Assembly (NCBI RefSeq): GCF_035974275.1
Contig: NZ_CP142422.1
Coordinates: 4,464,001 to 4,528,000, forward strand
Length of the DNA: 64,000 bases
Direction: 5' to 3'
DNA from: Chryseobacterium sp. MYb264
GTDB taxonomy: Bacteria; Bacteroidota; Bacteroidia; Flavobacteriales; Weeksellaceae
Each line of letters begins with the position of its first letter. Within the stretch, counting starts at the first letter, position 1. Shown in pieces: positions 1-64,000 of this stretch. Made by a program: the position numbers and the translations under genes. A model generated the notes under the pieces. The model made no database searches. It was not told where the DNA came from and was given only the letters and a program-made list of their open reading frames with translations.

Positions 1-29
1 TTGTAGGTGCAAAAATAGAATACTTTTTT

Positions 30-64
30 AAAAAAAATAAAAAAAACCGATAATTAATTATCGG
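30..64 (-). terminator. Intrinsic terminator of the leftmost HTH gene
   Basis: A perfect palindrome CCGATAATTAATTATCGG (47-64) is followed on the minus strand by a run of eight T. It overlaps the stop codon of the gene ending at 54, so the last codons are part of the hairpin. Confidence 0.7.
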
Positions 65-398
65 CTGTTATCTTTTCGAAATCCTCTTCAAAGGTTTTTT
101 TCCATTTTGCAATGGTTGTCCTGCTGATTTTGTACTTTTTTGACATATAGCTGGTTGAAAAACCATGTTTGTGCTGATATTCGAGCAGCTTTAACATCGT
201 TTTCTTATCGTAGGTCTTTAGTTTCTGATTGTCTCTTTCGCTCTCCTTGGACTGCTGAAAAATCTTCTCATTGAAATTCAATACATCTTCCGTTGTATTA
301 AGCTTCTTCATAAGTTCCTGAATTTTAGGATCCTTTAATTTATCAGGGTAGTCCATGGTAAGCATGTCATGATAAATCTTTTTGTAATTGGGTTTCAT
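54..398 (-). CDS. Small HTH protein, transposase-helix type
   Basis: Protein of 114 aa. The C-terminal half (about residues 65-105) reads as a helix-turn-helix: YMSKKYKISRTTIAKWKK looks like the recognition helices found in the HTH domains of IS-type transposases and related regulators. The N-terminal half is charged and helical with no known motif. No DDE catalytic domain is present. It lies 25 bp downstream of a second small HTH gene on the same strand, so the two are probably co-transcribed. Similar small HTH proteins are, as far as I recall, often labelled transposase in Chryseobacterium. Here there is no element boundary, so a regulatory role is equally possible. Exact function unknown. 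Confidence 0.65.
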   Translation of the reverse strand: MKPNYKKIYHDMLTMDYPDKLKDPKIQELMKKLNTTEDVLNFNEKIFQQSKESERDNQKLKTYDKKTMLKLLEYQHKHGFSTSYMSKKYKISRTTIAKWKKTFEEDFEKITADN

Positions 399-423
399 AG
401 GGTAGCTGTGTATTGGTTTTTTT

Positions 424-849
424 TTATTCTACGTCATTTCTTTTTTGCAGCCATCGGTGCAGTGTACTTTTAGGAATAGAATATTCTTTAATGACTTCAC
501 TTTGGGTCATTTCCCCCGAAATAATTCTTTTCATAATGAAATCTTTGATCTCCTGGGTGTAAATATTCTTTCTGAAATAAGGGATTTTTTCAGATTTATT
601 AGGGTTTTTATGTACAGCAGAAGGAGGCGAATAAAGAATAAGATGAGAACTGTAAAGTCTGAAAAAATCGTATTCGAGGAGTTTACACCATCTCAATAAA
701 ATATCGGTGTCTATCGATTTGCTGGTGTAGACATTTTCAATGAATTCTTCATCCTTATTTAAAAAATTACAAATTCTTTCAATGCTGATCTCCTTTTCAT
801 CCACCCTTTCTTTAATGAATTTTCCTATGTGTATTTCTTTGTATAACAT
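424..849 (-). CDS. HTH protein, transposase-like, with C-terminal helix-turn-helix
   Basis: Protein of 141 aa, upstream partner of the HTH gene at 54-398. The N-terminal part (residues 1-70) resembles a small all-helical XRE-like fold (IGKFIKERVDEKEISIERIC, then LLRWCKLLEYDFFRLY). The C-terminal part (about 100-138) carries a second HTH, SGEMTQSEVIKEYSIPKSTLHRWLQK, of the kind seen in transposase HTH domains. There is no nuclease domain, no terminal inverted repeat and no target duplication, so it cannot be called an insertion sequence. It is probably DNA binding. Regulator versus relic of a mobile element is undecided. Confidence 0.65.
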   Translation of the reverse strand: MLYKEIHIGKFIKERVDEKEISIERICNFLNKDEEFIENVYTSKSIDTDILLRWCKLLEYDFFRLYSSHLILYSPPSAVHKNPNKSEKIPYFRKNIYTQEIKDFIMKRIISGEMTQSEVIKEYSIPKSTLHRWLQKRNDVE

Positions 850-1773
850 TTGTTTAAACGATGTTTATAATTAAACAGTTATACATGTTAGGCGATATAG
901 ATCAATGATTTTCAGACGGCACAACAACACGTACCTTATTATGAAAATAAAGAAAAATTAGAATTATGATATATTTTAGTCAGTATATTATATAATACAG
1001 GATATATGAAATATCCAAAAGAACTTATCCTACAAACAGCATTTCGATCCTATCGGTATCGTAGCGATCATCTTTTTATTTTTATCTTGTAAAACTTCAT
1101 ATTTCCAAACTTTTCCCCATAAGTCTGAATAATATTATTGCCTATTAAAGCTCTCTCATGTATTCTTATATAATTTAGTTGTTAATTTTTCCTTTGTACT
1201 GCGTCTATACAGCGATTTATTATTTCCAGTCAAGAATTAATTGATAAAAATTAAGCAACATTTGTTCTTCAAATATAGAAAATACAAATTAATTGTGACG
1301 AAAAAATAATTAAAAAATATCGTTAAAATTTAGTTTGCATTTAAAATTATACCATAAACTAACGGTTACGTGAAATATTATAAGGTTGAAATGGCTGTAA
1401 AATCGATGGTGCTGCTTCAGTTATAAAGTTGGTAAGATGACTGTTTTCAGGATACGGTTATGACCCCATACCTAAAGATATCATGGTGGCCGATTCCGAT
1501 TATTATTGAGAAGTATGGATATAAAAGCTAACCGGTATTTTAAGATGTTAGCAATTGTTTATTTCAGTTCTTGATCTTTTATTTTTTTGATGGTTCTTAA
1601 AAAATGCTGTCCATTTCTTATTGAAGTCTTCCCTTCTTCCGCTTCAAAATATTAAAATAACTAAAGAATGAATCCAATAAAATCTAGACATGTTCTTAAA
1701 AACAAAATAGGCACATCATCAGGACACTGATGTAATTTTAAGACGCTAACCGTATTGTATCCGTTAAAGTCTT
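850..1773. other. Gene-free AT-rich stretch of about 0.9 kb
   Basis: No convincing ORF, RNA gene or terminator is visible. Around 1450-1510 a short in-frame segment translates as GYGYDPIPKDIMVADSDYY before a stop. It looks more coding-like than its surroundings and may be the remnant of a decayed gene. The rest is AT-rich with many stops in all frames. Confidence 0.4.
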
Positions 1774-1781
1774 TACCTTTG
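1755..1781 (+). promoter_or_regulatory. Bacteroidetes-type promoter of the SulP gene
   Basis: TTG at 1755-1757, a 16-bp spacer, then TACCTTTG at 1774-1781, matching the Bacteroidetes -33/-7 pattern (TTG and TAnnTTTG). The start codon follows 16 bp downstream, giving a very short 5' leader. Confidence 0.65.
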
Positions 1782-1797
1782 TATTTCATTTTGTCAC

Positions 1798-3324
1798 ATG
1801 AAACTATTTGAATTTTCACATAAAATAAATTATAAAAACGAATTGTTGGCAGGGCTTACCGTCGCAATGACCATGATCCCCGAATCTCTGTCTTTTGCTA
1901 TTCTTGCGGGCCTTTCTCCACTCACAGGACTTTATGCCGCCTTTATAATGGGGCTGGTAACCGCAGTTTTCGGGGGACGACCCGGAATGGTTTCCGGGGG
2001 GGCAGGAGCCACGATTGTAGTTCTGATCGCTCTAATTAAAACCCACGGAATAGAGTATCTCTTCGCTACTGTTGTGCTCGCCGGGATTTTTCAGATGCTG
2101 GTTGGTATTTTCAAACTCGGAAAATTCGTGCGATTAATTCCTCAGCCTGTTATGTATGGTTTTTTAAATGGTCTGGCAGTCATTATTTTTATGGCACAGG
2201 TAGAACAGTTTAAGGTTATTGATGCAAGTGGGGCGGCCAGCTGGCTACAGGGGACTTCTTTATATATAATGTCCGGATTGGTGGCGTTAACGATTGCCAT
2301 TGTTTATTTTTTTCCTAAAATAACGAAAGTTGTTCCGGCTTCTTTAGTCGCTATTTTAATCGTTTTCGGAATCGTTTTCGGTTTTGGAATTAATACAAAA
2401 ACAGTTGCAGACATTGCTCACATTAGCGGAAGTTTACCAAGTTTTCATATTCCAAGTATTCCTTTTTCAGTGGAAACTTTACAAATTATCTTCCCTTATG
2501 CTTTAATTATGGCTGGTGTCGGTTTAATAGAGTCACTATTAACATTATCTATGGTCGATGAAATCACAAATTCAAAAGGAAATGCCAACAAAGAATCTGT
2601 CGCTCAGGGCTTAGCTAATATTACTAACGGTTTCTTTGGCGGAATGGGAGGTTGTGCGATGGTAGCCCAAACTTTGGTTAACCTAAATGCAGGTTCAAGA
2701 GCCAGACTTTCCGGAATTATCGCATCAATTACCATTTTAATTATCATTTTGGTCGGAGCTCCATTTATCGAAAGAATTCCGATGGCGGCTTTGGTTGGGG
2801 TAATGATGATGGTTGCCATCAGTACTTTTCAGTGGGTGTCTATCAGAATTGTCAACAAAATGCCGAAATCCGATATTTTTGTTGGAATCACAGTAGCTTT
2901 GATTACTATTGTTCTTCACAATTTAGCGTTGGCAGTTTTGGTTGGAGTTATTATTTCAGCTTTAGTTTTTGCGTGGGATAATGCGAAAAGAATTCGTGCA
3001 AGGAAGCACATTGACGAAAATGGTGTTAAACATTACGAAATTCTCGGACCATTATTCTTCGGTTCTGTTACAACATTTACAGATAAATTTGATCCCGAAA
3101 ATGATCCAAACGAAGTGGTCATCGATTTCAAAGAAAGTCGAATTGTAGATATGAGCGCCATCGATGCATTAGACAAACTATCAAAAAAATACAGTCAGCT
3201 CAATAAAAAACTTCATTTAAAACATTTAAGCGAAGACTGCATTAGAATGCTGAAAAATGCCGAAGCTGTAATCGAAGTCAATATCCAGGAAGACCCGACG
3301 TATAAAGTAATGCCCGAAAGGTAG
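1798..3324 (+). CDS. SulP family inorganic anion transporter
   Basis: Protein of 508 aa with 10-12 hydrophobic segments covering about residues 15-390 and a C-terminal cytoplasmic STAS domain (about 400-500: VVIDFKESRIVDMSAIDALDK). The N-terminal region AGLTVAMTMIPESLSFAILA, with the conserved PxS/A-type motif, is typical of SulP/SLC26 carriers, which move sulfate, bicarbonate or other anions across the inner membrane. Substrate cannot be told from sequence. It is a single-gene unit with its own promoter. Base composition shifts inside the gene: the first 400 bp are GC-richer than the rest, which may be chance. Confidence 0.9.
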   Translation: MKLFEFSHKINYKNELLAGLTVAMTMIPESLSFAILAGLSPLTGLYAAFIMGLVTAVFGGRPGMVSGGAGATIVVLIALIKTHGIEYLFATVVLAGIFQMLVGIFKLGKFVRLIPQPVMYGFLNGLAVIIFMAQVEQFKVIDASGAASWLQGTSLYIMSGLVALTIAIVYFFPKITKVVPASLVAILIVFGIVFGFGINTKTVADIAHISGSLPSFHIPSIPFSVETLQIIFPYALIMAGVGLIESLLTLSMVDEITNSKGNANKESVAQGLANITNGFFGGMGGCAMVAQTLVNLNAGSRARLSGIIASITILIIILVGAPFIERIPMAALVGVMMMVAISTFQWVSIRIVNKMPKSDIFVGITVALITIVLHNLALAVLVGVIISALVFAWDNAKRIRARKHIDENGVKHYEILGPLFFGSVTTFTDKFDPENDPNEVVIDFKESRIVDMSAIDALDKLSKKYSQLNKKLHLKHLSEDCIRMLKNAEAVIEVNIQEDPTYKVMPER

Positions 3325-3463
3325 GAGCGTTTTAGAGTTTGAAAGTAAGAGTGTTTGGGTTTTTTGAAGACTGATACCTTATAGTCCCGAAGGGACGGTT
3401 TAAGACAGAATCGTATGTAATGCGATTTAAAAACAAGGTTATATTTATATTAATCGTCTTAGA

Positions 3464-3515
3464 AAATCAGCGCAATCCGCAAAATCAGCGAGAGCAAATT
3501 CACAATTCACCTCTA
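3464..3515. repeat. Dispersed intergenic repeat (AATCnGCG family) with ATTCAC motif
   Basis: AATCAGCGCAATCCGCAAAA followed by TCAGCGAGAG and then TTCACAATTCAC. Related copies lie at 24253-24316 and 34317-34350. A small hairpin GTCCCGAAGGGAC lies just before it at 3384-3396. Confidence 0.55.
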
Positions 3516-3523
3516 TAACCCAA

Positions 3524-3562
3524 ACAAGGACTGCAAAATAAAATTTACAGCCCTCGTTTTTT
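3524..3562. terminator. Shared terminator between the convergent SulP and EF-G-like genes
   Basis: Arms ACAAGGACTG (3524-3533) and CAGCCCTCGT (3548-3557) pair with two mismatches. Six T follow on the plus strand. The gene on the minus strand ends next to it at 3561, so it probably serves both. Confidence 0.5.
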
Positions 3563-5627
3563 AGGTTATTAGCGTATTGGCAATGAAATCAGGTACCAAA
3601 GCATAGTGTGACAACTTCATGCTGATCGAAGCTCTACCGCTCGTCAACGTTCTCAGATCCGAAATATATCCGAAAGTAGAAGCCAAAGGAACTTCCGCCG
3701 TGAAGATTTTTCTCCCTGATTTTTCATCAATCGAAGTGATAATTCCTCTTCGTTTGTTGATATCGGCGGTCACAACTCCCGTGTATTCTTCAATACTTTG
3801 AATTTCAACCTGCATAATCGGTTCCAATAATTTCGGTTTGCAACTTTTTGCAACCGCTCTGAAACCATCTCTTGCAGCCATTTCAAAATCATAAGCTCCG
3901 GAATCTTCAGAGTGAGTCGAGCCATCCAGAAGGGTAACTTTCATACTTTCCAAAGGGTTTCCACTCAAAGCTCCGTTTTCCATCGCTTCTCTGAAACCTT
4001 TTTCAACAGATGGAATATATTCACTCGGAACAACTCCTCCTTTGATTTGATTAATGAATTCTAAACCAATTCCAAGATCATTTCTAGGTCCGATTTCAAA
4101 AGTAATGTCCGCAAATTGTCCGCTTCCACCATTTTGTTTCACTAGTTTTTCTCTGTGAATTTTGGTTTCCGTTAAAATTTCCTTGTACGAAACTTTAGGT
4201 TTTCCCTGATTGATTTCAATTCCGTGATTCAATCGGATCTTTTCTAATGTCACTTCAAGATGCAATTCTCCTAAACCACTCAACAAAGTTTCTCCCGTTT
4301 GCCGGTCTCTTTCCACGAATAACGACGGATCTTCTTCCTGAATTTTCGCCAAAACCAATCCGAAAGATTTTTCATCGGCATTCGTTTTCGGTTCAATTGA
4401 AACTCTGATAACCGGAGCCGGAATCGTAATAGATTCAAGCAAAACAGATTGTTCGATACTCGATAAAGAATCGCCTGTTTTTGCATCTTTTATTCCCGTT
4501 AAAGCAACGATATCTCCCGCTTTTCCTTCTTCAATCGTTAAGGTTTTGTCCGATTGCATCTGCAAAATTCTCGAAATCCTGAAATTTTCACCTGTTCTTA
4601 CATTCTGAATCGTGTCGCCTGATTTTATCTTTCCGGAATAAATTCTCAACATCGAAAGTTTACCCATATGTTTATCGATTACCACTTTGAAAACCAATCC
4701 TGAAAAAGTTTCTTTTTCATTCCTTTCTATTTCGATGGTTTCTTCCGTTTTCGCATCTTTTCCTTTAATAGAAGATAATTGATTCGGAGATGGAAGATAA
4801 TTAACGATGGCATCAAGCAAAGGTTGAACGCCTTTATTCTTGAAAGCAGAACCACATAAAACAGGAACTAAACTTCTTACCTGACAAGTTCTTTGGATGG
4901 CTTTAAAAATCATTTCCTCAGAAATTTCGTTTTCAGAACTCATGAATTTTTCAAAGAAAATTTCATCATATTCTGCTAATGTTTCCATTAATTTTAATCT
5001 GAATTCATCAGCTTCAGCTTGATAATTTTCAGGAATTTCCTTCTCGATAATGATTTCTCCGTTTTCGTCAATCCAATACAAAGCTTTTTGTCTGATTAAA
5101 TCAATAACGCCTTCAAATCGATCTTCAGAACCGATTGGAATTTGCAAAGCCAAAGGAACCGCATTCAATTTAGTTTTAATTTCATTCAAAACAGCAAAGA
5201 AATCGGCTCCGATTCTGTCCATTTTATTAATGAAACAAATCTTTGAAATTCCATGTTTCTCAGCTTGGAACCAGACGTTTTCCGTTTGTGGCTGAACTCC
5301 AGAAGAAGCGCAGAAAACCGCGACAACGCTGTCCAAAACTCGTAAAGAACGTTCAACTTCTACGGCAAAATCAATATGTCCCGGAGTATCAATAATATTG
5401 ATATTGAAAATGTTATCATCCTTTTTCCATTGTGTAGAAATCGCGGCAGATGAAATGGTAATTCCTCGGTTTTTCTCCTGAATGTCTTTATCCATCGTGG
5501 TATTTCCTTCATCTACGTTTCCGATTTTGTGGATCATTCCGGTGTAATAAAGCAATCTTTCCGTTAAAGTCGTTTTTCCTGCATCGACGTGTGCTATAAT
5601 CCCTATATTTCGTGTGTTGTATTTCAT
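3561..5627 (-). CDS. fusA: Elongation factor G family translational GTPase (stand-alone paralogue)
   Basis: Protein of 688 aa from the start at 5627. GTPase motifs are intact: AHVDAGKTT (P-loop), RGITI (switch I), DTPGHIDF, NKMDR and GSAF. Domains II-V follow in normal order and length, ending in a full EF-G C-terminus. An in-frame ATG exists at 5789, but that stretch lies inside the leader and its terminator hairpin. The family alignment starts at MKYNTRNIGIIAHVDAGKTT, so 5627 is chosen. It is not next to rpsL/rpsG, where the housekeeping fusA normally lies, so I infer a second EF-G. All G motifs are kept, unlike the Bacteroides EF-G2 reported to work without GTP hydrolysis. It does not resemble Tet(Q)-type protection proteins closely. 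Expression is probably set by the upstream leader. Confidence 0.85.
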   Translation of the reverse strand: MKYNTRNIGIIAHVDAGKTTLTERLLYYTGMIHKIGNVDEGNTTMDKDIQEKNRGITISSAAISTQWKKDDNIFNINIIDTPGHIDFAVEVERSLRVLDSVVAVFCASSGVQPQTENVWFQAEKHGISKICFINKMDRIGADFFAVLNEIKTKLNAVPLALQIPIGSEDRFEGVIDLIRQKALYWIDENGEIIIEKEIPENYQAEADEFRLKLMETLAEYDEIFFEKFMSSENEISEEMIFKAIQRTCQVRSLVPVLCGSAFKNKGVQPLLDAIVNYLPSPNQLSSIKGKDAKTEETIEIERNEKETFSGLVFKVVIDKHMGKLSMLRIYSGKIKSGDTIQNVRTGENFRISRILQMQSDKTLTIEEGKAGDIVALTGIKDAKTGDSLSSIEQSVLLESITIPAPVIRVSIEPKTNADEKSFGLVLAKIQEEDPSLFVERDRQTGETLLSGLGELHLEVTLEKIRLNHGIEINQGKPKVSYKEILTETKIHREKLVKQNGGSGQFADITFEIGPRNDLGIGLEFINQIKGGVVPSEYIPSVEKGFREAMENGALSGNPLESMKVTLLDGSTHSEDSGAYDFEMAARDGFRAVAKSCKPKLLEPIMQVEIQSIEEYTGVVTADINKRRGIITSIDEKSGRKIFTAEVPLASTFGYISDLRTLTSGRASISMKLSHYALVPDFIANTLIT

Positions 5628-5780
5628 TTTGTTTAATTTAAATTGTTGATTTTTAAGGTGTATTCTGAATTTTAGACACGGAAATTCCTTGTCCTTACGT
5701 TTCGTTTTTGTAAGAAATTGAATTTTATTTTCGTGAAAAATATCAGATAACCTTTTCGAATAATTGAAAAGCTGAAAGTA

Positions 5781-5876
5781 GGGTAGCAAAAAAGACCTAT
5801 CTGAACAGATAGGCCTTCGTTATATTTTTTGTTTTATAAAGGTCGATCGTTATTCAGATAAATATTCAGTGCTACC
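5781..5876 (-). promoter_or_regulatory. Putative transcription attenuator in the EF-G-like gene leader
   Basis: On the minus strand a strong intrinsic terminator (CCTATCTG-TT-CAGATAGG, plus coordinates 5795-5812, then TCTTTTTT) sits between promoter and gene. Two upstream segments can compete with it. TATCTGAA at 5853-5860, the last codons of the leader ORF, is an exact 8-bp complement of the terminator segment at 5797-5804. GGTAGCA at 5870-5876 is an exact complement of TGCTACC at 5781-5787, just past the T run. This is the layout expected for terminator/antiterminator switching driven by ribosome position. Mechanism is inferred. Confidence 0.6.
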
Positions 5877-5936
5877 AAAGTACACAGCTCTGATAGGATG
5901 GCTTAAAGAAATTATATTTATCATTTTTGTTGACAT
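5850..5936 (-). CDS. 28-aa leader peptide upstream of the EF-G-like gene
   Basis: ATG at 5936, stop TAA at 5852-5850, 28 codons. The C-terminal half reads SHPIRAVYFGSTEYLSE. The ORF starts roughly 10-20 nt after a predicted transcription start and ends about 37 nt before an intrinsic terminator, with the real gene 220 nt further on. The order promoter, short ORF, terminator, gene is that of ribosome-mediated attenuation, as known for tet(M) and for many ABC-F resistance genes. The peptide has no run of a single amino acid, so it is more likely a stalling (arrest) peptide or a sensor of slow translation than an amino-acid sensor. I know no named homologue. Confidence 0.55.
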   Translation of the reverse strand: MSTKMINIISLSHPIRAVYFGSTEYLSE

Positions 5937-5956
5937 TGTTGATTGTTAATCGGTTG

Positions 5957-5986
5957 CGAAATTAGAAAAAATATTTTAACAGCAAA
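5957..5986 (-). promoter_or_regulatory. Promoter of the EF-G-like transcription unit
   Basis: On the minus strand TTTG (plus 5983-5986), an 18-bp spacer, then TAATTTCG (5957-5964), one mismatch from TAnnTTTG. Transcription would begin near 5950, just before the leader ORF and well before the terminator. Confidence 0.55.
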
Positions 5987-6064
5987 AACTTTTTTTGATT
6001 TTTTTGAACCACTCTTAAAAATATTAAAAAATCTTAAAAAATTACAGTTTCTCATTAAAAATTC

Positions 6065-6072
6065 TATCTTTG
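6065..6072 (+). promoter_or_regulatory. -7 box of the Ter cluster promoter
   Basis: TATCTTTG matches TAnnTTTG and lies about 107 bp upstream of the first Ter-cluster gene. No clear TTG -33 box is seen at the usual distance. Confidence 0.45.
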
Positions 6073-6178
6073 AAAAGAATTGGTAAAATTCGGTTTTATA
6101 AAAACTAATGATGAAAAACTTGAAATCAATTAAATCTTTTTCAAGAAAAAGCTAAATAAAAATTTTAACTTATAAGGT

Positions 6179-6847
6179 TTGAAAACAGATATCGACATCC
6201 ACAATCACTCACATTTTTCTTTTGATTTGTGGCTTACTTTAATAAAATCTCACCCTGAATTTAAAGCAAAAAGAGTTGAGCTTTTTTCCTCGTTTTTTAA
6301 TGTGGAAAAACCAATTGATGAAGTTGCGAAAACAGTAAAATATTATGACGATTTGTGTAATGCCATTAATGAAGTAACTGGTGGAAATGTAGACACTTTC
6401 GAAATTTATTTATTGATTTTAAATTCTCTGAATGTAGATATTAAACAATTGAATAGAGATGTTTTAAACGAGTTTTATCAAAAAAGCGAAGATCTTTTTT
6501 TAGAATATAGCCCGGTTGTGATATTTGAAAATATTCATGATTTTTTTGATGAAATTAAAAATCAAGGGAAGACGATAAATATTTTGAGCAATACTGGTTT
6601 TATCAAAGGAAAAACAATGCGTAAATTCCTTATTAATGAGAATCTGGATCAGTACATTGATTTTCATATTTACTCTGATGAGATCAATTGCTCAAAACCA
6701 AATCCTCAGATATTTCAGGCAGTTAAAAATTTAATTAAAAATCAGGATTTAAGTTTAAATCAAATTTTGCACATCGGCGATAATCTGATTGCAGATTACA
6801 AAGGGGCAAAAGACTTTGGTTTTAATGCTCATTTATTAAAACACTAA
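6179..6847 (+). CDS. HAD-like hydrolase of the Ter cluster
   Basis: Protein of 222 aa beginning with a TTG codon. No better start is visible, since an ATG upstream runs into a stop. HAD features: motif I FDLWLTL (D16), motif II ILSNTGF (about 138-144), the motif III lysine region with KPNPQIF (about 176-182), and motif IV HIGDNLIADYKGA (about 199-211). The second motif I aspartate, normally the general acid/base two residues after the nucleophile, is leucine (L18). It is the first gene of a run with a PRTase, two TerD proteins, TelA and TerC. HAD and PRTase partners are known parts of Ter-type stress gene neighbourhoods. Substrate unknown. Confidence 0.8.
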   Translation: MKTDIDIHNHSHFSFDLWLTLIKSHPEFKAKRVELFSSFFNVEKPIDEVAKTVKYYDDLCNAINEVTGGNVDTFEIYLLILNSLNVDIKQLNRDVLNEFYQKSEDLFLEYSPVVIFENIHDFFDEIKNQGKTINILSNTGFIKGKTMRKFLINENLDQYIDFHIYSDEINCSKPNPQIFQAVKNLIKNQDLSLNQILHIGDNLIADYKGAKDFGFNAHLLKH

Positions 6848-6856
6848 CAATAAAAG

Positions 6857-7681
6857 ATGAATAAAAGATATAGTTTACATCACATTCATTCGGCGGATGA
6901 GTTTACATTTTCGCCCGCAGAATATAGTTATTTTAAATACGGAGACAGGTCGTTTGCAGAAAAATTTGCAAAAGAATTGTTTGCCGGTTTTATTGCTTCT
7001 CATGAAAAAATTTTGAACACAGATCAGCAGATCGTTGTGTTGCCAAGTCCTTATATGGCGATTCCGACGGCTTCTAATTTCCTGTGCTTTTACTTTAAAA
7101 AGCATTTGGATTTTTATTTGTTTCAGAAAGGAAAAAAATCAAGCATTTTATCAAAAATCAATAGAAATCATACCTATACAACAGATTACGGAAATCTAAG
7201 CTTTGAAGACCGTAAAAATCTGATTGCCAATGATACTTATTATCTGGATAAGGATTTTCTTAAAGGAAAACTTTGTATTTTTATAGACGATATTAAAATT
7301 ACGGGAAGTCATGAGTTTACAGTGAATAAAATTTTACATGAATATAATGTAGAAGGCGACTTTTTATTCATGTATTATGCTGAACTGATGAATTTTGAAC
7401 TCGATCCTAAGATTGAAAATTTTTTCAATTATTATGCGGTGAAAAACGTGGAGCATATTGCTGAAGTTATGATGAAGCCCAGTTTTGAGTTCAATACAAG
7501 GATTGTAAAATATATTTTAGGTTTAGATTCAGGTAATTTTGATTATCTTACGTCTAAAGTAAAAAAACAACAGATGAACCATTTATTGGAACTGGCAATC
7601 AGTAATAATTACCATCTTATAAAAGAATTTGAAAATAATATAAACACTTTAACGCAAACAGAACTAAATTATGGCTATTAA
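6857..7681 (+). CDS. Phosphoribosyltransferase-like protein of the Ter cluster
   Basis: Protein of 274 aa. The stretch LCIFIDDIKITGSHE (about residues 138-152) fits the PRPP-binding signature (hydrophobic strand, two acidic residues, then TG) of type I phosphoribosyltransferases. The N-terminal part has VVLPSPYMAIPTAS, which could form the pyrophosphate loop region. It lies 9 bp after the HAD gene, and its last 11 bases overlap the next gene, so these are translationally coupled. PRTase-HAD pairs in Ter neighbourhoods have been proposed to make or modify a nucleotide-like product. The product here is unknown. Confidence 0.8.
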   Translation: MNKRYSLHHIHSADEFTFSPAEYSYFKYGDRSFAEKFAKELFAGFIASHEKILNTDQQIVVLPSPYMAIPTASNFLCFYFKKHLDFYLFQKGKKSSILSKINRNHTYTTDYGNLSFEDRKNLIANDTYYLDKDFLKGKLCIFIDDIKITGSHEFTVNKILHEYNVEGDFLFMYYAELMNFELDPKIENFFNYYAVKNVEHIAEVMMKPSFEFNTRIVKYILGLDSGNFDYLTSKVKKQQMNHLLELAISNNYHLIKEFENNINTLTQTELNYGY

Positions 7682-8225
7682 CTTACAGAAAGGACAGAGA
7701 GAAAATATAAATGCACCAAAATTTACGGTTGGACTGGGATGGGATACCAACAATACCTCTACCGGTACAGCTTTCGATCTGGATGCATCTCTATTTTTAT
7801 TGGGAGAAAATAAAAAGTTAATTTCGGATAATCATTTTATTTTTTACAACAATTTGGAGTCTCCGGATAAATCGGTAATTCATACGGGAGATAATCTTAC
7901 GGGAGAAGGAGCAGGTGACGATGAGCAGATAAAAATTGATTTAACTAAAATTGATGCTGCTGTGAAAGAGATTACCGTTGTGGTGACAATTCACGATGCG
8001 GATGCGAGAAGACAAAACTTCGGTCAGGTTAGAAATTCTTTTATCAGAATTTTCAATACAGAGACGAATGAAGAAATATTAAAATATGAATTAGATGAAG
8101 ATTTCTCTATCGAGACTGCGGTGGAGTTCGGAAGAATTTATAACAGAAACGGAGAGTGGAAATTTGAAGCCGTAGGTGCGGGACAGAGAGAAGGCCTGGA
8201 CAAATTTGTATCAATCTATCAATAA
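7671..8225 (+). CDS. terD: TerD family stress/tellurite protein
   Basis: Protein of 184 aa. TerD features: N-terminal MAINLQKGQR, GLGWDTN (21-27), FDLDAS (35-40) and the acidic calcium-binding loop GDNLTGEGAGDDE (73-85). The domain ends with EWKFEAVG, as in TerD, TerE and TerZ. These cytosolic Ca-binding proteins act in tellurite resistance and in phage and stress responses, probably at the membrane with TerC and TelA. The start overlaps the PRTase end by 11 bases. A paralogue with the same first ten residues is at 10449. Confidence 0.93.
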   Translation: MAINLQKGQRENINAPKFTVGLGWDTNNTSTGTAFDLDASLFLLGENKKLISDNHFIFYNNLESPDKSVIHTGDNLTGEGAGDDEQIKIDLTKIDAAVKEITVVVTIHDADARRQNFGQVRNSFIRIFNTETNEEILKYELDEDFSIETAVEFGRIYNRNGEWKFEAVGAGQREGLDKFVSIYQ

Positions 8226-8231
8226 TTTACT

Positions 8232-9401
8232 ATGGACAATCAGGAAAATCAACCTATAGATCCTCTTGGATCAATCGAGCCCCTAAAAACGTTTGAGCCT
8301 ACACCAATGGCTCCTCCTACTCCCGCAACGCCGAGTATGGCACCGGGACCGGTGATAGACAGAGACGGGAATGTACAGTTAACCCAGCTTCAGACAGAAG
8401 AGCGTAAAAAATATGAGGTTCTTGCCGATGCGATCGATGAAACCAATCCGGGATCTATCGTTAACTTCGGAGCAGAGCTTCAGCGAACGTTATCCAATCA
8501 GAGTGACAGTTTCTTAGGGAATGTCCGAAGATCTAATTCCGGGGAAGTCGGGGAATTAATCAATAATCTATTGGTAGAACTCAATTATGTAGATGTCGAG
8601 GAACTCAATCAAAATAAATTCAAAAGTTTTCTAAGCAAATTACCTTTTATGAAAAGTGTAATGACACAGATTGAGAATTTATTTGCCAAATACGATAAAA
8701 TTATCAACAATATTGATCAGATTTCTTACAAAGTAAATGCGGGAATTATTACTTCTACAAAAGATAATGCGGTTTTGCAGACCATTTTTGAAAGTAATAT
8801 CAATGCCATCAAGCAAATTGAGGAACTGGTGATCGTCGGAAACCTGAGAATGGAAAGAGCCGGTGCAGAGCTCACTCACATGGAGGCTAACCCACAGGAA
8901 TTTCAGGATTATCAGATTGCGGATAAGAGAGATTTTATTGCAAGATTAGACAGAAGACTGGCGGATCTTAAAGTTGTGCGTCTGATCATGATGCAGTCGC
9001 TTCCGCAGATCAGGCTTGTTCAGAACAACAACGTTTCGATTGCTGAGAAAGCGCAGACTATTCTAACGACTACTTTACCTCTTTGGAAAAATCAGCTTTC
9101 ATTGGCGGTTGCCATGTACAGACAACAGCAGAATATTGAAATTCAGCAGAAAGTTTCCAGCACAACGGAAGATATTCTCAGAAAGAATGCAGAAAGACTG
9201 GGGCAAAACTCGATCAATGTGGCAAGAGCTAACGAACAGACTATTGTTTCTGTAGAAACATTAAGAGAAACCACTTCAAAGCTGATCAATACTTTAAACG
9301 AAGTGAAACAGATCCAGAAACAAGGAGCAGAAGGAAGAAGAAAGCTGGATCAGGATTTGATGACGCTGGAACACGAACTAAAAGCAAACGTAAGAGGATA
9401 A
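8232..9401 (+). CDS. telA: Toxic anion resistance protein, TelA/KlaA family
   Basis: Protein of 389 aa, 6 bp after terD. A Pro-rich N-terminus (residues 10-45) is followed by a long helical, coiled-coil body. Segments such as LSKLPFMKSVMTQIENLFAK and LTTTLPLWKNQLSLAVAMYR match the TelA family in order and spacing. There are no membrane segments. TelA proteins usually accompany TerD in stress clusters and are thought to be part of a membrane-associated complex. The molecular role is not settled. Confidence 0.9.
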   Translation: MDNQENQPIDPLGSIEPLKTFEPTPMAPPTPATPSMAPGPVIDRDGNVQLTQLQTEERKKYEVLADAIDETNPGSIVNFGAELQRTLSNQSDSFLGNVRRSNSGEVGELINNLLVELNYVDVEELNQNKFKSFLSKLPFMKSVMTQIENLFAKYDKIINNIDQISYKVNAGIITSTKDNAVLQTIFESNINAIKQIEELVIVGNLRMERAGAELTHMEANPQEFQDYQIADKRDFIARLDRRLADLKVVRLIMMQSLPQIRLVQNNNVSIAEKAQTILTTTLPLWKNQLSLAVAMYRQQQNIEIQQKVSSTTEDILRKNAERLGQNSINVARANEQTIVSVETLRETTSKLINTLNEVKQIQKQGAEGRRKLDQDLMTLEHELKANVRG

Positions 9402-9439
9402 TAGCATAGGAAAAGGTGAATGATGATGCGGTAAACATA

Positions 9440-10366
9440 ATGTCCCAAAGCAACAGAAGATTAACAAAGCTTAAACTTCTGGCCAATTTTTTTGAAAATG
9501 TTGATGTAATTTCGATCTATATTAAAACCGATATTATACACAATCTTTTTCAGGAAAACAAGGGATTGGATTACAGTAAACTCGAACTTTTTCACTTGCA
9601 GTATACCGATAGCGTGATCGAACTTCTGACGAAGATAAAAAGACAGAAAGAGAACGATCTATTGGCTATCATTAATGAAATTGATATCAATAACAAGTAC
9701 ATTTCAAGTTTTGAAGATAAACACGATAATAGTTTTGAAACAGACCGCAGGATGTACAGTGGAATTTTTTCGAATCAGCTGAAAAGTCTGTATAAGGATC
9801 TCACGGAAGATAAATTCCGTTTAAATTGGGAAAATGTGCTGTATTTCAATAAAAAATATGCCACAGAATTTTACAGAAATGAAGGGGATGAAGAACCGTT
9901 GAAATCTGCTGCTTTTCCGGCTTACAAATATCTTGATTATGAAATTGAAAGGAAATTGTTGGGCAGGCTCAACATTCAGGATTTTAGAGTGCGTTTTATT
10001 TGCGGATATCTGATTTCTACACATGAATATGAGTTGTTCAGAGTTTTTCAGTCCGATGATCATTTTATTTTTGATGTAGAAGGGAAGAAAATGTATCTGA
10101 TCGATGCAAAAAAGCTTGAAAAACTGGATACTTCACCTAATGAATCGAATCAGACCTCGATTGTAGATCAGCTGAAAAGTAAAAATGAGCAGTTGGAAGA
10201 AAATATCAATCAGAGAAAAAGAATATTGCCGGCGGAGGTAAGTTCTGTTTTGAAAGATTATCTTCAGAATCTTGAAAATATTGATATCATGAGTACAATT
10301 TTTGACATCAATGAAGAAACAAATATCCTTCGTGCGATGCTGAATTTAAATTTAAATAACAATTAA
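9440..10366 (+). CDS. Uncharacterised Ter-cluster protein, coiled coil near C-terminus
   Basis: 308 aa from ATG 9440. An in-frame GTG at 9416 would add eight residues, but GTG starts are uncommon here, so 9440 is preferred. I recognise no enzyme motif, signal peptide or membrane segment. The protein is helical and charged, with a probable coiled coil around SIVDQLKSKNEQLEENINQR (about 240-260). It sits between telA and the second terD gene in the same direction, so it is very likely part of the same system, perhaps a scaffold or partner of TelA. Confidence 0.75.
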   Translation: MSQSNRRLTKLKLLANFFENVDVISIYIKTDIIHNLFQENKGLDYSKLELFHLQYTDSVIELLTKIKRQKENDLLAIINEIDINNKYISSFEDKHDNSFETDRRMYSGIFSNQLKSLYKDLTEDKFRLNWENVLYFNKKYATEFYRNEGDEEPLKSAAFPAYKYLDYEIERKLLGRLNIQDFRVRFICGYLISTHEYELFRVFQSDDHFIFDVEGKKMYLIDAKKLEKLDTSPNESNQTSIVDQLKSKNEQLEENINQRKRILPAEVSSVLKDYLQNLENIDIMSTIFDINEETNILRAMLNLNLNNN

Positions 10367-10367
10367 A

Positions 10368-10422
10368 AGCAAAGAATGGTGAAAACCGTAATATGAGAAA
10401 ACAAAAATTCTCTTTCTTTGCT
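10368..10422 (+). repeat. Inverted repeat between Ter-cluster genes
   Basis: AGCAAAGAA (10368-10376) and its exact complement TTCTTTGCT (10414-10422) flank a 37-nt loop in the 82-bp gap before the second terD. It could form an intercistronic RNA stem. No T run follows, so it is not a clear terminator. Confidence 0.4.
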
Positions 10423-10448
10423 GAAAAGTAATAATTAAACATAAAAAG

Positions 10449-11060
10449 ATGGCTATTAATTTACAAAAAGGTCAAAGAATTAACCTGACGAAGGAAAATG
10501 GGGCAACACTTACCCAGGCTTGTGTAGGAATCAACTGGGGAGCAATTGAAAAAAAAGGATTTTTCGGCGGAATCACGAGGGAAGCTGTAGATCTGGATGC
10601 AAGCTGTATTTTATATGATGCCAACAGAAACGCTACAGAAGTCATTTATTTCGGAAATCTGAAATCTAAAAACGGAGCTGTAAAGCATAGTGGTGATGAT
10701 TTAACAGGTGACGTGAATGGGAATGACGGTCTTGACAATGAAGTAATTACTGTAGATTTCAGTAATTTAGATTCAAATGTTGAGCACGTAGCTTTGGTTT
10801 TGAACAGCTATAAAGGTCAGGATTTTGGAACAATTCCTTTCGCTTCAATCAGAATTTATGAAGGAACACCAACGAATGTAAGAGAGGTTTTCGCTAAATA
10901 TGATATTGCTAATGATGCTTCTTTCAGAGGACATGTAGCAATGGTAATGGGTGTTTTCTACAAAAGAAATAATGAATGGAAATTCAACGCGGTAGGAGAC
11001 CCTACAGCAGACAGAAAATTGCAGGAAACCATAGAAACGGTGAAGCAAAAATATTTGTAA
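10449..11060 (+). CDS. TerD family protein (second paralogue)
   Basis: Protein of 203 aa. It starts with the same MAINLQKGQR as the first TerD and carries VDLDAS (47-52), the acidic loop GDDLTGD (82-88) plus a further N/D-rich stretch, and ends the domain with EWKFNAVGDP. An insertion around KKGFFGGITREA (35-46) and the longer calcium loop set it apart, closer to TerZ/TerA-type variants. It is probably a partner of the first TerD. Exact subfamily name uncertain. Confidence 0.9.
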   Translation: MAINLQKGQRINLTKENGATLTQACVGINWGAIEKKGFFGGITREAVDLDASCILYDANRNATEVIYFGNLKSKNGAVKHSGDDLTGDVNGNDGLDNEVITVDFSNLDSNVEHVALVLNSYKGQDFGTIPFASIRIYEGTPTNVREVFAKYDIANDASFRGHVAMVMGVFYKRNNEWKFNAVGDPTADRKLQETIETVKQKYL

Positions 11061-11071
11061 AATTGGTATTC

Positions 11072-11143
11072 AATAAGAACAGGCTTCAGCCCGTTTAATG
11101 AAAAGGTAAGTTTCTAATTCGGCTTTAGCCAAAACTTATTTTA
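11072..11143. repeat. Dispersed repeat with GGCTTTAGCC palindrome (copy 1)
   Basis: AAGAACAGGCTTCAGCCCGTTT near the left end and GGCTTTAGCCAAAACTTATT near the right end, both hairpin-forming. A second copy of the same layout is at 34371-34440. It fills the gap between the second terD gene and terC. Confidence 0.6.
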
Positions 11144-11233
11144 AAATATTGAATTTTAAGACAATAAATTTAAATGGCAATACTTGTACTCGTACAACTA
11201 TTGCTTTTATCATATAAAAAAGCACATTAAAAA

Positions 11234-12280
11234 GTGGACAAACATCAAAGTATTATAGATCTTCATCCAGGGTTGGTGTGGGGATTTGCGGTAACGGTTG
11301 TTATCATGTTACTCCTTGACTTAGGAGTTTTTAACAAAAAAAGTCATGAGGTTTCTTCCAAAGAAGCCACCATCTGGTCAATTGTCTGGATTTCTTTGTC
11401 TATGGTATTTTCCGGAGTCGTTTATTGGGTTTTCAATACCGACGGAACACCGGAAAGTCACAATTTGGCAATTGATAAATTTACGCAATATCAGGCCGCT
11501 TATTGGGTTGAAAAGGCACTTTCAGTGGATAACCTCTTTGTATTTATCTTAGTTTTCGGATTCTTTAAAGTGCCGAAATATCTTCACCATAAGGTGCTTT
11601 TCTGGGGAATTATCGGAGCATTGATTTTCAGAGCAATCTTCATTTTTGCCGGAGTTGGATTAATTAATTTGACTTATTTACCTACAATGAATATTTTCGG
11701 ACAGGCCGTTGATATTAATATTGTTATGGTTCTTTTCGGTTTATTCCTTGTCTATGCCGGGATCAAATCCTGGGGAGACGGTGGCGATGATGAAGATGAA
11801 GATTACAGCAATACTGCCGGCGCTAAACTGATTAAAAGATTCTGGAAAGTTTCTGATAATTATGTTGGAGACAAATTTTTCACCGTTCAGAATGGTATCA
11901 AAATGGCGACTCCGCTTTTGGTGGTTGTGGCGGTTATTGAGTTTACAGACGTATTGTTCGCGGTAGATTCTATTCCGGCGATCTTCGCTATTTCGGATGA
12001 CCCTTTCATTCTTTACACCTCGAATATCTTTGCCATTTTAGGCTTAAGATCCCTGTATTTTCTTTTGGCGAACTTTATTCACATGTTCAGCAAATTGCCT
12101 TACGGATTGGCCATTATCCTGTCATTCATCGGAGTTAAAATGCTGATTGCACCATGGATTCACATTTCATCACCAGTTTCTTTAGGAATTGTAGGTGGAG
12201 TATTGGTAATCTCGGTAATCTTGTCAATCATTTTCCCTGATAAAGAGGATAAAGAGGAGAAAGAGAAAATAGAAGAATAA
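11234..12280 (+). CDS. terC: TerC/Alx family integral membrane protein
   Basis: Protein of 348 aa with a GTG start (no Met until residue 20; the family start fits GTG). Eight or nine membrane segments. Typical TerC motifs: WVEKALSVDNLFVFILVFGF (about 91-110), EFTDVLFAVDSIPAIFAISDDPF (about 236-258) and GLRSLYFLL. The acidic residues inside the membrane (D of SVDN, E and D of EFTD and AVDS) are the proposed metal-binding sites. TerC/Alx proteins bind or export metal ions (Mn in Alx) and interact with TerD and TelA. The acidic loop GGDDEDEDYSN and charged tail DKEDKEEKEK are cytoplasmic. It closes the Ter cluster. Confidence 0.92.
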   Translation: MDKHQSIIDLHPGLVWGFAVTVVIMLLLDLGVFNKKSHEVSSKEATIWSIVWISLSMVFSGVVYWVFNTDGTPESHNLAIDKFTQYQAAYWVEKALSVDNLFVFILVFGFFKVPKYLHHKVLFWGIIGALIFRAIFIFAGVGLINLTYLPTMNIFGQAVDINIVMVLFGLFLVYAGIKSWGDGGDDEDEDYSNTAGAKLIKRFWKVSDNYVGDKFFTVQNGIKMATPLLVVVAVIEFTDVLFAVDSIPAIFAISDDPFILYTSNIFAILGLRSLYFLLANFIHMFSKLPYGLAIILSFIGVKMLIAPWIHISSPVSLGIVGGVLVISVILSIIFPDKEDKEEKEKIEE

Positions 12281-12303
12281 TTTTAATTCATCTCTATGAT
12301 ATA

Positions 12304-12330
12304 AAGGCTTTACCTGGGTGTAGAGCCTTT
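12304..12330 (+). terminator. Intrinsic terminator after terC
   Basis: AAGGCTTTAC / GTAGAGCCTT stem with one mismatch and a 5-6 nt loop, followed by a T run. It marks the end of the Ter cluster transcript. Confidence 0.75.
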
Positions 12331-12401
12331 TTTATTGATGAATATATCTGAAAAATTCATTTGCGAAGTAAAACTTACTATTCACGATTCACTTTAAAAT
12401 C

Positions 12402-13400
12402 CTATTTATATTTCAACAGCTTATTGATCTTTTGCCTAGTTTGCAACGAAACCTTATACGCTTCATCTCTCAATTTTTGGATCTTTCCAACAGGCTGAAA
12501 ATAATATTTACTTTCAAAAGGATTAAAAGACAACAATTCGTTTTCGCAAGCCGTTGGATTTTGTAAAGCACCTTTTTCTATTTTTACTTCTCCAATTTTG
12601 ATGAAAGGCGAATTTTTCCATTCAACATTTAATCTGTTAATAGGTTGATGCTTCAGATCGTAACAAATTTGAATTAAAACATCGGCGTAAAAATCATTTT
12701 CATTAAAATAACGATTCAAAGCATCTTTTGGTCTCTTTTTTTTATCGAAATTTTTATCAACAGATTTAGGCTGAAGTTTTATTTTCATCATATTTTCTCC
12801 CAAACGGTAAGCCCCAACCGAATGATAATCGAATGATAAAATAAAATCATTTCTTTTAGCAAAAAGCTTAAAACCATTTTTTAAGAACGAACCTGTAAAA
12901 GTGGAAGGTATAACTTTTAAAATCTGAAGCATCAACGAAAAAGAACTCCATTTTTTAATGTAAAACCGATTGACAGAAGTGAATAATTTCAAAAAAGTAC
13001 TCACGGAATTAATCGGGAACAAAGGAAAGTTCACCAAAGGATAATTGGCTAGCAGATCTCCATTTTCATCTTTTATCTTCACCGAAAATCCATAAGCAGG
13101 AACATCTTTTTTGCTATCATTAATTTTCAATTGAGCATTCGAAAAACGAATCATCAGTTCATATCTTTCCTTATCAAAAAAAGGCTGAAGTTCTTCAGGT
13201 ACATTTTTATCAATGATGAATTCTCCTTTTGCTACGGCATAGGTCTTTGCATGGGCATTTCGGGTGGCGTAATTTACATCGCTTATGGTTGATGACTGTT
13301 CAACAAAGTCGGCGATACTTTTTTTATTGATCTCAAGCAGTTCCTTTTCTTCGTCGGTTAGCTTGTCGTATTTCTTATTATATTTTAATGGACTTGGCAT
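12402..13400 (-). CDS. Catalase-like heme-binding family protein
   Basis: Protein of 332 aa. It resembles small catalase-related proteins (the y4iL/SrpA-like group), shorter than classical catalases of about 480 aa. The N-terminal RNAHAKTYAVAKGEF (about 47-61) carries the distal histidine context. ELMIRFSNAQ matches the catalase R-x-SN strand, and the C-terminal LSFNPFESKYYFQPVGKIQKLRDEAY fits the family end. No signal peptide. Related proteins may act as peroxidases or organic peroxide reductases rather than true catalases. It is convergent with terC and transcribed alone. Confidence 0.75.
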   Translation of the reverse strand: MPSPLKYNKKYDKLTDEEKELLEINKKSIADFVEQSSTISDVNYATRNAHAKTYAVAKGEFIIDKNVPEELQPFFDKERYELMIRFSNAQLKINDSKKDVPAYGFSVKIKDENGDLLANYPLVNFPLFPINSVSTFLKLFTSVNRFYIKKWSSFSLMLQILKVIPSTFTGSFLKNGFKLFAKRNDFILSFDYHSVGAYRLGENMMKIKLQPKSVDKNFDKKKRPKDALNRYFNENDFYADVLIQICYDLKHQPINRLNVEWKNSPFIKIGEVKIEKGALQNPTACENELLSFNPFESKYYFQPVGKIQKLRDEAYKVSLQTRQKINKLLKYK

Positions 13401-13591
13401 TTAGTTTTTAAATTCAATTATAACGCCAAGTTTCGAGAAAGGTGTTAACGCAGTATTAAAGATATTTGAAATAATTTATAAGCTTAAAATGAGAAAATAG
13501 AAATTTTTGTTATTTTATTTAAAATCAACTATTTATGGGTTTTGAAATCTTTAAATAAATTAAATTTTTTAATCTTTAAATCAACAATAAC

Positions 13592-13599
13592 TATCTTTG
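13592..13599 (+). promoter_or_regulatory. -7 box of the FKBP gene
   Basis: TATCTTTG, a perfect TAnnTTTG, ends 15 bp before the ATG at 13615, so the transcript leader is only about ten bases. This shows that the TTG at 13597 lies in the promoter and cannot be the start. Confidence 0.65.
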
Positions 13600-13614
13600 C
13601 AAAAATATTTAATT

Positions 13615-14049
13615 ATGGGAGTAGCAGATATGTTATTTAAACGTAAAAAAGAATTGGCAGAGAAAAACCTGAAAGATGGTCAGGAATATATGGCAGAATA
13701 CGGAAAAAGAGAAACGGTGATTGAATTACCAAGCGGATTGCAGTATGAGATCATCACGGAAGGTGATGGCGCAAAACCGGGACCGAAATCTACCGTAAAA
13801 TGCCATTATCACGGAACTACAATCACTGGAAAAGTGTTCGATAGCTCTGTAAAAAGAGGGACTCCGGCTTCATTTCCTTTGAATAAAGTAATTAAAGGAT
13901 GGACAGAAGCACTTCAGTTGATGCCTGTTGGAAGCAAGTGGAGATTAATTCTTCCTGCGCATCTGGCATATGGAGATCAGCAGATCAGCAAAGAAATTGG
14001 GCCAAACAGTACCCTTATTTTCGAAGTGGAATTATTGGATATCAAATAA
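13615..14049 (+). CDS. FKBP-type peptidyl-prolyl cis-trans isomerase
   Basis: 144 aa from the ATG at 13615. A short helical N-terminus (FKRKKELAEKNLKDGQEYMA) resembles the dimerisation end of FkpA/Mip-type proteins. The FKBP domain (about 38-144) contains the usual SGLQYEIITEG, VKCHYHGT, FDSSVKRGTP, VIKGWTEALQLMPVGSKW and LAYGDQ, and ends in LIFEVELLDIK. No signal peptide, so it is cytoplasmic. It catalyses prolyl isomerisation during protein folding. Confidence 0.92.
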   Translation: MGVADMLFKRKKELAEKNLKDGQEYMAEYGKRETVIELPSGLQYEIITEGDGAKPGPKSTVKCHYHGTTITGKVFDSSVKRGTPASFPLNKVIKGWTEALQLMPVGSKWRLILPAHLAYGDQQISKEIGPNSTLIFEVELLDIK

Positions 14050-14070
14050 TCTATCCTTAAAAATAGCTTA

Positions 14071-14102
14071 AAAATCTACCTGAAATTCGGGTAGATTTTT
14101 TT
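14071..14102 (+). terminator. Intrinsic terminator after the FKBP gene
   Basis: AAAATCTACC and GGGTAGATTTTT form a long stem with an 8-nt loop and a T-rich tail. Confidence 0.8.
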
Positions 14103-14182
14103 ATTTGTGTTATCTTAGTATTTATAATCAATGCAGATTTATTTCCGATTTTAGGGCTTTGCACAAATAAAAATACAACCAA

Positions 14183-15133
14183 ATGAAAAGTTTATTCTAT
14201 CTCCTGGCTGCTTTTAGTATGCTTACGTCCTGTGTCTCCAGAAAAAACCAGGTGATCAAACAAAATATTCTTACCCTGAAGGACAGCTATTGTAAAGCAC
14301 CTTTTCAATATAATTATACTAATAAAGTTCCTTCTTATAATTCAGATTCTATTATTGCTGCGAATAAAGAACTGAAACCGATGTTTTCAGATCAAAGTAT
14401 TTTAATTTTAAATGCTTTGGATAATTTGGATGAAGTTCATGATATTATCGAGCTTAAAAAAAATACGTCTTTAGATGCTCAGGTTAAAGTTTTACAGTTA
14501 AAAGGAAAGATTAATAGTAAAATTACCATTGCTTTAACAGAATTAGATGCTGTTGCCGCCGAATTTGACTGTGAAGGTGAAAGAGTAGCGCAAATCGGAA
14601 GTTATGTTGATAATCTGAACGATTCCAGAAATAATAAGCTTATTTTATATTCAATTATAACAGGGGCCGCCGCTTCGATTGCCGGAGGTATTGTAAAAGA
14701 TAACGGCTGGAGCAATGCGATTGATATTGGCGGGGGTATTTTAGGAGCCGGATTTGGTTTGGCGACATTAAATCCTAAAGGTCAAAAAGTTGAATTTATT
14801 CATCAGAGAAATCTGTTAAGAGATATTTGGACGGAGAAATTAAAGGCCGCTAATTTTCCTCCGTTTGTCTGGTATATGTATACAGAGAAAAAGTTTTCAA
14901 ACAAAGAAAAGCATTCAATTATTGGTAGCATGAAAGAAAGATGGCTGCATTATCAGTTTGAAGATAATAAAACGGATGCAGACCAATCGGTAATTTTCAG
15001 TGATGGTGGCTTTTACAGAGCAAATGATCTTCATAACAGAGAAGCAATGTTGAATCAAATGCAATCGGCGACGAGAACTATTAATCAGAATATCAATTAT
15101 TTATTATTGGATTTGGATAGATTAATATTGTAA
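14183..15133 (+). CDS. Uncharacterised lipoprotein
   Basis: Protein of 316 aa. The N-terminus MKSLFYLLAAFSMLTSC is a type II signal peptide with a lipobox (LTSC), so the mature protein would be lipid anchored at Cys17. A glycine-rich hydrophobic stretch (about 155-195: IITGAAASIAGGIVKDNG and GGGILGAGFGLA) looks like two small membrane-interacting hairpins. I recognise no known domain. A stand-alone gene upstream of the Rrf2 unit. Function unknown. Confidence 0.75.
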   Translation: MKSLFYLLAAFSMLTSCVSRKNQVIKQNILTLKDSYCKAPFQYNYTNKVPSYNSDSIIAANKELKPMFSDQSILILNALDNLDEVHDIIELKKNTSLDAQVKVLQLKGKINSKITIALTELDAVAAEFDCEGERVAQIGSYVDNLNDSRNNKLILYSIITGAAASIAGGIVKDNGWSNAIDIGGGILGAGFGLATLNPKGQKVEFIHQRNLLRDIWTEKLKAANFPPFVWYMYTEKKFSNKEKHSIIGSMKERWLHYQFEDNKTDADQSVIFSDGGFYRANDLHNREAMLNQMQSATRTINQNINYLLLDLDRLIL

Positions 15134-15140
15134 AATAAAA

Positions 15141-15171
15141 ATTAAATGTAATAAAATTTGTTACATTTAAT
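15141..15171 (+). promoter_or_regulatory. Palindromic operator upstream of the Rrf2 gene
   Basis: ATTAAATGTAA (15141-15151) and TTACATTTAAT (15161-15171) form a perfect 11-bp inverted repeat. Its core TGTAATAAAATTTGTTACA (15147-15165) recurs with one change at 15631-15649. It lies just upstream of the -7 box at 15180, a good position for repression. Confidence 0.65.
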
Positions 15172-15179
15172 TTTTTGCT

Positions 15180-15187
15180 TACCTTTG
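15180..15187 (+). promoter_or_regulatory. -7 box of the Rrf2 gene
   Basis: TACCTTTG matches TAnnTTTG. The ATG follows 13 bp later. TTTG at 15157-15160, inside the palindrome, can serve as the -33 element (19-bp spacer), so a bound repressor would block the promoter. Confidence 0.6.
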
Positions 15188-15200
15188 TAGGGTAATTACG

Positions 15201-15611
15201 ATGAACAATACAAGATTTGCTACGGCAATACATATTATGATTTTACTGGCGAAAAACCCTCAGGAATGGTTAACTTCTGAGTGGATGGCGGGTAGCATCA
15301 ATATCAACGCGGTTGTTGTACGTAAAGAGATCAGTGTTTTGAGAGAAGCGGGGCTCATAATAAGCCGACAGGGAAAAGAAGGGGGAAGTCAGCTTTCTAG
15401 AAACGCAGAATCTATTACAATTTCTGAAATTTATTCAGCGGTAAAAAATACGGAACTTTTAGGAAAGAAAAATCAAAATCCTAATCCGGTTTGTAGCGTG
15501 GGAAGAGAGATTAACAATCATCTGGATCATTTATTTACAGAAACTGATCGATTGGTTTTAAATTTTTTAGGAGATAAATCGCTTCAGCAATTTAGTGATC
15601 AATTTGAATGA
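15201..15611 (+). CDS. Rrf2 family transcriptional regulator
   Basis: Protein of 136 aa, usual length for the family. The N-terminal winged HTH is clear: RFATAIHIMILLA (5-17), the VVVRKEISVLREAGLI recognition part (about 39-54) and the wing SRQGKEGGSQLSR. Instead of the three Fe-S cysteines of IscR/NsrR, only one Cys (in NPVCSVG, about residue 99) is present, which suggests a thiol-sensing or non-metal member such as YwnA. It is followed by a reductase-like gene, and the same palindrome lies before both genes, so autoregulation plus control of the neighbour is likely. Confidence 0.85.
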   Translation: MNNTRFATAIHIMILLAKNPQEWLTSEWMAGSININAVVVRKEISVLREAGLIISRQGKEGGSQLSRNAESITISEIYSAVKNTELLGKKNQNPNPVCSVGREINNHLDHLFTETDRLVLNFLGDKSLQQFSDQFE

Positions 15612-15630
15612 AAATTTTTTTAACCATAAG

Positions 15631-15649
15631 TGTAATAAAATTTATTACA
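15631..15649 (+). promoter_or_regulatory. Second palindromic operator, before the NAD(P)-binding gene
   Basis: TGTAATAAAATTTATTACA is a perfect 19-bp palindrome, identical at 18 of 19 positions to the core upstream of the Rrf2 gene. It ends 23 bp before the next ATG. Confidence 0.65.
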
Positions 15650-15672
15650 ATTTAATTTAAAAATAAAATATT

Positions 15673-16323
15673 ATGAAAAAAGTAGCAGTAATTGGTGCGA
15701 CAGGATTTGTGGGAACACAAGTGGTAAACGAATTGGTAAACAGAGGATATGAAGTAGAAGCGATTGTAAGAGATGCTTCAAAGGTTCAGCAAAACGAAAA
15801 AGTAACCGCTAAAAGTGTTGATGTAAACAATGTAAACGAATTGGCAGATGCTTTGAAAGGAAATGATGCGGTAATCAGTTCTTTTAACGCAGGTTGGACA
15901 AACCCAAATTTATACGATGACTTTTTAAACGGTTCCATAAACATTGAAAAGGCCGTTGAAGAATCAGGCGTGAAGAGGTTTATTACCGTTGGGGGTGCCG
16001 GAAGTCTTTTTATAGACGGTAATCAGTTGGTAGACGGACCGGATTTTCCTGCAGAAATTAAACCTGGAGCTACGGCTGCAAGAGATTATTTAAATAAAAT
16101 TAAAGAGAATACCGTGTTGGACTGGACATTCTTCAGTCCTGCTATCGAAATGCATCAGGGGACGGCAGGAATCAGAACAGGAAAATACAGAACAGCTTTG
16201 GAGAATCCTGTTTTCAATGAAGAGGGGAGAAGTGTACTTTCTGTAGAAGATGTAGCAGTGGCATTGGTGGATGAGTTAGAGCAAAATAACCATATCCGTG
16301 AACGTTTTACAGCTGCTTATTAA
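15673..16323 (+). CDS. NAD(P)H-binding, atypical SDR protein
   Basis: Protein of 216 aa. Rossmann signature VIGATGFVGTQVVNEL (5-20) with GxxGxxG, then VEAIVRDASKV (about 28-38) as expected for NAD(P)H-binding YwnB/YtfG-like proteins. VISSFNAGW and FITVGGAGSLF mark later strands. The catalytic Tyr-x3-Lys of classical SDRs is not obvious, as in this subgroup. It follows the Rrf2 gene by 61 bp and has its own copy of the palindrome, so it is probably the main regulatory target. Substrate unknown, perhaps a stress-related quinone or isoprenoid. Confidence 0.85.
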   Translation: MKKVAVIGATGFVGTQVVNELVNRGYEVEAIVRDASKVQQNEKVTAKSVDVNNVNELADALKGNDAVISSFNAGWTNPNLYDDFLNGSINIEKAVEESGVKRFITVGGAGSLFIDGNQLVDGPDFPAEIKPGATAARDYLNKIKENTVLDWTFFSPAIEMHQGTAGIRTGKYRTALENPVFNEEGRSVLSVEDVAVALVDELEQNNHIRERFTAAY

Positions 16324-16344
16324 TTTTAATTAAATAATTAATTG

Positions 16345-17517
16345 ATGTTTAAAAAGAAATTTTTAACAATTATCGCTATTCTGAGTGTAAGTTTTGCTTG
16401 GGCAGGGAATTTAAAGATAAAAGTTTTCAATCCGGGTTCTAAAGCTATTTTCCCGATTACTTCCACGATTATTTATGGAGATAAAGAGGCGATGTTGGTA
16501 GATGCTCAGTTTGAAAAACAATATGTAGAAGCGCTGGTAAAGGAGATAAAAGCAACCGGGAAAAATTTGAAAACCGTTTTTATTTCTCACAGCGATCCTG
16601 ATTTTTATTTTGGATTGGATGTGATTAAAAAAGCTTTTCCCAATGTGAAAATTATTTCGACTGCGCAAACGGCATATTTAATTTCAGCTTCTAAAGATGG
16701 AAAATTAGCAGTTTGGGAACCAAAATTGAAAAGTGATGCTCCTTCTGAATTAATTGTTCCGGAAGCAGTCAATACAATTCCTGATTTGGAAGGTAACAAA
16801 ATTGAGATCAAACAAAATATTGATGATCCGGCTCATAGTTTTCTGTGGATTCCTTCCATAAAAACAATCGTCGGCGGTATTTCGGTAACGGTGGAATCTC
16901 ATATCTGGATGGCTGATACTCAAAATAAAGCTGCAATCGATCAATGGATTAGCCAGATTGATGCAATGAAAGCTTTGAATCCGAAGCAGGTAGTGCCTTC
17001 TCATTACGCCAAGCTGGATCTTTCACCCAATTCTTTAGATTTTGTTAAAAATTATCTTGAAAACTATAAAAAAGCAGTCACTGAAAATAAAACTTCAGAG
17101 GCAATTATAAACTACATGGTTACTCACTATCCTAATCTTCCAGGAAAAGAGGAGTTGGAAATGGGCGTGAAAGTATTTCTTGGAGAGATGAACTGGGATT
17201 TGAAATCTCCTTATCCTGCCATCGGTAGAAAGGTGCTGGTTGATTTTGGTGATACAAAATTTGTTGAGGAATATAATGATAACAAAACAATGACTTTCGT
17301 TAAAACGGAAGGTAAATCAAAAGGAGATACAGACGCTGTGCAGTATTCTGTAGTTGAGGTGGCAAAAAATGTCTTTCTGGTTTATTGGCATGAGCCTAAA
17401 AACGGATACAATATAACGCACATCGAAGATTACAATAAAAATATTGTGTACTCTAATTTTACCGCAAAAGATGGAAGTCTGGTTCACCTTGAAGGCAGGT
17501 TAAGCTTTGTACGGTAA
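16345..17517 (+). CDS. Exported MBL-fold protein with MoaF-like C-terminal domain
   Basis: 390 aa from ATG 16345 (the TTG one codon upstream is not needed). Signal peptide MFKKKFLTIIAILSVSFAWA. The metallo-beta-lactamase fold is seen in STIIYGDKEAMLVDAQF and VFISHSDPDFYFGL, then VVPSHY. The metal site is degenerate: the family motif H-x-H-x-D-H reads H-S-D-P-D-F, with Phe in place of the last His. The last ~105 residues (GRKVLVDFGDTKFVEEYN to EGRLSF) resemble a MoaF-type lipocalin-like domain. It lies 21 bp after the NAD(P)-binding gene, probably in the same Rrf2-controlled unit. Activity uncertain. Confidence 0.8.
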   Translation: MFKKKFLTIIAILSVSFAWAGNLKIKVFNPGSKAIFPITSTIIYGDKEAMLVDAQFEKQYVEALVKEIKATGKNLKTVFISHSDPDFYFGLDVIKKAFPNVKIISTAQTAYLISASKDGKLAVWEPKLKSDAPSELIVPEAVNTIPDLEGNKIEIKQNIDDPAHSFLWIPSIKTIVGGISVTVESHIWMADTQNKAAIDQWISQIDAMKALNPKQVVPSHYAKLDLSPNSLDFVKNYLENYKKAVTENKTSEAIINYMVTHYPNLPGKEELEMGVKVFLGEMNWDLKSPYPAIGRKVLVDFGDTKFVEEYNDNKTMTFVKTEGKSKGDTDAVQYSVVEVAKNVFLVYWHEPKNGYNITHIEDYNKNIVYSNFTAKDGSLVHLEGRLSFVR

Positions 17518-17544
17518 TCGATCTTTATGATTAATGAAAAATAA

Positions 17545-17580
17545 AAAACGGCAGCCATTTTTAGGCTGCCGTTTTATTTT
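17545..17580 (+). terminator. Strong intrinsic terminator after the MBL gene
   Basis: AAAACGGCAGCC and GGCTGCCGTTTT form a perfect 12-bp stem with a 7-nt loop, then a T-rich tail. It closes the Rrf2 transcription unit. Confidence 0.9.
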
Positions 17581-17718
17581 GTTTATTATAACAGAATGAC
17601 AGGTAGGATGAAACTGTTAAACATGTCATTTTACCTGTTTGAGAATGATCATTTTATACAGGCTTTTGCTTTTTCTGCGGCTAAGGCGGAGTGTAAAGAC
17701 TAATCTCCTGTCAGAGAC

Positions 17719-18228
17719 CTACGCGGTAGGATCCGGTGTGAAAACTCTTTGTGCCAATTCCTGATCAAAAAGATATAAAGCTGAAGGGTTATCGCTTACC
17801 ATTTTTATTTTAGTTACATACTGTGATGCGCTTGCCTCTTCCTCTACCTGCTCGTTAATGAACCACTGTAAAAAAGATGTCGTTGCGAAATCACCTTCTT
17901 CATTCGCATTCTTTACGATGTTGAAAATACTTTTGGTGACTTTTTTCTCATGCTCCAAAGCCTTTTCAAAAATGTCGATTGCACCTAAAAACTCATGGGG
18001 TGGTTTTGCAATTTCCCCGATGATAATCTCACCTCCCACATCATTCAGATAATCGAACATCTTATCAGCATGCATCAGCTCTTCTTTGCTCTGTACTCTG
18101 AAGTAGTTGGCAATTCCGTCAAGATCTTTTGCCGAAAACCATGCAGACATAGAAAGATAATATTGAGCAGCATATTGTTCGTGAGCGATTTGTTCGTTAA
18201 TTAATTTTGCAATTTTCTCGCTAATCAT
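17719..18228 (-). CDS. ftnA: Ferritin, non-heme iron storage
   Basis: 169 aa from the ATG at 18228. The ORF is open further upstream, but that part contains the promoter. Ferroxidase ligands are in place: E in NEQIAHEQYAAQYY, E and H in SKEELMHADKM, and glutamates in EQVEEEASA. No heme-ligand Met pattern of bacterioferritin. Assembles as a 24-mer shell that oxidises Fe(II) and stores Fe(III). It limits Fenton chemistry, which fits the nearby redox genes. Single-gene unit. Confidence 0.93.
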   Translation of the reverse strand: MISEKIAKLINEQIAHEQYAAQYYLSMSAWFSAKDLDGIANYFRVQSKEELMHADKMFDYLNDVGGEIIIGEIAKPPHEFLGAIDIFEKALEHEKKVTKSIFNIVKNANEEGDFATTSFLQWFINEQVEEEASASQYVTKIKMVSDNPSALYLFDQELAQRVFTPDPTA

Positions 18229-18246
18229 AAGTAATAAATTTACAGT

Positions 18247-18276
18247 CAAAATTAGGGAATAAAAGCCCGAAATCAA
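18247..18276 (-). promoter_or_regulatory. Ferritin promoter
   Basis: On the minus strand TTG (plus 18274-18276), a 19-bp spacer, then TAATTTTG (plus 18247-18254), a perfect TAnnTTTG. The start codon follows about 18 bp later. Confidence 0.65.
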
Positions 18277-18298
18277 AAGATTTCATGAAAATTAATAC

Positions 18299-18326
18299 AA
18301 AAAGGGCAGAAAATCATCTGCCCTTT
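18299..18326 (-). terminator. Terminator of the exported helical protein gene
   Basis: AAAGGGCAGA (18301-18310) and TCTGCCCTTT (18317-18326) form a perfect stem. On the minus strand it is followed by TTTTTG. Confidence 0.85.
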
Positions 18327-18355
18327 CAACATTAAAAAATCAAAAATATAAGCTA

Positions 18356-18817
18356 TTAATTCGCTTGTGGAGCTGCCGTCTCCATGTGCTTCTTCATCAT
18401 TTTTCCGCCCTTCATTCCTTTGTCTTTCATCGCCATCTTTCTTGCTTCCATCTTCGCTTTTCTGTCTGCCTGCCATTTATCATACTGCGTTGGCGTTAAG
18501 ATCTTCTTCATATCAGCATCCATCTGCGCTCTTTTCGCTTTCATTTCTTCCATTTTTGCCTGTCTTGCTTCTTTATTTTTAGCAAAATCAGCTTTCATAT
18601 CAGCTTTTCTCTGTTCGTGAAGAGCTTTGATCTGTGCTACCTGAGATTGATTTAAGTTTAAATCTTTCTGCATCTGAGCCAAATGCTCCTGCTCTTTTTG
18701 TTGTCTTTTTTGTTGAAATTCCGCTCTTTTGGCGTCTTTATCCTGTGGAGTTGTAGTTTGTGCCATTGCAAAACTTCCCATTCCAATAAATGCTATTGCT
18801 AAAATTAACTTTTTCAT
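18356..18817 (-). CDS. Exported Lys/Met-rich helical protein, Spy/CpxP-like in style
   Basis: Protein of 153 aa with a clear signal peptide (MKKLILAIAFIGMGSFAMA|Q). The mature part is nearly all charged helix (K, E, Q, M, A). LNLNQSQVAQIKALHEQRKA and ILTPTQYDKWQADRKA recall the LTxxQ repeats of periplasmic Spy/CpxP chaperones, though shared identity is only in pattern. The C-terminus is Met/Lys/Gly rich (MAMKDKGMKGGKMMKKHM), which might bind metal. Stand-alone gene with its own terminator. Confidence 0.7.
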   Translation of the reverse strand: MKKLILAIAFIGMGSFAMAQTTTPQDKDAKRAEFQQKRQQKEQEHLAQMQKDLNLNQSQVAQIKALHEQRKADMKADFAKNKEARQAKMEEMKAKRAQMDADMKKILTPTQYDKWQADRKAKMEARKMAMKDKGMKGGKMMKKHMETAAPQAN

Positions 18818-18937
18818 CTTTTTTAAATCTTTAATTAATTGTTATACATCTTTTTGATTATAAGTTAAAACTAAAGTTAAAGGGTGATATTCATAAAAAA
18901 TGTTAAATTTTAATAAGAATAATTTAAAATTTAAAAT

Positions 18938-18976
18938 AAAAAAAGGACAGCTCATAATGACCTGCCCTTCACACCA
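18938..18976 (-). terminator. Terminator of the GFR-repeat protein gene
   Basis: On the minus strand AAGGGCAG and CTGTCCTT pair with one mismatch across an 11-nt loop, followed by seven T. Confidence 0.6.
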
Positions 18977-18997
18977 CTTAAATATAATATATGAAAA

Positions 18998-20023
18998 TTA
19001 ATTATTCGCTAATTTGTTTCTGAATCCTCCACGATTTTCGTTTCCATTTCCTCGGTTTTCCTGTCTTGGCGCAGCATTTTCACTTCTTTGTCTGAATCCT
19101 CCATTATTGCTGTTTCCACGGAAACCATTATTATCATTTCTTCTAGGTTCTTCTCTTTTTACTTCATTATTTCCGCCTCGGAATCCACCACCATTATTAC
19201 CTCTGAAACCACTGTTATTATCAGCTCTTTCGCTTCTAAAACCTCCATTATTTCTATTGCCTCGGAAGCCTTCATTATTATTTCTTACAGCATTATCGCT
19301 GTTATTTCTGAAACCACTATTGTTTCTTCCACCATTATTTTCGCTTCTGAATCCTCCCGAATTATTATTTCTGTTATTCGACTGATTTCTGAATCCTCCG
19401 GAATAGGTATTGTTTCTCACAATATTGATAGTCGGATTATCCATTCTGCGGAATTTCGCTCTGTCGACTCTGTAAATGTTGATATTCACATTTCTGTAAC
19501 GAGGCATCGGTCTGCAGATCGAAGCATAATGCGTTCTTCTGTAATTTTGAAAATAAACCACCGGGCTGCTGTATCCTCTGTAATAATTGTTTTGGAAAAC
19601 AACGAAAACCCTAGGTCCCATGATTCTTTCCAACGCATAAAAACGGTCATAATACCATCTGTCTGGGTTGTATCTGTAGAAATTATTCCATGTTGAAAAA
19701 CTTGAATACAGATTATTTAACTGTAAAATCTGATCTATTTGCCAACGAGACAATCTGTTTTGTGTAAAAAATACATTCCAGTTTATGTTGACGATACTGT
19801 TTCTGTAGTCGTTATAATTATTTTGGTAATAATTGCTTGGGTAATAATCCTGAGGATAATTGTAGTAATAATCATCCGGGAAATAATTTTGATCATCCTG
19901 ATCGCTGTAATATCCATTGTCATTCTGGTAATATCCGTCATCATCCCAGCCATTATTTGGATACTGCTGAGCAAACGATATAGTCGCCATACTCAAAGCA
20001 AAACCGATTAATATTTTTTTCAT
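18998..20023 (-). CDS. Exported low-complexity protein with GFR repeats
   Basis: Protein of 341 aa. Signal peptide MKKILIGFALSMATISFA. Residues 20-75 are rich in Tyr, Asp and Asn. A more ordered part follows (about 76-205) with SRWQIDQILQLNNLYSSF and a basic R/Y-rich stretch. The last ~135 residues are a disordered region built from Asn, Gly, Arg and Phe, with ten GFR tripeptides mostly as GGFR or SGFR. I know no function. The composition is like proteins that stick to polyanions or phase separate. Long antisense ORFs across it are a by-product of the repetitive codons. Confidence 0.7.
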   Translation of the reverse strand: MKKILIGFALSMATISFAQQYPNNGWDDDGYYQNDNGYYSDQDDQNYFPDDYYYNYPQDYYPSNYYQNNYNDYRNSIVNINWNVFFTQNRLSRWQIDQILQLNNLYSSFSTWNNFYRYNPDRWYYDRFYALERIMGPRVFVVFQNNYYRGYSSPVVYFQNYRRTHYASICRPMPRYRNVNINIYRVDRAKFRRMDNPTINIVRNNTYSGGFRNQSNNRNNNSGGFRSENNGGRNNSGFRNNSDNAVRNNNEGFRGNRNNGGFRSERADNNSGFRGNNGGGFRGGNNEVKREEPRRNDNNGFRGNSNNGGFRQRSENAAPRQENRGNGNENRGGFRNKLANN

Positions 20024-20086
20024 TTTATAGTCGTTAATTGGTTAATATATAGTAGAATATCTTTATTCTATCTTTTGGATATAAAT

Positions 20087-20122
20087 AAAAAAAAGAAGTT
20101 AAATCTTTCGATAAAACTTCTT
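20087..20122 (-). terminator. Terminator of malQ
   Basis: AAGAAGTT (20093-20100) and AACTTCTT (20115-20122) form a perfect stem. On the minus strand it is followed by a long T run. Confidence 0.8.
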
Positions 20123-20161
20123 TTAATTTATTATTAACTGTTTGATAATCAAATGTTAAAT

Positions 20162-22813
20162 TTATGCTCTTCCACTATCTTTTACCCAATTGGCAATTTT
20201 TTCGTTAAAAGATGTATGCAGTTTCAAATCTTCAAGATTCAAATGCATTCTGTAGCGCCAGTAATGCGGGAAAACAGCCGGATTATTGATTCTTTCGTTA
20301 TCCATTTTAGGATTTGTAAGTTCTGTATCTGTTGCTAAAAATTCCTGAATCGGGAAAATTGCCAACATCGAATCATTATAAAGATGCTGCTTCATAATAA
20401 TTTCGGCTAGGTTTTCATTCAATTCTTCAGGTGCTTTTCCGTATTGAATTAATTGTTGATTAAAATATTTCTGCGTTAAGGCCGGATCTTCTTTCCACCA
20501 TTGTCTCAACGTAGAACTATCGTGTGAAGAAGCCGTTACCACATTCAGATAACTCGCATTTTTCGGATTGTAAAACGGAATATTATCAGAAGGCATTCTT
20601 TGAACTTTTAAAGCGACAATCGCCAATTCATCCATCACAACAGGCACACAATCCGGAACTAATCCCAAATCTTCTCCACAAATCAACATTTCCGTGGCAT
20701 TCAAAATCATTGGAAGTTTTTCCATCGCCTGTTCATACCAAAGGCTATCCTGTCGTTTGAAGAAATAATCGTGATACAAATCGTAAATCGCTTTTCTTTC
20801 CCAATCAGAAAGGTATTTATAAGAATCTGTATTATAAACATTAAATCTCGGATGGTACACAATCTGCCCGTTTCTTTCTTCAATTAAAAATAAAACGTTG
20901 GCACAAAGCGAAATCAATTGCTCTTCAATCGAACCTCTAGGATTTTTCTTGAAGAAATCTGATAATTTTCGTTGAGTATTAAATTCTTCTTTAAAGGAAT
21001 ACGTTCCATCCTTATTATCGCTGATAAATTCAAGCGCTTTGTTCGTATTTTCACCAAAATATTTCCAAACAATCTGATCGTTGATGAACGGTTTACAATA
21101 TCTGTCAAAATTAAACGGAATATGCCATGCGTTGAATTCCTCCAACGTAATTGGAACCGCGGGATAAAAATATCCCAAAATACCTTGTGTAGCAGAAATC
21201 GGCATTCTCCAGATTCTGAAAAACCCTAAAATATGGTCGATTCTCATCGCATCAAAATACTGTTCCAATGCTTTGAATCTGTTTTTCCACCATTGGTAAT
21301 CATCCGCTTTCATGGCTTCCCAATTGTACGTCGGGAATTCCCAGTTTTGCCCCAATTCTGTAAACTGATCCGGCGGTGCGCCGGCCTGAAAGTCCATTCC
21401 GAATAATTCAGGTTCTGTCCATGCTTCCACAGAATAGCGGTAAATTCCGATTGGCAGATCTCCTTTTACAGAAATTCCTAAACTATGGGTATAGTCTATG
21501 GCTTCTTTTAACTGCTTATGAAGCTGGTACTGAACCCACGCATGAAGCATAGAAGCATCATAATCCTTACTTTTAGGTGAAAAGAACGGGGCAATTTTTC
21601 CTGCTATATATTTTTTATGCGTTTTCCAGTCGTTGAAATTTGGTGTTTTGTATTTATCTCTCAACACACAAAACGCAGCATAGGGGATCAGCCAGGCTTC
21701 GTTATCTTTTATAAACTTTTTGAAATTTCTGTCTTTATAAATCTTCTCTTTTCCTTCATTAAATACGACTTTCAGATATTTCCATTTTCCGGAGATCATT
21801 TTTTCGTAATCGATTAATTCTAATGAATTTAATTCTGATTTTTCAGCTTGATATTCTTCAACTAAATTTTTAGGTAATTTAAAATCAAGGTTTTCAAGAG
21901 AAATATATTGCGGATGCAAAGCGTAAACGGAAACTGCTGCGTAAGGATAAGAATCCGTCCAAGTATAATTTGCCGTTGTATCATTAATTGGCAAAATTTG
22001 AATGATTCCCAAATTGGTTTCATTTGTCCAGTTTGCCAGTTTTTTCATATCAGAAAATTCTCCGACACCGAAACCATCTTCCGTTCTCAAAGAGAAAATC
22101 GGAACGGCAACTCCCGCATCATGATACATCTGATACAATTTGAATTTAAAATAATGATTCGAAACGATCTGCAAAACATCTTTCGAATGATTCGGAACAG
22201 TGAATCTATTTTCACCCGTTTCCACATCAATCACTTTTTTAGTTTCTGTATCGTAAAGACAATATTTAAATTGAATATATTCATTTTCCGGAATCTCAAG
22301 AGAAGTTTCCCAGATTCCAAAATCGGTCTGAGACAAATGAATCGCTTTTTCATAATCCCAATGTCCAAGAGAAGTTGTGCTTCCAAACAATACAATTTTC
22401 CAATTCGGATTGTAGATTGGAGCTTCAAGTCGGAATAAATGAGTATGTTTTTTCAATACTGAAATTTTTTCAGGCGAAAAATGATTCAGTTTATTATAAA
22501 GAATTTTGTTGTTTAAATAATTTTCGGGAAAATTTTTATTATTCCACTCATCGAAAATTATAAATTCTTTGTAGTTGTGCGGAAAATGAAGTTGGTGGGC
22601 AACAAATTCCGTTCTGAGAATATTTCCTCTTTCATCCGCAAGCTGATAATGATAAGAAATCGATTTTGAAAAATAATCTACCTCAGATTTCCACAAACCA
22701 TTTTCAGCATAAAACATAGTATGAGTCTGGGGAACAGCGTTTTCTTCATTGATGACCAACTGTAGTTTTTCTCCAACTTTTGCGCTGTAACCTACATTAA
22801 AGTATAGCTTCAT
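20162..22813 (-). CDS. malQ: 4-alpha-glucanotransferase with two starch-binding domains (GH77)
   Basis: Protein of 883 aa, longer than E. coli MalQ (about 690) because of two N-terminal CBM20-type domains (about 1-110 and 125-215; for example FGSTTSLGHWDYEKAI). This layout is the DPE2-like type of plants and Bacteroidetes. GH77 catalytic residues are present: nucleophile D526 in RIDHILGF, acid/base E714 in CGEDLGLVPD, and D765 in SSHDSSTL. It transfers maltosyl or longer glucan units between malto-oligosaccharides or glycogen. No signal peptide, so cytoplasmic. It probably works with the GT35 homologue at 59.7 kb. Confidence 0.95.
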   Translation of the reverse strand: MKLYFNVGYSAKVGEKLQLVINEENAVPQTHTMFYAENGLWKSEVDYFSKSISYHYQLADERGNILRTEFVAHQLHFPHNYKEFIIFDEWNNKNFPENYLNNKILYNKLNHFSPEKISVLKKHTHLFRLEAPIYNPNWKIVLFGSTTSLGHWDYEKAIHLSQTDFGIWETSLEIPENEYIQFKYCLYDTETKKVIDVETGENRFTVPNHSKDVLQIVSNHYFKFKLYQMYHDAGVAVPIFSLRTEDGFGVGEFSDMKKLANWTNETNLGIIQILPINDTTANYTWTDSYPYAAVSVYALHPQYISLENLDFKLPKNLVEEYQAEKSELNSLELIDYEKMISGKWKYLKVVFNEGKEKIYKDRNFKKFIKDNEAWLIPYAAFCVLRDKYKTPNFNDWKTHKKYIAGKIAPFFSPKSKDYDASMLHAWVQYQLHKQLKEAIDYTHSLGISVKGDLPIGIYRYSVEAWTEPELFGMDFQAGAPPDQFTELGQNWEFPTYNWEAMKADDYQWWKNRFKALEQYFDAMRIDHILGFFRIWRMPISATQGILGYFYPAVPITLEEFNAWHIPFNFDRYCKPFINDQIVWKYFGENTNKALEFISDNKDGTYSFKEEFNTQRKLSDFFKKNPRGSIEEQLISLCANVLFLIEERNGQIVYHPRFNVYNTDSYKYLSDWERKAIYDLYHDYFFKRQDSLWYEQAMEKLPMILNATEMLICGEDLGLVPDCVPVVMDELAIVALKVQRMPSDNIPFYNPKNASYLNVVTASSHDSSTLRQWWKEDPALTQKYFNQQLIQYGKAPEELNENLAEIIMKQHLYNDSMLAIFPIQEFLATDTELTNPKMDNERINNPAVFPHYWRYRMHLNLEDLKLHTSFNEKIANWVKDSGRA

Positions 22814-22885
22814 TTATATTTTTTTATAAAAATACATTTTAATCTCGAAAAATAAAACTTATTGAATATCAAATATTCATTAAAA

Positions 22886-22912
22886 AACCTTCTCAAATGA
22901 TTCGAAAAGGTT
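22886..22912 (-). terminator. Terminator of the T9SS cargo gene
   Basis: AACCTT and AAGGTT arms around a partly paired loop. On the minus strand the hairpin is followed by TTTTTTA. Confidence 0.65.
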
Positions 22913-22938
22913 ATCTAATTTTAAACAAAGTTAAACGA

Positions 22939-24105
22939 TTATTCCGTTACCAGAATTTTCTTGTTCAATAATATTTTTCCTGATTCATCGGTAATGCTCA
23001 CCAAATAAGCGCCTGTTACCAAATTTTTAAGATAAACCTGCTGATTTAAAGAACCATCTTTTACCGATAAATTTTGCTTCATTACATTTTTACCTGATAA
23101 ATCGAAAACATTCATTTTAATATTTCCTTTCACAGATCTATCATTAACATTTACGTTGATTACTTTTTCATCCACTCTTGTCGGATAAATATCAAGGTTC
23201 GCTAACGCAGTATTTGAAACTGCTTTATCATTCGCGAAATATTTACTCGCTAAATCGTAAATGTGTAGATTTTGTTCACCTGCAATTTGTTTTGCCTGCA
23301 AAGTATTAAGTTCAACTTCATATAAAGGAGCGCCTTTTGCACTTGCAATCACTACTTTTCCTTTTGAATTAACCGCAGAACCGTTCACTGAATAATTTTC
23401 CGGAATTCCTGAAATCTTACCAATAAATTTCGCTTTCAATTCTTTTGTTGAAACCTTAAAAACATTACCCGAAGTGGCAAAAACATAGAAATTATTTTCA
23501 GCATCGGCAATCATATCACCACCAAAACCAGTTTCGATGGCTGTAAAAGAATTTTTTCCGTTAGAAGCATCATCTTTAATAATCCCAAGGTCGTTTACAA
23601 CATATTGACTTCCTTTTTTACTGATTTGCAAAAACTGAGTTCCAGAGTTATTGATTGCATAAATATTTCCGTCATAACCCGTTGCCATTCTCGTGATATG
23701 AGAATTGATGTCGCATGAAGTGACTCTTGCCACATTGTTTTCCACCAAAGTAATTTCTTTAGTTTTCGCATTTAAAACATAAATATTCGAAGAAAACATT
23801 GGCATATACACGAGATTGTTGTTGAACGAATCGTACGCCAACGTTGCCATCGTAGTTGCCTGAGAATTGTTATAGGTATTCTTATCCTCAGTTACAACAC
23901 CTCTGTTTGTTTGTGAAAAGACTTTTGCAGAAGAATCGGAAGTGAAAATTTTTTCTCCGGAAGTTCCGTTTTCTACGTCAATTGCACGAAAATCGTTAAA
24001 AGTAATGCTCGGCGTATCTTTTCCAACCAATGCGAAAAAATCTTGTTGTGCAGAAACGTTCGCTCCAATCAACAACAAGAATAAAGGGAATAAATGTTTT
24101 TTCAT
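22939..24105 (-). CDS. Secreted protein with T9SS type A sorting domain
   Basis: Protein of 388 aa. Signal peptide MKKHLFPLFLLLIGANVSA. The body (about 20-290) has repeated strand motifs with Asn/Gly turns (LVYMPMFSSNIYVLNAKTK, GYDGNIYAINNSGTQFLQI), consistent with a beta-propeller. The C-terminal ~75 residues (LDIYPTRVDEKVINVNVN to KKILVTE) are the type A T9SS sorting signal. The protein would cross the outer membrane by T9SS and be released or anchored by PorU. A propeller and surface location suggest binding or adhesion. No enzyme motif seen. Confidence 0.85.
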   Translation of the reverse strand: MKKHLFPLFLLLIGANVSAQQDFFALVGKDTPSITFNDFRAIDVENGTSGEKIFTSDSSAKVFSQTNRGVVTEDKNTYNNSQATTMATLAYDSFNNNLVYMPMFSSNIYVLNAKTKEITLVENNVARVTSCDINSHITRMATGYDGNIYAINNSGTQFLQISKKGSQYVVNDLGIIKDDASNGKNSFTAIETGFGGDMIADAENNFYVFATSGNVFKVSTKELKAKFIGKISGIPENYSVNGSAVNSKGKVVIASAKGAPLYEVELNTLQAKQIAGEQNLHIYDLASKYFANDKAVSNTALANLDIYPTRVDEKVINVNVNDRSVKGNIKMNVFDLSGKNVMKQNLSVKDGSLNQQVYLKNLVTGAYLVSITDESGKILLNKKILVTE

Positions 24106-24252
24106 AGTCTATAAATTTTATTTTTAATCATTTTATTATGACTAAGTTACATAATTTTTAGATTGAATTATAAAAAAAATAAGGTTGAGATAAAGGTTAA
24201 GGCTAAGCTTTGAAAATAGATTCTTATTTGTTAAAATATAGACATAAAAAAC

Positions 24253-24316
24253 TCTCGCAGATTTTGCAGGTGATAGTGTTTAAAAATCTGCGTAATCTGT
24301 AAAATCTGCGAGAAAT
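24253..24316. repeat. Palindromic copy of the CTGCGAGA dispersed repeat
   Basis: TCTCGCAGATTTT (24253-24265) is an exact inverted copy of AAAATCTGCGAGA (24301-24313). The same words occur at 3464-3494 and 34317-34350. It lies between the cysS end and the upstream side of the T9SS cargo gene. Confidence 0.6.
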
Positions 24317-24340
24317 ATATTTAAAAAAGAAAATCTTATT

Positions 24341-25807
24341 CTAATTCAAAACGTAAGAAGTTCCGTCTCTTCCGTCTTTTAGCTCAATGCCCTCTGCAAG
24401 GAGCTTGTCACGGATTTGATCTGAAAGATCAAAGTTCTTTGATTTTCTCGCCTGATTTCTTAATTCAATTAAAACCTTTAATGTCTGATCTAGTTTTTCA
24501 TTATTGTTCTCTTCAATGGTCTGAAGTCCCAATACATCGAAAACCAAGGCATTTAAGGTAGATTTCAATTCTTCAAAATCTTTCGTTGAAATGGTTTCTT
24601 TAGCATCATTCAAAGCAAAAATATATTTTACCGCTTCAAACAAATGAGCAATTAAAACCGGAGAGTTAAAATCATCTGTTAAAGCATCATACGCCTTATT
24701 TTTCCACTCCTCAAGATTAAAACCAGATTGTTTTTCATCATTCGGAATGATATTATTTAAAACTTTAATTGCCTCCATTAGTCTGATGAAACCTTTTTCA
24801 CTTGCCAACATGGCATCATTAGAAATATCCAAAACACTTCTGTAATGAGCCTGCAAAAAGCAAAAACGCACAATTGACGGATGGAAAGGTTTTTCAAAGA
24901 AATCATTTTCACCGGTCATCAACTGCATGGGTAAAATATAATTTCCGGTCGACTTGCTCATACGCTGAGAATTCATGGTCAGCATATTCGCGTGCATCCA
25001 GTAATTTACCGGAGACGCGTCGTTGCAGGCTTTTCCCTGTGCGATTTCACATTCGTGGTGAGGGAATTTCAAATCCATTCCACCTCCGTGGATATCGAAA
25101 GTTTCACCTAAATATTTTGTGCTCATTGCGGTACATTCAAGGTGCCATCCCGGAAAACCTTCTCCCCAAGGCGAATTCCATCTCATGATATGTGCCGGAG
25201 AAGCTTTTTTCCATAAGGCAAAATCCTGCGGATTTTTCTTTTCTCCCTGTCCGTCCAAATCACGGGTATTCGCGAAAAGCTCTTCTATATTTCTTTTTGA
25301 TAATTCACCATAGTTCAGGCCTCTTCTGTTGTATTCCAACACGTCGAAATACACAGAACCGTTGCTTTCGTAAGCGAATCCTTTTTCAATTAATTTTTGA
25401 GTTAATTCAATCTGTTCAACGATATGACCTGTTGCAGTCGGTTCGATATTCGGTGGCAGTAAATTGAATAAATCCAGAACTTTATGAAAATCTACTGTAT
25501 ACTTCTGTACGATTTCCATAGGTTCCAGTTTTTCAAGGCGCGTTTGCTTTACGAAACGGTCGTTATTCACGTCTCCGTCGTCTGTTAGGTGACCTGCATC
25601 GGTGATATTTCTTACATATCTTACCTTGTAGCCCAAGTGCTTCAGACTTCTGTAGATAAAGTCGAAAGAAAGGAAAGTTCTTACATTTCCCAAATGTACA
25701 TTGCTGTATACCGTCGGTCCACAAACGTACATTCCTATATTTCCTTCTAAAATGGGTTTAAATATTTCTTTTTCTCCCGCAAGCGAGTTGTATATTTTTA
25801 ATTGCAT
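24341..25807 (-). CDS. cysS: Cysteinyl-tRNA synthetase
   Basis: Protein of 488 aa, normal length. Class I signatures: [13 protein letters not shown] (HIGH-like, about 29-41) and RMSKS (about 270). Zn ligands: the Cys in CGPTVY, the Cys in ECTAMS, and His/Glu in FPHHECE. It charges tRNA-Cys with cysteine. Start [11 protein letters not shown] fits the family. The gene is downstream of folE on the same strand, separated by a 163-bp gap that holds a 25-codon ORF ending in a cysteine run, so its expression is probably tied to Cys-tRNA charging. Confidence 0.97.
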
Positions 25808-25844
25808 TGATTTTTAAATTAAGATGTAATGATTTATAAATTTA

Positions 25845-25885
25845 GTTTTAAAGTTTGCATCGTTAAAACAGCGAAATCTTTTAAC
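25845..25885 (-). promoter_or_regulatory. Mutually exclusive stems after the poly-Cys leader ORF
   Basis: On the minus strand GTTAAAA (plus 25879-25885, overlapping the leader stop codon) can pair with TTTTAAC (25862-25868). The same TTTTAA segment can instead pair with the downstream TTAAAAC (25845-25851). Two alternative AU-rich stems sharing one strand fit an attenuator switch, but both are weak and no clear T run follows, so the output (termination or translation coupling) is open. Confidence 0.35.
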
Positions 25886-25958
25886 AGCAGCATTGACAGC
25901 AACAACAAATAATCGTAGCTACAAAAATCTTATCTGAAACTTTTTTAAATTTTATCAT
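25881..25958 (-). CDS. 25-aa poly-cysteine leader peptide upstream of cysS
   Basis: ATG at 25958, stop at 25883-25881. The peptide starts MIKFKKVSDKIF and ends ATIICCCCQCCC: seven Cys codons among the last eight, followed at once by the stop. It begins 11 nt after the folE stop codon and ends 73 nt before the cysS start. A cysteine run right before the gene that charges tRNA-Cys is the classic logic of amino-acid attenuation: ribosomes stall there when Cys-tRNA is scarce. Cysteine-rich small ORFs that control sulfur genes are known in mycobacteria. I know of no description for Flavobacteriia cysS. The ORF is open further upstream (inside folE), but that is another frame of folE. Confidence 0.7.
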   Translation of the reverse strand: MIKFKKVSDKIFVATIICCCCQCCC

Positions 25959-25969
25959 TATTTTAAATA

Positions 25970-26638
25970 TTAATAATCCAATTTCGCATGGCTTCCCACA
26001 TAATGCAGGAATTCCTGTCTTGTAATAGGATTGGTTCTGAAAATCCCGCTCAATTCTGCCGTAATCGTTGAGCTTGCCGTATCTTTTATTCCTCTGCAAT
26101 TAACGCAAAGATGTTTAGCATCAATGATACAAGCCACATCTTTTGTTCCCAGTGCTTCTTTTAAAGCATCTACAATCTGCATGGTCAGCCTTTCCTGAAC
26201 CTGCGGTCTTTTCGCATAATAATCCACAATTCGGTTAATTTTTGAAAGGCCAATCACTTCTCCGTTCGAAATATAAGCTACGTGAGCCCTCCCGATAATC
26301 GGTAAAAAATGATGTTCACAGAATGAATATACCGTGATATCCTTTTCCACCAGCATCTGGCGGTATTTATATTTGTTTGAAAAGGTGGAGATACCCGGCT
26401 TGTTTTCAGGAAGCAGTCCTCCGAAAATTTCGTTCACATACATTTTGGCAACACGTTTGGGGGAATCTTTTAATGAGTCATCGGTCATGTCAAGTCCCAG
26501 CGTTTCCATAATCTCCCCGAAAAGCTCGGTAATCTTCTCAATCTTTTCCTGTGGCGATTTATCAAAAGCATCTTCCCTTATAGGCGTATGTTCTTTTCCA
26601 GTGAAAATATCATCGTCGTTATCAGTAAAATCAACCAT
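25970..26638 (-). CDS. folE: GTP cyclohydrolase I
   Basis: Protein of 222 aa. Conserved FolE segments: VYSFCEHHFLPIIGRAHVAY (Zn-binding Cys and His; catalytic His), GLSKINRIVDYYAKRPQVQERLT, and CVNCRGI with the second Zn Cys. It converts GTP to 7,8-dihydroneopterin triphosphate, the first step of folate and biopterin synthesis. It is first in a likely transcript folE, Cys-leader, cysS, all on the minus strand. Confidence 0.96.
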   Translation of the reverse strand: MVDFTDNDDDIFTGKEHTPIREDAFDKSPQEKIEKITELFGEIMETLGLDMTDDSLKDSPKRVAKMYVNEIFGGLLPENKPGISTFSNKYKYRQMLVEKDITVYSFCEHHFLPIIGRAHVAYISNGEVIGLSKINRIVDYYAKRPQVQERLTMQIVDALKEALGTKDVACIIDAKHLCVNCRGIKDTASSTITAELSGIFRTNPITRQEFLHYVGSHAKLDY

Positions 26639-26735
26639 TTTTATTTAATTTGCACAAAAATACGGATAAAATCTGTTCGTCATATTTAATTTGGTTGAAA
26701 AACATTATCTTTCAATCTTTACTCTCATTTTTGTC

Positions 26736-27893
26736 ATGATTATTGTTGAAAAAGTACAGAACGAAACCCAGAAAAAGGAATTTTTAGAATTTCCAGGCAC
26801 ACTTTATCAACATGACAGAAATTATATCAGACCTTTAAACAAAGATATTGAAGAGGTATTTGATCCGCAGAAAAATAAATTTTTTAAAAACGGTGAATGT
26901 GAAAGGTTTCTTTTTAGAAATAAACTGAATCAGCTGGTGGGAAAAGTAGCTGTTTTTATTAATGAAGCCTATTGTCAAAGTCAGCCAACTGGAGGAATTG
27001 GTTTTTTTGACTGTATTAATGATCAGCCAACGGCTAATTTTATCTTTGATCATTGTAAAATTTGGCTTCAGCAAAGAGGCATGGAAGCGATGGACGGGCC
27101 TGTTAATTTCGGTGAGCGGGATAAATTCTGGGGTCTTTTAATTGATGGTTTTGCAGAGCCGCTTTATGGAATGAATTATAACTTCCCTTATTACAAGGAG
27201 CTTTTTGAGAACTACGGCTTCCATATTTATTTTGAGCAGCTATGTTTCTCGAGGTCTGTTTTTGCAGATGTTTCACGAGTTTTCACTGTTATGCACGCGA
27301 AACATAAGCGAAATCCTGAAATTTCAGCAGTACGGTTAACGAAAGATAAGCTGGGAAAATTTGCAAAGGATTTTACTGAGGTCTATAACAAAGCCTGGGC
27401 CTCGCATGGTGAAGGAAAACAACTGGAGGAGACAAAAACAATGAAAATGTTTGAAAAAATGTGCCCCATTATTAATGAACATATTTCATGGTTTGTCTAT
27501 GAAAATGAAAAACCGATTGCGATGTGGATGAATATTCCCGATACTAACCGATGGTTTAAATATTTAAACGGAAAGTTCGGGATATGGGAAAAACTTAAAT
27601 TTCTTTGGATTAAGAGATGGAAGAAAAATGAAAAAATGATTGGGCTGGTTTTCGGGGTTGTTCCTGAATGGCAAAGAAAAGGAATTGAAGGTTTTATGAT
27701 CTGGGAAGGAACCCAGCACATCAGAAAATATACTGATTTTAAGGTGACTGAATTGCAGTGGATAGGTGACTTTAATCCTAAGATGATTAAAATTGCCGAA
27801 AATCTTGATACCGAAGTCACCCGGAAACTCGCTACTTATCGCTATTTATTTAACAGAAATAAAATATTTCAAAAACATCCTGAGCTGTCATAA
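26736..27893 (+). CDS. GNAT-like acyltransferase family protein
   Basis: 385 aa from ATG 26736. The longer frame starting at 26691 has no family support, and MIIVEKVQNETQKKEFLEFP looks like the true N-terminus. A C-terminal GNAT-type acyl-CoA-binding segment is visible: GLVFGVVPEWQRKGIEGFMI (about 303-322). The rest, with FGERDKFWGLLIDGF and YGMNYNFPYYKELFENYGF, resembles large bacterial proteins of the GNAT superfamily without known substrate. Divergent from folE, with only about 97 bp between the start codons. Soluble, cytoplasmic. Confidence 0.7.
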   Translation: MIIVEKVQNETQKKEFLEFPGTLYQHDRNYIRPLNKDIEEVFDPQKNKFFKNGECERFLFRNKLNQLVGKVAVFINEAYCQSQPTGGIGFFDCINDQPTANFIFDHCKIWLQQRGMEAMDGPVNFGERDKFWGLLIDGFAEPLYGMNYNFPYYKELFENYGFHIYFEQLCFSRSVFADVSRVFTVMHAKHKRNPEISAVRLTKDKLGKFAKDFTEVYNKAWASHGEGKQLEETKTMKMFEKMCPIINEHISWFVYENEKPIAMWMNIPDTNRWFKYLNGKFGIWEKLKFLWIKRWKKNEKMIGLVFGVVPEWQRKGIEGFMIWEGTQHIRKYTDFKVTELQWIGDFNPKMIKIAENLDTEVTRKLATYRYLFNRNKIFQKHPELS

Positions 27894-27920
27894 TGAGAGG
27901 ATAAAATTATCCTGAAAAAG

Positions 27921-27950
27921 ACAAAGCCGCCTTCTGAAAAGCGGCTGGTT
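27921..27950 (+). terminator. Hairpin after the GNAT-like gene
   Basis: AGCCGC (27925-27930) and GCGGCT (27941-27946) form a GC-rich stem 28 bp after the stop codon. Only a short T stretch follows at once; a longer one comes at 27985. Confidence 0.55.
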
Positions 27951-28066
27951 TATCATTTCTGACCTGAGTTTTAGATCACGGGCTTTTTTTATTGTATACT
28001 GCCGATTTCTTATCGTCGACTCTTATCAGTTAAGAATCGGTTTTAATTAGTAAAAGTACTGAAAAA

Positions 28067-29095
28067 TTACAGATTCATAAATAACCTGGGATTGACCGGA
28101 GTATTATTTTTATGTACTTCATAATGGAGATGAGGTCCTGTGGAACGTCCTGAATTCCCTGATTTTGCAATCACCTGGCCTACCTTTACATGATCATTTA
28201 CCTTGGCGACCAATTGAGATAAGTGACCGTAAAGCGTTGCCAAACCATTTCCGTGAGAAACGATGACGCAATTTCCATAACCGCCTTTTTGACCCGAAAA
28301 GATTACTTTTCCAGCAGCCGTTGCCATAACATCCGAACCGTAAGCCACAGCAATATCCAGTCCTTTATGGAACTGCATTTGATCGGCTTCAGCCGGAGGA
28401 TTGTTTTTTTCAGTGCCTGCCGCTTTAGTATTTGAATTTGAAGCGACCGCTTTTGTTGATGAACTGGCTGCAGGAACTGGAGCAGCAGGTGTTACTTTGG
28501 GCGTTACCATTACTTTTACCTCTCTTTTATTTCCGTAGCTGTCCGTCAGTTCAATTGTTTTTTCTACGGGTTCTGCTTTTACTTCGGGAGCGGTAGCAAC
28601 GGCAACAGGTTTAGATTCTGTTTTCGATGGCGATTTTACCGAAGCATACACTGTTTTAAAAGGAATAGGGTTTTTTCTGATTCCGAAGTTGGATGAAATA
28701 TACCCTTCCGTAGGCATTCCCAGAGGAACTTCCTGAAGTTTTTTCTGAAGATCCATTAAATATTGGCTGTAACGGTTAGACTGTCTGGCAAGATAGACTG
28801 AGTTTGAAATACTGTCTTTACTTAATGCCATTAATCTTTCACTCGGCACATCCTTAGACTTTAAAAATGAATTCAGCTGAGCAACCGTTTGATCTACAAT
28901 AATCAGGTCGGTTTTCATTTTAAGATAGTCCACACTGTCTTTTTGGGTATTAATTTTGACAAGATTGACTTCATAAGTCTTATCATCTTTTTCTGAGAAT
29001 AATTTGGCAATGAAAATGCCTTGTGCAAAAACAACGGTTAAAAGTCCTCCTAAAAGGATGTTCACGTTTTTTTTGCTGCTTAAAAATTTCTTCAT
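28067..29095 (-). CDS. M23 family metallopeptidase with an internal low-complexity insert
   Basis: Protein of 342 aa. An N-terminal membrane segment (about 12-30) anchors it. A coiled-coil region follows (about 40-120). The LytM/M23 domain is split: its first part SNFGIRKNPI (135-144) is separated by about 95 residues rich in Ala, Pro, Val, Lys and Ser (148-240) from the rest, HKGLDIA (243-249) with the Zn-binding H and D, then LYGHLSQ and PHLHYE with the catalytic His and last ligand. All metal ligands are kept, so it should be an active endopeptidase that cuts peptidoglycan cross-bridges in the periplasm. Single-gene unit, divergent from gpsA. Confidence 0.88.
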   Translation of the reverse strand: MKKFLSSKKNVNILLGGLLTVVFAQGIFIAKLFSEKDDKTYEVNLVKINTQKDSVDYLKMKTDLIIVDQTVAQLNSFLKSKDVPSERLMALSKDSISNSVYLARQSNRYSQYLMDLQKKLQEVPLGMPTEGYISSNFGIRKNPIPFKTVYASVKSPSKTESKPVAVATAPEVKAEPVEKTIELTDSYGNKREVKVMVTPKVTPAAPVPAASSSTKAVASNSNTKAAGTEKNNPPAEADQMQFHKGLDIAVAYGSDVMATAAGKVIFSGQKGGYGNCVIVSHGNGLATLYGHLSQLVAKVNDHVKVGQVIAKSGNSGRSTGPHLHYEVHKNNTPVNPRLFMNL

Positions 29096-29296
29096 TTTTC
29101 CTGCTCTTAGAATTAAAAAACGGTTTTTAAGGTTGCAAATTTAATTAAAAATAATTTTTTGATGTTATTTTTGACATACTTTTATTTTTATTTATAAATA
29201 ACGGTGATTAATGTATTTAATTATCTTGAAGTGTTAATTTTTTATAAAAATGGGTTTTATCATGCCCTCAAAAGTTCTGTTCCTCCTTTGTTTTAA

Positions 29297-29304
29297 TATA
29301 TTTG
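29297..29304 (+). promoter_or_regulatory. -7 box of gpsA
   Basis: TATATTTG matches TAnnTTTG and ends 17 bp before the ATG at 29322. The longer open frame starting at 29250 would cover the promoter, which supports 29322 as the start. Confidence 0.55.
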
Positions 29305-29321
29305 CAAATCACATATCAGTT

Positions 29322-30362
29322 ATGGCGAAAAAGAAAACAAATTCGGATTCTTCACCTTCAAAAAAGAATAAAAAAGATATTGCCGTTGGCGTCGTGGGAA
29401 GCGGAAGTTTTGCAACGGCTATCGTAAAAATGTTGGTAGAAAATTGCAAAGTAGTGCATTGGTGCGTAAGAAATGAGTTTGTGAAAGGAGCCATTGAGCT
29501 TCGCGGTCACAACCCTACGTACCTTACGGCGGTTAATTTTAACCTTAAGAGTTTAAAGCTTACAACTGACATCAATGAGTTGGTTTCGGCCTGTGATGTT
29601 ATTGTACTGGCCACTCCGTCGATCTATCTTTCTGATACTTTGGATAAGATGAGTTGCGAGTATGGGGATAAGATCTTCGTTTCGGCGATTAAAGGAATAA
29701 TTCCGAAAGTGAATGATGTGGTAGCCCACTATTTAAGAGATGAATTTAAAATAGGGTTCAGGAATCAGGCAGTGATTGCCGGGCCTTGTCACGCGGAAGA
29801 GGTGGCGATGGAAAGACTGTCTTATCTAACGGTGGCTACAGTGGAAGAGGAGGTTTCTGCCAAACTGGTGGATATTTTTAATTCAGACTTTATTAAAGTA
29901 CATTCCAGTAAAGACATTTTAGGAAATGAATACAGTGCCATTCTTAAGAATATTTTCGCTATCGGAGCGGGGATTGCCAGTGGTTTGGGCTATGGAGATA
30001 ACTTTACAGCCGTCTTTGTTTCCAACGCGATCCGTGAAATGGAGACTTTTCTGGAAGCCATTTATGAAGCACCAAGAGACGTTAATGAAAGTGCATATTT
30101 AGGGGATTTACTGGTAACGGCCTATTCATTGTTCTCCAGAAACAGAAATTTAGGAAATCTTATTGGTAAAGGATATACCGTAAAATCAGCCATTCAATCG
30201 ATGAATATGGTAGCTGAAGGATATTATGCTGCCGATTCTATTTATCAGACATCAAAAGCGAAAGGACTAAAACTGCCTATCGTTGATACCATCTACAGTA
30301 TTTTATATGAAGGTAAAAATGCTGAAAAACAGTTTAAAAAACTGACAACGAAACTTAACTAA
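29322..30362 (+). CDS. gpsA: NAD(P)-dependent glycerol-3-phosphate dehydrogenase
   Basis: 346 aa from ATG 29322. A short Lys/Ser-rich tail (2-19) precedes the Rossmann motif GVVGSGSFATAIVKML. VILATPSIYLSDTL, FVSAIKGI (catalytic Lys) and AVIAGPCHAEEV are typical GpsA segments, as is GYTVKSAIQSMNMVAEGYYA near the end. It reduces dihydroxyacetone phosphate to sn-glycerol 3-phosphate for phospholipid synthesis in the cytoplasm. In-frame Met residues further upstream would give an implausible hydrophobic extension. Confidence 0.94.
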   Translation: MAKKKTNSDSSPSKKNKKDIAVGVVGSGSFATAIVKMLVENCKVVHWCVRNEFVKGAIELRGHNPTYLTAVNFNLKSLKLTTDINELVSACDVIVLATPSIYLSDTLDKMSCEYGDKIFVSAIKGIIPKVNDVVAHYLRDEFKIGFRNQAVIAGPCHAEEVAMERLSYLTVATVEEEVSAKLVDIFNSDFIKVHSSKDILGNEYSAILKNIFAIGAGIASGLGYGDNFTAVFVSNAIREMETFLEAIYEAPRDVNESAYLGDLLVTAYSLFSRNRNLGNLIGKGYTVKSAIQSMNMVAEGYYAADSIYQTSKAKGLKLPIVDTIYSILYEGKNAEKQFKKLTTKLN

Positions 30363-30379
30363 ATTATATTTTTAAACAT

Positions 30380-30440
30380 TTCGGCTTTGAACTTGGTGGA
30401 TTTTTAAATCCGTACAATGGTTCGGAGCCGAAGTTTTTTT
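30380..30440 (+). terminator. Intrinsic terminator of gpsA
   Basis: TTCGGCTTTGAAC and GTTCGGAGCCGAA pair over most of their length around a large loop. Eight T follow. Confidence 0.75.
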
Positions 30441-30619
30441 TGGGCGTGATTTTTCAGCATTAAAATTAATGTTTTCGATAGGGTTTAATTTATATTTTCC
30501 ATCACATTTTCTGGCATAAGGATTAATTTGTTTTTTTTGCAAAAAATTATCTGCTAAATCGTATAATCAGGCTTTCATTATTAAAATTTTTCACGAAATT
30601 TGCTATAAAATTTAGAATT

Positions 30620-32125
30620 ATGTCACAAACGCTTATTAGCAGAACACCGAAGCCAAAATATGACGTTGTCCTGATAGGTGGCGGAATTATGAGTGCCACT
30701 TTAGCAACTTTGCTTCATGAATTTGATCCCGATCTGGAAATTGCCATTTTTGAAAGGCTGGGAAGATTCGCCAAAGAAAGTACAGCCGCCTGGAATAATG
30801 CGGGAACAGGACATTCTGCTTTTTGTGAACTAAATTATACCCCTGAGCAGCCCGATGGAAGCATCAATATTTCAAAAGCTGAAAGTATTGCGGAACAATT
30901 TGAAATTTCCAAGCAGTTCTGGGCTTATCTTGTGGATAAAGGCTATGTAGATACCCCGAAAGACTTCATCAATTCTTGCGCCCATATGAGTTTGGTATTT
31001 GGTGAAAAAGATGCCGAATATCTGAAGAAGCGTCATGATAAATTATCAGAGTCGGTTCTGTTTAAAGGAATGGAATTCTCTACCGATCATGACAAACTCA
31101 GGGAGTGGATTCCTTTGGTAATGAGCAAAAGAAATAAATCTGAAGTGCTTGCTGCTACAAAAATGGATATGGGAACCGACGTTAATTTCGGGAGCTTAAC
31201 AAGAAAAATGGGGCGACATCTGATGTTAGGTTCTAATGTTGACATCTTCCTTTATCATGAAGTGAAAGACATTAACCCACGTAGTGACGGAAAATGGGAG
31301 ATGAAGGTGAAAGACAGAATCAAAAATCACAAACAGGAAGTGGTTGCGGATTTTGTGTTCATCGGAGCCGGAGGCTATGCGTTGCCGTTATTAGACAGCT
31401 CAGATATCAAGGAAAGTGAAGGGTATGGAGGTTTCCCTGTTTCAGGACAGTGGCTGGTGACTCACAATCAGGAGTTAGTAGAGAAGCATCAGGCAAAAGT
31501 GTATACCCAGGCTACTGTGGATGCGCCGCCAATGTCTGTTCCTCACTTGGATTTAAGAATAATTGATGGTAAAAAAGCCCTTCTCTTCGGACCTTTCGCA
31601 GGGTTCTCTACTAAATTTTTAAAAGAAGGAAGCTATCTGGATTTACCTGAAAGTGTGAACACCAAAAATCTAAGATCTCTTTTTGGAGCATGGTGGCATA
31701 ATTTACCATTAACCAAATATCTGATTCAGCAGGTAGCGATGAATAAAGCACAGAGAATTCAGCATTTAAGAGAATTTATTAAAGATGCTAAAGAAGAAGA
31801 TTGGGAATTAAAAGTTGCCGGACAAAGAGTTCAGATCATTAAAAAAGATGATCAGCTGGGTGGAAAGCTTGAATTCGGAACTGAAGTTGTTGTGAATAAA
31901 GCTGGTACCATAGCTTCTTTGTTAGGAGCTTCTCCTGGCGCTTCAACCGCTGTTCATGCCATGCTGAATGTTCTTGAGAAATGCTTTCCTGAAAAGATGG
32001 AAGGTGCATGGAAAGATAAATTATTGGAGATGGTTCCTTCCTACGGACAGAAATTAGCCCAGAATCCGGATCTTACGGAAAAATTAAGAGATTATTCCAA
32101 AGAAAAATTGGAACTGGATTATTAA
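30620..32125 (+). CDS. mqo: Malate:quinone oxidoreductase
   Basis: Protein of 501 aa, usual length. FAD-binding N-terminus YDVVLIGGGIMSATLATLL, followed by the typical ERLGRFAKESTAAWNNAGTGHS and, near the C-terminus, SLLGASPGASTAVHAML. A peripheral membrane flavoprotein that oxidises malate to oxaloacetate and passes electrons to the quinone pool, standing in for or adding to NAD malate dehydrogenase in the TCA cycle. Single-gene unit ending in a strong terminator. Confidence 0.97.
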   Translation: MSQTLISRTPKPKYDVVLIGGGIMSATLATLLHEFDPDLEIAIFERLGRFAKESTAAWNNAGTGHSAFCELNYTPEQPDGSINISKAESIAEQFEISKQFWAYLVDKGYVDTPKDFINSCAHMSLVFGEKDAEYLKKRHDKLSESVLFKGMEFSTDHDKLREWIPLVMSKRNKSEVLAATKMDMGTDVNFGSLTRKMGRHLMLGSNVDIFLYHEVKDINPRSDGKWEMKVKDRIKNHKQEVVADFVFIGAGGYALPLLDSSDIKESEGYGGFPVSGQWLVTHNQELVEKHQAKVYTQATVDAPPMSVPHLDLRIIDGKKALLFGPFAGFSTKFLKEGSYLDLPESVNTKNLRSLFGAWWHNLPLTKYLIQQVAMNKAQRIQHLREFIKDAKEEDWELKVAGQRVQIIKKDDQLGGKLEFGTEVVVNKAGTIASLLGASPGASTAVHAMLNVLEKCFPEKMEGAWKDKLLEMVPSYGQKLAQNPDLTEKLRDYSKEKLELDY

Positions 32126-32131
32126 TCTTAT

Positions 32132-32449
32132 TTAAATAAATAAAAAAAGAGGCTGTCCAAACTTTTTGGACAGCCTCTTTTTTTTTAGTTTAGCCATATC
32201 GATAATATTAAAGCTGGACTTTTTTTGTTTTTCGTCCAGCTGTTCTATGAGTTGTACTTTTTCTACTATAGATTTATTCAGAGAATCAATATCAGAAAAC
32301 ACATCATCCGAGTTTAGCATATCTGCAAGATTAACAGCTAAAGCATTTGCAATTTTTTCTATAGAAGAAGATTGAGGATCTACTTTTCCGTTCTCAATTT
32401 TAGAGTATTGGCTTGGGTTCATACTCAAAGTTAGTATAATACCAATCAA
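32132..32449 (-). pseudogene. 5'-truncated XRE-family regulator remnant
   Basis: Open frame of 105 codons. NPSQYSKIENGKVDPQSSS followed by IEKIANALAVNLADML is the second half of an XRE HTH (helices 3-5), but helices 1 and 2, normally about 20 residues further upstream, are missing. What remains before it (IGIILTLSM) does not fit. The 3' end runs through the mqo terminator hairpin, so its last ~15 codons are not real protein. The missing 5' end coincides with the promoter of the next plus-strand gene. Most likely a decayed gene. A short functional protein cannot be excluded. Confidence 0.6.
32142..32188 (+). terminator. Strong bidirectional terminator after mqo
   Basis: AAAAGAGGCTGTCCAAA and TTTGGACAGCCTCTTTT form a near-perfect long stem (about 32145-32181) followed by T on both strands. 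Confidence 0.9.
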
Positions 32450-32464
32450 AAATCAAAAATTAAG

Positions 32465-32472
32465 TATCTTTG
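32465..32472 (+). promoter_or_regulatory. -7 box of the 133-aa protein gene
   Basis: TATCTTTG, a perfect TAnnTTTG, 17 bp before the ATG. Confidence 0.6.
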
Positions 32473-32489
32473 CAGACAATTCCCTTCTC

Positions 32490-32891
32490 ATGTCAGAAAC
32501 CATTGTAAAACCCGTTATCGTAAAAGAATTATTGGAATCTCTTCAGACGAAAATAGAAGAGGAGCAGCAGGTGATTGTGCACTGCTGTTTTCCGGCATCC
32601 CCATTTTTGGGAAACCTGATCAGGATTTGGAATACAACCTATCTTTTTGATAACCAGTCGGAACATCAGAGTAAGCTGATCCATGCCGAAAATATTACGA
32701 TTTTCCCGAACTGGACGCCTGTGCCATTTATGAAAGATTTTTGGTTTACCTTAGTATTTTCAGGATTGCCGAAAGAATGCAAGAGTTTTGATTTGAAGGA
32801 GGTCATTCCTGAAGAAGGTGGCTTTTTCGTGGAATCGATCAAAAGAAATAAGTCAGATATTTATCGCGTGAAAATTTCAGAATCCTATTAG
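32490..32891 (+). CDS. Uncharacterised small cytoplasmic protein
   Basis: Protein of 133 aa, no signal peptide or membrane segment. Conserved-looking stretches are VIVHCCFPASPFLGNLIRIW, ITIFPNWTPVPFMKDFWFTLVFSGLPKEC and FDLKEVIPEEGGF. I do not recognise the fold. The style is that of small flavobacterial housekeeping-like proteins of unknown role. It has its own promoter and no operon partner. Confidence 0.7.
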   Translation: MSETIVKPVIVKELLESLQTKIEEEQQVIVHCCFPASPFLGNLIRIWNTTYLFDNQSEHQSKLIHAENITIFPNWTPVPFMKDFWFTLVFSGLPKECKSFDLKEVIPEEGGFFVESIKRNKSDIYRVKISESY

Positions 32892-32985
32892 AATGATTTT
32901 ACCAACCATTCTATTTTAAAACATTGCTATCATTTGCTGAGTAAAATGCCCTTGTGAACAAACTTATTAAGCATTAAATTGACCA

Positions 32986-33015
32986 ATTCTTGCGAACCTT
33001 TGCGTTAAAAATAGA
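32986..33015. repeat. Short dispersed intergenic word (TTGCGAACCTTTGCG)
   Basis: TTGCGAACCTTTGCGTTAAA lies in the 293-bp gap before the DUF1684 gene. I recall this word as a common noncoding sequence in flavobacterial genomes. The rest of the gap is AT-rich without visible features. Confidence 0.35.
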
Positions 33016-33184
33016 AGAGGCTTTTAAACTCAGAAGTTTCCATTATTTCCTTAAACAGTTCAGCAAATATTCAAATAAATTCATGAAATTTGTTTAAAAT
33101 AAAGCGCTTGGTATTTTGTAATATAATCATACTGTTGGCGAAAACAAAAAAATCATCGTTTTAACCCCAATTTCAAATAAATTT

Positions 33185-33802
33185 ATGAAGAAATATATTT
33201 TGCTGCTTATACTTTTCCCTTTGTTTGCCTTGTCTCAGAAAATGGTGTCTAAAGACATTGTGGAAATCAAAAAATTTCAGGACGAACTTGATGAAGAATA
33301 TCGTAATCCTAAGGAAACACCTTTAAGAGGCGATAATTTTACCAATTTTAAAGGACATCCTTTCTTTCCTTTCGATCTGAAATATAAAGTAACCGCATCA
33401 TTTACCAAAACAAAAGATGCGAAACCTTTTGACCTTCCCACTTCATCAGGAAAAACAAAATCTTATAGAGAATATGGCAAGGCAACTTTCGAATTAGACG
33501 GAAAATCATATACTTTAACCTTATATCAAAGTTTAGATTTAATTAAACAGAAGAAATATAAGAATTATTTATTTCTCCCTTTCCGTGATGCAACCAACGA
33601 AAAAGAAACCTATGGCGGCGGGAAATATATGGATTTAACCATTCCGAAAGGAAATACAATCGTGCTGGACTTCAACAAATCCTATCAGCCTTTCTGTGCG
33701 TACAATGCGTATGATTACAACTGCCCGATCGTTCCTGAAGAAAACAAACTTCCCGTAGAAATTCGCGCAGGAGTAATGTATGACGATATTTATCATCATT
33801 AA
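33185..33802 (+). CDS. DUF1684 domain protein, exported
   Basis: Protein of 205 aa. Signal peptide MKKYILLLILFPLFALS. The DUF1684 pattern is clear: ETPLRGDNFTNFKGHPFFPF, then the late motifs LFLPFRDATNEKETYGGGKYMDL and NKSYQPFCAYNAYDYNCPIVPEENKLP. The cluster of Tyr, Cys, Asn and Asp at the end is the family hallmark. Function of the family is unknown. The GNAT gene follows 3 bp later, so the pair is co-transcribed. Confidence 0.88.
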   Translation: MKKYILLLILFPLFALSQKMVSKDIVEIKKFQDELDEEYRNPKETPLRGDNFTNFKGHPFFPFDLKYKVTASFTKTKDAKPFDLPTSSGKTKSYREYGKATFELDGKSYTLTLYQSLDLIKQKKYKNYLFLPFRDATNEKETYGGGKYMDLTIPKGNTIVLDFNKSYQPFCAYNAYDYNCPIVPEENKLPVEIRAGVMYDDIYHH

Positions 33803-33805
33803 GAT

Positions 33806-34279
33806 ATGGTTCATTTACAGTTTTTCAGACCCGAAGATTTGCATGACGTTAGTTATTCGTTGAATGAACTTCAGCTCCAATATACTTCTACCGCCGAATT
33901 TGCATTAAATCGGATTTCCGAAAGAAATACAGGTTTAGAATTTGCCGTTACGATTTTCGATAACAATAAACAGGCTGGTTTTTTTACGCTTGATTTTGGT
34001 GAGGATAAATTAGACCTTACGGATAATCAAAACTCAACATTATTGCGCTCTCTTTCCATAAACCCTGAAATGCAGGGTAAAGGAATCGGAAAAAGTGCAA
34101 TGATTCAGGTGGATGATTTTGTGCAAAAAAACTTTAAAGATTGTGAGGAAATCGTTCTTGCTGTTAATCAAAATAATATTTCCGCTTACGAATTATACCT
34201 AAAAGTAGGTTATCAATACGAAGGAAAAACCCGCATCGGAAGAAGCGGACCACAATATTTAATGTTCAAAAAACTTTAA
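33806..34279 (+). CDS. GNAT family N-acetyltransferase
   Basis: Protein of 157 aa with the acetyl-CoA motif LRSLSINPEMQGKGIGKSAM (about 87-106) and the C-terminal NNISAYELYLKVGYQYEGK, as in RimI-like enzymes. Substrate not predictable. Translationally close to the DUF1684 gene. Confidence 0.88.
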   Translation: MVHLQFFRPEDLHDVSYSLNELQLQYTSTAEFALNRISERNTGLEFAVTIFDNNKQAGFFTLDFGEDKLDLTDNQNSTLLRSLSINPEMQGKGIGKSAMIQVDDFVQKNFKDCEEIVLAVNQNNISAYELYLKVGYQYEGKTRIGRSGPQYLMFKKL

Positions 34280-34316
34280 AATCAATTTTCAAACAATTAA
34301 CAGATAGATTCACCAT

Positions 34317-34350
34317 AAACATCTCTGCAATCTGCAAAATCTGCGAGAGA
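34317..34350. repeat. CTGCGAGA dispersed repeat (third copy)
   Basis: CTCTGCAATCTGCAAAATCT followed by GCGAGAGA, the same word order as at 3464 and 24285. Confidence 0.55.
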
Positions 34351-34370
34351 AAAAATCAATATTCCCTTCA

Positions 34371-34440
34371 ATTAAGAACGGGCTTTAGACTGTTTTTTCA
34401 TTGATAAACATCAAAATGGCTTTAGCCAAAACTTATTCAG
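34371..34440. repeat. Dispersed repeat with GGCTTTAGCC palindrome (copy 2)
   Basis: TTAAGAACGGGCTTTAGACTG then GGCTTTAGCCAAAACTTATT, matching the element at 11072-11143 in order and spacing. Confidence 0.6.
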
Positions 34441-34528
34441 CCTCAAAATTTAAGAAACTTTTAATTCAGAATTTTCCTGTTTGGCGTGATCCTTTCAACT
34501 CAATTGGTGTAACATCAAATAATAAAAC

Positions 34529-35338
34529 ATGGAAATATCACTTCATAATCAGGTAGCTGTGGTAACAGGAGCTTCCAGCGGTATAGGTTCAGGAATTGCA
34601 AAATCACTGGCTTCGGCCGGAGCCACAGTCATTGTCAATCATTCATCCGAGCGGTCTACTGAAGAAGCAAAAGCTGTTTTAAAAGAAATTACCGATGCCG
34701 GTGGAAATGGAATCACTTACCAATGCGATGTTTCCAAAGAAGATCAGGTCGTAAAAATGTTTCAGGAGGTGGTTTCCCAATTGGGGACGATAGATATTCT
34801 CATCAACAATGCCGGGGTTCAGAAAGATGCAAAATTCACCGAAATGACCCTCGATCAATGGAATACCGTTATCGGGATCAATCTCACCGGTCAGTTTTTA
34901 TGCGCCAGAGAAGCCATCAAAGAATTTCTTCGCCGCGGAATAGATACTTCACGTTCCCTTGCCTGCGGAAAGATCATCCACATCAGTTCGGTTCACGAGA
35001 TTATTCCCTGGGCGGGTCACGCCAATTATGCATCAAGCAAAGGGGCGATCCGGATGTTGATGCAAACTTTGGCTCAGGAATACGGAGCAGATAAGATCAG
35101 GGTCAATTCAATATGTCCGGGAGCTATTCAAACACCGATCAATAAAGATGCCTGGAGTACACCGGAAGCTTTAAACTCATTATTAAATTTAATTCCCTAC
35201 AACAGAATTGGTCAACCGGAAGACATCGGCAATTTAGCCGCTTTCATTGCAAGCGATCTGGCAGATTATATCACAGGAACCAGTATTTTCGTGGATGGCG
35301 GGATGACGACTTTTGAAAGTTTTTCAACGGGAGGTTAG
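34529..35338 (+). CDS. SDR family oxidoreductase, glucose 1-dehydrogenase-like
   Basis: Protein of 269 aa. Classical SDR: VTGASSGIGSGIAKSL (13-28, cofactor loop), NNAG (about 92), IIHISSVHEI (catalytic Ser), YASSKGA (Tyr-x3-Lys, about 171-177), and VNSICPGAIQTP. Residues NHSSER after the second strand suggest NADP preference. Closest in style to glucose 1-dehydrogenases (Bacillus Gdh), which oxidise glucose to gluconolactone. It precedes a large glucosidase-like gene on the same strand, which fits sugar use, although 567 bp separate them. Confidence 0.85.
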   Translation: MEISLHNQVAVVTGASSGIGSGIAKSLASAGATVIVNHSSERSTEEAKAVLKEITDAGGNGITYQCDVSKEDQVVKMFQEVVSQLGTIDILINNAGVQKDAKFTEMTLDQWNTVIGINLTGQFLCAREAIKEFLRRGIDTSRSLACGKIIHISSVHEIIPWAGHANYASSKGAIRMLMQTLAQEYGADKIRVNSICPGAIQTPINKDAWSTPEALNSLLNLIPYNRIGQPEDIGNLAAFIASDLADYITGTSIFVDGGMTTFESFSTGG

Positions 35339-35905
35339 GTTTTGGGCGCACATTTCCGGCTTTCACTACTCGCTTTTTTGTGCCTTTGCTGGGCCCAACG
35401 CTTACAAAAAGAGCTCAGACAGGCCGTTCAATCCGGGGCGCAGTGTAGCCGAAAATACAAGAAATTCAATGATCAATAGTGAATTTATGTCACTTGTTAA
35501 TTTTTAAATTGGATATCAATTCACGATTGACTTGCAAAGCAAAATTCACCATTCACTCTTCATTTGAAAGTCAATGGTCAATAGTGAATTCGTTTCAATT
35601 GTCAATTAAAAAAATAATCATTCAGTCTGTCATTCTGACGAAGGGCGAATCTCTACAAAATTTTTATTGAGATTTGTTATTAAGAAAAGACTGCCAAGAA
35701 ATAATCGTAAATTCTTCATTTCGCAGGAGTCTAGACTTAGTATCAGAAATATAATCTGAAAAAATGATAACTTAGATTCCTATGAAATGACAAATAAAAG
35801 CTAAATTATAGAATGAAAACTCGGCGCAATAAAATCATAGGTTTTAAAAACCTATGAGGTTTATCTTAATCATATATCACCAATCAATCATCATTTATAA
35901 AACTT
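35339..35905. repeat. Repeat-rich intergenic block
   Basis: Several repeat types lie side by side. Arms CTTTTTTGT (35373-35381) and ACAAAAAG (35404-35411) flank GGGCCC. A 20-bp direct repeat TCAATrrTCAATAGTGAATT occurs at 35467 and 35571 with one mismatch, with inverted partners between. A segment has TGTCATTCTGACGAAG at 35630 and GAAATGACA near 35794 as inverted ends, like a MITE. A palindrome CATAGGTTTTAAAAACCTATG is at 35836-35856. No gene seen. Confidence 0.55.
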
Positions 35906-38560
35906 ATGAAAGAAAAAGAAAGATTATCCGACGTCAGCTGGAAAAAATGGGGACCTTATGTCAGCAATAGGGAGTGGGGTGTGGTTCGCGAAGATTATAG
36001 CGAAAATGGAGACGCATGGAATTACACCAACCACGAGATTGCCGAAGCTAAAACCTATCGTTGGGGGGAAGAGGGAATTTGTGGCATTTGTGATGACCTT
36101 CAAAAGCTCGTTTTTTCTGTCGGATTCTGGAATAAGAAAGATAAAATGATGAAGGAGCGTTTTTTTGGTTTATCTAATGATCAGGGAAATCATGGGGAAG
36201 ATGTTAAAGAATATTTTTATTATCTCGATTCTACACCAACGCATTCTTACATGAAAATGCTGTACAAATATCCTCAAAATGCTTTTCCTTACGAAGATCT
36301 CGTACAAACAAATGCCGAGAGAACCAAAGATGAACCTGAATATGAACTCATCGACACCGGAATTTTCGATCAGAATGAATACTTCGATATTTTCATTGAA
36401 TATGCCAAAGAAAGTCAGCATGATATTCTGGTGAGGCTCACCGTTGTCAACAAATCAGAAAATCAAACTTCATTAATTATTCTTCCGACCATTTGGTTCC
36501 GAAATACCTGGAATTGGGGATACAACGATTATCGGCCACAAATGAAATCTGAGGTCCGAAATTCTATACAAATCAGTCATAAGGATGTAGAAATAAAAAA
36601 GATATATGCCCGTCAATCGGAGAATGTGCTGTTTTGTGATAATGAAACCGATAATGAGAATATCTATCAGTGTCCCGGGAATTCAAATTATCCCAAAAAT
36701 GGAATTAATGATTTTGTCATCAACGGAAATCCAAAGGCAGTGAATCCTGCTAACACAGGAACTAAGGCTTCATTTTTTATAGATGCGGATTTTAACCCTA
36801 AAGAAACAAAAACTTTTGAATTCAGAATTTCAGATAAAGAACTGGAACAGCCGTTTGAAGGGTTTGAAGAAATTTTTAATTCAAGGCAAAAAGAAGCCGA
36901 TGAATATTATAATGAAATTCAGCAGGGAATACAGTCAGAGGATGAGAAACTGGTGCAACGACAGGCTTTTGCGGGAATGTTATGGAATAAAATGTTTTAT
37001 CACTATAACGTGGAGCGGTGGCTGAAAGGAGACCCTGCCCAGACGAAACCTCCAAAATCCCGTGAGAAGATCCGTAATTACGACTGGAAGCACCTCAACA
37101 ATGAACATATTATTTCCATGCCCGATAAATGGGAATATCCGTGGTATGCCACGTGGGATCTGGCCTTTCATACCATCAGCTTTTCTCTCATCGATCCGGA
37201 TTTTGCTAAGCATCAGTTAAAATTATTCCTTTTTGAATGGTATATGCATCCCAACGGGCAACTTCCGGCTTATGAATGGAATTTCAGTGATGTTAATCCG
37301 CCGGTACACGCCTGGGCCGTGTTCAGGGTTTTTAAAATAGATGAATATTTTAAGGAAAAACCGGATCTCGAATTCCTTGAAAGTGCCTTTCAAAAGCTGT
37401 TGATGAATTTTACATGGTGGGTGAATAAAAAAGACCTTAACGGTAATAATATCTTTGAAGGCGGATTTTTAGGACTCGATAATATTGGAGTTTTCGACCG
37501 GAATACAACGCTTCCGAATGGTGAACAGCTGGAACAGTCTGATGGGACAAGCTGGATGGCCATGTTCGCTCTGAATATGATGAGAATTGCTCTGGAACTG
37601 GCACTTTACAACAATGTGTATGAAGAAATGGCGATGAAGTTTTTTGAACATTTCCTGGCGATTGCCAATTCGCTGGATAATATGGGCGACGAATGTTTCA
37701 GCCTTTGGGACGAGGAAGATGAGTTTTTCTATGATGCCATTGCTTCAAATGACGGCAATCATATGTATTTAAAACTGAGAACGATTGTTGGTTTGATTCC
37801 GATGTTTGCCGTGGAAGTTATTGATGATGAAATGATTGAGAAACTACCGAATTTTAAGAAGAGGATGCAGTGGGTTTTGGAAAATAAGCCTGAATTGGCA
37901 GCATTGGTTTCCCATTGGGAAGTAAAAGGGGAAGATTCAAAGCATTTACTTTCTCTATTAAGGGGACACCGACTGAAAAGACTGTTGAGCCGGATGTTAG
38001 ATCCTGACCAGTTTTTAAGTGATTTTGGTGTTCGTGCTTTATCGAAAGAATATGAAAAAAATCCCTATACTTTAAATTTAAACGGAACAGATTACACGGT
38101 AAAATATACCCCGGCAGAAAGTGACAGCGGTCTTTTCGGGGGGAACAGCAATTGGCGCGGCCCGATCTGGTTTCCGGTCAACTTTTTAATTATAGAAAGT
38201 CTGCAGCGCTTTTTTTTCTATTACAGCCCTGATTTTCTCGTGGAATATCCAACAGGAAGCGGAAACTATTCCAATCTGGATCAGATTGCTGATGCTTTAA
38301 GCAAAAGGTTGTCTAAATTATTTTTAAAAGATGAAAATGGAAATCGTCCTTTCAACGGGCAGTATCCGAGATTTCAAACCGATCCCGATTTCAGGGATTA
38401 TATTTTATTTTATGAATATTTTCACGGAGACAGTGGACGTGGAGTAGGAGCCTCTCATCAAACGGGTTGGACTGGCTTAATTGCAAAAATTCTGCAACCT
38501 AGATTTTCTAAAAAAGAAATCGCGGAATCGGAAACTGAAATGCCGGATGATGCGGAATAG
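35906..38560 (+). CDS. GH63-like (MGH1-type) glucosidase family protein
   Basis: Protein of 884 aa, no signal peptide. The (alpha/alpha)6 glycosidase part (about 350-870) shows WEYPWYATWDLAFHTISFSL, NGQLPAYEWNFSDVNPPVHAWAVF, LGLDNIGVFDRN and SNWRGPIWFPVNFLI, as in YgjK and other GH63 relatives. The D of TWDLAF and acidic residues in the EWNFSD and EYFHGD regions are candidates for catalysis. Such proteins cut or transfer alpha-glucosyl units. It stands after the glucose-dehydrogenase-like SDR gene in the same direction and may supply it with glucose. Confidence 0.85.
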   Translation: MKEKERLSDVSWKKWGPYVSNREWGVVREDYSENGDAWNYTNHEIAEAKTYRWGEEGICGICDDLQKLVFSVGFWNKKDKMMKERFFGLSNDQGNHGEDVKEYFYYLDSTPTHSYMKMLYKYPQNAFPYEDLVQTNAERTKDEPEYELIDTGIFDQNEYFDIFIEYAKESQHDILVRLTVVNKSENQTSLIILPTIWFRNTWNWGYNDYRPQMKSEVRNSIQISHKDVEIKKIYARQSENVLFCDNETDNENIYQCPGNSNYPKNGINDFVINGNPKAVNPANTGTKASFFIDADFNPKETKTFEFRISDKELEQPFEGFEEIFNSRQKEADEYYNEIQQGIQSEDEKLVQRQAFAGMLWNKMFYHYNVERWLKGDPAQTKPPKSREKIRNYDWKHLNNEHIISMPDKWEYPWYATWDLAFHTISFSLIDPDFAKHQLKLFLFEWYMHPNGQLPAYEWNFSDVNPPVHAWAVFRVFKIDEYFKEKPDLEFLESAFQKLLMNFTWWVNKKDLNGNNIFEGGFLGLDNIGVFDRNTTLPNGEQLEQSDGTSWMAMFALNMMRIALELALYNNVYEEMAMKFFEHFLAIANSLDNMGDECFSLWDEEDEFFYDAIASNDGNHMYLKLRTIVGLIPMFAVEVIDDEMIEKLPNFKKRMQWVLENKPELAALVSHWEVKGEDSKHLLSLLRGHRLKRLLSRMLDPDQFLSDFGVRALSKEYEKNPYTLNLNGTDYTVKYTPAESDSGLFGGNSNWRGPIWFPVNFLIIESLQRFFFYYSPDFLVEYPTGSGNYSNLDQIADALSKRLSKLFLKDENGNRPFNGQYPRFQTDPDFRDYILFYEYFHGDSGRGVGASHQTGWTGLIAKILQPRFSKKEIAESETEMPDDAE

Positions 38561-38658
38561 TAGTTGAATTGTTTTTAGCTGATAGTTGCTGGTTTTTAAA
38601 ATCTTTTAGGTTAAGGAAAAATAACTAAACGCAAAAACGAAATAGTTTGTAAGCCTTA

Positions 38659-39345
38659 TTACTGAAATATCTCCTGAATAACTTCCAGAGACACCGGTGT
38701 TTTAAAGTCCGTAATATGATAATGATAATACACCAAAATACTGTCTAAAAATTGTTTTCGAAATGAGGAACGAATCTTAATTTCATATGGATTTTCAGAT
38801 TGTAAAATGCTTTTCCAGATCAGTGAAATGGTATTGTCGAATAACTGATGATGAGCTGTTGATGAGAAAGTTCCGGTTTCAGGGTCAAGAAAATCTTCAC
38901 CACCAATCAATGGGGATACCCCTTGAATCTTTAAAATTTTAATTAAAAAAACGAGATGTGCCTGATAATTTTTTTCAGTTAATTCACTGATAAATTCTTC
39001 AATTTCCCGGCAAATACTCATATTTTTACTTTCATTTCTTAGAATATGATTCAAAAAATCCGAAATAAAGAATATAATGGTATTTACTTTTACGTCCGTA
39101 TAAATATCATTATTTTTTAGGAGTTCGAACTTAGAAATAGTCTGTATCCCGTTTCCCTTAACGGGGGTCAGGGAAAAACTGAGTTGATTCAACGGCAGAA
39201 GTAAGGCTTTTTTCTTGTTTCTTTTGGCATACATGCCCTTTAAGAAAAAAGTCTGAAAGCCGTCTTCTTCTGTGAAACAATGCAAAACAGCATCATTTTC
39301 TCCGTATTTTAAGTATGAAATTAAAAATCCGTTTTGTGAATTCAT
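38659..39345 (-). CDS. recO: DNA repair protein RecO
   Basis: Protein of 228 aa, usual for Bacteroidetes. N-terminal OB-fold: GFLISYLKYGENDAVLHCFTEEDGFQTFFLKG, followed by a helical C-terminal part (LLPLNQLSFSL onward). The Zn-finger cysteines of many RecO proteins are absent, as in other members. Helps RecR load RecA on SSB-coated DNA. The start codon overlaps the porZ stop (TAATG), so it is translationally coupled as last gene of the operon. Confidence 0.92.
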   Translation of the reverse strand: MNSQNGFLISYLKYGENDAVLHCFTEEDGFQTFFLKGMYAKRNKKKALLLPLNQLSFSLTPVKGNGIQTISKFELLKNNDIYTDVKVNTIIFFISDFLNHILRNESKNMSICREIEEFISELTEKNYQAHLVFLIKILKIQGVSPLIGGEDFLDPETGTFSSTAHHQLFDNTISLIWKSILQSENPYEIKIRSSFRKQFLDSILVYYHYHITDFKTPVSLEVIQEIFQ

Positions 39346-41588
39346 TAATTGACTACCGCTATTTTGGCAGTTGCTTTATCGGAACCGTCTTCATTGGTCA
39401 TCAGGACAAAATATATTCCTGAAGCCACTCTTTTCCCCTTCATGCTCATAAGATCCCATTCATAATACCCACCTCTTGCCACGGCAGAATGCACAACATT
39501 TCCTGCTGCATCGGCAATACGTATATTGGTTTTCTCAGCAAGCCCTTTGATGGTGACTTTCCCTTTGAAATTAGAATAAACGACAGGGTTGGGGTACACC
39601 AGAACGTTCCCGAATTTTGAAGTAACATCTCCGATATCTCCTTGGTAGGCTACAATTCCGTCAAGGGTTACAAAGTATACCTTCCCCGTTTTGCTATCTA
39701 CTTTAATATCCGTAACACTGTTGGTGGGCAAGGGAGAATTTTCTTTTGTAAAGTGTTTGATGGTCTGCTCTCCGTTGGACGAAAGGTAATAAACACCTCC
39801 ATCTTCAACAGAAACCCATTTTTGATTTCCTGTATCCGATTCGATTTGTAGAATAGTACTGTCTCTGAAAAGTTCTTCTGCCAGACCATTCTGCTCAATA
39901 ATAATAGGATTAGCCTGTGGGGATGAATCGGTAATTGCGGCTTTGGGATTAGAAAGAATTCTAAGCCCCAATCGGGTACCTATCCATACGTTATCGTCTT
40001 TGTCCACACTAACGGAAACAGTTCCGCTCGCTGGCAGACCATTATCTTTTTTCACAATTTTATAAGGTGCCGTGGTGGAGAGCGGATTCGTTCCGTAATC
40101 TTTCATAATCAATCCTCCAGGATCAAAAAAAGGACTCGGAATATAAAGGATCCCGTTTTTGGTTAAAGGCTTCTGGGCATTTCCGGCAGAAATGATGGGA
40201 ACTAATGTAAAATCATCAGCAGTTCGGTCGTACACGTAATATCCTACATTACCAAGGGGGCTGTCTACAAGACCTACAGACACAAAAAGCTGGTTATTTT
40301 CATCAAAACTTATCCCCGCCGGACGGTTATTAAATGGACCTGAGTCATTGTTTTTGTAAACCTTCTTAAAGACATCATTTTCCATTTTATAAATGCCTTT
40401 CTGGTTGGTCGCAAAGCTGTGGTTGATAAAAAAAGCTTCTGCAGGATTTGAAGGATTAGGGGCAACATCGAGAATATTGAAACCAATGGGATTATTGATA
40501 AAATATTCAGGATAATTCCATTGAGTACCGTTGAAGTGGTAATAGCCCATATTCCGGCCTGCCGGATTATCATTATAGGCCTGCCTTCCTCCTGTGGAGA
40601 CCCATATCTGGTCATTTAATAAAGATATTTTATAGGAAATATTATTATAGGGACCATCTGGTTTGAAGATCATATTATCTTCAGTTTTAATCCCGGAAAG
40701 TTTGGTTCCTCCATATACTTTTCCATTCACCCGGGTCGCTGTATTACAATCTTCAGCGAGGCCGACGCTTCCTGAGGAAACACCGTTTGTTCCGAAGGTA
40801 TAGATTCTGTTGGCATCAGTAACGATAATATCATTATTTGTTACCACAACATCACGAATGGCTGAAAAACTAACCGGTAAAGCGGTTGGTGTACCATTGT
40901 TATAGAGATAGGCTGAAGTGGCAGAACCGAAAGAAAGCACAGATTCTGAATCTATCTGATTGAATGATCCTGCCATCTCTGTAGTCCAGGTAGTATAAAC
41001 CGGAAAATTGGTATTGATTTCATGACTTTTTAAACCCGAATTGGTGACTGCAAATACCTTATTATCAAAGATTGTCGCTTCGTTACTTGCCTCATATACT
41101 CCTCCGTTAATGAAAAACGCAGAATCGTTGAACTCTTTCTTTGATAGGTCAAAGACTGAAACGCCATACCCTACGGAAACAGTCGCCTTATTTCCGTTAA
41201 TGGAGATATGATTGATTTTTTTATTTCCTGTATATCCTGTTGCCAGCGGAATATCTACTACATAGGTTACTCCGTCCGGGGTAATAACATCCAGAGAGCC
41301 GTTCTGGTATCCTACAAGTCCCATATTGGTTTGCGGATTATAGTCAAATGCAGAGATCTTCACATCATGAAGGCCGTTGGCTTTCGATAACTTTGTAATT
41401 TCTCCTGTCGAAATGGTATAAAAAAAGATTCCGTTTTCTGTGGCTGCCACTATTTTACCACCACCTTCTTTCATGACCAGTACGTTGTTGTATGAAAACA
41501 GATCGGTCCACTTTTTTGAAGAAATATTTTGTGCCTGTACCCACTGCAGGGAGGCTAAAATTCCAAGAGAAATTAAAAGTTTTTTCAT
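39345..41588 (-). CDS. porZ: T9SS component PorZ, two-component-regulator-type propeller protein
   Basis: Protein of 747 aa with signal peptide MKKLLISLGILASLQWVQA. The body reads as two beta-propellers (for example IVAATENGIFFYTISTGEITKLSKANGL and VWIGTRLGLRILSNP), and the C-terminal ~85 residues form a sorting-domain-like Ig fold (VLVYPNPVVYSNFKGKVTIK to SDKATAKIAVVN). This is the PorZ architecture: a surface protein that presents A-LPS to the PorU sortase. porZ next to recO is a common order in Bacteroidetes. Start 2 bp after the metallophosphatase gene, end overlapping recO. Confidence 0.9.
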   Translation of the reverse strand: MKKLLISLGILASLQWVQAQNISSKKWTDLFSYNNVLVMKEGGGKIVAATENGIFFYTISTGEITKLSKANGLHDVKISAFDYNPQTNMGLVGYQNGSLDVITPDGVTYVVDIPLATGYTGNKKINHISINGNKATVSVGYGVSVFDLSKKEFNDSAFFINGGVYEASNEATIFDNKVFAVTNSGLKSHEINTNFPVYTTWTTEMAGSFNQIDSESVLSFGSATSAYLYNNGTPTALPVSFSAIRDVVVTNNDIIVTDANRIYTFGTNGVSSGSVGLAEDCNTATRVNGKVYGGTKLSGIKTEDNMIFKPDGPYNNISYKISLLNDQIWVSTGGRQAYNDNPAGRNMGYYHFNGTQWNYPEYFINNPIGFNILDVAPNPSNPAEAFFINHSFATNQKGIYKMENDVFKKVYKNNDSGPFNNRPAGISFDENNQLFVSVGLVDSPLGNVGYYVYDRTADDFTLVPIISAGNAQKPLTKNGILYIPSPFFDPGGLIMKDYGTNPLSTTAPYKIVKKDNGLPASGTVSVSVDKDDNVWIGTRLGLRILSNPKAAITDSSPQANPIIIEQNGLAEELFRDSTILQIESDTGNQKWVSVEDGGVYYLSSNGEQTIKHFTKENSPLPTNSVTDIKVDSKTGKVYFVTLDGIVAYQGDIGDVTSKFGNVLVYPNPVVYSNFKGKVTIKGLAEKTNIRIADAAGNVVHSAVARGGYYEWDLMSMKGKRVASGIYFVLMTNEDGSDKATAKIAVVN

Positions 41589-41589
41589 A

Positions 41590-42540
41590 TTATGCTATTA
41601 TGCTGCTGTCAATTACCTGATTATTCCAGGAAATATGTTTTACGTTTTTATGAGTATCAAAATAAAAATCTATCCTTCCTAAGAGAAGACCTGCCCACCC
41701 CACCTGGTTTACCAGAACGTTTTTACCGGATTTATTGGTGAAACTTTCAGGTTGAGGTAAGAAGGTGTGGGTATGCCCGCCGAGAATAATATCAATATTA
41801 TCGGTTTGAGCCGCCAGGATTTTATCACTTATTTTATTGGGTTCATCTTTGTAATCATAACCGATGTGTGAAAGGCAGATCACAAGATCACATTTCTGTT
41901 CGTTTTTCAGGAAGTTGGAATAATGTTGGGCAACATCAATAGGATCTGAATAAACCGTTTCCCCATATTGTTTTTTGCCAACCAATCCGTCTAACTGAAT
42001 TCCGACGCCGAAAAGCCCAACTTTGATTCCGTTTTTATTGAAAATCTTATAGGGAGAAGTTTTTCCGTCGAGGATTGTATTTTTAAAGTCATAATTCGAA
42101 CAGATGAAAGGAAAATTTGCATTGGGCAAAACCTTTAAAAACCCGTCCAGTCCATTATCAAAATCATGATTTCCCATAGTGGAGGCATCGTACTTCATCA
42201 TCGACATTAATTTAAATTCAAGTTCGCCTCCGAAGAAATTAAAATAGGGAGTCCCCTGAAAAATATCACCGGAATCAAGAAGTAAAACATTAGATTCCTG
42301 ATTTCTGATCTGCTGAATTAAAGTGGCTCTTCTCGCAAAACCTCCCTGATTGGGATTTCGGGTATAGCTTGCATCAAATGGTTCTATCCGGCTGTGCTGA
42401 TCGTTGGTATGAAGAATAGTCAGTTTGTTTGCGGATTTCAGATCAAGAATATTTAATTCTTCTGCCATCATCATATTGGGAGCTAAAGCCATTGCCAAAG
42501 TTCCGCCACCTAGTGCTTTTAAAAACTTTTTTCTATCCAT
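41590..42540 (-). CDS. 5'-nucleotidase-type metallophosphatase domain protein
   Basis: Protein of 316 aa. Signal peptide of Tat-like style (MDRKKFLKALGGGTLAMALA, with RKKFLK). Calcineurin-like metal-binding motifs in order: ILHTNDQHSRI (D and H), LLDSGDIFQG, TMGNHDFDNG and ILGGHTHTF. This equals the N-terminal catalytic domain of UshA-type 5'-nucleotidases. The C-terminal substrate-binding domain is encoded separately by the gene just upstream, overlapping by one base (TAATG). Together they would remove phosphate from nucleotides in the periplasm. Confidence 0.9.
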   Translation of the reverse strand: MDRKKFLKALGGGTLAMALAPNMMMAEELNILDLKSANKLTILHTNDQHSRIEPFDASYTRNPNQGGFARRATLIQQIRNQESNVLLLDSGDIFQGTPYFNFFGGELEFKLMSMMKYDASTMGNHDFDNGLDGFLKVLPNANFPFICSNYDFKNTILDGKTSPYKIFNKNGIKVGLFGVGIQLDGLVGKKQYGETVYSDPIDVAQHYSNFLKNEQKCDLVICLSHIGYDYKDEPNKISDKILAAQTDNIDIILGGHTHTFLPQPESFTNKSGKNVLVNQVGWAGLLLGRIDFYFDTHKNVKHISWNNQVIDSSIIA

Positions 42541-43307
42541 TATTTCTTACCGATAAAATTTAAACGAACATCATTATTAACCACTACTTCGGGATTTTTT
42601 TTGAAATAATCAATGAAAAGATCTCTCATTTTAATGCCTGTCGCAATGGACTCTCCCCGCGAGAAAAATTTCATATTGTCACCGCCCAATGCCAGATAAT
42701 CGGAGGTAGCAATATAATAATCGTGTGCCGGATCTACTGCCTTTCCATTGATCAAAGTCTTCGTTAATTGTCCGTCTTTGGTTTCAATGGTTAAATGGGA
42801 AACCGGATTGTTTACCTGATGTTCTGCATAGTAATCATACAGACCTTTTAACTCTGAACCCTTCATTTTTACAATAACTATCTCATTTTCAAAAGGCATC
42901 ACTTCAAAAATGTTTTTAAGCAAAATATCCCCTTTTCCAATCGTTGTACGGATTCCTCCGATATTGATCAAAGCGGCGTCGACATTTTTCTGAAGGTTTT
43001 TCTTTGCCCATTCATCAGCTCCTTCGTAGGTATAGTCTGCTAAAAGATTACCTAAATTGCTATTATCACCCTGTTTGGTAAGATCTATACTGGTGTGGGA
43101 GATTTTTTGATTCATCTCTTTATCCAGTTTCTGCTTATAAGGCTCAATAAATTTTACAAACTCCTCATCATTCCTCAGCTCATTATTAATAGAAATATTT
43201 TTCTGAGTTTTTACCTCCGTAAGCTGAATGGAAGAAGCGGATGAGGCCGTCCTGCATGCAGAAAGAGTAGTCAGAACAATTCCTAGTAACAAGAATTTAT
43301 TTTTCAT
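42540..43307 (-). CDS. 5'-nucleotidase C-terminal domain lipoprotein
   Basis: Protein of 255 aa. Signal peptide with lipobox (LSAC, Cys18). The body matches the 5'-nucleotidase C-terminal domain: SNLGNLLADYTYEGAD (about 92-107), ALINIGGIRTTIGKGDI (NxGGIR signature) and YYIATSDYLALGGDNMKFF, with the F/Y pair that stacks on the base. No metallophosphatase part. It is first in the operon, with the catalytic half encoded downstream. The lipid anchor suggests that the complex sits at the membrane. Confidence 0.9.
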   Translation of the reverse strand: MKNKFLLLGIVLTTLSACRTASSASSIQLTEVKTQKNISINNELRNDEEFVKFIEPYKQKLDKEMNQKISHTSIDLTKQGDNSNLGNLLADYTYEGADEWAKKNLQKNVDAALINIGGIRTTIGKGDILLKNIFEVMPFENEIVIVKMKGSELKGLYDYYAEHQVNNPVSHLTIETKDGQLTKTLINGKAVDPAHDYYIATSDYLALGGDNMKFFSRGESIATGIKMRDLFIDYFKKNPEVVVNNDVRLNFIGKK

Positions 43308-43472
43308 ATACAGTAAATTATTTTTTATAAAAGCCCTTTGAAATTACCTTTTTCTGTTTTTATATCCATTGTTTTAATGGCAGCAATTCCCTAATATCTT
43401 TTAGTATATGCAAATATAATTATATGTATAATAAAACATTATTATTTATGATAAATTCTTAGCTTAAATTAT

Positions 43473-43480
43473 TAAATTTG
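43473..43480 (+). promoter_or_regulatory. -7 box of dapA
   Basis: TAAATTTG matches TAnnTTTG and ends 19 bp before the dapA start. Confidence 0.55.
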
Positions 43481-43499
43481 ACAAAAATAATTCTTACAG

Positions 43500-44372
43500 A
43501 TGAGCAAGTTCAAAGGAGTAGGTGTTGCACTGGTAACGCCTTTTAATGAAGATTTATCCGTTGATTTCGATAGTTTGACTAAACTGGTTGACTTTAATAT
43601 CGAGAACGGAACCAACTATTTGGTTGTTTTAGGAACCACAGCGGAAGCTGCGACGCTTTCTGCTGAGGAGAAGAAACAGGTGATAGACCATATCGTTAAG
43701 GTAAACAACAAACGCCTTCCTTTGGTTTTGGGAATTGGTGGTAATAATACACTTGAGGTAAAAAAACAGATTGAAGAAGCAGATCTTTCTGCATTTGAAG
43801 CGGTACTTTCTGTATCTCCTTACTATAACAAACCTAATCAGGAAGGGCTTTATCAACATTATAAAGCGCTGGCTTCCACAGGGAAAAATATCATTATCTA
43901 TAATGTCCCTTCCAGAACAGGACAAAATCTTGAAGCAGAGACGACTTTACGTCTGGCAAAAGATTTCCCGAATTTATTCTTAATTAAAGAAGCAGCCCCG
44001 AATATTCTTCAGTATTTCGATATTTTAAGAAAAAAACCTGAAGGATTCAACTTAGTTTCTGGTGATGACGAATACACACTTCCTGTAACTTTAGCGGGTG
44101 GGGCAGGAGTAATTTCTGTGATCGGACAAGGATATCCTAAAGAATTTTCAACAATGGTTCAATTGGCTTTGGATAAAAGAGTGGAGGAGGCTTACGAAAT
44201 TCACAACAAATTGGTAGAAATCACAAGACTGATTTTTGCTGAGGGAAATCCATGCGGTATCAAGGCTGTTTTAGCTGAAAAAGGAATTATTAAAAATTAT
44301 TTGAGACTTCCTTTAATTCCGGCTTCAGAAGGTCTTTATGCTAAGATTAAAGCAGAAATGGCGAACATTTAA
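43500..44372 (+). CDS. dapA: 4-hydroxy-tetrahydrodipicolinate synthase
   Basis: Protein of 290 aa. Conserved segments: GVALVTPFNEDLSVDF, GTTAEAATLSAEEK, VSPYYNKPNQEGLYQHYKA, IIIYNVPSRTG (Tyr of the triad) and LFLIKEAAPN (Schiff-base Lys). Condenses pyruvate with aspartate semialdehyde, the first step of the lysine and diaminopimelate branch. Single-gene unit with promoter and terminator. Confidence 0.96.
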   Translation: MSKFKGVGVALVTPFNEDLSVDFDSLTKLVDFNIENGTNYLVVLGTTAEAATLSAEEKKQVIDHIVKVNNKRLPLVLGIGGNNTLEVKKQIEEADLSAFEAVLSVSPYYNKPNQEGLYQHYKALASTGKNIIIYNVPSRTGQNLEAETTLRLAKDFPNLFLIKEAAPNILQYFDILRKKPEGFNLVSGDDEYTLPVTLAGGAGVISVIGQGYPKEFSTMVQLALDKRVEEAYEIHNKLVEITRLIFAEGNPCGIKAVLAEKGIIKNYLRLPLIPASEGLYAKIKAEMANI

Positions 44373-44436
44373 AATGTAAATAGTCAATTTGCTTTGCAGT
44401 ACATTGTGAATCTTACAGTGATCATAAAACAAACAG

Positions 44437-44468
44437 AGGTGAAAAGTTTCGAACTTTTCACCTTTTTT
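44437..44468 (+). terminator. Intrinsic terminator of dapA
   Basis: GGTGAAAAGTT and AACTTTTCACC form a perfect 11-bp stem with a 3-nt loop, then six T. Confidence 0.9.
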
Positions 44469-44488
44469 AATTTTTACAATTTAAATAC

Positions 44489-45001
44489 ATGAAATTTATA
44501 AAAGCTACAGAAATTGATATTCCTTTAATTCAGGATCTGGCAAGAAGATCCTGGGAAAATGCTTACGCTGAAATACTTTCTGAAGAACAGTTGGAATATA
44601 TGCTTGGAACAATGTATTCTGAAGCGGAAATTGCAAGCCATCTCCACCAACCAGATTATCACTATTTTTTGATAGAAGGCGAAACTGATCGTTCATTTGG
44701 AGGTTTTATAGGATATGAAAATCATTACGAAGAAAAAACCACCAAGCTTCACAGAATTTATCTGATTCCGGAGGTCAAAGGAAAAGGATGGGGAAAGGAA
44801 GCCCTGCGGTTTCTAAAGGAAAGAGTGTACGAAAATGGAGACGATAGAATAATATTAAATGTCAATAAAAATAATCCGGCAAAAAGATTTTATGAATCTC
44901 AGGGTTTCACTGTATATGATGAGGGTATTTTCGATATTGGGAAAGGTTTTTTCATGGATGACTACCTGATGGAATTTTTAATTCACGAGCAAATGACTTA
45001 A
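44489..45001 (+). CDS. GNAT family N-acetyltransferase
   Basis: Protein of 170 aa. Acetyl-CoA motif LHRIYLIPEVKGKGWGKEAL (about 91-110), then ILNVNKNNPAKRFYESQGFTV, typical of GNAT enzymes. N-terminal DLARRSWENAYAEILSEEQL is shared with a common bacterial subgroup. Substrate unknown. Confidence 0.9.
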   Translation: MKFIKATEIDIPLIQDLARRSWENAYAEILSEEQLEYMLGTMYSEAEIASHLHQPDYHYFLIEGETDRSFGGFIGYENHYEEKTTKLHRIYLIPEVKGKGWGKEALRFLKERVYENGDDRIILNVNKNNPAKRFYESQGFTVYDEGIFDIGKGFFMDDYLMEFLIHEQMT

Positions 45002-45054
45002 AATTTTGTAATATTAAATGATAATTCTATAACATGTGAAGTTATTTTTTAGCC

Positions 45055-45206
45055 CATCTTTGTCATATATCTAATCACGCATTAATATTTCAAAAATAGT
45101 ACATTCATATGCTTGGTTTTAAGCTGTCAGAGCTTCTTATCGGTATATTTTTTTCATCCTTAGTGTTTAAATTCCTGTATTCAATAATGCAGGAGTTTTT
45201 GTTTTT
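45055..45206 (+). other. Possible small transcript or 37-aa ORF between GNAT and AraC genes
   Basis: In a 295-bp gap, CATCTTTG (45055-45062, one mismatch from TAnnTTTG) is followed by a 37-codon ORF (45109-45222, hydrophobic, starting MLGFKLSELLIG) and a hairpin CCTGTATT-CAAT-AATGCAGG (45174-45193) with a T-rich tail. The hairpin lies inside the ORF, so a small RNA ending here is more likely than a protein. The signals are weak. Confidence 0.25.
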
Positions 45207-45296
45207 TAACAAATTTTTATAAAAATTTACACTAATTCACTTTTATATGAAATAAAGTTTTTATATTTACTTGAAAATTTTACACACTATATCGGG

Positions 45297-45863
45297 ATGA
45301 AAATGTACGTTAAATTTGATTTTAATGCTCTTTGTAAAAAGGTATTGGATGAAAAGCTTAAAGAGCAAGGGCTTAGATACCGTCTGCTTAACTTTGGCGA
45401 AGTAGAATTCTATGAATCATTTACCAAAGAACAGCATAATGTCTTCAAGAAAAATCTTGAGGAATACGGAATCGAGATTATTGAAAGTCAGAAAATTGCT
45501 TTGGTGCAAAAAATAAAAGATGCTATTGCAGAACTTGTTTTTTCAGATGAAACGGTTTCTGTGAAAGCTTCAATCTATATTGCTGAAAGGCTGAACCATA
45601 GTTACGGATATCTTTCAAATCTGTTTTCAGAAGTGACTTTTACGTCTATTGAGAACTTTATTATTCTGCAGAAGATAGAGCACGCTAAAGGCCTTATTAT
45701 TGGCAATAAGCAAAGCCTTACTGAGATTGCCGATAAGCTTAATTATTCCAGTGTGGCTCATTTGAGTACGCAGTTTAAAAATACGACAGGGATAACACCT
45801 TCCCAGTTCCATAAGATTGTAGCGAAGAGAAGAAAGGCACAAAGTTTATCACTAAACTTTTAA
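45297..45863 (+). CDS. AraC family transcriptional regulator
   Basis: Protein of 188 aa. The C-terminal half (about 80-180) is an AraC double HTH: SIYIAERLNHSYGYLSNLF, IENFIILQKIEHAKGLI and LTEIADKLNYSSVAHLSTQF followed by GITPSQFHKI. The short N-terminal domain (1-65: LRYRLLNFGEVEFYESFTKE) may be a ferredoxin-like sensing part. It lies 7 bp before a receiver-like gene, so the two probably work together. Confidence 0.88.
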   Translation: MKMYVKFDFNALCKKVLDEKLKEQGLRYRLLNFGEVEFYESFTKEQHNVFKKNLEEYGIEIIESQKIALVQKIKDAIAELVFSDETVSVKASIYIAERLNHSYGYLSNLFSEVTFTSIENFIILQKIEHAKGLIIGNKQSLTEIADKLNYSSVAHLSTQFKNTTGITPSQFHKIVAKRRKAQSLSLNF

Positions 45864-45870
45864 TAGACAT

Positions 45871-46308
45871 ATGAATAAAGAATACCTGAATATTCTGTTG
45901 GTTGATGATGCAGAGGAAAATATTGAACTGTTTAAAAATATTTTTAACGAGTCAAAAGTGGGGGTCAAGTTGTTGGCATTCCAAGATTCAAACGAATTTT
46001 TTGAGCATCTTGATAATGATGAAACTCTTGCTCCAGAAATAATTTTCATTAATTATGATATTTTTAAGAATGATTTGCTATATGAAATTAAAAAGAGAGA
46101 AAATCTTTATAAAGTAATTACAGTTATCTATTCAGAAAAAATTTCAGATGATGAAATAGATGATTTCTTTGTTAACAATGGAAATGTTTCCATTAAAAGA
46201 ACAGAGAATGAATCAGCTTTTAAAAAGAAAGTTTCTGAAGTGATAACAGTGAATTGGCAATATTATACTTCAGGATTAAATATGGATAATTTTATCTTAA
46301 AAATATAA
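45871..46308 (+). CDS. Atypical receiver-domain protein (phospho-acceptor Asp replaced)
   Basis: Protein of 145 aa, a single CheY-like domain. The strand NILLVDDAEENIELF keeps the acidic pair D12-D13. The phosphorylation strand PEIIFINYDIF aligns with the usual P-D-L-I-L-L-D-x-x-M-P, placing Asn61 where the phospho-Asp should be. The switch Thr/Ser (VIYSEK) and the late Lys (SIKRTENES) are roughly kept, but the Pro after Lys is missing. It may signal without phosphorylation, by protein contact. Co-transcribed with the AraC gene. Confidence 0.75.
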   Translation: MNKEYLNILLVDDAEENIELFKNIFNESKVGVKLLAFQDSNEFFEHLDNDETLAPEIIFINYDIFKNDLLYEIKKRENLYKVITVIYSEKISDDEIDDFFVNNGNVSIKRTENESAFKKKVSEVITVNWQYYTSGLNMDNFILKI

Positions 46309-46910
46309 TGCTGATAAGGCTTTCAGAAGTTTCATTTATTAACCATAATTTAATATTTGAAGCATAATATTCACACAAAAGTGAAAATTTTGTAATTAAA
46401 AACTGAAATCATATAAAAGTATTTTCAACTTATATTGTCACTTTTGTAATAAGAAAATAGCAACACAAATTCATTCATATTTAAAAATAAAATGCATGAT
46501 TAAGTTATTTCAAATTTTAGGACTGAATTATATAAATCACAATGTTAGTTAAACAAAATGAATTATACAGTTTTCCAATTTATAAGCGAAGAAGATCTTT
46601 AAAAAAAACGGTACAATCATGAAAACTTGCGAGTAGTTACGGGATATTACTTCCTATAATGAAAGTCTCAGTTAGTTTTTATAATAATGCAAATTGGAAA
46701 CATAGTTCATTTTGTTTTTTCATATTTATTTTAATAGTTGTAGCTGAAATATCCCTCAAATGCAACTTTATATCAAGACACCACACCACAAAATATTAAT
46801 GTATGAAGCGATTCAACTATTAAAATAAATTTTCAGAGAAACCAAAAAGTAAATTTCTTCTAAATAACAGTTTTATAAGGGGGCCGCGAAAGTCATATTT
46901 TCGCGGTTTT
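46309..46910 (+). other. 600-bp region without clear gene, ending in a strong terminator
   Basis: The stretch after the receiver gene is AT-rich. A 46-codon ORF (46659-46799) with one hydrophobic segment (FCFFIFILIVVAEI) is possible but unsupported. At the end CCGCGAAA (46884-46891) and TTTCGCGG (46899-46906) form a GC-rich hairpin with seven or eight T on the plus strand, so something on this strand is transcribed up to here: either a long 3' UTR or an unrecognised small RNA or protein. Confidence 0.35.
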
Positions 46911-46916
46911 TTTGTG
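46880..46916 (+). terminator. Intrinsic terminator facing recG
   Basis: CCGCGAAA-AGTCATA-type loop-TTTCGCGG with T run on the plus strand. The recG stop codon is four bases away on the other strand, so it may serve both directions. Confidence 0.8.
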
Positions 46917-46919
46917 TTC

Positions 46920-49004
46920 CTAAGAAATTTTACTCCACTTATTTTTACCCCGGTAGGATCTCAGATAATAATTTTTTATGATCTGATGATCGGGTCTTAC
47001 CAAAAGTCGATCTGTCTCGAGAATTTTTTCAACCGTTTTTTTGGTCAGCTTAATGATATCGGAATCCTGTACAAGATCCAATCTTTTAAAATCTACAACA
47101 CCGCTTTGCTGGGTTCCGAGGATATCTCCGGGACCCCGCAACTGCATATCTACCTCTGAGATTTTAAAACCGTCATTGGTCTCCACCATAGTTTTAATAC
47201 GGGTTCTGCTGTCGCTGGACAATTTGTCCGAGGTCATCAGAATACAATAGCTCTGTTCCGCACCACGACCTACGCGTCCTCGCAGCTGATGCAGCTGAGA
47301 CAGACCAAACCTCTCCGAACTTTCAATTACCATCACAGAAGCATTGGGAACATTGACGCCGACCTCAATTACCGTGGTAGCCACCATGATCTCCGCTTTT
47401 CCCGAAGCAAAATAATTCATGGCTTCATCCTTTTCAGCGGGTTTCATTTTCCCGTGAAGCATGGTGGTATTGTACTTTGAGAAATTATCCATAATACTTT
47501 CCAGCCCTTCCATTAAATTTTTATAGTCTAATGTTTCAGATTCGTCGATTAATGGATATACGAAATAGATCTGTCTTCCTTTCTGAATTTCTTCACGGCA
47601 GAAATCATAGACATACCTTCTGTCTTTTTCACGTCTGTGGGCTGTGATAATAGGTTTTCTTCCAATTGGCAATTCATCAATGACAGAAACATCGAGGTCT
47701 GAATAGAAACTCATCGCCAGAGTGCGGGGGATAGGCGTAGCCGTCATGACCAGAATATGCGGAGGTATTTTATTTTTTGCCCAAAGTTTGGCACGTTGTG
47801 CCACACCGAATCTATGCTGTTCATCGATAATAGCTAAACCAAGGTTTTTGAATTTAACTTTATCTTCCAAAACGGCGTGCGTTCCAACCAAAATGGAAAG
47901 TTCTCCGCTTTCCAGTTCCTGATGAATCCGTTTTCTTTCAGACGCCTTTGTAGAACCTGTTAATAATCGAATATTGATCCCGGTTTCCGTCAATAGATCT
48001 TTGATACCGTTGTAATGCTGTTGCGCAAGGATTTCCGTAGGAGCCATTAAACAGCTTTGAAAATCATTATCCATCGCGATAAGCATGGTCAGTAAAGCCA
48101 CCATTGTTTTACCTGAACCTACATCTCCCTGTAAAAGGCGGTTCATCTGGATCGGCTTTTTCATATCGAGACGAATTTCCTTTAATACTCTTTTTTGAGC
48201 TCCTGTCAGTTCAAACGGAAGGTGATTTTCATAAAAACCAGTGAAATAATCTCCCACAATCGGAAACGGATTTCCGTGCGACTGCGTTTTATGGTGAAGC
48301 TTTTTTAAAGCGAATCCCAGCTGAAAAAAGAAAGATTCTTCAAATTTTAAACGATAATTGGCCTTTTCAAAATACTCCAGGTCTTTTGGAAAGTGAATAT
48401 TTAAAAACGTATGTTGCCTTGATAAAAACTTAAAATGTTTTATCATGTATTCAGGCATATTTTCCTGAATCAAATTGGGAATTTCCTTACATATATTTCT
48501 CAGGATATTCTGGAAAAAACGCTGTCCCAACCCTCTTTTTGTAAGCTTTTCCGAACTCGGATAAATGGGTTTTAAACGAAGATCATTCTCCTTATTCTCT
48601 TCCACTTCAATTTCCGGATGTGGCATTGAATATTGATTATTGAATACATTGATCTTTCCAAAAATGTAAATTTCTTTATTGATCGGAATTTGTTCCTTCA
48701 GCCATTTTGAATACTGAAACCATACCAGATCCATAGAACCGGTTTCATCATTGAATTTTGCAGCAAGTCTTTTTGTTTTTCCGGTCTGGATCTCCTGAAT
48801 ATTAGTGATTTTACCTTTCAGTTGTATTTCAAGGCTGCTTTCCTGAAGATTATAAACCTTGTGAATTTTGCTCTTATCCAAATAACGGAGAGGGTAGAAG
48901 TTCAGAAGATCTTCTACATTGGCAATGCCTAAAACACTTTTAATGAGTTTGGCTTTTTCGGGGCCTATCCCCTTAACATATTCTATGGAGGTTTCTAAAT
49001 TCAT
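46920..49004 (-). CDS. recG: ATP-dependent DNA helicase RecG
   Basis: Protein of 694 aa. N-terminal wedge/OB domain (about 60-170), helicase domains with LLQGDVGSGKTMVALL (Walker A), DEQHRFG (DExH box), TATPIPRTLAMS, and LHQLRGRVGRG (motif VI). The TRG-type C-terminus is present. Remodels stalled replication forks and branched DNA. Its start is close to the thioredoxin gene terminator, so it is a separate unit. Confidence 0.95.
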   Translation of the reverse strand: MNLETSIEYVKGIGPEKAKLIKSVLGIANVEDLLNFYPLRYLDKSKIHKVYNLQESSLEIQLKGKITNIQEIQTGKTKRLAAKFNDETGSMDLVWFQYSKWLKEQIPINKEIYIFGKINVFNNQYSMPHPEIEVEENKENDLRLKPIYPSSEKLTKRGLGQRFFQNILRNICKEIPNLIQENMPEYMIKHFKFLSRQHTFLNIHFPKDLEYFEKANYRLKFEESFFFQLGFALKKLHHKTQSHGNPFPIVGDYFTGFYENHLPFELTGAQKRVLKEIRLDMKKPIQMNRLLQGDVGSGKTMVALLTMLIAMDNDFQSCLMAPTEILAQQHYNGIKDLLTETGINIRLLTGSTKASERKRIHQELESGELSILVGTHAVLEDKVKFKNLGLAIIDEQHRFGVAQRAKLWAKNKIPPHILVMTATPIPRTLAMSFYSDLDVSVIDELPIGRKPIITAHRREKDRRYVYDFCREEIQKGRQIYFVYPLIDESETLDYKNLMEGLESIMDNFSKYNTTMLHGKMKPAEKDEAMNYFASGKAEIMVATTVIEVGVNVPNASVMVIESSERFGLSQLHQLRGRVGRGAEQSYCILMTSDKLSSDSRTRIKTMVETNDGFKISEVDMQLRGPGDILGTQQSGVVDFKRLDLVQDSDIIKLTKKTVEKILETDRLLVRPDHQIIKNYYLRSYRGKNKWSKIS

Positions 49005-49041
49005 GTAAAAAGAACCACGAATTTCGGGAAAAAATAGATAG

Positions 49042-49070
49042 TAAAAAAGACTTTCAGTTTTGAAAGTCTT
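49042..49070 (-). terminator. Terminator of the thioredoxin-like gene
   Basis: AAGACTTTCA (49047-49056) and TGAAAGTCTT (49061-49070) form a perfect stem. On the minus strand it is followed by a T run. Confidence 0.85.
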
Positions 49071-49076
49071 ATATTT

Positions 49077-49610
49077 TTAATCTTTTATTTTGGATTTGAA
49101 CTTTTTCTGATAATCCTCCCACTGGTCACGGCTTCGGATTTTTTTGTATAGGTTATTGGAAATCAACTCTAAATAAGGTTCAAGTTCTGTGGCTGATAAT
49201 TCCCCCTGCAAAATGGTTATAGGGTCTCCCTTCTCATCTAGAAAAACAGTACTCGGAACGGCGGCTACATTCATAAACTGAGTAAACTCATGCAAAGAAT
49301 TTCTTCCTTTTTTCTGTTCGGTGTTAGGATTTGTAAAAGTCCTGTCGAAAATTTTTATCGGTTTTTTTTCTTCAGCATTAAATCTCACAGGATAATAATT
49401 TTGATTCAGTATATCTGCAATAACCTGGTGCCCATAGGTCTTTTTATCCATGATTTTACAGGGGCCGCACCAGTCCGCATAAAAGTCAATCAGTATTTTC
49501 TTGGGATGCTCTTTCTGAGCTTTTAAGGCATCTTCAATTGTCATCCACTTTACCTGTGCAAAGCTGAAGCTGAAAAAGAAAAGTAATACGATGCTTATTG
49601 TTTTTTTCAT
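49077..49610 (-). CDS. Exported thioredoxin-fold protein
   Basis: Protein of 177 aa. Signal peptide MKKTISIVLLFFFSFSFA. The thioredoxin motif FYADWCGPCKIMDKKTYG (about 43-60) has the CGPC active site, and VAAVPSTVFLDEKGDPI holds the cis-Pro loop. It resembles the DsbD C-terminal or thiol:disulfide interchange type in the periplasm. Probably reduces or isomerises disulfides in exported proteins. 40 bp from the POT transporter gene on the same strand. Confidence 0.9.
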   Translation of the reverse strand: MKKTISIVLLFFFSFSFAQVKWMTIEDALKAQKEHPKKILIDFYADWCGPCKIMDKKTYGHQVIADILNQNYYPVRFNAEEKKPIKIFDRTFTNPNTEQKKGRNSLHEFTQFMNVAAVPSTVFLDEKGDPITILQGELSATELEPYLELISNNLYKKIRSRDQWEDYQKKFKSKIKD

Positions 49611-49650
49611 AATTTGATATTTTACGTAAAAATAAGCATAATAACTTATC

Positions 49651-51162
49651 TTACTTGACCTCCTGCATTAATTTTTTCACAAACGGAGATATCAAAATTA
49701 ATACCACTCCGGCAATCACCGCATATAATCCCAATTGTTTATATCCATCAGTATAAGTGATGAGAGCATCATAGTTGGTAGAGCCTTCTTTTGCGGTGGC
49801 TAAACCTGCTCCGATGATGCCGGCAACATACTGCCCATAGGCTGAAGCCAAAAACCACATTCCCATCATCATTCCCTGTAGATTTTTTGTTGAAAGTTTT
49901 GTCATGATGGATAATCCTATAGGAGACAGGCATAATTCCCCCAAAGTGATGATTAATAAAGCAATGGTAAAGAAATTTAAAGATGTAATCCCCTGAAGAT
50001 TGGCGAAAAGTCTGGTGGCAAACAAAACATAATAACCAAGACCCAGGAAAATAAATCCTAAACCGAACTTTATAATTGTATTCGGTTCAATTTTTCTTTT
50101 GTTCAACCAAATCCATAGCAATCCAATTAATGGGGCTAAAAAGATAATAAAGAAAGCACCTCCTGAATTATTAACTCCATTCGGATCTAACCCAAGAAGA
50201 TCTTTATTTAAATTTTTAGCGGCGAAAATACTTAATGAACCTCCACTTTGTTCGTAAATTCCCCAGAATAGAATCGAAAATAAAATGAAAACAAGTGCTG
50301 CCCATAATTTTTTACGTTCAGCCGTAGTTACTTTTGTCATTTCGTAGAATAAATAGATCAAGGTCAATGGGCCGATGGTCCACATAAAATAATCGGTGTA
50401 TTCTGTTTTAGCAACCATCGTCATAATGATCGGAACGAAGATCAATGATAAAACATAAACTCCGTATTCCTGCCATTTCGGAATGGGGGCAGATTTTACT
50501 TCGTTTTCAGGATGCCCTGGCTGAAGCCCGATAGAGCCTAAACTTCTTTGGGTAAATACAAAATTAATTAAGCTTACGACCATTACAACAGCAGCAAAAC
50601 CGAATGCTAAATGCCATCTTAATTCTTCAGGAATCTGGTTGGCAAGAAGTTCTCCTTTTCCGATTGCGATACATAAATATCCTCCGAGCAAGGCTCCAAG
50701 ATTGATTCCTGCATAGAAAAGTGAGAATCCCGCGTCGGCTCTTGAGTCATTAGGTTTATAAAGCTGACCAACCATTGACGAAATATTTGGCTTGAAAAAA
50801 CCGGTTCCTACAACGGTAAATGCAATTCCTAAAAAGAAATGAGTATGTGGATCGATCGCCAGAATAATGCTCCCGACGATCATCAAAATTCCGCCCCAAA
50901 AAAGAGATTTACGAAATCCAAGGATTTTATCTGCGAAAAGCCCACCAACGAAGGTAAAAGCATAAACGAATGCCTGGGTAGCTCCATATTGAAGGTTGGC
51001 TTCACTTTCGTGAAAATTAAGTTGAGAGATCATGAAGAATACCAGCATTCCGCGCATTCCGTAGAAACAAAAACGTTCCCACATTTCAGAGAAAAACAGA
51101 CTCCATATTTGTTTAGGGTATTTTCCTTTGAAATTTTGTATTTCATCTAAAGTTAAGCTCAT
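49651..51162 (-). CDS. POT family proton-dependent oligopeptide transporter (copy 1)
   Basis: Protein of 503 aa with 12-14 membrane segments. POT signatures: EMWERFCFYGMRG (ExxER motif, about 26-38), GFFKPNISSMVGQLY, FYAGINLGALLGG, and GELCLSPIGLSIMTKLS. Imports di- and tripeptides with protons. Third in a series of three paralogues on this strand. A YhcG-type nuclease gene ends only 16 bp upstream, so the two may share a transcript. Confidence 0.93.
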   Translation of the reverse strand: MSLTLDEIQNFKGKYPKQIWSLFFSEMWERFCFYGMRGMLVFFMISQLNFHESEANLQYGATQAFVYAFTFVGGLFADKILGFRKSLFWGGILMIVGSIILAIDPHTHFFLGIAFTVVGTGFFKPNISSMVGQLYKPNDSRADAGFSLFYAGINLGALLGGYLCIAIGKGELLANQIPEELRWHLAFGFAAVVMVVSLINFVFTQRSLGSIGLQPGHPENEVKSAPIPKWQEYGVYVLSLIFVPIIMTMVAKTEYTDYFMWTIGPLTLIYLFYEMTKVTTAERKKLWAALVFILFSILFWGIYEQSGGSLSIFAAKNLNKDLLGLDPNGVNNSGGAFFIIFLAPLIGLLWIWLNKRKIEPNTIIKFGLGFIFLGLGYYVLFATRLFANLQGITSLNFFTIALLIITLGELCLSPIGLSIMTKLSTKNLQGMMMGMWFLASAYGQYVAGIIGAGLATAKEGSTNYDALITYTDGYKQLGLYAVIAGVVLILISPFVKKLMQEVK

Positions 51163-51178
51163 TTTATATGATTGAATT

Positions 51179-52177
51179 TTAATTTAAATTTTTATTATCT
51201 TCCTGATCCAGCTCAAAACGAATTCTGTCCTGATCAATGATTTGTTTTAATTCTTCTTCTGTGGGAAGGTATAAAAGATATTTACTTGCGAAAAGATTGT
51301 TTTTATCATTCAAAACTGAATATTTTACGATGGTTTCATCTTTTTCAGAACAAAGTAAAATTCCGAGGGTAGGGTTGTCATCTTCACCGCGTTTTAGATC
51401 GTCATACATTCTTACGTACATATCAATTTGACCAATATCTTGGTGTGAAAGCTCTCCGGTTTTTAAATCAATAATCACGAAACATTTTAGAATATAGTTG
51501 TAAAAAACCAAGTCAATATAAAAATCAGAAGTATCCGTGGAAATATGTTGTTGTCTTCCAACAAAGGCAAAGCCTTTTCCAAAATCTAATAGAAATTTTT
51601 GAATATGATCGATGATCGCCGTTTCGATATCTTTTTCGGAGTTTTTTTCATTGGCTTTTAAACCTAAGAATTCAAAAATATAAGGGTCTTTTAAAACACT
51701 TTGAATGTTTTCATTGGTATTTTTCTTATGTCGTAAAACTCTTTCGTAAGCCAGTGAATTGATTTGTCTTTTTAAATCTCTGTAATTCCAGTTATTATGA
51801 ATGGACTCATTGATATAATAATTCATTTTTTCTGAACTATCAAGCTTTATTAATAATCTGTAATGAGTCCAGCTCAATTGTTGACGTAATGCGTCAACAA
51901 TTGGAAATGCAGTATAAAACTTACGCATATTGGAAAGATTAGTATAATCAAAGCCTTTTCCAAATTCCAGAGTTAGCTTTTTAGAAAGATTTTTTAAGGT
52001 ATATTTTCCATATTCTGCACGTTCTTTTCCCCGCTGTTCGTCTTCCACAATAAGCTTTCCGATTTGCCAATAGGTAAGCAATAGGGTAGAGTTCGCTATT
52101 CGAAAAACTTTTTCGCGCGACTGGGTAATAATCTCTTTTACGGATTGAAATAAAGAATCTTCGGAAATTTCCATCAT
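51179..52177 (-). CDS. yhcG: YhcG-type PD-(D/E)XK nuclease family protein (DUF1016)
   Basis: Protein of 332 aa. N-terminal DUF1016_N part (about 10-150: LLTYWQIGKLIVEDEQRGKERAEYG, DYTNLSNMRKFYTAFP). C-terminal nuclease domain with DFYIDLVFYNYILKCFVIIDLK (about 217-238), in which D and the later D-x-K form the active site. YhcG proteins are frequently found next to restriction-modification or other defence genes and have been linked to DNA cleavage or transposon end processing. Here it sits between peptide transporters. A terminator lies before it and none after it. Confidence 0.92.
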   Translation of the reverse strand: MMEISEDSLFQSVKEIITQSREKVFRIANSTLLLTYWQIGKLIVEDEQRGKERAEYGKYTLKNLSKKLTLEFGKGFDYTNLSNMRKFYTAFPIVDALRQQLSWTHYRLLIKLDSSEKMNYYINESIHNNWNYRDLKRQINSLAYERVLRHKKNTNENIQSVLKDPYIFEFLGLKANEKNSEKDIETAIIDHIQKFLLDFGKGFAFVGRQQHISTDTSDFYIDLVFYNYILKCFVIIDLKTGELSHQDIGQIDMYVRMYDDLKRGEDDNPTLGILLCSEKDETIVKYSVLNDKNNLFASKYLLYLPTEEELKQIIDQDRIRFELDQEDNKNLN

Positions 52178-52185
52178 ACGAAAAT

Positions 52186-52216
52186 AAAAAAAACCTCTGA
52201 CTTAGCAGAGGTTTTC
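52186..52216 (-). terminator. Terminator of the second POT gene
   Basis: AAACCTCTG and CAGAGGTTT form a stem around 52190-52215. On the minus strand it is followed by eight T. It separates the POT gene from yhcG. Confidence 0.85.
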
Positions 52217-52238
52217 ATTGTATTTTTATCGATGCGAA

Positions 52239-54125
52239 TTAGTTTACACCGTGCATCATTTTCTTTAAGATGGGTGAAATTAATGCCAAAATCACAGCAG
52301 CAATACCACAAAGAACTACGAATACCATGAAGAATTCGAATAGATTGTGGATTGTGAATCCTGCGAAAGTATTATATTCTACTTTAATGATATTTTCAGA
52401 TTTTAATTTACTTAATTCAGCATCAGAAGGATAAGAAAGTTGTTCAGGTTTTATCTCTGCTTTTTTATCAACTTTCTTTATTTCATTAATCTTTTTAGTA
52501 TTCCCTTCGATAATATCAGTAAGTTTTATCTTTGTTTTATCTAATTTTTCTTTATCAACTTTAGCAAGATTATATTGTGCCAATATAAATAACTCTTTTG
52601 GAGAAGCGTCATGTTTTTTATCTAAAACAGCCTGTAAATCAATTCCCTGTTTTTCTGCAGCCATAAATTTGTCTCCTGTAGCAGGTAAGATAGAACCTAA
52701 TGTTCCTGCCAAAGCATAACCAGCGGCATTAGAAATAAAGAATACACCATATAATAATGAGGCAAATCTTTTTGGAGATAATTTACCTACCAAAGATAAT
52801 CCGATTGGTGATAAACAAAGTTCTCCACAAGTTTGAATGAAATAAAGTAATACTAACCATTTGATAGCTAGTAAACCACTGTTTCCTAGGTCCTTTACGT
52901 TGTAAGCAATAATAAAGTATGAAAGAGCAATTAATGCTAATCCCATTGCTTGTTTAAGCGGAGATACAGGTTCTTTTCCTTTAGCTCTCAATTTATCCCA
53001 AAGAATACTGAAAGGAACTGCTAAAATAACTACGAATAATCCATTGAAAATCTGTACCATTGATGCAGGCATTTCCCAACCGAATAAAAATTTTCTATCA
53101 GTTTGATAATCCGCAATGAAAGTCAATGAAGATCCGGCTTGCTCGAATGCAGCCCAGAAGAATATAATAAAGAATGATACAATGTAAATTACCAGAATTC
53201 TTTGGATTTCTACTTTTGTTAAAGCTTTATCCATAAGAATAAGGATTGCAAGAGAAATCCCGGAAGCATATATAATTGGATAAATAATTCCTTTTACTAA
53301 ACTTCCTATCTCAAATTTGCTGAAAAATACTTCATTTACGTGAAGATATCTGAAAACAAAGAAGAGAACAACAAATAATGCTGCAGTAATTCCTAAAGAT
53401 AAAGATGAAAATTTTGCCTTTTCACCATCTTCTTCTACGTTGTTTGTTTTAGAAGGTACTGCTCCGATTGGCTTTCCTTCAGGAGTAACAACATATTTGT
53501 CTTTCAGAAATAAAAATATTAAAGTTCCTAAAACCATTGCGATACCCGCTGCTAAATATCCCCATTTAAAAACGAAAATATCTCTTTGCCCGTCTACAAC
53601 AACGTCTGCAATGATTGGAACAAAATATTGGCTCAACAAAGCACCGATATTAATTCCCATGTAGAAAATGGTAAATGCAGAATCTAGTTTCGATTTTTCT
53701 TGTGCTGGATACAAGCTACCAACCATCGATGAAATATTTGGTTTGAAGAATCCATTACCGAAAATAATAACTAATAAACCTAACCAAAATGCTATTTTAG
53801 AGGTTTCTAAGCTGCCGTCGAAAATAGTTGCACTATAAAAAAGTAAAAACTGCCCGATTGCCATTAAAGTCCCTCCTAAAAGGATACAATATCTGTTTCC
53901 TAAGAATTTGTCTGCTATAAATCCTCCTAAAAGCGGCGTTAAATAACATAATGCTAAAAATCCACCATAAATGATAGATGCATTTGATTCTCCTAAACGA
54001 AGAGCATTTACCATAAATAATGTAAGAATAGCTCTCATTCCATAGAAGTTGAAACGCTCCCACATTTCTGTACCAAATAGTACCCATAGACCTTTAGGGT
54101 GACCTTTCTGTTGAACAGTATCCAT
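52239..54125 (-). CDS. POT family oligopeptide transporter (copy 2, with insert)
   Basis: Protein of 628 aa. Signatures EMWERFNFYGMRAILTLFMV, GNGFFKPNISSMVGSLYP, FYMGINIGALLSQYF and GELCLSPIGLSLVGKLS. Longer than its neighbours because of a hydrophilic segment of about 100 residues (about 485-585: AAEKQGIDLQAVLDKKHDAS to LSKLKSENIIKVEYN) between the last membrane helices, placed in a loop. Substrate peptides unknown. Own promoter and terminator. Confidence 0.93.
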   Translation of the reverse strand: MDTVQQKGHPKGLWVLFGTEMWERFNFYGMRAILTLFMVNALRLGESNASIIYGGFLALCYLTPLLGGFIADKFLGNRYCILLGGTLMAIGQFLLFYSATIFDGSLETSKIAFWLGLLVIIFGNGFFKPNISSMVGSLYPAQEKSKLDSAFTIFYMGINIGALLSQYFVPIIADVVVDGQRDIFVFKWGYLAAGIAMVLGTLIFLFLKDKYVVTPEGKPIGAVPSKTNNVEEDGEKAKFSSLSLGITAALFVVLFFVFRYLHVNEVFFSKFEIGSLVKGIIYPIIYASGISLAILILMDKALTKVEIQRILVIYIVSFFIIFFWAAFEQAGSSLTFIADYQTDRKFLFGWEMPASMVQIFNGLFVVILAVPFSILWDKLRAKGKEPVSPLKQAMGLALIALSYFIIAYNVKDLGNSGLLAIKWLVLLYFIQTCGELCLSPIGLSLVGKLSPKRFASLLYGVFFISNAAGYALAGTLGSILPATGDKFMAAEKQGIDLQAVLDKKHDASPKELFILAQYNLAKVDKEKLDKTKIKLTDIIEGNTKKINEIKKVDKKAEIKPEQLSYPSDAELSKLKSENIIKVEYNTFAGFTIHNLFEFFMVFVVLCGIAAVILALISPILKKMMHGVN

Positions 54126-54155
54126 ATTTAATCGTTAATTTTTTGTTAAGACTGA

Positions 54156-54163
54156 CAAATATA
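54156..54163 (-). promoter_or_regulatory. -7 box of the second POT gene
   Basis: TATATTTG on the minus strand, matching TAnnTTTG, 30 bp before the start codon. Confidence 0.55.
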
Positions 54164-54205
54164 GTTTTTTTTGTGTTTTCGGCAAGGTTTTAATTTTATA
54201 ATTAA

Positions 54206-54238
54206 ATAAAAAAGCTGCAGAGTGATTCTACAGCTTAA
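54206..54238 (-). terminator. Terminator of the third POT gene
   Basis: AAGCTGTAGAA and TCTGCAGCTT pair with one or two mismatches. On the minus strand a T run follows. Confidence 0.7.
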
Positions 54239-54260
54239 TTTTGTTTATTATAAATAAGGA

Positions 54261-55916
54261 TTAATGTCCTTTTTCTTTCATGATTTTATTTAATTTTTTC
54301 AGCATCGAAAGACCTAAAAGTGTAGCAAATACCAGCAAAGCGAAGTTTACAAGAAAATAATTCATTTTGTTGTCATAGCTATACCATGTACTTGCTAAAA
54401 TTCCTGAAAGCTTGTTTCCTACTGAGTTGGCAAGGAAGAAACCTCCCATCATCAAAGCGGTAATTCTCGCAGGTGAAAGCTTTGAAACAAAAGATAATCC
54501 CATTGGAGAAAGACATAGTTCCCCGACGGTGATGACTCCGTAACTGGCTACCAACCACCAAGGCGAAACTTTTACAGCTCCGTTATCTCCGGCCCAAACT
54601 GCTAAAACCATTACCAAACAGGATAAACCTGAAATGAAAAGTCCTAAAACAATTTTCGTCGGAGTCAGAGGTTCTTTACCTTTTCTTCTCAGTAATGCCC
54701 AAAACCCAACCACAACTGGCGTTAATGCAATTACCCAAAACGGATTGATGGATTGAAATAATTCTGTATTATATAAATAAACCTTTTTCTCAGGGTTCTT
54801 CTCTAAATCAGCACGTTGTTCCGGATTGATATTTTTAAAGTAAACATCTTTTCCCTGCTCTTTCAGAGGCTTACCATCTTTGTCTTTCTGAGACTGATAT
54901 TGATCATTATAAACAGGAACTTCCTTGTTTTCGTAGCTTTTTCCGTCCACCATATAAATATCTTCCAATGGTTTTTCTAATGCTGCAGGAACACTTCTCT
55001 CCGTGTAATAATTAGCCCATCTTGTTAAGGCTGTTCCGTTTTGCTTGAAAACTGCCCAGAAAAACATACTGATCAAGAAAACTGATAGCAAAGCTCCAAT
55101 TGATGATTTTTCTTCCGGTTTTGCTTTGAAATAAAGAGAAGCGTAAAAATAAATCACAGGAATACAGGCAAAAATAAAGGCATCTGTACTGTCGCTTCCA
55201 AATATGTTATCAGGGATAAACCAACCGATAACTCCGGCAATAATAGCAGGAACGAAAACTTTCAACATAATTTCAGAAAGCTTGGTATCACCTTCCTGTA
55301 CAGGTTTCATTTGAGCGGCATGAATATAATGTTTTCTACCAATCGTAAAAATCACCATACCGATTAGCATTCCGACTCCGGCCGTGATGAAGGCTTCACC
55401 CCAACCGAATTTATTTCTCATGAATGCTGCAATAATATTACAAATAAACGCTCCGATATTGATCCCCATGTAAAAAATATTGTATCCGGAATCTTTATTG
55501 GCTTTATAAGGTTCTTCGGAATATAAATTTCCTAATAAGGTAGAAATCGTTGGTTTAAAGAAACCGTTTCCGATGATAATTAAGGCTAATGAAGAATAAA
55601 ATAAGGTCAAATCTTTGAAAACACCCATCCCGATATATCCGGCAGCCATTAAAATTCCTCCCAAATAAATCGATTTAATATATCCTAAAACTCTGTCCGC
55701 TAAAAATCCACCGATGAAAGGTGTTAAATAAGTTAAAGCAATATAGGTTCCGAAAATGTCGTCGGCAGTTTTGTCGGGAAGCCCTAAACCTCCTTTTAAA
55801 CCCGTGGGCTCAATCACATACAACACAAAAATTCCGAGAATAAGATAGTACCCGAAACGTTCCCACATTTCCGTAAAGAAGAGGAAAGGCAATCCCTTAG
55901 GATGTTTAGTCTTCAT
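54261..55916 (-). CDS. POT family oligopeptide transporter (copy 3)
   Basis: Protein of 551 aa. Signatures EMWERFGYYLILGIFVLYVI, GNGFFKPTISTLLGNLY, FYMGINIGAFICN and GELCLSPMGLSFVSKLSPAR. A hydrophilic loop of about 80 residues (about 305-385, with MVDGKSYENKEVPVYNDQYQ) lies in the middle. This insertion point differs from copy 2, so the loops arose separately. Probable di/tripeptide importer. Confidence 0.93.
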   Translation of the reverse strand: MKTKHPKGLPFLFFTEMWERFGYYLILGIFVLYVIEPTGLKGGLGLPDKTADDIFGTYIALTYLTPFIGGFLADRVLGYIKSIYLGGILMAAGYIGMGVFKDLTLFYSSLALIIIGNGFFKPTISTLLGNLYSEEPYKANKDSGYNIFYMGINIGAFICNIIAAFMRNKFGWGEAFITAGVGMLIGMVIFTIGRKHYIHAAQMKPVQEGDTKLSEIMLKVFVPAIIAGVIGWFIPDNIFGSDSTDAFIFACIPVIYFYASLYFKAKPEEKSSIGALLSVFLISMFFWAVFKQNGTALTRWANYYTERSVPAALEKPLEDIYMVDGKSYENKEVPVYNDQYQSQKDKDGKPLKEQGKDVYFKNINPEQRADLEKNPEKKVYLYNTELFQSINPFWVIALTPVVVGFWALLRRKGKEPLTPTKIVLGLFISGLSCLVMVLAVWAGDNGAVKVSPWWLVASYGVITVGELCLSPMGLSFVSKLSPARITALMMGGFFLANSVGNKLSGILASTWYSYDNKMNYFLVNFALLVFATLLGLSMLKKLNKIMKEKGH

Positions 55917-55938
55917 AGTTGATAAATTTCAAATTTCA

Positions 55939-55946
55939 CAAATATA
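55939..55946 (-). promoter_or_regulatory. -7 box of the third POT gene
   Basis: TATATTTG on the minus strand, matching TAnnTTTG, 22 bp before the start codon. Confidence 0.55.
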
Positions 55947-55975
55947 GAATTTTAAAAATAATAATAGAATTTTAT

Positions 55976-55983
55976 TAACTTTG
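55976..55983 (+). promoter_or_regulatory. -7 box of the toxin-antitoxin operon
   Basis: TAACTTTG matches TAnnTTTG. It overlaps the TTG at 55981, so that codon cannot be the start. The ATG at 56002 follows 18 bp after the box. Confidence 0.6.
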
Positions 55984-56001
55984 GATAAAATAAACCGAAT
56001 T

Positions 56002-56247
56002 ATGAATACAGTATTTCACTTATCTTCTCCCGATGAAATCAATGAAGATTTAATAAAAAGTATAAAAGCTGCTTTTAAAAATAAACCCATTTCAGTAACT
56101 ATTGAGGAAGATTTTTCAATTCCCGAATGGCAAAAAGAGGAGGTGAGAAAAAGAGCTCAATATGCAAAAGAAAATCCGGAATCGCTTTTGGATTTTGATG
56201 ATTTTATCGAAAATTTTGAAAAAAAATTATTAGATGAAAAAAGCTAA
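56002..56247 (+). CDS. Antitoxin of a ParE-type module
   Basis: 81 aa from the ATG at 56002. Acidic and helical: SSPDEINEDLIKSIKAAFKN, a short strand ISVTIEEDF, then PEWQKEEVRKRAQYAKENPE and the C-terminal tail SLLDFDDFIENFEKKL, which probably wraps the toxin. Such small Asp/Glu-rich proteins precede ParE/RelE toxins in Bacteroidetes. The end overlaps the toxin start by 14 bases, the normal coupling in these modules. No classic DNA-binding ribbon motif is obvious. Confidence 0.8.
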   Translation: MNTVFHLSSPDEINEDLIKSIKAAFKNKPISVTIEEDFSIPEWQKEEVRKRAQYAKENPESLLDFDDFIENFEKKLLDEKS

Positions 56248-56539
56248 AACAGTAATTTCCGCAAATGCAGATTTTGATTTGAAGGAGATTACCGAATGGT
56301 ATAACGCAAAAAATAAAAAACTAATTTGGGTATTTTTAAAAGATTTTAAAGAAAAGGTAAAATATATTTCTGAAAATCCTCTTTCCTGCGAAATTAGATA
56401 TGAAAATTACAGGATAGTATTTTTGAAAAAGTTTCCATTTGGAGTTCATTATTTTTATGATGAAGAAAAAAATGTAATTGAAATATATTCTGTTTTCCAT
56501 GCTTCCAGAAACCCCGAAGAATGGAAAGACAGAAAATAA
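56234..56539 (+). CDS. RelE/ParE family toxin
   Basis: Protein of 101 aa, family size. Pattern ANADFDLKEITEWYNAKNKK (N-terminal helices), FLKDFKEKVKYISENPLSCEIRYENYRIVFLKKFPFGVHYFYD and final IYSVFHASRNPEEWKDR is that of ParE/RelE. SVFHASRNPEEW closely resembles ParE proteins, which poison gyrase, whereas RelE cleaves mRNA on the ribosome. ParE-like is my preference. Confidence 0.88.
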   Translation: MKKAKTVISANADFDLKEITEWYNAKNKKLIWVFLKDFKEKVKYISENPLSCEIRYENYRIVFLKKFPFGVHYFYDEEKNVIEIYSVFHASRNPEEWKDRK

Positions 56540-56540
56540 A

Positions 56541-56576
56541 AAACCGAATCCTAAAAAAGAGATTCGGTTTTTTTAT
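56541..56576 (+). terminator. Terminator of the toxin-antitoxin operon
   Basis: AAACCGAATC and GATTCGGTTT form a perfect 10-bp stem with a 10-nt loop, then a T run. On the minus strand it can also serve the convergent peptidase gene. Confidence 0.85.
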
Positions 56577-56595
56577 GTTTAAATTTTATCGGAAA

Positions 56596-58725
56596 TTACA
56601 GATTCTCCAAAATAAAATCAGTCATTTTCTGATACAATTGCGGTCTTGTTTGTCCGCCATAAATTCCGTGGTTTTTGTCAGGATACGCCATAAAATCAAA
56701 CTGTTTTTTATTTTGAATTAAAGCTTCCGAGAATTCCATTGAATTTTGGAAATGTACGTTATCATCGGCCGTTCCGTGGATTAATAAGAATTTACCTTTC
56801 AACAAATTCGCATATTCAGTCGGTGAGTTTTTATCATATCCATCAGGATTTTCCTGCGGAGTTCTTAAAAATCTTTCTGTGTAAACTGAGTCATAATATC
56901 TCCAGTTCGTCACCGGCGCCACCGCGATTCCCATTTTGAAAACATCTGCACCTTTGGTCATTGCCAAACTGGTCATATAACCTCCGAAGCTCCATCCGAA
57001 CATTCCGATTCTTGATTTGTCGATGTATGATTGATTTCCAAACCATTTTGCTGCAGTAATCTGATCTTCAATTTCATATTTTCCTAAATTCATGTAGGTT
57101 ACCTTCTTGAATTTAGCCCCTTTGTAACCTGTTCCACGTCCGTCAACACAAGCTACGATATAACCTTTTTGTGCCAGCATTTCAAACCAAATTCCGTTTC
57201 CGTTGTCCCAAGAATTAGCAACTTGTTGAGATCCCGGACCAGAATATTGGAACATGAACAATGGATATTTTTTGTTTTTATCAAAGTTTTTAGGCTTGAT
57301 AATCCAAGCATTCATTTGATCTCCGGCATCGTTTGGAATCGTAATAAATTCTTTTTCTGTAAAATTGTCAGCTTTTAATTTCTGAAGTTGATCATTATTA
57401 TTCTGAAGTTCTTTTACCGTTTTGCCATTTCCGTCTTTTAAAACAAAAGTATAAGGTTTTGCAGCGGTAGAAGATGTTTCAATGAAATAATTATAGTTTT
57501 TGCTGAAGTTTGCTGAATTATTTCCTTCTGCATTAGAAATCAACTGAGTTTTTCCGTTTTCGATATTCACTTTAGAAACCACTTTGTTGATGCTTCCTTT
57601 TTCAGTGGTCTGAACGTAGATTTCTTTAGATTTTGGATTAAATCCGTAATAATCTGTTACTTCCCAGTTTCCTTTTGTCACCTGTTTTTTCAGCTTACCA
57701 TCTTTGTCATACCAATATAAATGGCGGTTTCCATCTCTTTCAGAACCCCAAAGGAAAGAATTGTCTTCTAAAAATTCCAAAGTTGGACTGTCGGTATCGA
57801 TCCATTTGTCATCCGTTTCGGTGAATAATTTCTGAACAGCTCCCGTTTTTGTATTCACTTTCAACACATCAGAAGCATTTTGAATTCTGTCAGAAGTGAT
57901 CAAAACAATTTCGTCTGCTTTCGCTGTCTGAATAACGTTTGGAATATAATAATGCTTAAAACTGTCTAAATTAACTTTCGTTTTTTTACCGTCGCTCAAC
58001 TGATAAATATGAGCCGAAGCTACCGAATTTTTTTCTCCTGCTTTCGGATATTTATAACGCATTTCGCTTGGGTAAAGTGTCTTTCCGTAAATAGGAATGT
58101 AGATTTCCGGAACTTCGGTTTCGTCTAATTTTACAAAAAGAATTGCATCTGAATTTTTCGTCCACTCGTACAATCTTGCGTGCCCGAATTCTTCCTCGTA
58201 CACCCAGTCAGCAAGACCATTTAAAATTTTATTTTTAACGCCGTGTTGCGTAATCTGTGTGATTTTTCCTGAATTTAAATCCTGATAAAACAGATTATTA
58301 TCCACTATAAAAGCGACTTTTGTTGCATCTGGAGAAAATCTCGGTTCCTGAACGGGCTTTCCTTCATTTAAAGAAACTGTTTTTCCTGATTTAAGATCTT
58401 TAACATCAAAAACCCCTAAAAATGAATGTCTGTAAATAGGCTGACTTCCCTTTTGTAAAAGGATTTTAGACTCATCGTCAGAAAATTCGTAGCTTTCGAA
58501 TTGTCCGTCTACCAAATTTCCTTCTTTTTGAGAAGTTTTGTAAGAATATTTTGCAATCCCGCCTTGTTCGATCACCAAATAGTTTTCCCCATTTTTCATG
58601 GAAGTGATTCCGGCAATGCCTTTTCCGCGGTAATATCCTGAGTATATTTTATCTAAAGTAATTTCCTGTGCTGATAAATTTTGAAAGATAGCAGCTACGG
58701 TGAGCGTAAGTAAGAATTTTTTCAT
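56596..58725 (-). CDS. S9 family peptidase, dipeptidyl peptidase IV-like
   Basis: Protein of 709 aa. Signal peptide MKKFLLTLTVAAIFQNLSA. N-terminal beta-propeller (about 20-440) with ADWVYEEEFGHARLYEWT, in which the double Glu binds the substrate N-terminus in DPP IV. Catalytic domain: GWSFGGYMTS (Ser), HGTADDNVHFQN (Asp) and DKNHGIYGG (His). Removes dipeptides, usually Xaa-Pro, from peptides in the periplasm. It sits near the POT importers, which suits peptide feeding. Confidence 0.92.
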   Translation of the reverse strand: MKKFLLTLTVAAIFQNLSAQEITLDKIYSGYYRGKGIAGITSMKNGENYLVIEQGGIAKYSYKTSQKEGNLVDGQFESYEFSDDESKILLQKGSQPIYRHSFLGVFDVKDLKSGKTVSLNEGKPVQEPRFSPDATKVAFIVDNNLFYQDLNSGKITQITQHGVKNKILNGLADWVYEEEFGHARLYEWTKNSDAILFVKLDETEVPEIYIPIYGKTLYPSEMRYKYPKAGEKNSVASAHIYQLSDGKKTKVNLDSFKHYYIPNVIQTAKADEIVLITSDRIQNASDVLKVNTKTGAVQKLFTETDDKWIDTDSPTLEFLEDNSFLWGSERDGNRHLYWYDKDGKLKKQVTKGNWEVTDYYGFNPKSKEIYVQTTEKGSINKVVSKVNIENGKTQLISNAEGNNSANFSKNYNYFIETSSTAAKPYTFVLKDGNGKTVKELQNNNDQLQKLKADNFTEKEFITIPNDAGDQMNAWIIKPKNFDKNKKYPLFMFQYSGPGSQQVANSWDNGNGIWFEMLAQKGYIVACVDGRGTGYKGAKFKKVTYMNLGKYEIEDQITAAKWFGNQSYIDKSRIGMFGWSFGGYMTSLAMTKGADVFKMGIAVAPVTNWRYYDSVYTERFLRTPQENPDGYDKNSPTEYANLLKGKFLLIHGTADDNVHFQNSMEFSEALIQNKKQFDFMAYPDKNHGIYGGQTRPQLYQKMTDFILENL

Positions 58726-58847
58726 TTCTAATTTTAAAGAGAACTCAAAGATAATAATTTTATCAAGACGTATTAAAAACCTTTTCTATTTGATTCTTTG
58801 GCAGAAAAATTGAATATCACATAGTATAATCAAATCAAATTATAATT

Positions 58848-59321
58848 ATGGAAACGAATGCTTTTGACCAAAAACTTAACCGTTATGTCTTAAATGACCA
58901 GATTGTTTATACTGGCTTTTCAAGTTTTAAAGATGCTGAAGAATGTGCAAAAAGCAAGGGAGGAACTTTGGTAGAAGTTGGTTTTAAAGATGGAAATGAT
59001 AATCCGGTAATTAGCGGTGAAGCGGGTTTGATAGAAAAAAAACTGCATTATTACGTAAATGCAGGCGAGGAGTACAAGTTCATACACTCTTCAGATCCGG
59101 GATTCAGGAAATATGCTGATGAATTGCAAAAAATAAAAGCCAGTCAGCAACAGGCTTCACCAGAAGAACGGTATTTCGCAAGTTTTGAAATTGAGAATAC
59201 GGAAGACCCCATCATTGTGATCAAAAATGATCATTTTGAATCGGTAACATCCAGAGAAAGATCTAAATACTTAAAGCATGCTCACGTATTTGAAATCGGA
59301 GTAGCTTTACCCAAATCTTAA
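58848..59321 (+). CDS. Uncharacterised cytoplasmic protein
   Basis: Protein of 157 aa, no signal or membrane segment. Segments such as QIVYTGFSSFKDAEECAKSK, HYYVNAGEEYKFIHSSDPGF and YFASFEIENTEDPIIVIKND suggest a small alpha/beta protein. The latter looks like a short repeat of strands. I recognise no family. Followed by a DUF6496 gene 11 bp later, likely in the same transcript. Confidence 0.7.
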   Translation: METNAFDQKLNRYVLNDQIVYTGFSSFKDAEECAKSKGGTLVEVGFKDGNDNPVISGEAGLIEKKLHYYVNAGEEYKFIHSSDPGFRKYADELQKIKASQQQASPEERYFASFEIENTEDPIIVIKNDHFESVTSRERSKYLKHAHVFEIGVALPKS

Positions 59322-59332
59322 AAAATGAAATT

Positions 59333-59518
59333 ATGAGCAAGACCAAATATTCAGAAAAAGCTCAGGACAAAATTGGAGAAGTAATGCACGAATTCAAGGA
59401 AGGAAAGCTGAAATCTTCTTCCGGACAAAAAGTGACCGACAGAAAACAGGCCATTGCCATCGGTATTTCTGAAGCCAAAGAAGCAGGACTAAAAGTTCCT
59501 AAAAAGAAAAAAGAATAG
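59333..59518 (+). CDS. DUF6496-like small basic protein
   Basis: Protein of 61 aa, highly Lys rich. MHEFKEGKLKSSSGQKVTDRKQAIAIGISEAKEAG fits the DUF6496-type pattern (short basic proteins with the QAIAIGxSEA block). Ends in KKKK. Function unknown, possibly nucleic-acid binding or stress related. Starts 11 bp after the previous gene and ends before a terminator. Confidence 0.8.
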   Translation: MSKTKYSEKAQDKIGEVMHEFKEGKLKSSSGQKVTDRKQAIAIGISEAKEAGLKVPKKKKE

Positions 59519-59525
59519 TGTAAAT

Positions 59526-59560
59526 AAAAATCGGCTTGTACATTTTTCAAACCGATTTTT
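59526..59560 (+). terminator. Terminator after the DUF6496 gene
   Basis: AATCGG and CCGATT with further paired TTG/CAA form a stem, then seven T. Confidence 0.75.
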
Positions 59561-59717
59561 TTATGATGTAGTTAATGTATTCGTTTCGTCTGTTTGAGTA
59601 TTTTCGAAATAAAATGTAGAAAAATGTATTGAGAACTTTTTAATTAAAATAAACTTCTCGATACTATTTTTTCAAAATTTACTCGAAGTGACGAAGCTCT
59701 ATTTTAACTTTTTTCAA

Positions 59718-61385
59718 TTAAAATCCTTTGTAATTATACATCACGCGATAATATTCATCTGCCATTCTATCACTATTGAACTGATCTTTCACATCGTTCA
59801 TTGAATTGTGCTGGATTTTTCTCCAAGCATCAGGCTTATCATAATAGGTTGTAAGAATTTCGTTTTCAAGAATTTCATATAATTTGTTTAAATCATAATT
59901 ATCCTGTTCGTAAATGCTCATGTTCATGTAATCTGCTTTTGGAACAACGAAAGAATTTTCGCCATGCTTAGCAAACTCAGGAATCCAGCCATCGTCTGTA
60001 GAAAGATTGATCGATCCGTTCATTGAGGCCGTCATTCCTGAAGTTCCTGAAGCTTCTCTCGGAACTCTAGGATTATTCAACCAAAGATCAGCACCTTGCT
60101 TTAAAGATTTACTCAAAGACAATTCGTAACCTGTAAGAACCGCCATGTTTTTATGATTTTTACTTTCTTCAACCAGAGAATTGAACGTAGAAATCGCAGA
60201 ATAATCCATCGGATAAGGTTTTCCTGCCCAGATAATCTGCACCGGATATTTTGGATTATTTAAAAGTCTGTAAAATCTGTCTTTATCGTGTAGAAGAAGG
60301 TCGGCACGTTTGTAACCCGCAAATCTTCTCGCCCAAACAATGGTGAAAACATTTGGATTAAATAAATTTCCCGTTTGGTCTGCAACAATTTTAAATAATC
60401 TTTTCTTCAAATGTTTTTTTCTGTAATCGAATAAAGTATCGTTACGCTCATCTTTAGCGTTATAAAGCGGCTTGTCTGCCCAATATTTAAATTCCTGAGC
60501 ATTCGTGATTGAAGTAATTTCACAAATTCCTGGATATTTACTCCACATCGCTCTGGAAACTACGCCGTGAAGCTGAGAAACTCCGTTGGCCACTCTCGCC
60601 ATTTTCAAAGCACAAAGAGAATGGTTAAAACGATCGTCATCAGAACCTTCGATTCTTTTCACATCTTCCATGCTGAAGCCTGAAAAATAAGACATATCGT
60701 AGCATAGCTTGAAATTATGTTTTTCGTTTCCGGCTTCTTCAGGAGTGTGCGTGGTGAAAACCAGTTTTTCTTTAACCTTATTTAAATCTCCATTATATTT
60801 TTTCAACAAATGGAAAGCAGCAGGAAGTCCGTGAGCTTCATTTAAATGATAAACATCTCTTTCAATGTTCATTTCATCTAACAATTTTGCGCCACCTTTT
60901 CCTAATAAAATGTACTGCGCCAGTTTTGTAGATTCGTTCGCATCATACAATTTATGACAAATCGTTTTTGAAATATGATCGTTTTCAGGAACATCCGTCG
61001 AAAGGAAAAACATAGGAGCTGTGTTGAACGTTTCGGGATCAAGATACCAAACCTTCACCCAAACCGGAGCGCTGTGAATTTCGATTTGAAATTTAATGCC
61101 TGTGTCTTCCAGAAAACTGTACATTTTTTTCGTCCAGGTTGGCTGTAAAGTCTGATCATGGTTTCTCGCCTGATCATAATATCCGAATTTCCAGAGAATC
61201 CCGATGCCTACAAGATCCTGTTTAAGATTGTAAGCACTTCTCATGTGAGAGCCCGCTAAAAATCCCAAACCTCCGGAATATATTTTTAGTACCTGCTCAA
61301 TGGCGAATTCCATCGAAAAGTAGGCTACTTTTTTAGAGTATTGTGGATTAACACTATACGGTATTTTAAAATTTTTAAAATCCAT
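59718..61385 (-). CDS. glgP: Alpha-glucan phosphorylase family protein (GT35), PLP lysine replaced
   Basis: Protein of 555 aa, the short form of the GT35 family. Family blocks: KKVAYFSMEFAIEQVLKIYSGGLGFLAG (18-45), YHLNEAHGLPAA, VFTTHTPEEAGN, IVWARRFAGYKRADLLL (349-365), and EASGTSGMTASMNG (444-457). In known phosphorylases the last block reads EASGTxxMK and the Lys binds PLP; here the residue is Thr452. So it may be inactive as a phosphorylase or use another mechanism. A role in glycogen or maltodextrin use with MalQ is inferred. No signal peptide. Single-gene unit. Confidence 0.8.
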   Translation of the reverse strand: MDFKNFKIPYSVNPQYSKKVAYFSMEFAIEQVLKIYSGGLGFLAGSHMRSAYNLKQDLVGIGILWKFGYYDQARNHDQTLQPTWTKKMYSFLEDTGIKFQIEIHSAPVWVKVWYLDPETFNTAPMFFLSTDVPENDHISKTICHKLYDANESTKLAQYILLGKGGAKLLDEMNIERDVYHLNEAHGLPAAFHLLKKYNGDLNKVKEKLVFTTHTPEEAGNEKHNFKLCYDMSYFSGFSMEDVKRIEGSDDDRFNHSLCALKMARVANGVSQLHGVVSRAMWSKYPGICEITSITNAQEFKYWADKPLYNAKDERNDTLFDYRKKHLKKRLFKIVADQTGNLFNPNVFTIVWARRFAGYKRADLLLHDKDRFYRLLNNPKYPVQIIWAGKPYPMDYSAISTFNSLVEESKNHKNMAVLTGYELSLSKSLKQGADLWLNNPRVPREASGTSGMTASMNGSINLSTDDGWIPEFAKHGENSFVVPKADYMNMSIYEQDNYDLNKLYEILENEILTTYYDKPDAWRKIQHNSMNDVKDQFNSDRMADEYYRVMYNYKGF

Positions 61386-61575
61386 AAATCACAGTTTATA
61401 TTTGAAGGGGCAAAGGTATTAATTATGAAAATAAACTATATGTTAATTATCTGATAAATTAATTTAAAAAGTATCTGTTGAATAGTTTTTTTACTTAACT
61501 TTAAAATATAAATTTTTGATAATCAAAAGAAACCGAAGGTTTCGTGTGTCTCAACAACCCTTAAAAGATAAGCAC

Positions 61576-62373
61576 ATGAAAAAGGCATTTTCCGATGAAG
61601 ATTTGATCAAGAATCTGAGCTTATATTATCTCAATCGATATTTGAAAAAAAAGCCGATTGAAAAGTATCACCGCAAAATAGACGAATCTCCGCTTCACGA
61701 CCGTGAAAAGTATAAAAAGAAGTCTGAAATTTTGCTGCTGAATTCTTTTATGCATCATTTTCCCGAAGTTCAGTTCGAAAACCTTACCTGCGAAAGTCCC
61801 GACTTTATCGCAAAATTCAACGACAAAAAAATAGGAATTGAATTGACTGAGGTCATCAACCATCTTGAAATGAAAAAGGTGGAAAGCAACTTAAATAAAA
61901 TTTTCCGTCAGGCTGAAATATTGTTAGAACAAGAAGACACTACGAAATATCGTGGTGTTTATTTTTTAGAATTTCATCCTAATCTGAAGTTTGATAATCT
62001 TGAACAACAACAGGAAATAATTCATTTTATTTATAAAAGTATTAAAAAAGGAAAACCTGTGGGTTGTCTAAAAAGTTTGCGAAAATCTTTTCATCGTAGA
62101 AATGTTTTCATTACTCACGAATATAATATGAATCTTTTTGATGAGCTGTGTTCGGAGAAAATTTTAGAGTTGATAGAAAAAAAGAATGAAAAATTTCCTT
62201 ATTACGATACTTCTGTAGATGAATGTTGGCTGGTAATTGTTTCAGATATGAATTCTTTGGCTTCACGATATACTTTTATTCAGGATAAGGAACATTTGCA
62301 TGAAGTGAAAAGCCCTTTTCATAAGATTTTTCATTTAGAGAATCTTTGCGGAAATATCACGAGTATAAAGTAA
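61576..62373 (+). CDS. Uncharacterised protein with PD-(D/E)XK-like motif
   Basis: 265 aa from the ATG at 61576. A TTG at 61516 would add 20 residues without family support. The segment ESPDFIAKFNDKKIGIELTE (about 73-92) has the P-D, then E-x-T arrangement of PD-(D/E)XK nucleases. Otherwise it is charged, helical and lacks recognised domains. No partner genes of a restriction system are nearby. Function unknown. Confidence 0.65.
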   Translation: MKKAFSDEDLIKNLSLYYLNRYLKKKPIEKYHRKIDESPLHDREKYKKKSEILLLNSFMHHFPEVQFENLTCESPDFIAKFNDKKIGIELTEVINHLEMKKVESNLNKIFRQAEILLEQEDTTKYRGVYFLEFHPNLKFDNLEQQQEIIHFIYKSIKKGKPVGCLKSLRKSFHRRNVFITHEYNMNLFDELCSEKILELIEKKNEKFPYYDTSVDECWLVIVSDMNSLASRYTFIQDKEHLHEVKSPFHKIFHLENLCGNITSIK

Positions 62374-62452
62374 TTGTTGTTGTTTCGATTTTTAACTAGA
62401 GTTAATTTTTAATATTTCGCATATAAATATGTAATTTTTTTAAATATTGTTA

Positions 62453-62480
62453 TTGTTGGTTGAAAAAATGCTTATATTTG
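62453..62480 (+). promoter_or_regulatory. Promoter of the T9SS surface protein gene
   Basis: TTG at 62453-62455, a 17-bp spacer, then TATATTTG at 62473-62480. Both match the Bacteroidetes consensus. The ATG follows 48 bp after the -7 box. Confidence 0.7.
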
Positions 62481-62528
62481 ATATACACCATTTTACGTTG
62501 GCGCTAATAACCCTGAAAAAAATTATAT

Positions 62529-64000
62529 ATGAAAAAAATTCTACTCATTTTACTTGTATGTATTTCTCAGATATTTTTTTCGCAAGCAGATTGTTCAACT
62601 GCATTATCGGTTTGTGGAAATTCTGATATTACCTATTCTCCCTCTGGAGTTGGCAATGTGAATGAAACACTCGGAGGATGCCTTACAACGGGAGAACACA
62701 ATTCTATTTGGTATAAAATCACCATTGCTACAGCCGGTACATTAACTTTTGACCTGCTTCCCACAGATCCTGATGCAGATTATGACTGGGCTATTTATGG
62801 TCCGAATGTTACCTGTGGTGCGCTGGGTACTCCCATTCGTTGTAATGCGGCAACCGTATTTACGGTAGGAGCAGCAACGGGTATGAATATGACAAGCACT
62901 ATTATCAGTGCGGCTGGTGGGTCTTACACTCCTTATTGTCAATATATGGATGTGCTGCCCGGGCAAACGTATTATTTATATATTGATAACTGGGTGGATG
63001 CGATTAATCCTACGATGGCTCCGTTTTCGTTGACTTGGGGCGGAACAGCTACTTTGGCATCGCCATTTATAGATCCTGCAATTCAGCCTCATCCTTTTAA
63101 TCCTCCGGGAAGTCCGGCAGCAAATCCTGCTGATCCCAGAGAGATTATTATATGCAATACACCCGCGATTTTTGATTTCAGTACTTTAACTCCGGGAATT
63201 CTGAATGGAAATCCGAATTTCTTTATTACTTATCATACAACACAGAACGATGCGCTTTCCGGAGCAAGCCCTATTTTGGCGCCTATTACGGTAAGTACTA
63301 CTGCAACTTATTTTTACAGTATACATTATGAAGATCCTACAAATCCCAATAATCCTATTAATTCTTGTAGGCAGGTTGGTGCATTTAAATTTAAACAAGG
63401 AAATATCAGTGGAACAAACGTGACGATATACAGTTGTAATAATAACAACGCGGGAACGGCGACTTTTGATCTAACAATAGCTGGAGTTTTTGGAGATCCT
63501 ACTGCGGTTAAGAAGTATTATTCTTCCATGGCAAATCTGAATGCAGGAACAAATGAAATTTTGAATCCTACAGCATATGTGTCTGCAGAAGGAACAGTTT
63601 ATGTAAAAATAACGTCTTTATACGGATGTGTTGCCAATGCGGTAATTACCCTGAAATTTCATCCTGTTGTTGTGGTAAATGATGCTACTTTGAGAACCTG
63701 TTTCCTGGAAAGAGATCCTTTAACGGCTTCCTTCAACCTTACTGTGGCGGCAGTTTCTTCTCAACTCGGAATTATTAAATCATACTATCCTACATTAACA
63801 GATGCAATCAACGGAACAAATCCTATTGCAACTCCCACTGCTTACATTGCTCCAAACGGATTTGCTTATATAAAAGTCACCAATGCTCAGGGATGTTATG
63901 CTATTGCGAAAGTCAGTCTGGAAGTGATTGCTCCGGTTTTTTCATCTGTCTTAAAAGATAAAATAATCTGTATAGAAGATACCACAACACTGGATGCCGG
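62529..64000 (+). CDS. Large secreted surface protein, probable T9SS cargo (3' end outside window)
   Basis: Open from ATG 62529 through the window end, at least 490 codons. Signal peptide MKKILLILLVCISQIFFSQA. The first domain (about 20-170) has ADCSTALSVCGNSDI, GEHNSIWYKIT, DYDWAIYGP and LPGQTYYLYIDNW, a jelly-roll-like region common in T9SS-exported flavobacterial proteins. Later come repeated modules: TIYSCNNNNAGTATFDL ... AEGTVYVKITSLYGCVANA, and TLRTCFLERDPLTASFNL ... PNGFAYIKVTNAQGCYAIA, about 85-95 residues each with paired Cys. The missing C-terminus probably ends in a gliding-type or type B sorting domain. Likely an adhesin. Confidence 0.85.
   Translation, partial: MKKILLILLVCISQIFFSQADCSTALSVCGNSDITYSPSGVGNVNETLGGCLTTGEHNSIWYKITIATAGTLTFDLLPTDPDADYDWAIYGPNVTCGALGTPIRCNAATVFTVGAATGMNMTSTIISAAGGSYTPYCQYMDVLPGQTYYLYIDNWVDAINPTMAPFSLTWGGTATLASPFIDPAIQPHPFNPPGSPAANPADPREIIICNTPAIFDFSTLTPGILNGNPNFFITYHTTQNDALSGASPILAPITVSTTATYFYSIHYEDPTNPNNPINSCRQVGAFKFKQGNISGTNVTIYSCNNNNAGTATFDLTIAGVFGDPTAVKKYYSSMANLNAGTNEILNPTAYVSAEGTVYVKITSLYGCVANAVITLKFHPVVVVNDATLRTCFLERDPLTASFNLTVAAVSSQLGIIKSYYPTLTDAINGTNPIATPTAYIAPNGFAYIKVTNAQGCYAIAKVSLEVIAPVFSSVLKDKIICIEDTTTLDA

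Follow-up and report, generated by a model that had tools for sequence, protein, structure and literature searches.

A spare copy of the elongation factor EF-G in Chryseobacterium sp. MYb264 is, quite probably, controlled by a ribosome-mediated transcription attenuator with a new arrest-type leader peptide. The window analysed here is a stretch of 64,000 nucleotides (contig NZ_CP142422.1, positions 4,464,001 to 4,528,000), and every element of the attenuator lies on its minus strand. A sequence-only reading of this DNA had proposed a ribosome-linked attenuator in front of the gene, a proposal which the comparison with related genomes appears to support well, through the open reading frame (ORF), the selection acting on its peptide, the terminator, the alternative pairings and the co-occurrence with EF-G.

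Control by leader peptides is established for drug-resistance, amino-acid and secretion genes, and many bacteria carry extra EF-Gs. The open-access literature searched, with most subscription papers and bioRxiv lying outside it, yielded no account of an EF-G paralogue under leader-peptide control, or of the motif described here. In the excerpts available of an attenuator survey of 2010, EF-G appears once, within the rpsL operon leader (PMC2965389), and those of a flavobacterial transcriptome study describe indications that amino-acid operons are attenuated by leader peptides (PMC9723704).

Layout of the locus

Transcription of the locus would begin at a promoter of the Bacteroidetes type, as the sequence-only reading had claimed: the -7 box TAATTTCG (5957..5964) matches the flavobacterial sigmaA consensus TAnnTTTG, and the -33-like element AGTTTTTGC (5982..5990) provides TTTTTG upstream of it. 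With this consensus box placed at positions -12 to -5, as in the available text of PMC9723704, the transcription start is expected at 5952, about 16 nt 5' of the leader ATG. A motif scan of the region before the leader found a -7 box of the form TAnnTTTG or TAnnTTCG in 68 of 69 loci and the fuller motif, TTG/TTTG and a -7 box at an allowed spacing, in 65 of 69; the box starts 28 nt 5' of the leader ATG in 62 of 72.

Just after this expected start, and at the place given earlier, lies the leader ORF MSTKMINIISLSHPIRAVYFGSTEYLSE (5850..5936), which comprises 28 codons plus a stop and is backed by both sequence and conservation. It is followed by an intrinsic terminator hairpin, GGCCTATCTGTTCAGATAGGTC (5794..5815), and a run of six T (5788..5793). 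The terminator and its six T thus stand as first described; the gap between ORF and hairpin measures 34 nt, not the roughly 40 nt claimed. A spacer of 154 nt (5628..5781), in which the motif scan recognised no promoter, leads to the gene for the EF-G paralogue (3561..5627), a protein of 688 amino acids. Transcripts starting downstream of the terminator had been named as the observation that would speak against an attenuator. Checked by sequence, the interval between terminator and EF-G seems to hold no promoter above chance, as the full motif occurs in 1 of 69 loci (1.2 expected) and the -7 box alone in 10 of 69 (8.5 expected by chance).

A conserved leader peptide

The comparison is based on a scan for EF-G paralogues, in which 83 stretches were reduced to 80 and these to 72 loci, namely 64 from Chryseobacterium, four from other Bacteroidota and four from other phyla; with the window added, the Chryseobacterium loci number 65. 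The 28-codon leader ending in YLSE is present in 65 of these 65 and the leader also in 4 of 4 of the more distant Bacteroidota loci, and a pattern search did not find it in the four loci of other phyla, where the EF-Gs are 39-44% identical. Every scripted search for leaders used a motif pattern that specified core residues, and left free which codon encodes residue 18.

At the level of sequence, the leader peptide is evidently under purifying selection. Among the 65 Chryseobacterium leaders, which comprise 45 distinct DNA sequences and 35 distinct peptides, pN/pS is 0.285 for codons 2-20 and 0.48 for codons 21-28, the latter sitting in the region that takes part in RNA pairing. Across lineages (alignment A2), M1, R16, V18 and G21 never vary, and I8 and I15 hardly do. 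The common core reads N-x-[P/A]-[I/V]-R-[A/T]-V, with S replacing N at its first place in 53 of the 65 Chryseobacterium leaders, and it is retained in lineages whose peptides are 33-52% identical to that of the window, where the putative arrest motif S-H-P-I-R-A-V occupies codons 12-18 (5883..5903). The pair [I/V]-R is present in 72/72 leaders; it was part of the search pattern, which every expected locus satisfied. For residue 18, 72/72 leaders use GTG, out of four possible valine codons and with GTG making up only 17.5% of the valine codons of 58 intact paralogues; as the lineages are related, the 72 leaders are not 72 independent observations.

The sequence-only reading had suspected an arrest sequence at the end of the peptide. 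The comparison favours a candidate arrest sequence there, and moves it to the conserved core N-x-[P/A]-[I/V]-R-[A/T]-V in place of the whole end; the terminal YLSE is probably held by RNA pairing.

Competing RNA structures

The hairpin and its T run were located in 72 of 72 loci, and the terminator hairpin alone folds with a mean of -11.2 kcal/mol (71 loci). In the window, a simple terminator scan reported the hairpin once, on the plus strand, and the minus-strand T run was read straight from the sequence. Of 200 dinucleotide shuffles, one folded as well as or better than the native 165 nt (z -2.73).

Formation of the terminator is excluded by an antiterminator core, which overlaps the leader ORF and joins the region of the leader stop codon to the terminator loop and 3' arm. 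Its 5' arm in the window is ATTTATCTGAATA (5851..5863), starting at codon 25 and taking in two bases of the stop codon, and its 3' arm is TGTTCAGATAGGT (5795..5807), that is, the terminator loop plus 3' arm; both are assigned from fold and covariation. An additional pairing, here called the clamp, joins GGTAGCA in codons 21-23 (5876-5870) to TGCTACC at the end of the T run and immediately beyond it (5788-5782), and the two arms covary. Two exact complementary segments overlapping the ORF, of 8 and 7 bases, had been pointed out before; both are found in the sequence, the first as TATCTGAA in the ORF against TTCAGATA in the terminator loop and 3' arm and the second as the clamp arms, and both are conserved across lineages. 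The segment that starts at codon 21 and finishes with the clamp folds with a mean of -29.8 kcal/mol, and the clamp is part of its MFE structure in every one of the 71 loci. In the window, the antiterminator is the MFE structure even without any ribosome, and in two of the nine loci listed (L021 and L164) the MFE structure keeps the terminator hairpin inside the clamp. Rfam gave no match in the window.

As far as sequence comparison can tell, both pairings survive across lineages by compensatory changes. Such changes, together with conservation of the peptide and of both pairings in related genomes, were what the earlier reading had proposed to look for, and all are found. The partners of the core differ by lineage, with TTCTAAAAA pairing with TTTTTAGAA in Psychroserpens and TCTAAACGA with TCGTTTAGA in L165, one of the loci outside the host family. 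When the arms of the core were swapped among seven lineages, 4 of 5040 permutations (native included) reached the native energy sum of -89.7, the lowest-energy swapped arrangement lying below it at -92.1; when those of the clamp were swapped, 8 of 5040 (native included) reached the native pair count, or 12 of 5040 on Watson-Crick pairs alone, all these tests resting on seven lineages, which are few. For the clamp, loci were aligned by CT[A/G]CC, a motif close to the T run; this choice fixes pairs 1, 2, 4 and 5 by construction and leaves base 3 and base 6 onward as the informative positions. At base 3, 37 of the 71 loci have C:G, the other 34 have T:A and none has a mismatch, a covariation that amounts to two changes on the EF-G tree, one of them on well supported branches; base 6 occurs as C:G, T:G, G:T, T:A and A:T. 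CT[A/G]CC itself closely follows the T run in all but one of the 72 loci; the exception is L169, which is discussed below.

From this anatomy we infer the ON/OFF logic of the switch. A ribosome that translates the leader to its stop would cover the last codons and the stop, the terminator would form and transcription would end before EF-G; because the 5' arm of the core spans codon 25 into the stop, it is this arm that a ribosome at the stop would cover. A ribosome stalled at N-x-[P/A]-[I/V]-R-[A/T]-V would leave the segment from codon 21 to past the stop free, and the freed segment would pair with the terminator loop and 3' arm as the antiterminator, so that polymerase would read through into EF-G. 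The putative stall would most likely place the codon of A/T17 in the P site, with GTG18 occupying the A site; since the clamp opens at codon 21, three codons beyond V18, a gap of 6 nt would then remain in front of it. A distance of 6 nt from the A-site codon is one at which helices can abut the ribosome, as in frameshifting signals. After read-through, the clamp would close the long hairpin. The clamp cannot itself decide between termination and read-through, since the choice has already been made by the time its 3' arm, beyond the T run, is transcribed; it may serve to lock the antiterminator in place or to protect the mRNA. Antitermination would be expected from a leader free of ribosomes as well, and the switch may therefore not be specific to stalling.

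The EF-G paralogue and its distribution

The controlled gene encodes a full EF-G, which scores 832.8 bits against TIGR00484 (EF-G; cut-off 659.4) and carries all Pfam EF-G domains. It is an extra copy, since the host genome has another EF-G, 48% identical to it and taken here as the housekeeping copy. The paralogue stays below the cut-offs both of the tetracycline ribosome protection family NF012153 (367.8 against 775) and of the Bacteroides EF-G2 family NF058620 (423.5 against 1000). At positions 47, 52 and 53 (S. aureus numbering), which we take to lie in switch I, 15/15 comparison EF-Gs are hydrophobic and 64/64 paralogues polar or charged, changes that could alter GTPase behaviour. In 7 of the 65 Chryseobacterium loci (L010, L015, L016, L056, L057, L063 and L076) the EF-G frame is broken and the leader and attenuator are intact; broken frames in draft genomes may be sequencing errors.

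Leader and paralogue occur together. Of 296 genomes of the host family, 84 carry a leader match (profile E < 1e-13), and precisely these 84 carry the EF-G paralogue (at least 81% identity). In each of the 84 the two share contig and strand, the leader starting 219-548 nt 5' of the EF-G match, which is partial in three. No copy of the paralogue was found in the remaining 212 genomes; eight of these lack any EF-G match at the cut-off, so that its absence is less sure there. A further 397 genomes belong to family f3, probably Flavobacteriaceae. Profile matches (E up to 0.02) in 15 of them were all read, and 12 were judged to be chance by frame and context; the three real ones comprise two loci with EF-G (L164 and L165) and one orphan leader (L169).

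Other searches yielded no additional leaders. Among 295 genomes of the class, 21 matches in 20 genomes included the window itself, and none of 11 others that were read is a leader: ten (L180-L189) share a single frame that mimics the leader core (AIRAVLFGS), presumably antisense to ribosomal protein L2 and a trap for short-motif searches, and one (L190) is unlike the leader. Fourteen stretches with weak family matches (E 0.002 to 1), among the matches listed, held no ATG-started short ORF with the motif; of two further stretches fetched alongside these, L132 is a known leader locus and L133 is the region before that genome's other EF-G. The leader DNA occurs only once in the host genome (next best match at E 0.02), and the leader peptide was not found in plasmids.

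The distribution outside Chryseobacterium is patchy, and inside the genus the locus is syntenic. Neighbours of the window locus are shared by 64 of 64 fetched Chryseobacterium loci and by none of the four other Bacteroidota loci; horizontal spread within Chryseobacterium is thus not supported. Beside EF-G lies a divergent cluster (window 6179-12280) with HAD hydrolase, PRTase_3, TerD and TerC proteins, and the HAD and PRTase_3 genes adjoin EF-G in 63 of the 64 other Chryseobacterium loci.

The orphan leader appears to come from a natural deletion. In genome G850, the match to Psychroserpens (L071) runs through the attenuator and picks up again beyond EF-G, where the downstream gene is shared at 88% identity, and the syntenic stretch gave no EF-G match better than E 1.7. 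On the reverse strand of the locus (L169), segments 1466-1633 and 1627-3055 match L071 with an overlap of 7 bases, as after a short-repeat deletion. The leader of G850 stops at the clamp codon (MKRTGIYIIATNRPIRTVFW, then stop), and the clamp motif is gone. This one case is suggestive of a leader that decays once EF-G is lost.

Relation to known systems

Ribosome protection genes of the Tet(M) type are under leader control by a short ORF and a terminator. They resemble the present locus in that an EF-G-like GTPase lies behind these elements, and differ from it in that the paralogue here is a full EF-G which falls below the protection-family cut-off. The other systems compared are described from the excerpts available of the papers cited. 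Drug-inducible attenuators such as that of yxjB in B. subtilis, responding to tylosin (PMC6851288), also combine a short translated leader with a terminator, and stalling prevents termination; here, the target is EF-G and not a methylase, the peptide is another one, and a clamp lies behind the T run. In staphylococci, fusB has a leader peptide before a gene that deals with EF-G function and is said to be inducible by fusidic acid (PMC12190993, PMC12561750). It encodes an EF-G-binding protein whose control is said to be translational, whereas the present locus encodes EF-G itself and would be controlled by transcription termination.

With peptides of the SecM and RAPP type (PMC4737659, PMC10951233), the leader shares I at -6, a small residue or Pro, and then I-R-A. 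It has V18 and Y/F/L19 where G165 and P166 sit in SecM and lacks RAPP, and the absence of G165/P166 implies that it is not a SecM-type peptide; it is, moreover, not linked to secretion genes, and its output would be transcriptional. An extra, conditionally needed EF-G is also known in Bacteroidota from Bacteroides, where EF-G2/fusA2 (BT2167) is, however, of another family and is regulated by BT4338 on carbon limitation (PMC10294740).

What the leader may sense

The cue that arrests the leader may be an antibiotic acting on EF-G or the ribosome, of the fusidane type or other, the paralogue then serving as a drug-tolerant spare EF-G; this we regard as quite possible, if short of probable. One of the catalogued fusidic-acid positions, residue 461 (S. 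aureus numbering), separates the two groups: all 15 comparison EF-Gs have I or L there, and all 64 intact paralogues have T or R. According to the excerpts available, changes at this residue are tied to fusidic-acid resistance in staphylococci, L461K and L461S being included in the catalogue of PMC3993491 and I461T being among the EF-G substitutions of S. pseudintermedius (PMC13295663). V90I occurs in the copies of L071, L072 and G931 and P404L in that of L071, and FusB offers a precedent in being inducible by fusidic acid, probably through translational attenuation, in the text available of PMC12190993. The paralogue is also accessory and repeatedly broken, as a resistance gene might be. Over all catalogued positions, however, there is no enrichment (fixed changes at 9/33 versus 61/292 elsewhere, Fisher p 0.38), on a numbering that is imperfect, as the wild-type letter of the catalogue differs from the S. 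aureus chain at 4 of 45 positions (161, 387, 441 and 449). The main hotspot, H457, is unchanged in 64 of 64 paralogues, the window copy has no exact match to any catalogued substitution, and the plasmid records hold no close copy of the paralogue (86 match, all below 60% identity, the best among the matches listed at 48%). The fusidic-acid signal in the paralogue is therefore limited to residue 461, where it is suggestive.

That the controlled gene is itself an EF-G fits another reading, in which the leader senses EF-G sufficiency: the nascent peptide would make translocation at the motif EF-G-demanding, and a shortage or poisoning of EF-G would lengthen the stall and induce the spare, a loop in which EF-G senses itself. 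All 84 strong leader matches in the 296 family genomes, and two of the three real leaders in the 397 f3 genomes, lie just upstream of EF-G. The core resembles that of SecM (WISQAQGIRAGP) with G/P/A at -1 between the I at -6 and I-R-A, and SecM is reported also to slow translocation, with increased EF-G sampling cited, in the excerpts of PMC4737659. Yet the G165 and P166 that are essential in SecM are missing from the leader, the redetermined SecM structure shows, in the text available of PMC10951233, a different mechanism in which peptide-bond formation is blocked, and a general slow-down should stall ribosomes anywhere; we consider such a sensor rather doubtful. Similarly tentative, and on balance unlikely, is the proposal that the leader reads out working EF-G, with antitermination switching on a structurally distinct, poison-tolerant EF-G whenever the housekeeping copy is short or inhibited. 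If the peptide mattered little, any slowed or absent translation of the leader, through a drug, starvation or poor initiation, would yield the antiterminator, as would suit its being the MFE structure of the window already without a ribosome; the E. coli toiL uORF, for its part, responds to at least five antibiotic classes (excerpts of PMC12121999). The selection on codons 2-20, the motif shared across genera and the fixed GTG18 would not be expected if only the presence of a ribosome counted, and a general translation-stress attenuator of this kind seems to us an improbable, though conceivable, account. The invariance of R16 and V18 (alignment A2), with V18 always GTG, might also suggest amino-acid attenuation through charged tRNA-Arg or tRNA-Val, but cognate codons form no run in the codon table of the 65 leaders, EF-G does not belong to a biosynthetic pathway and the residues flanking R16 and V18 are conserved too, which makes this very improbable.

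Implications

If an arrest-type leader peptide does control the spare EF-G, it would offer a short and tractable reporter of EF-G function or inhibition, extend the short list of natural arrest motifs and suggest why extra EF-Gs are kept. For many Chryseobacterium and a few relatives, the comparison points to a spare EF-G which, if induced by stalling, would be a built-in alarm for trouble in protein synthesis.
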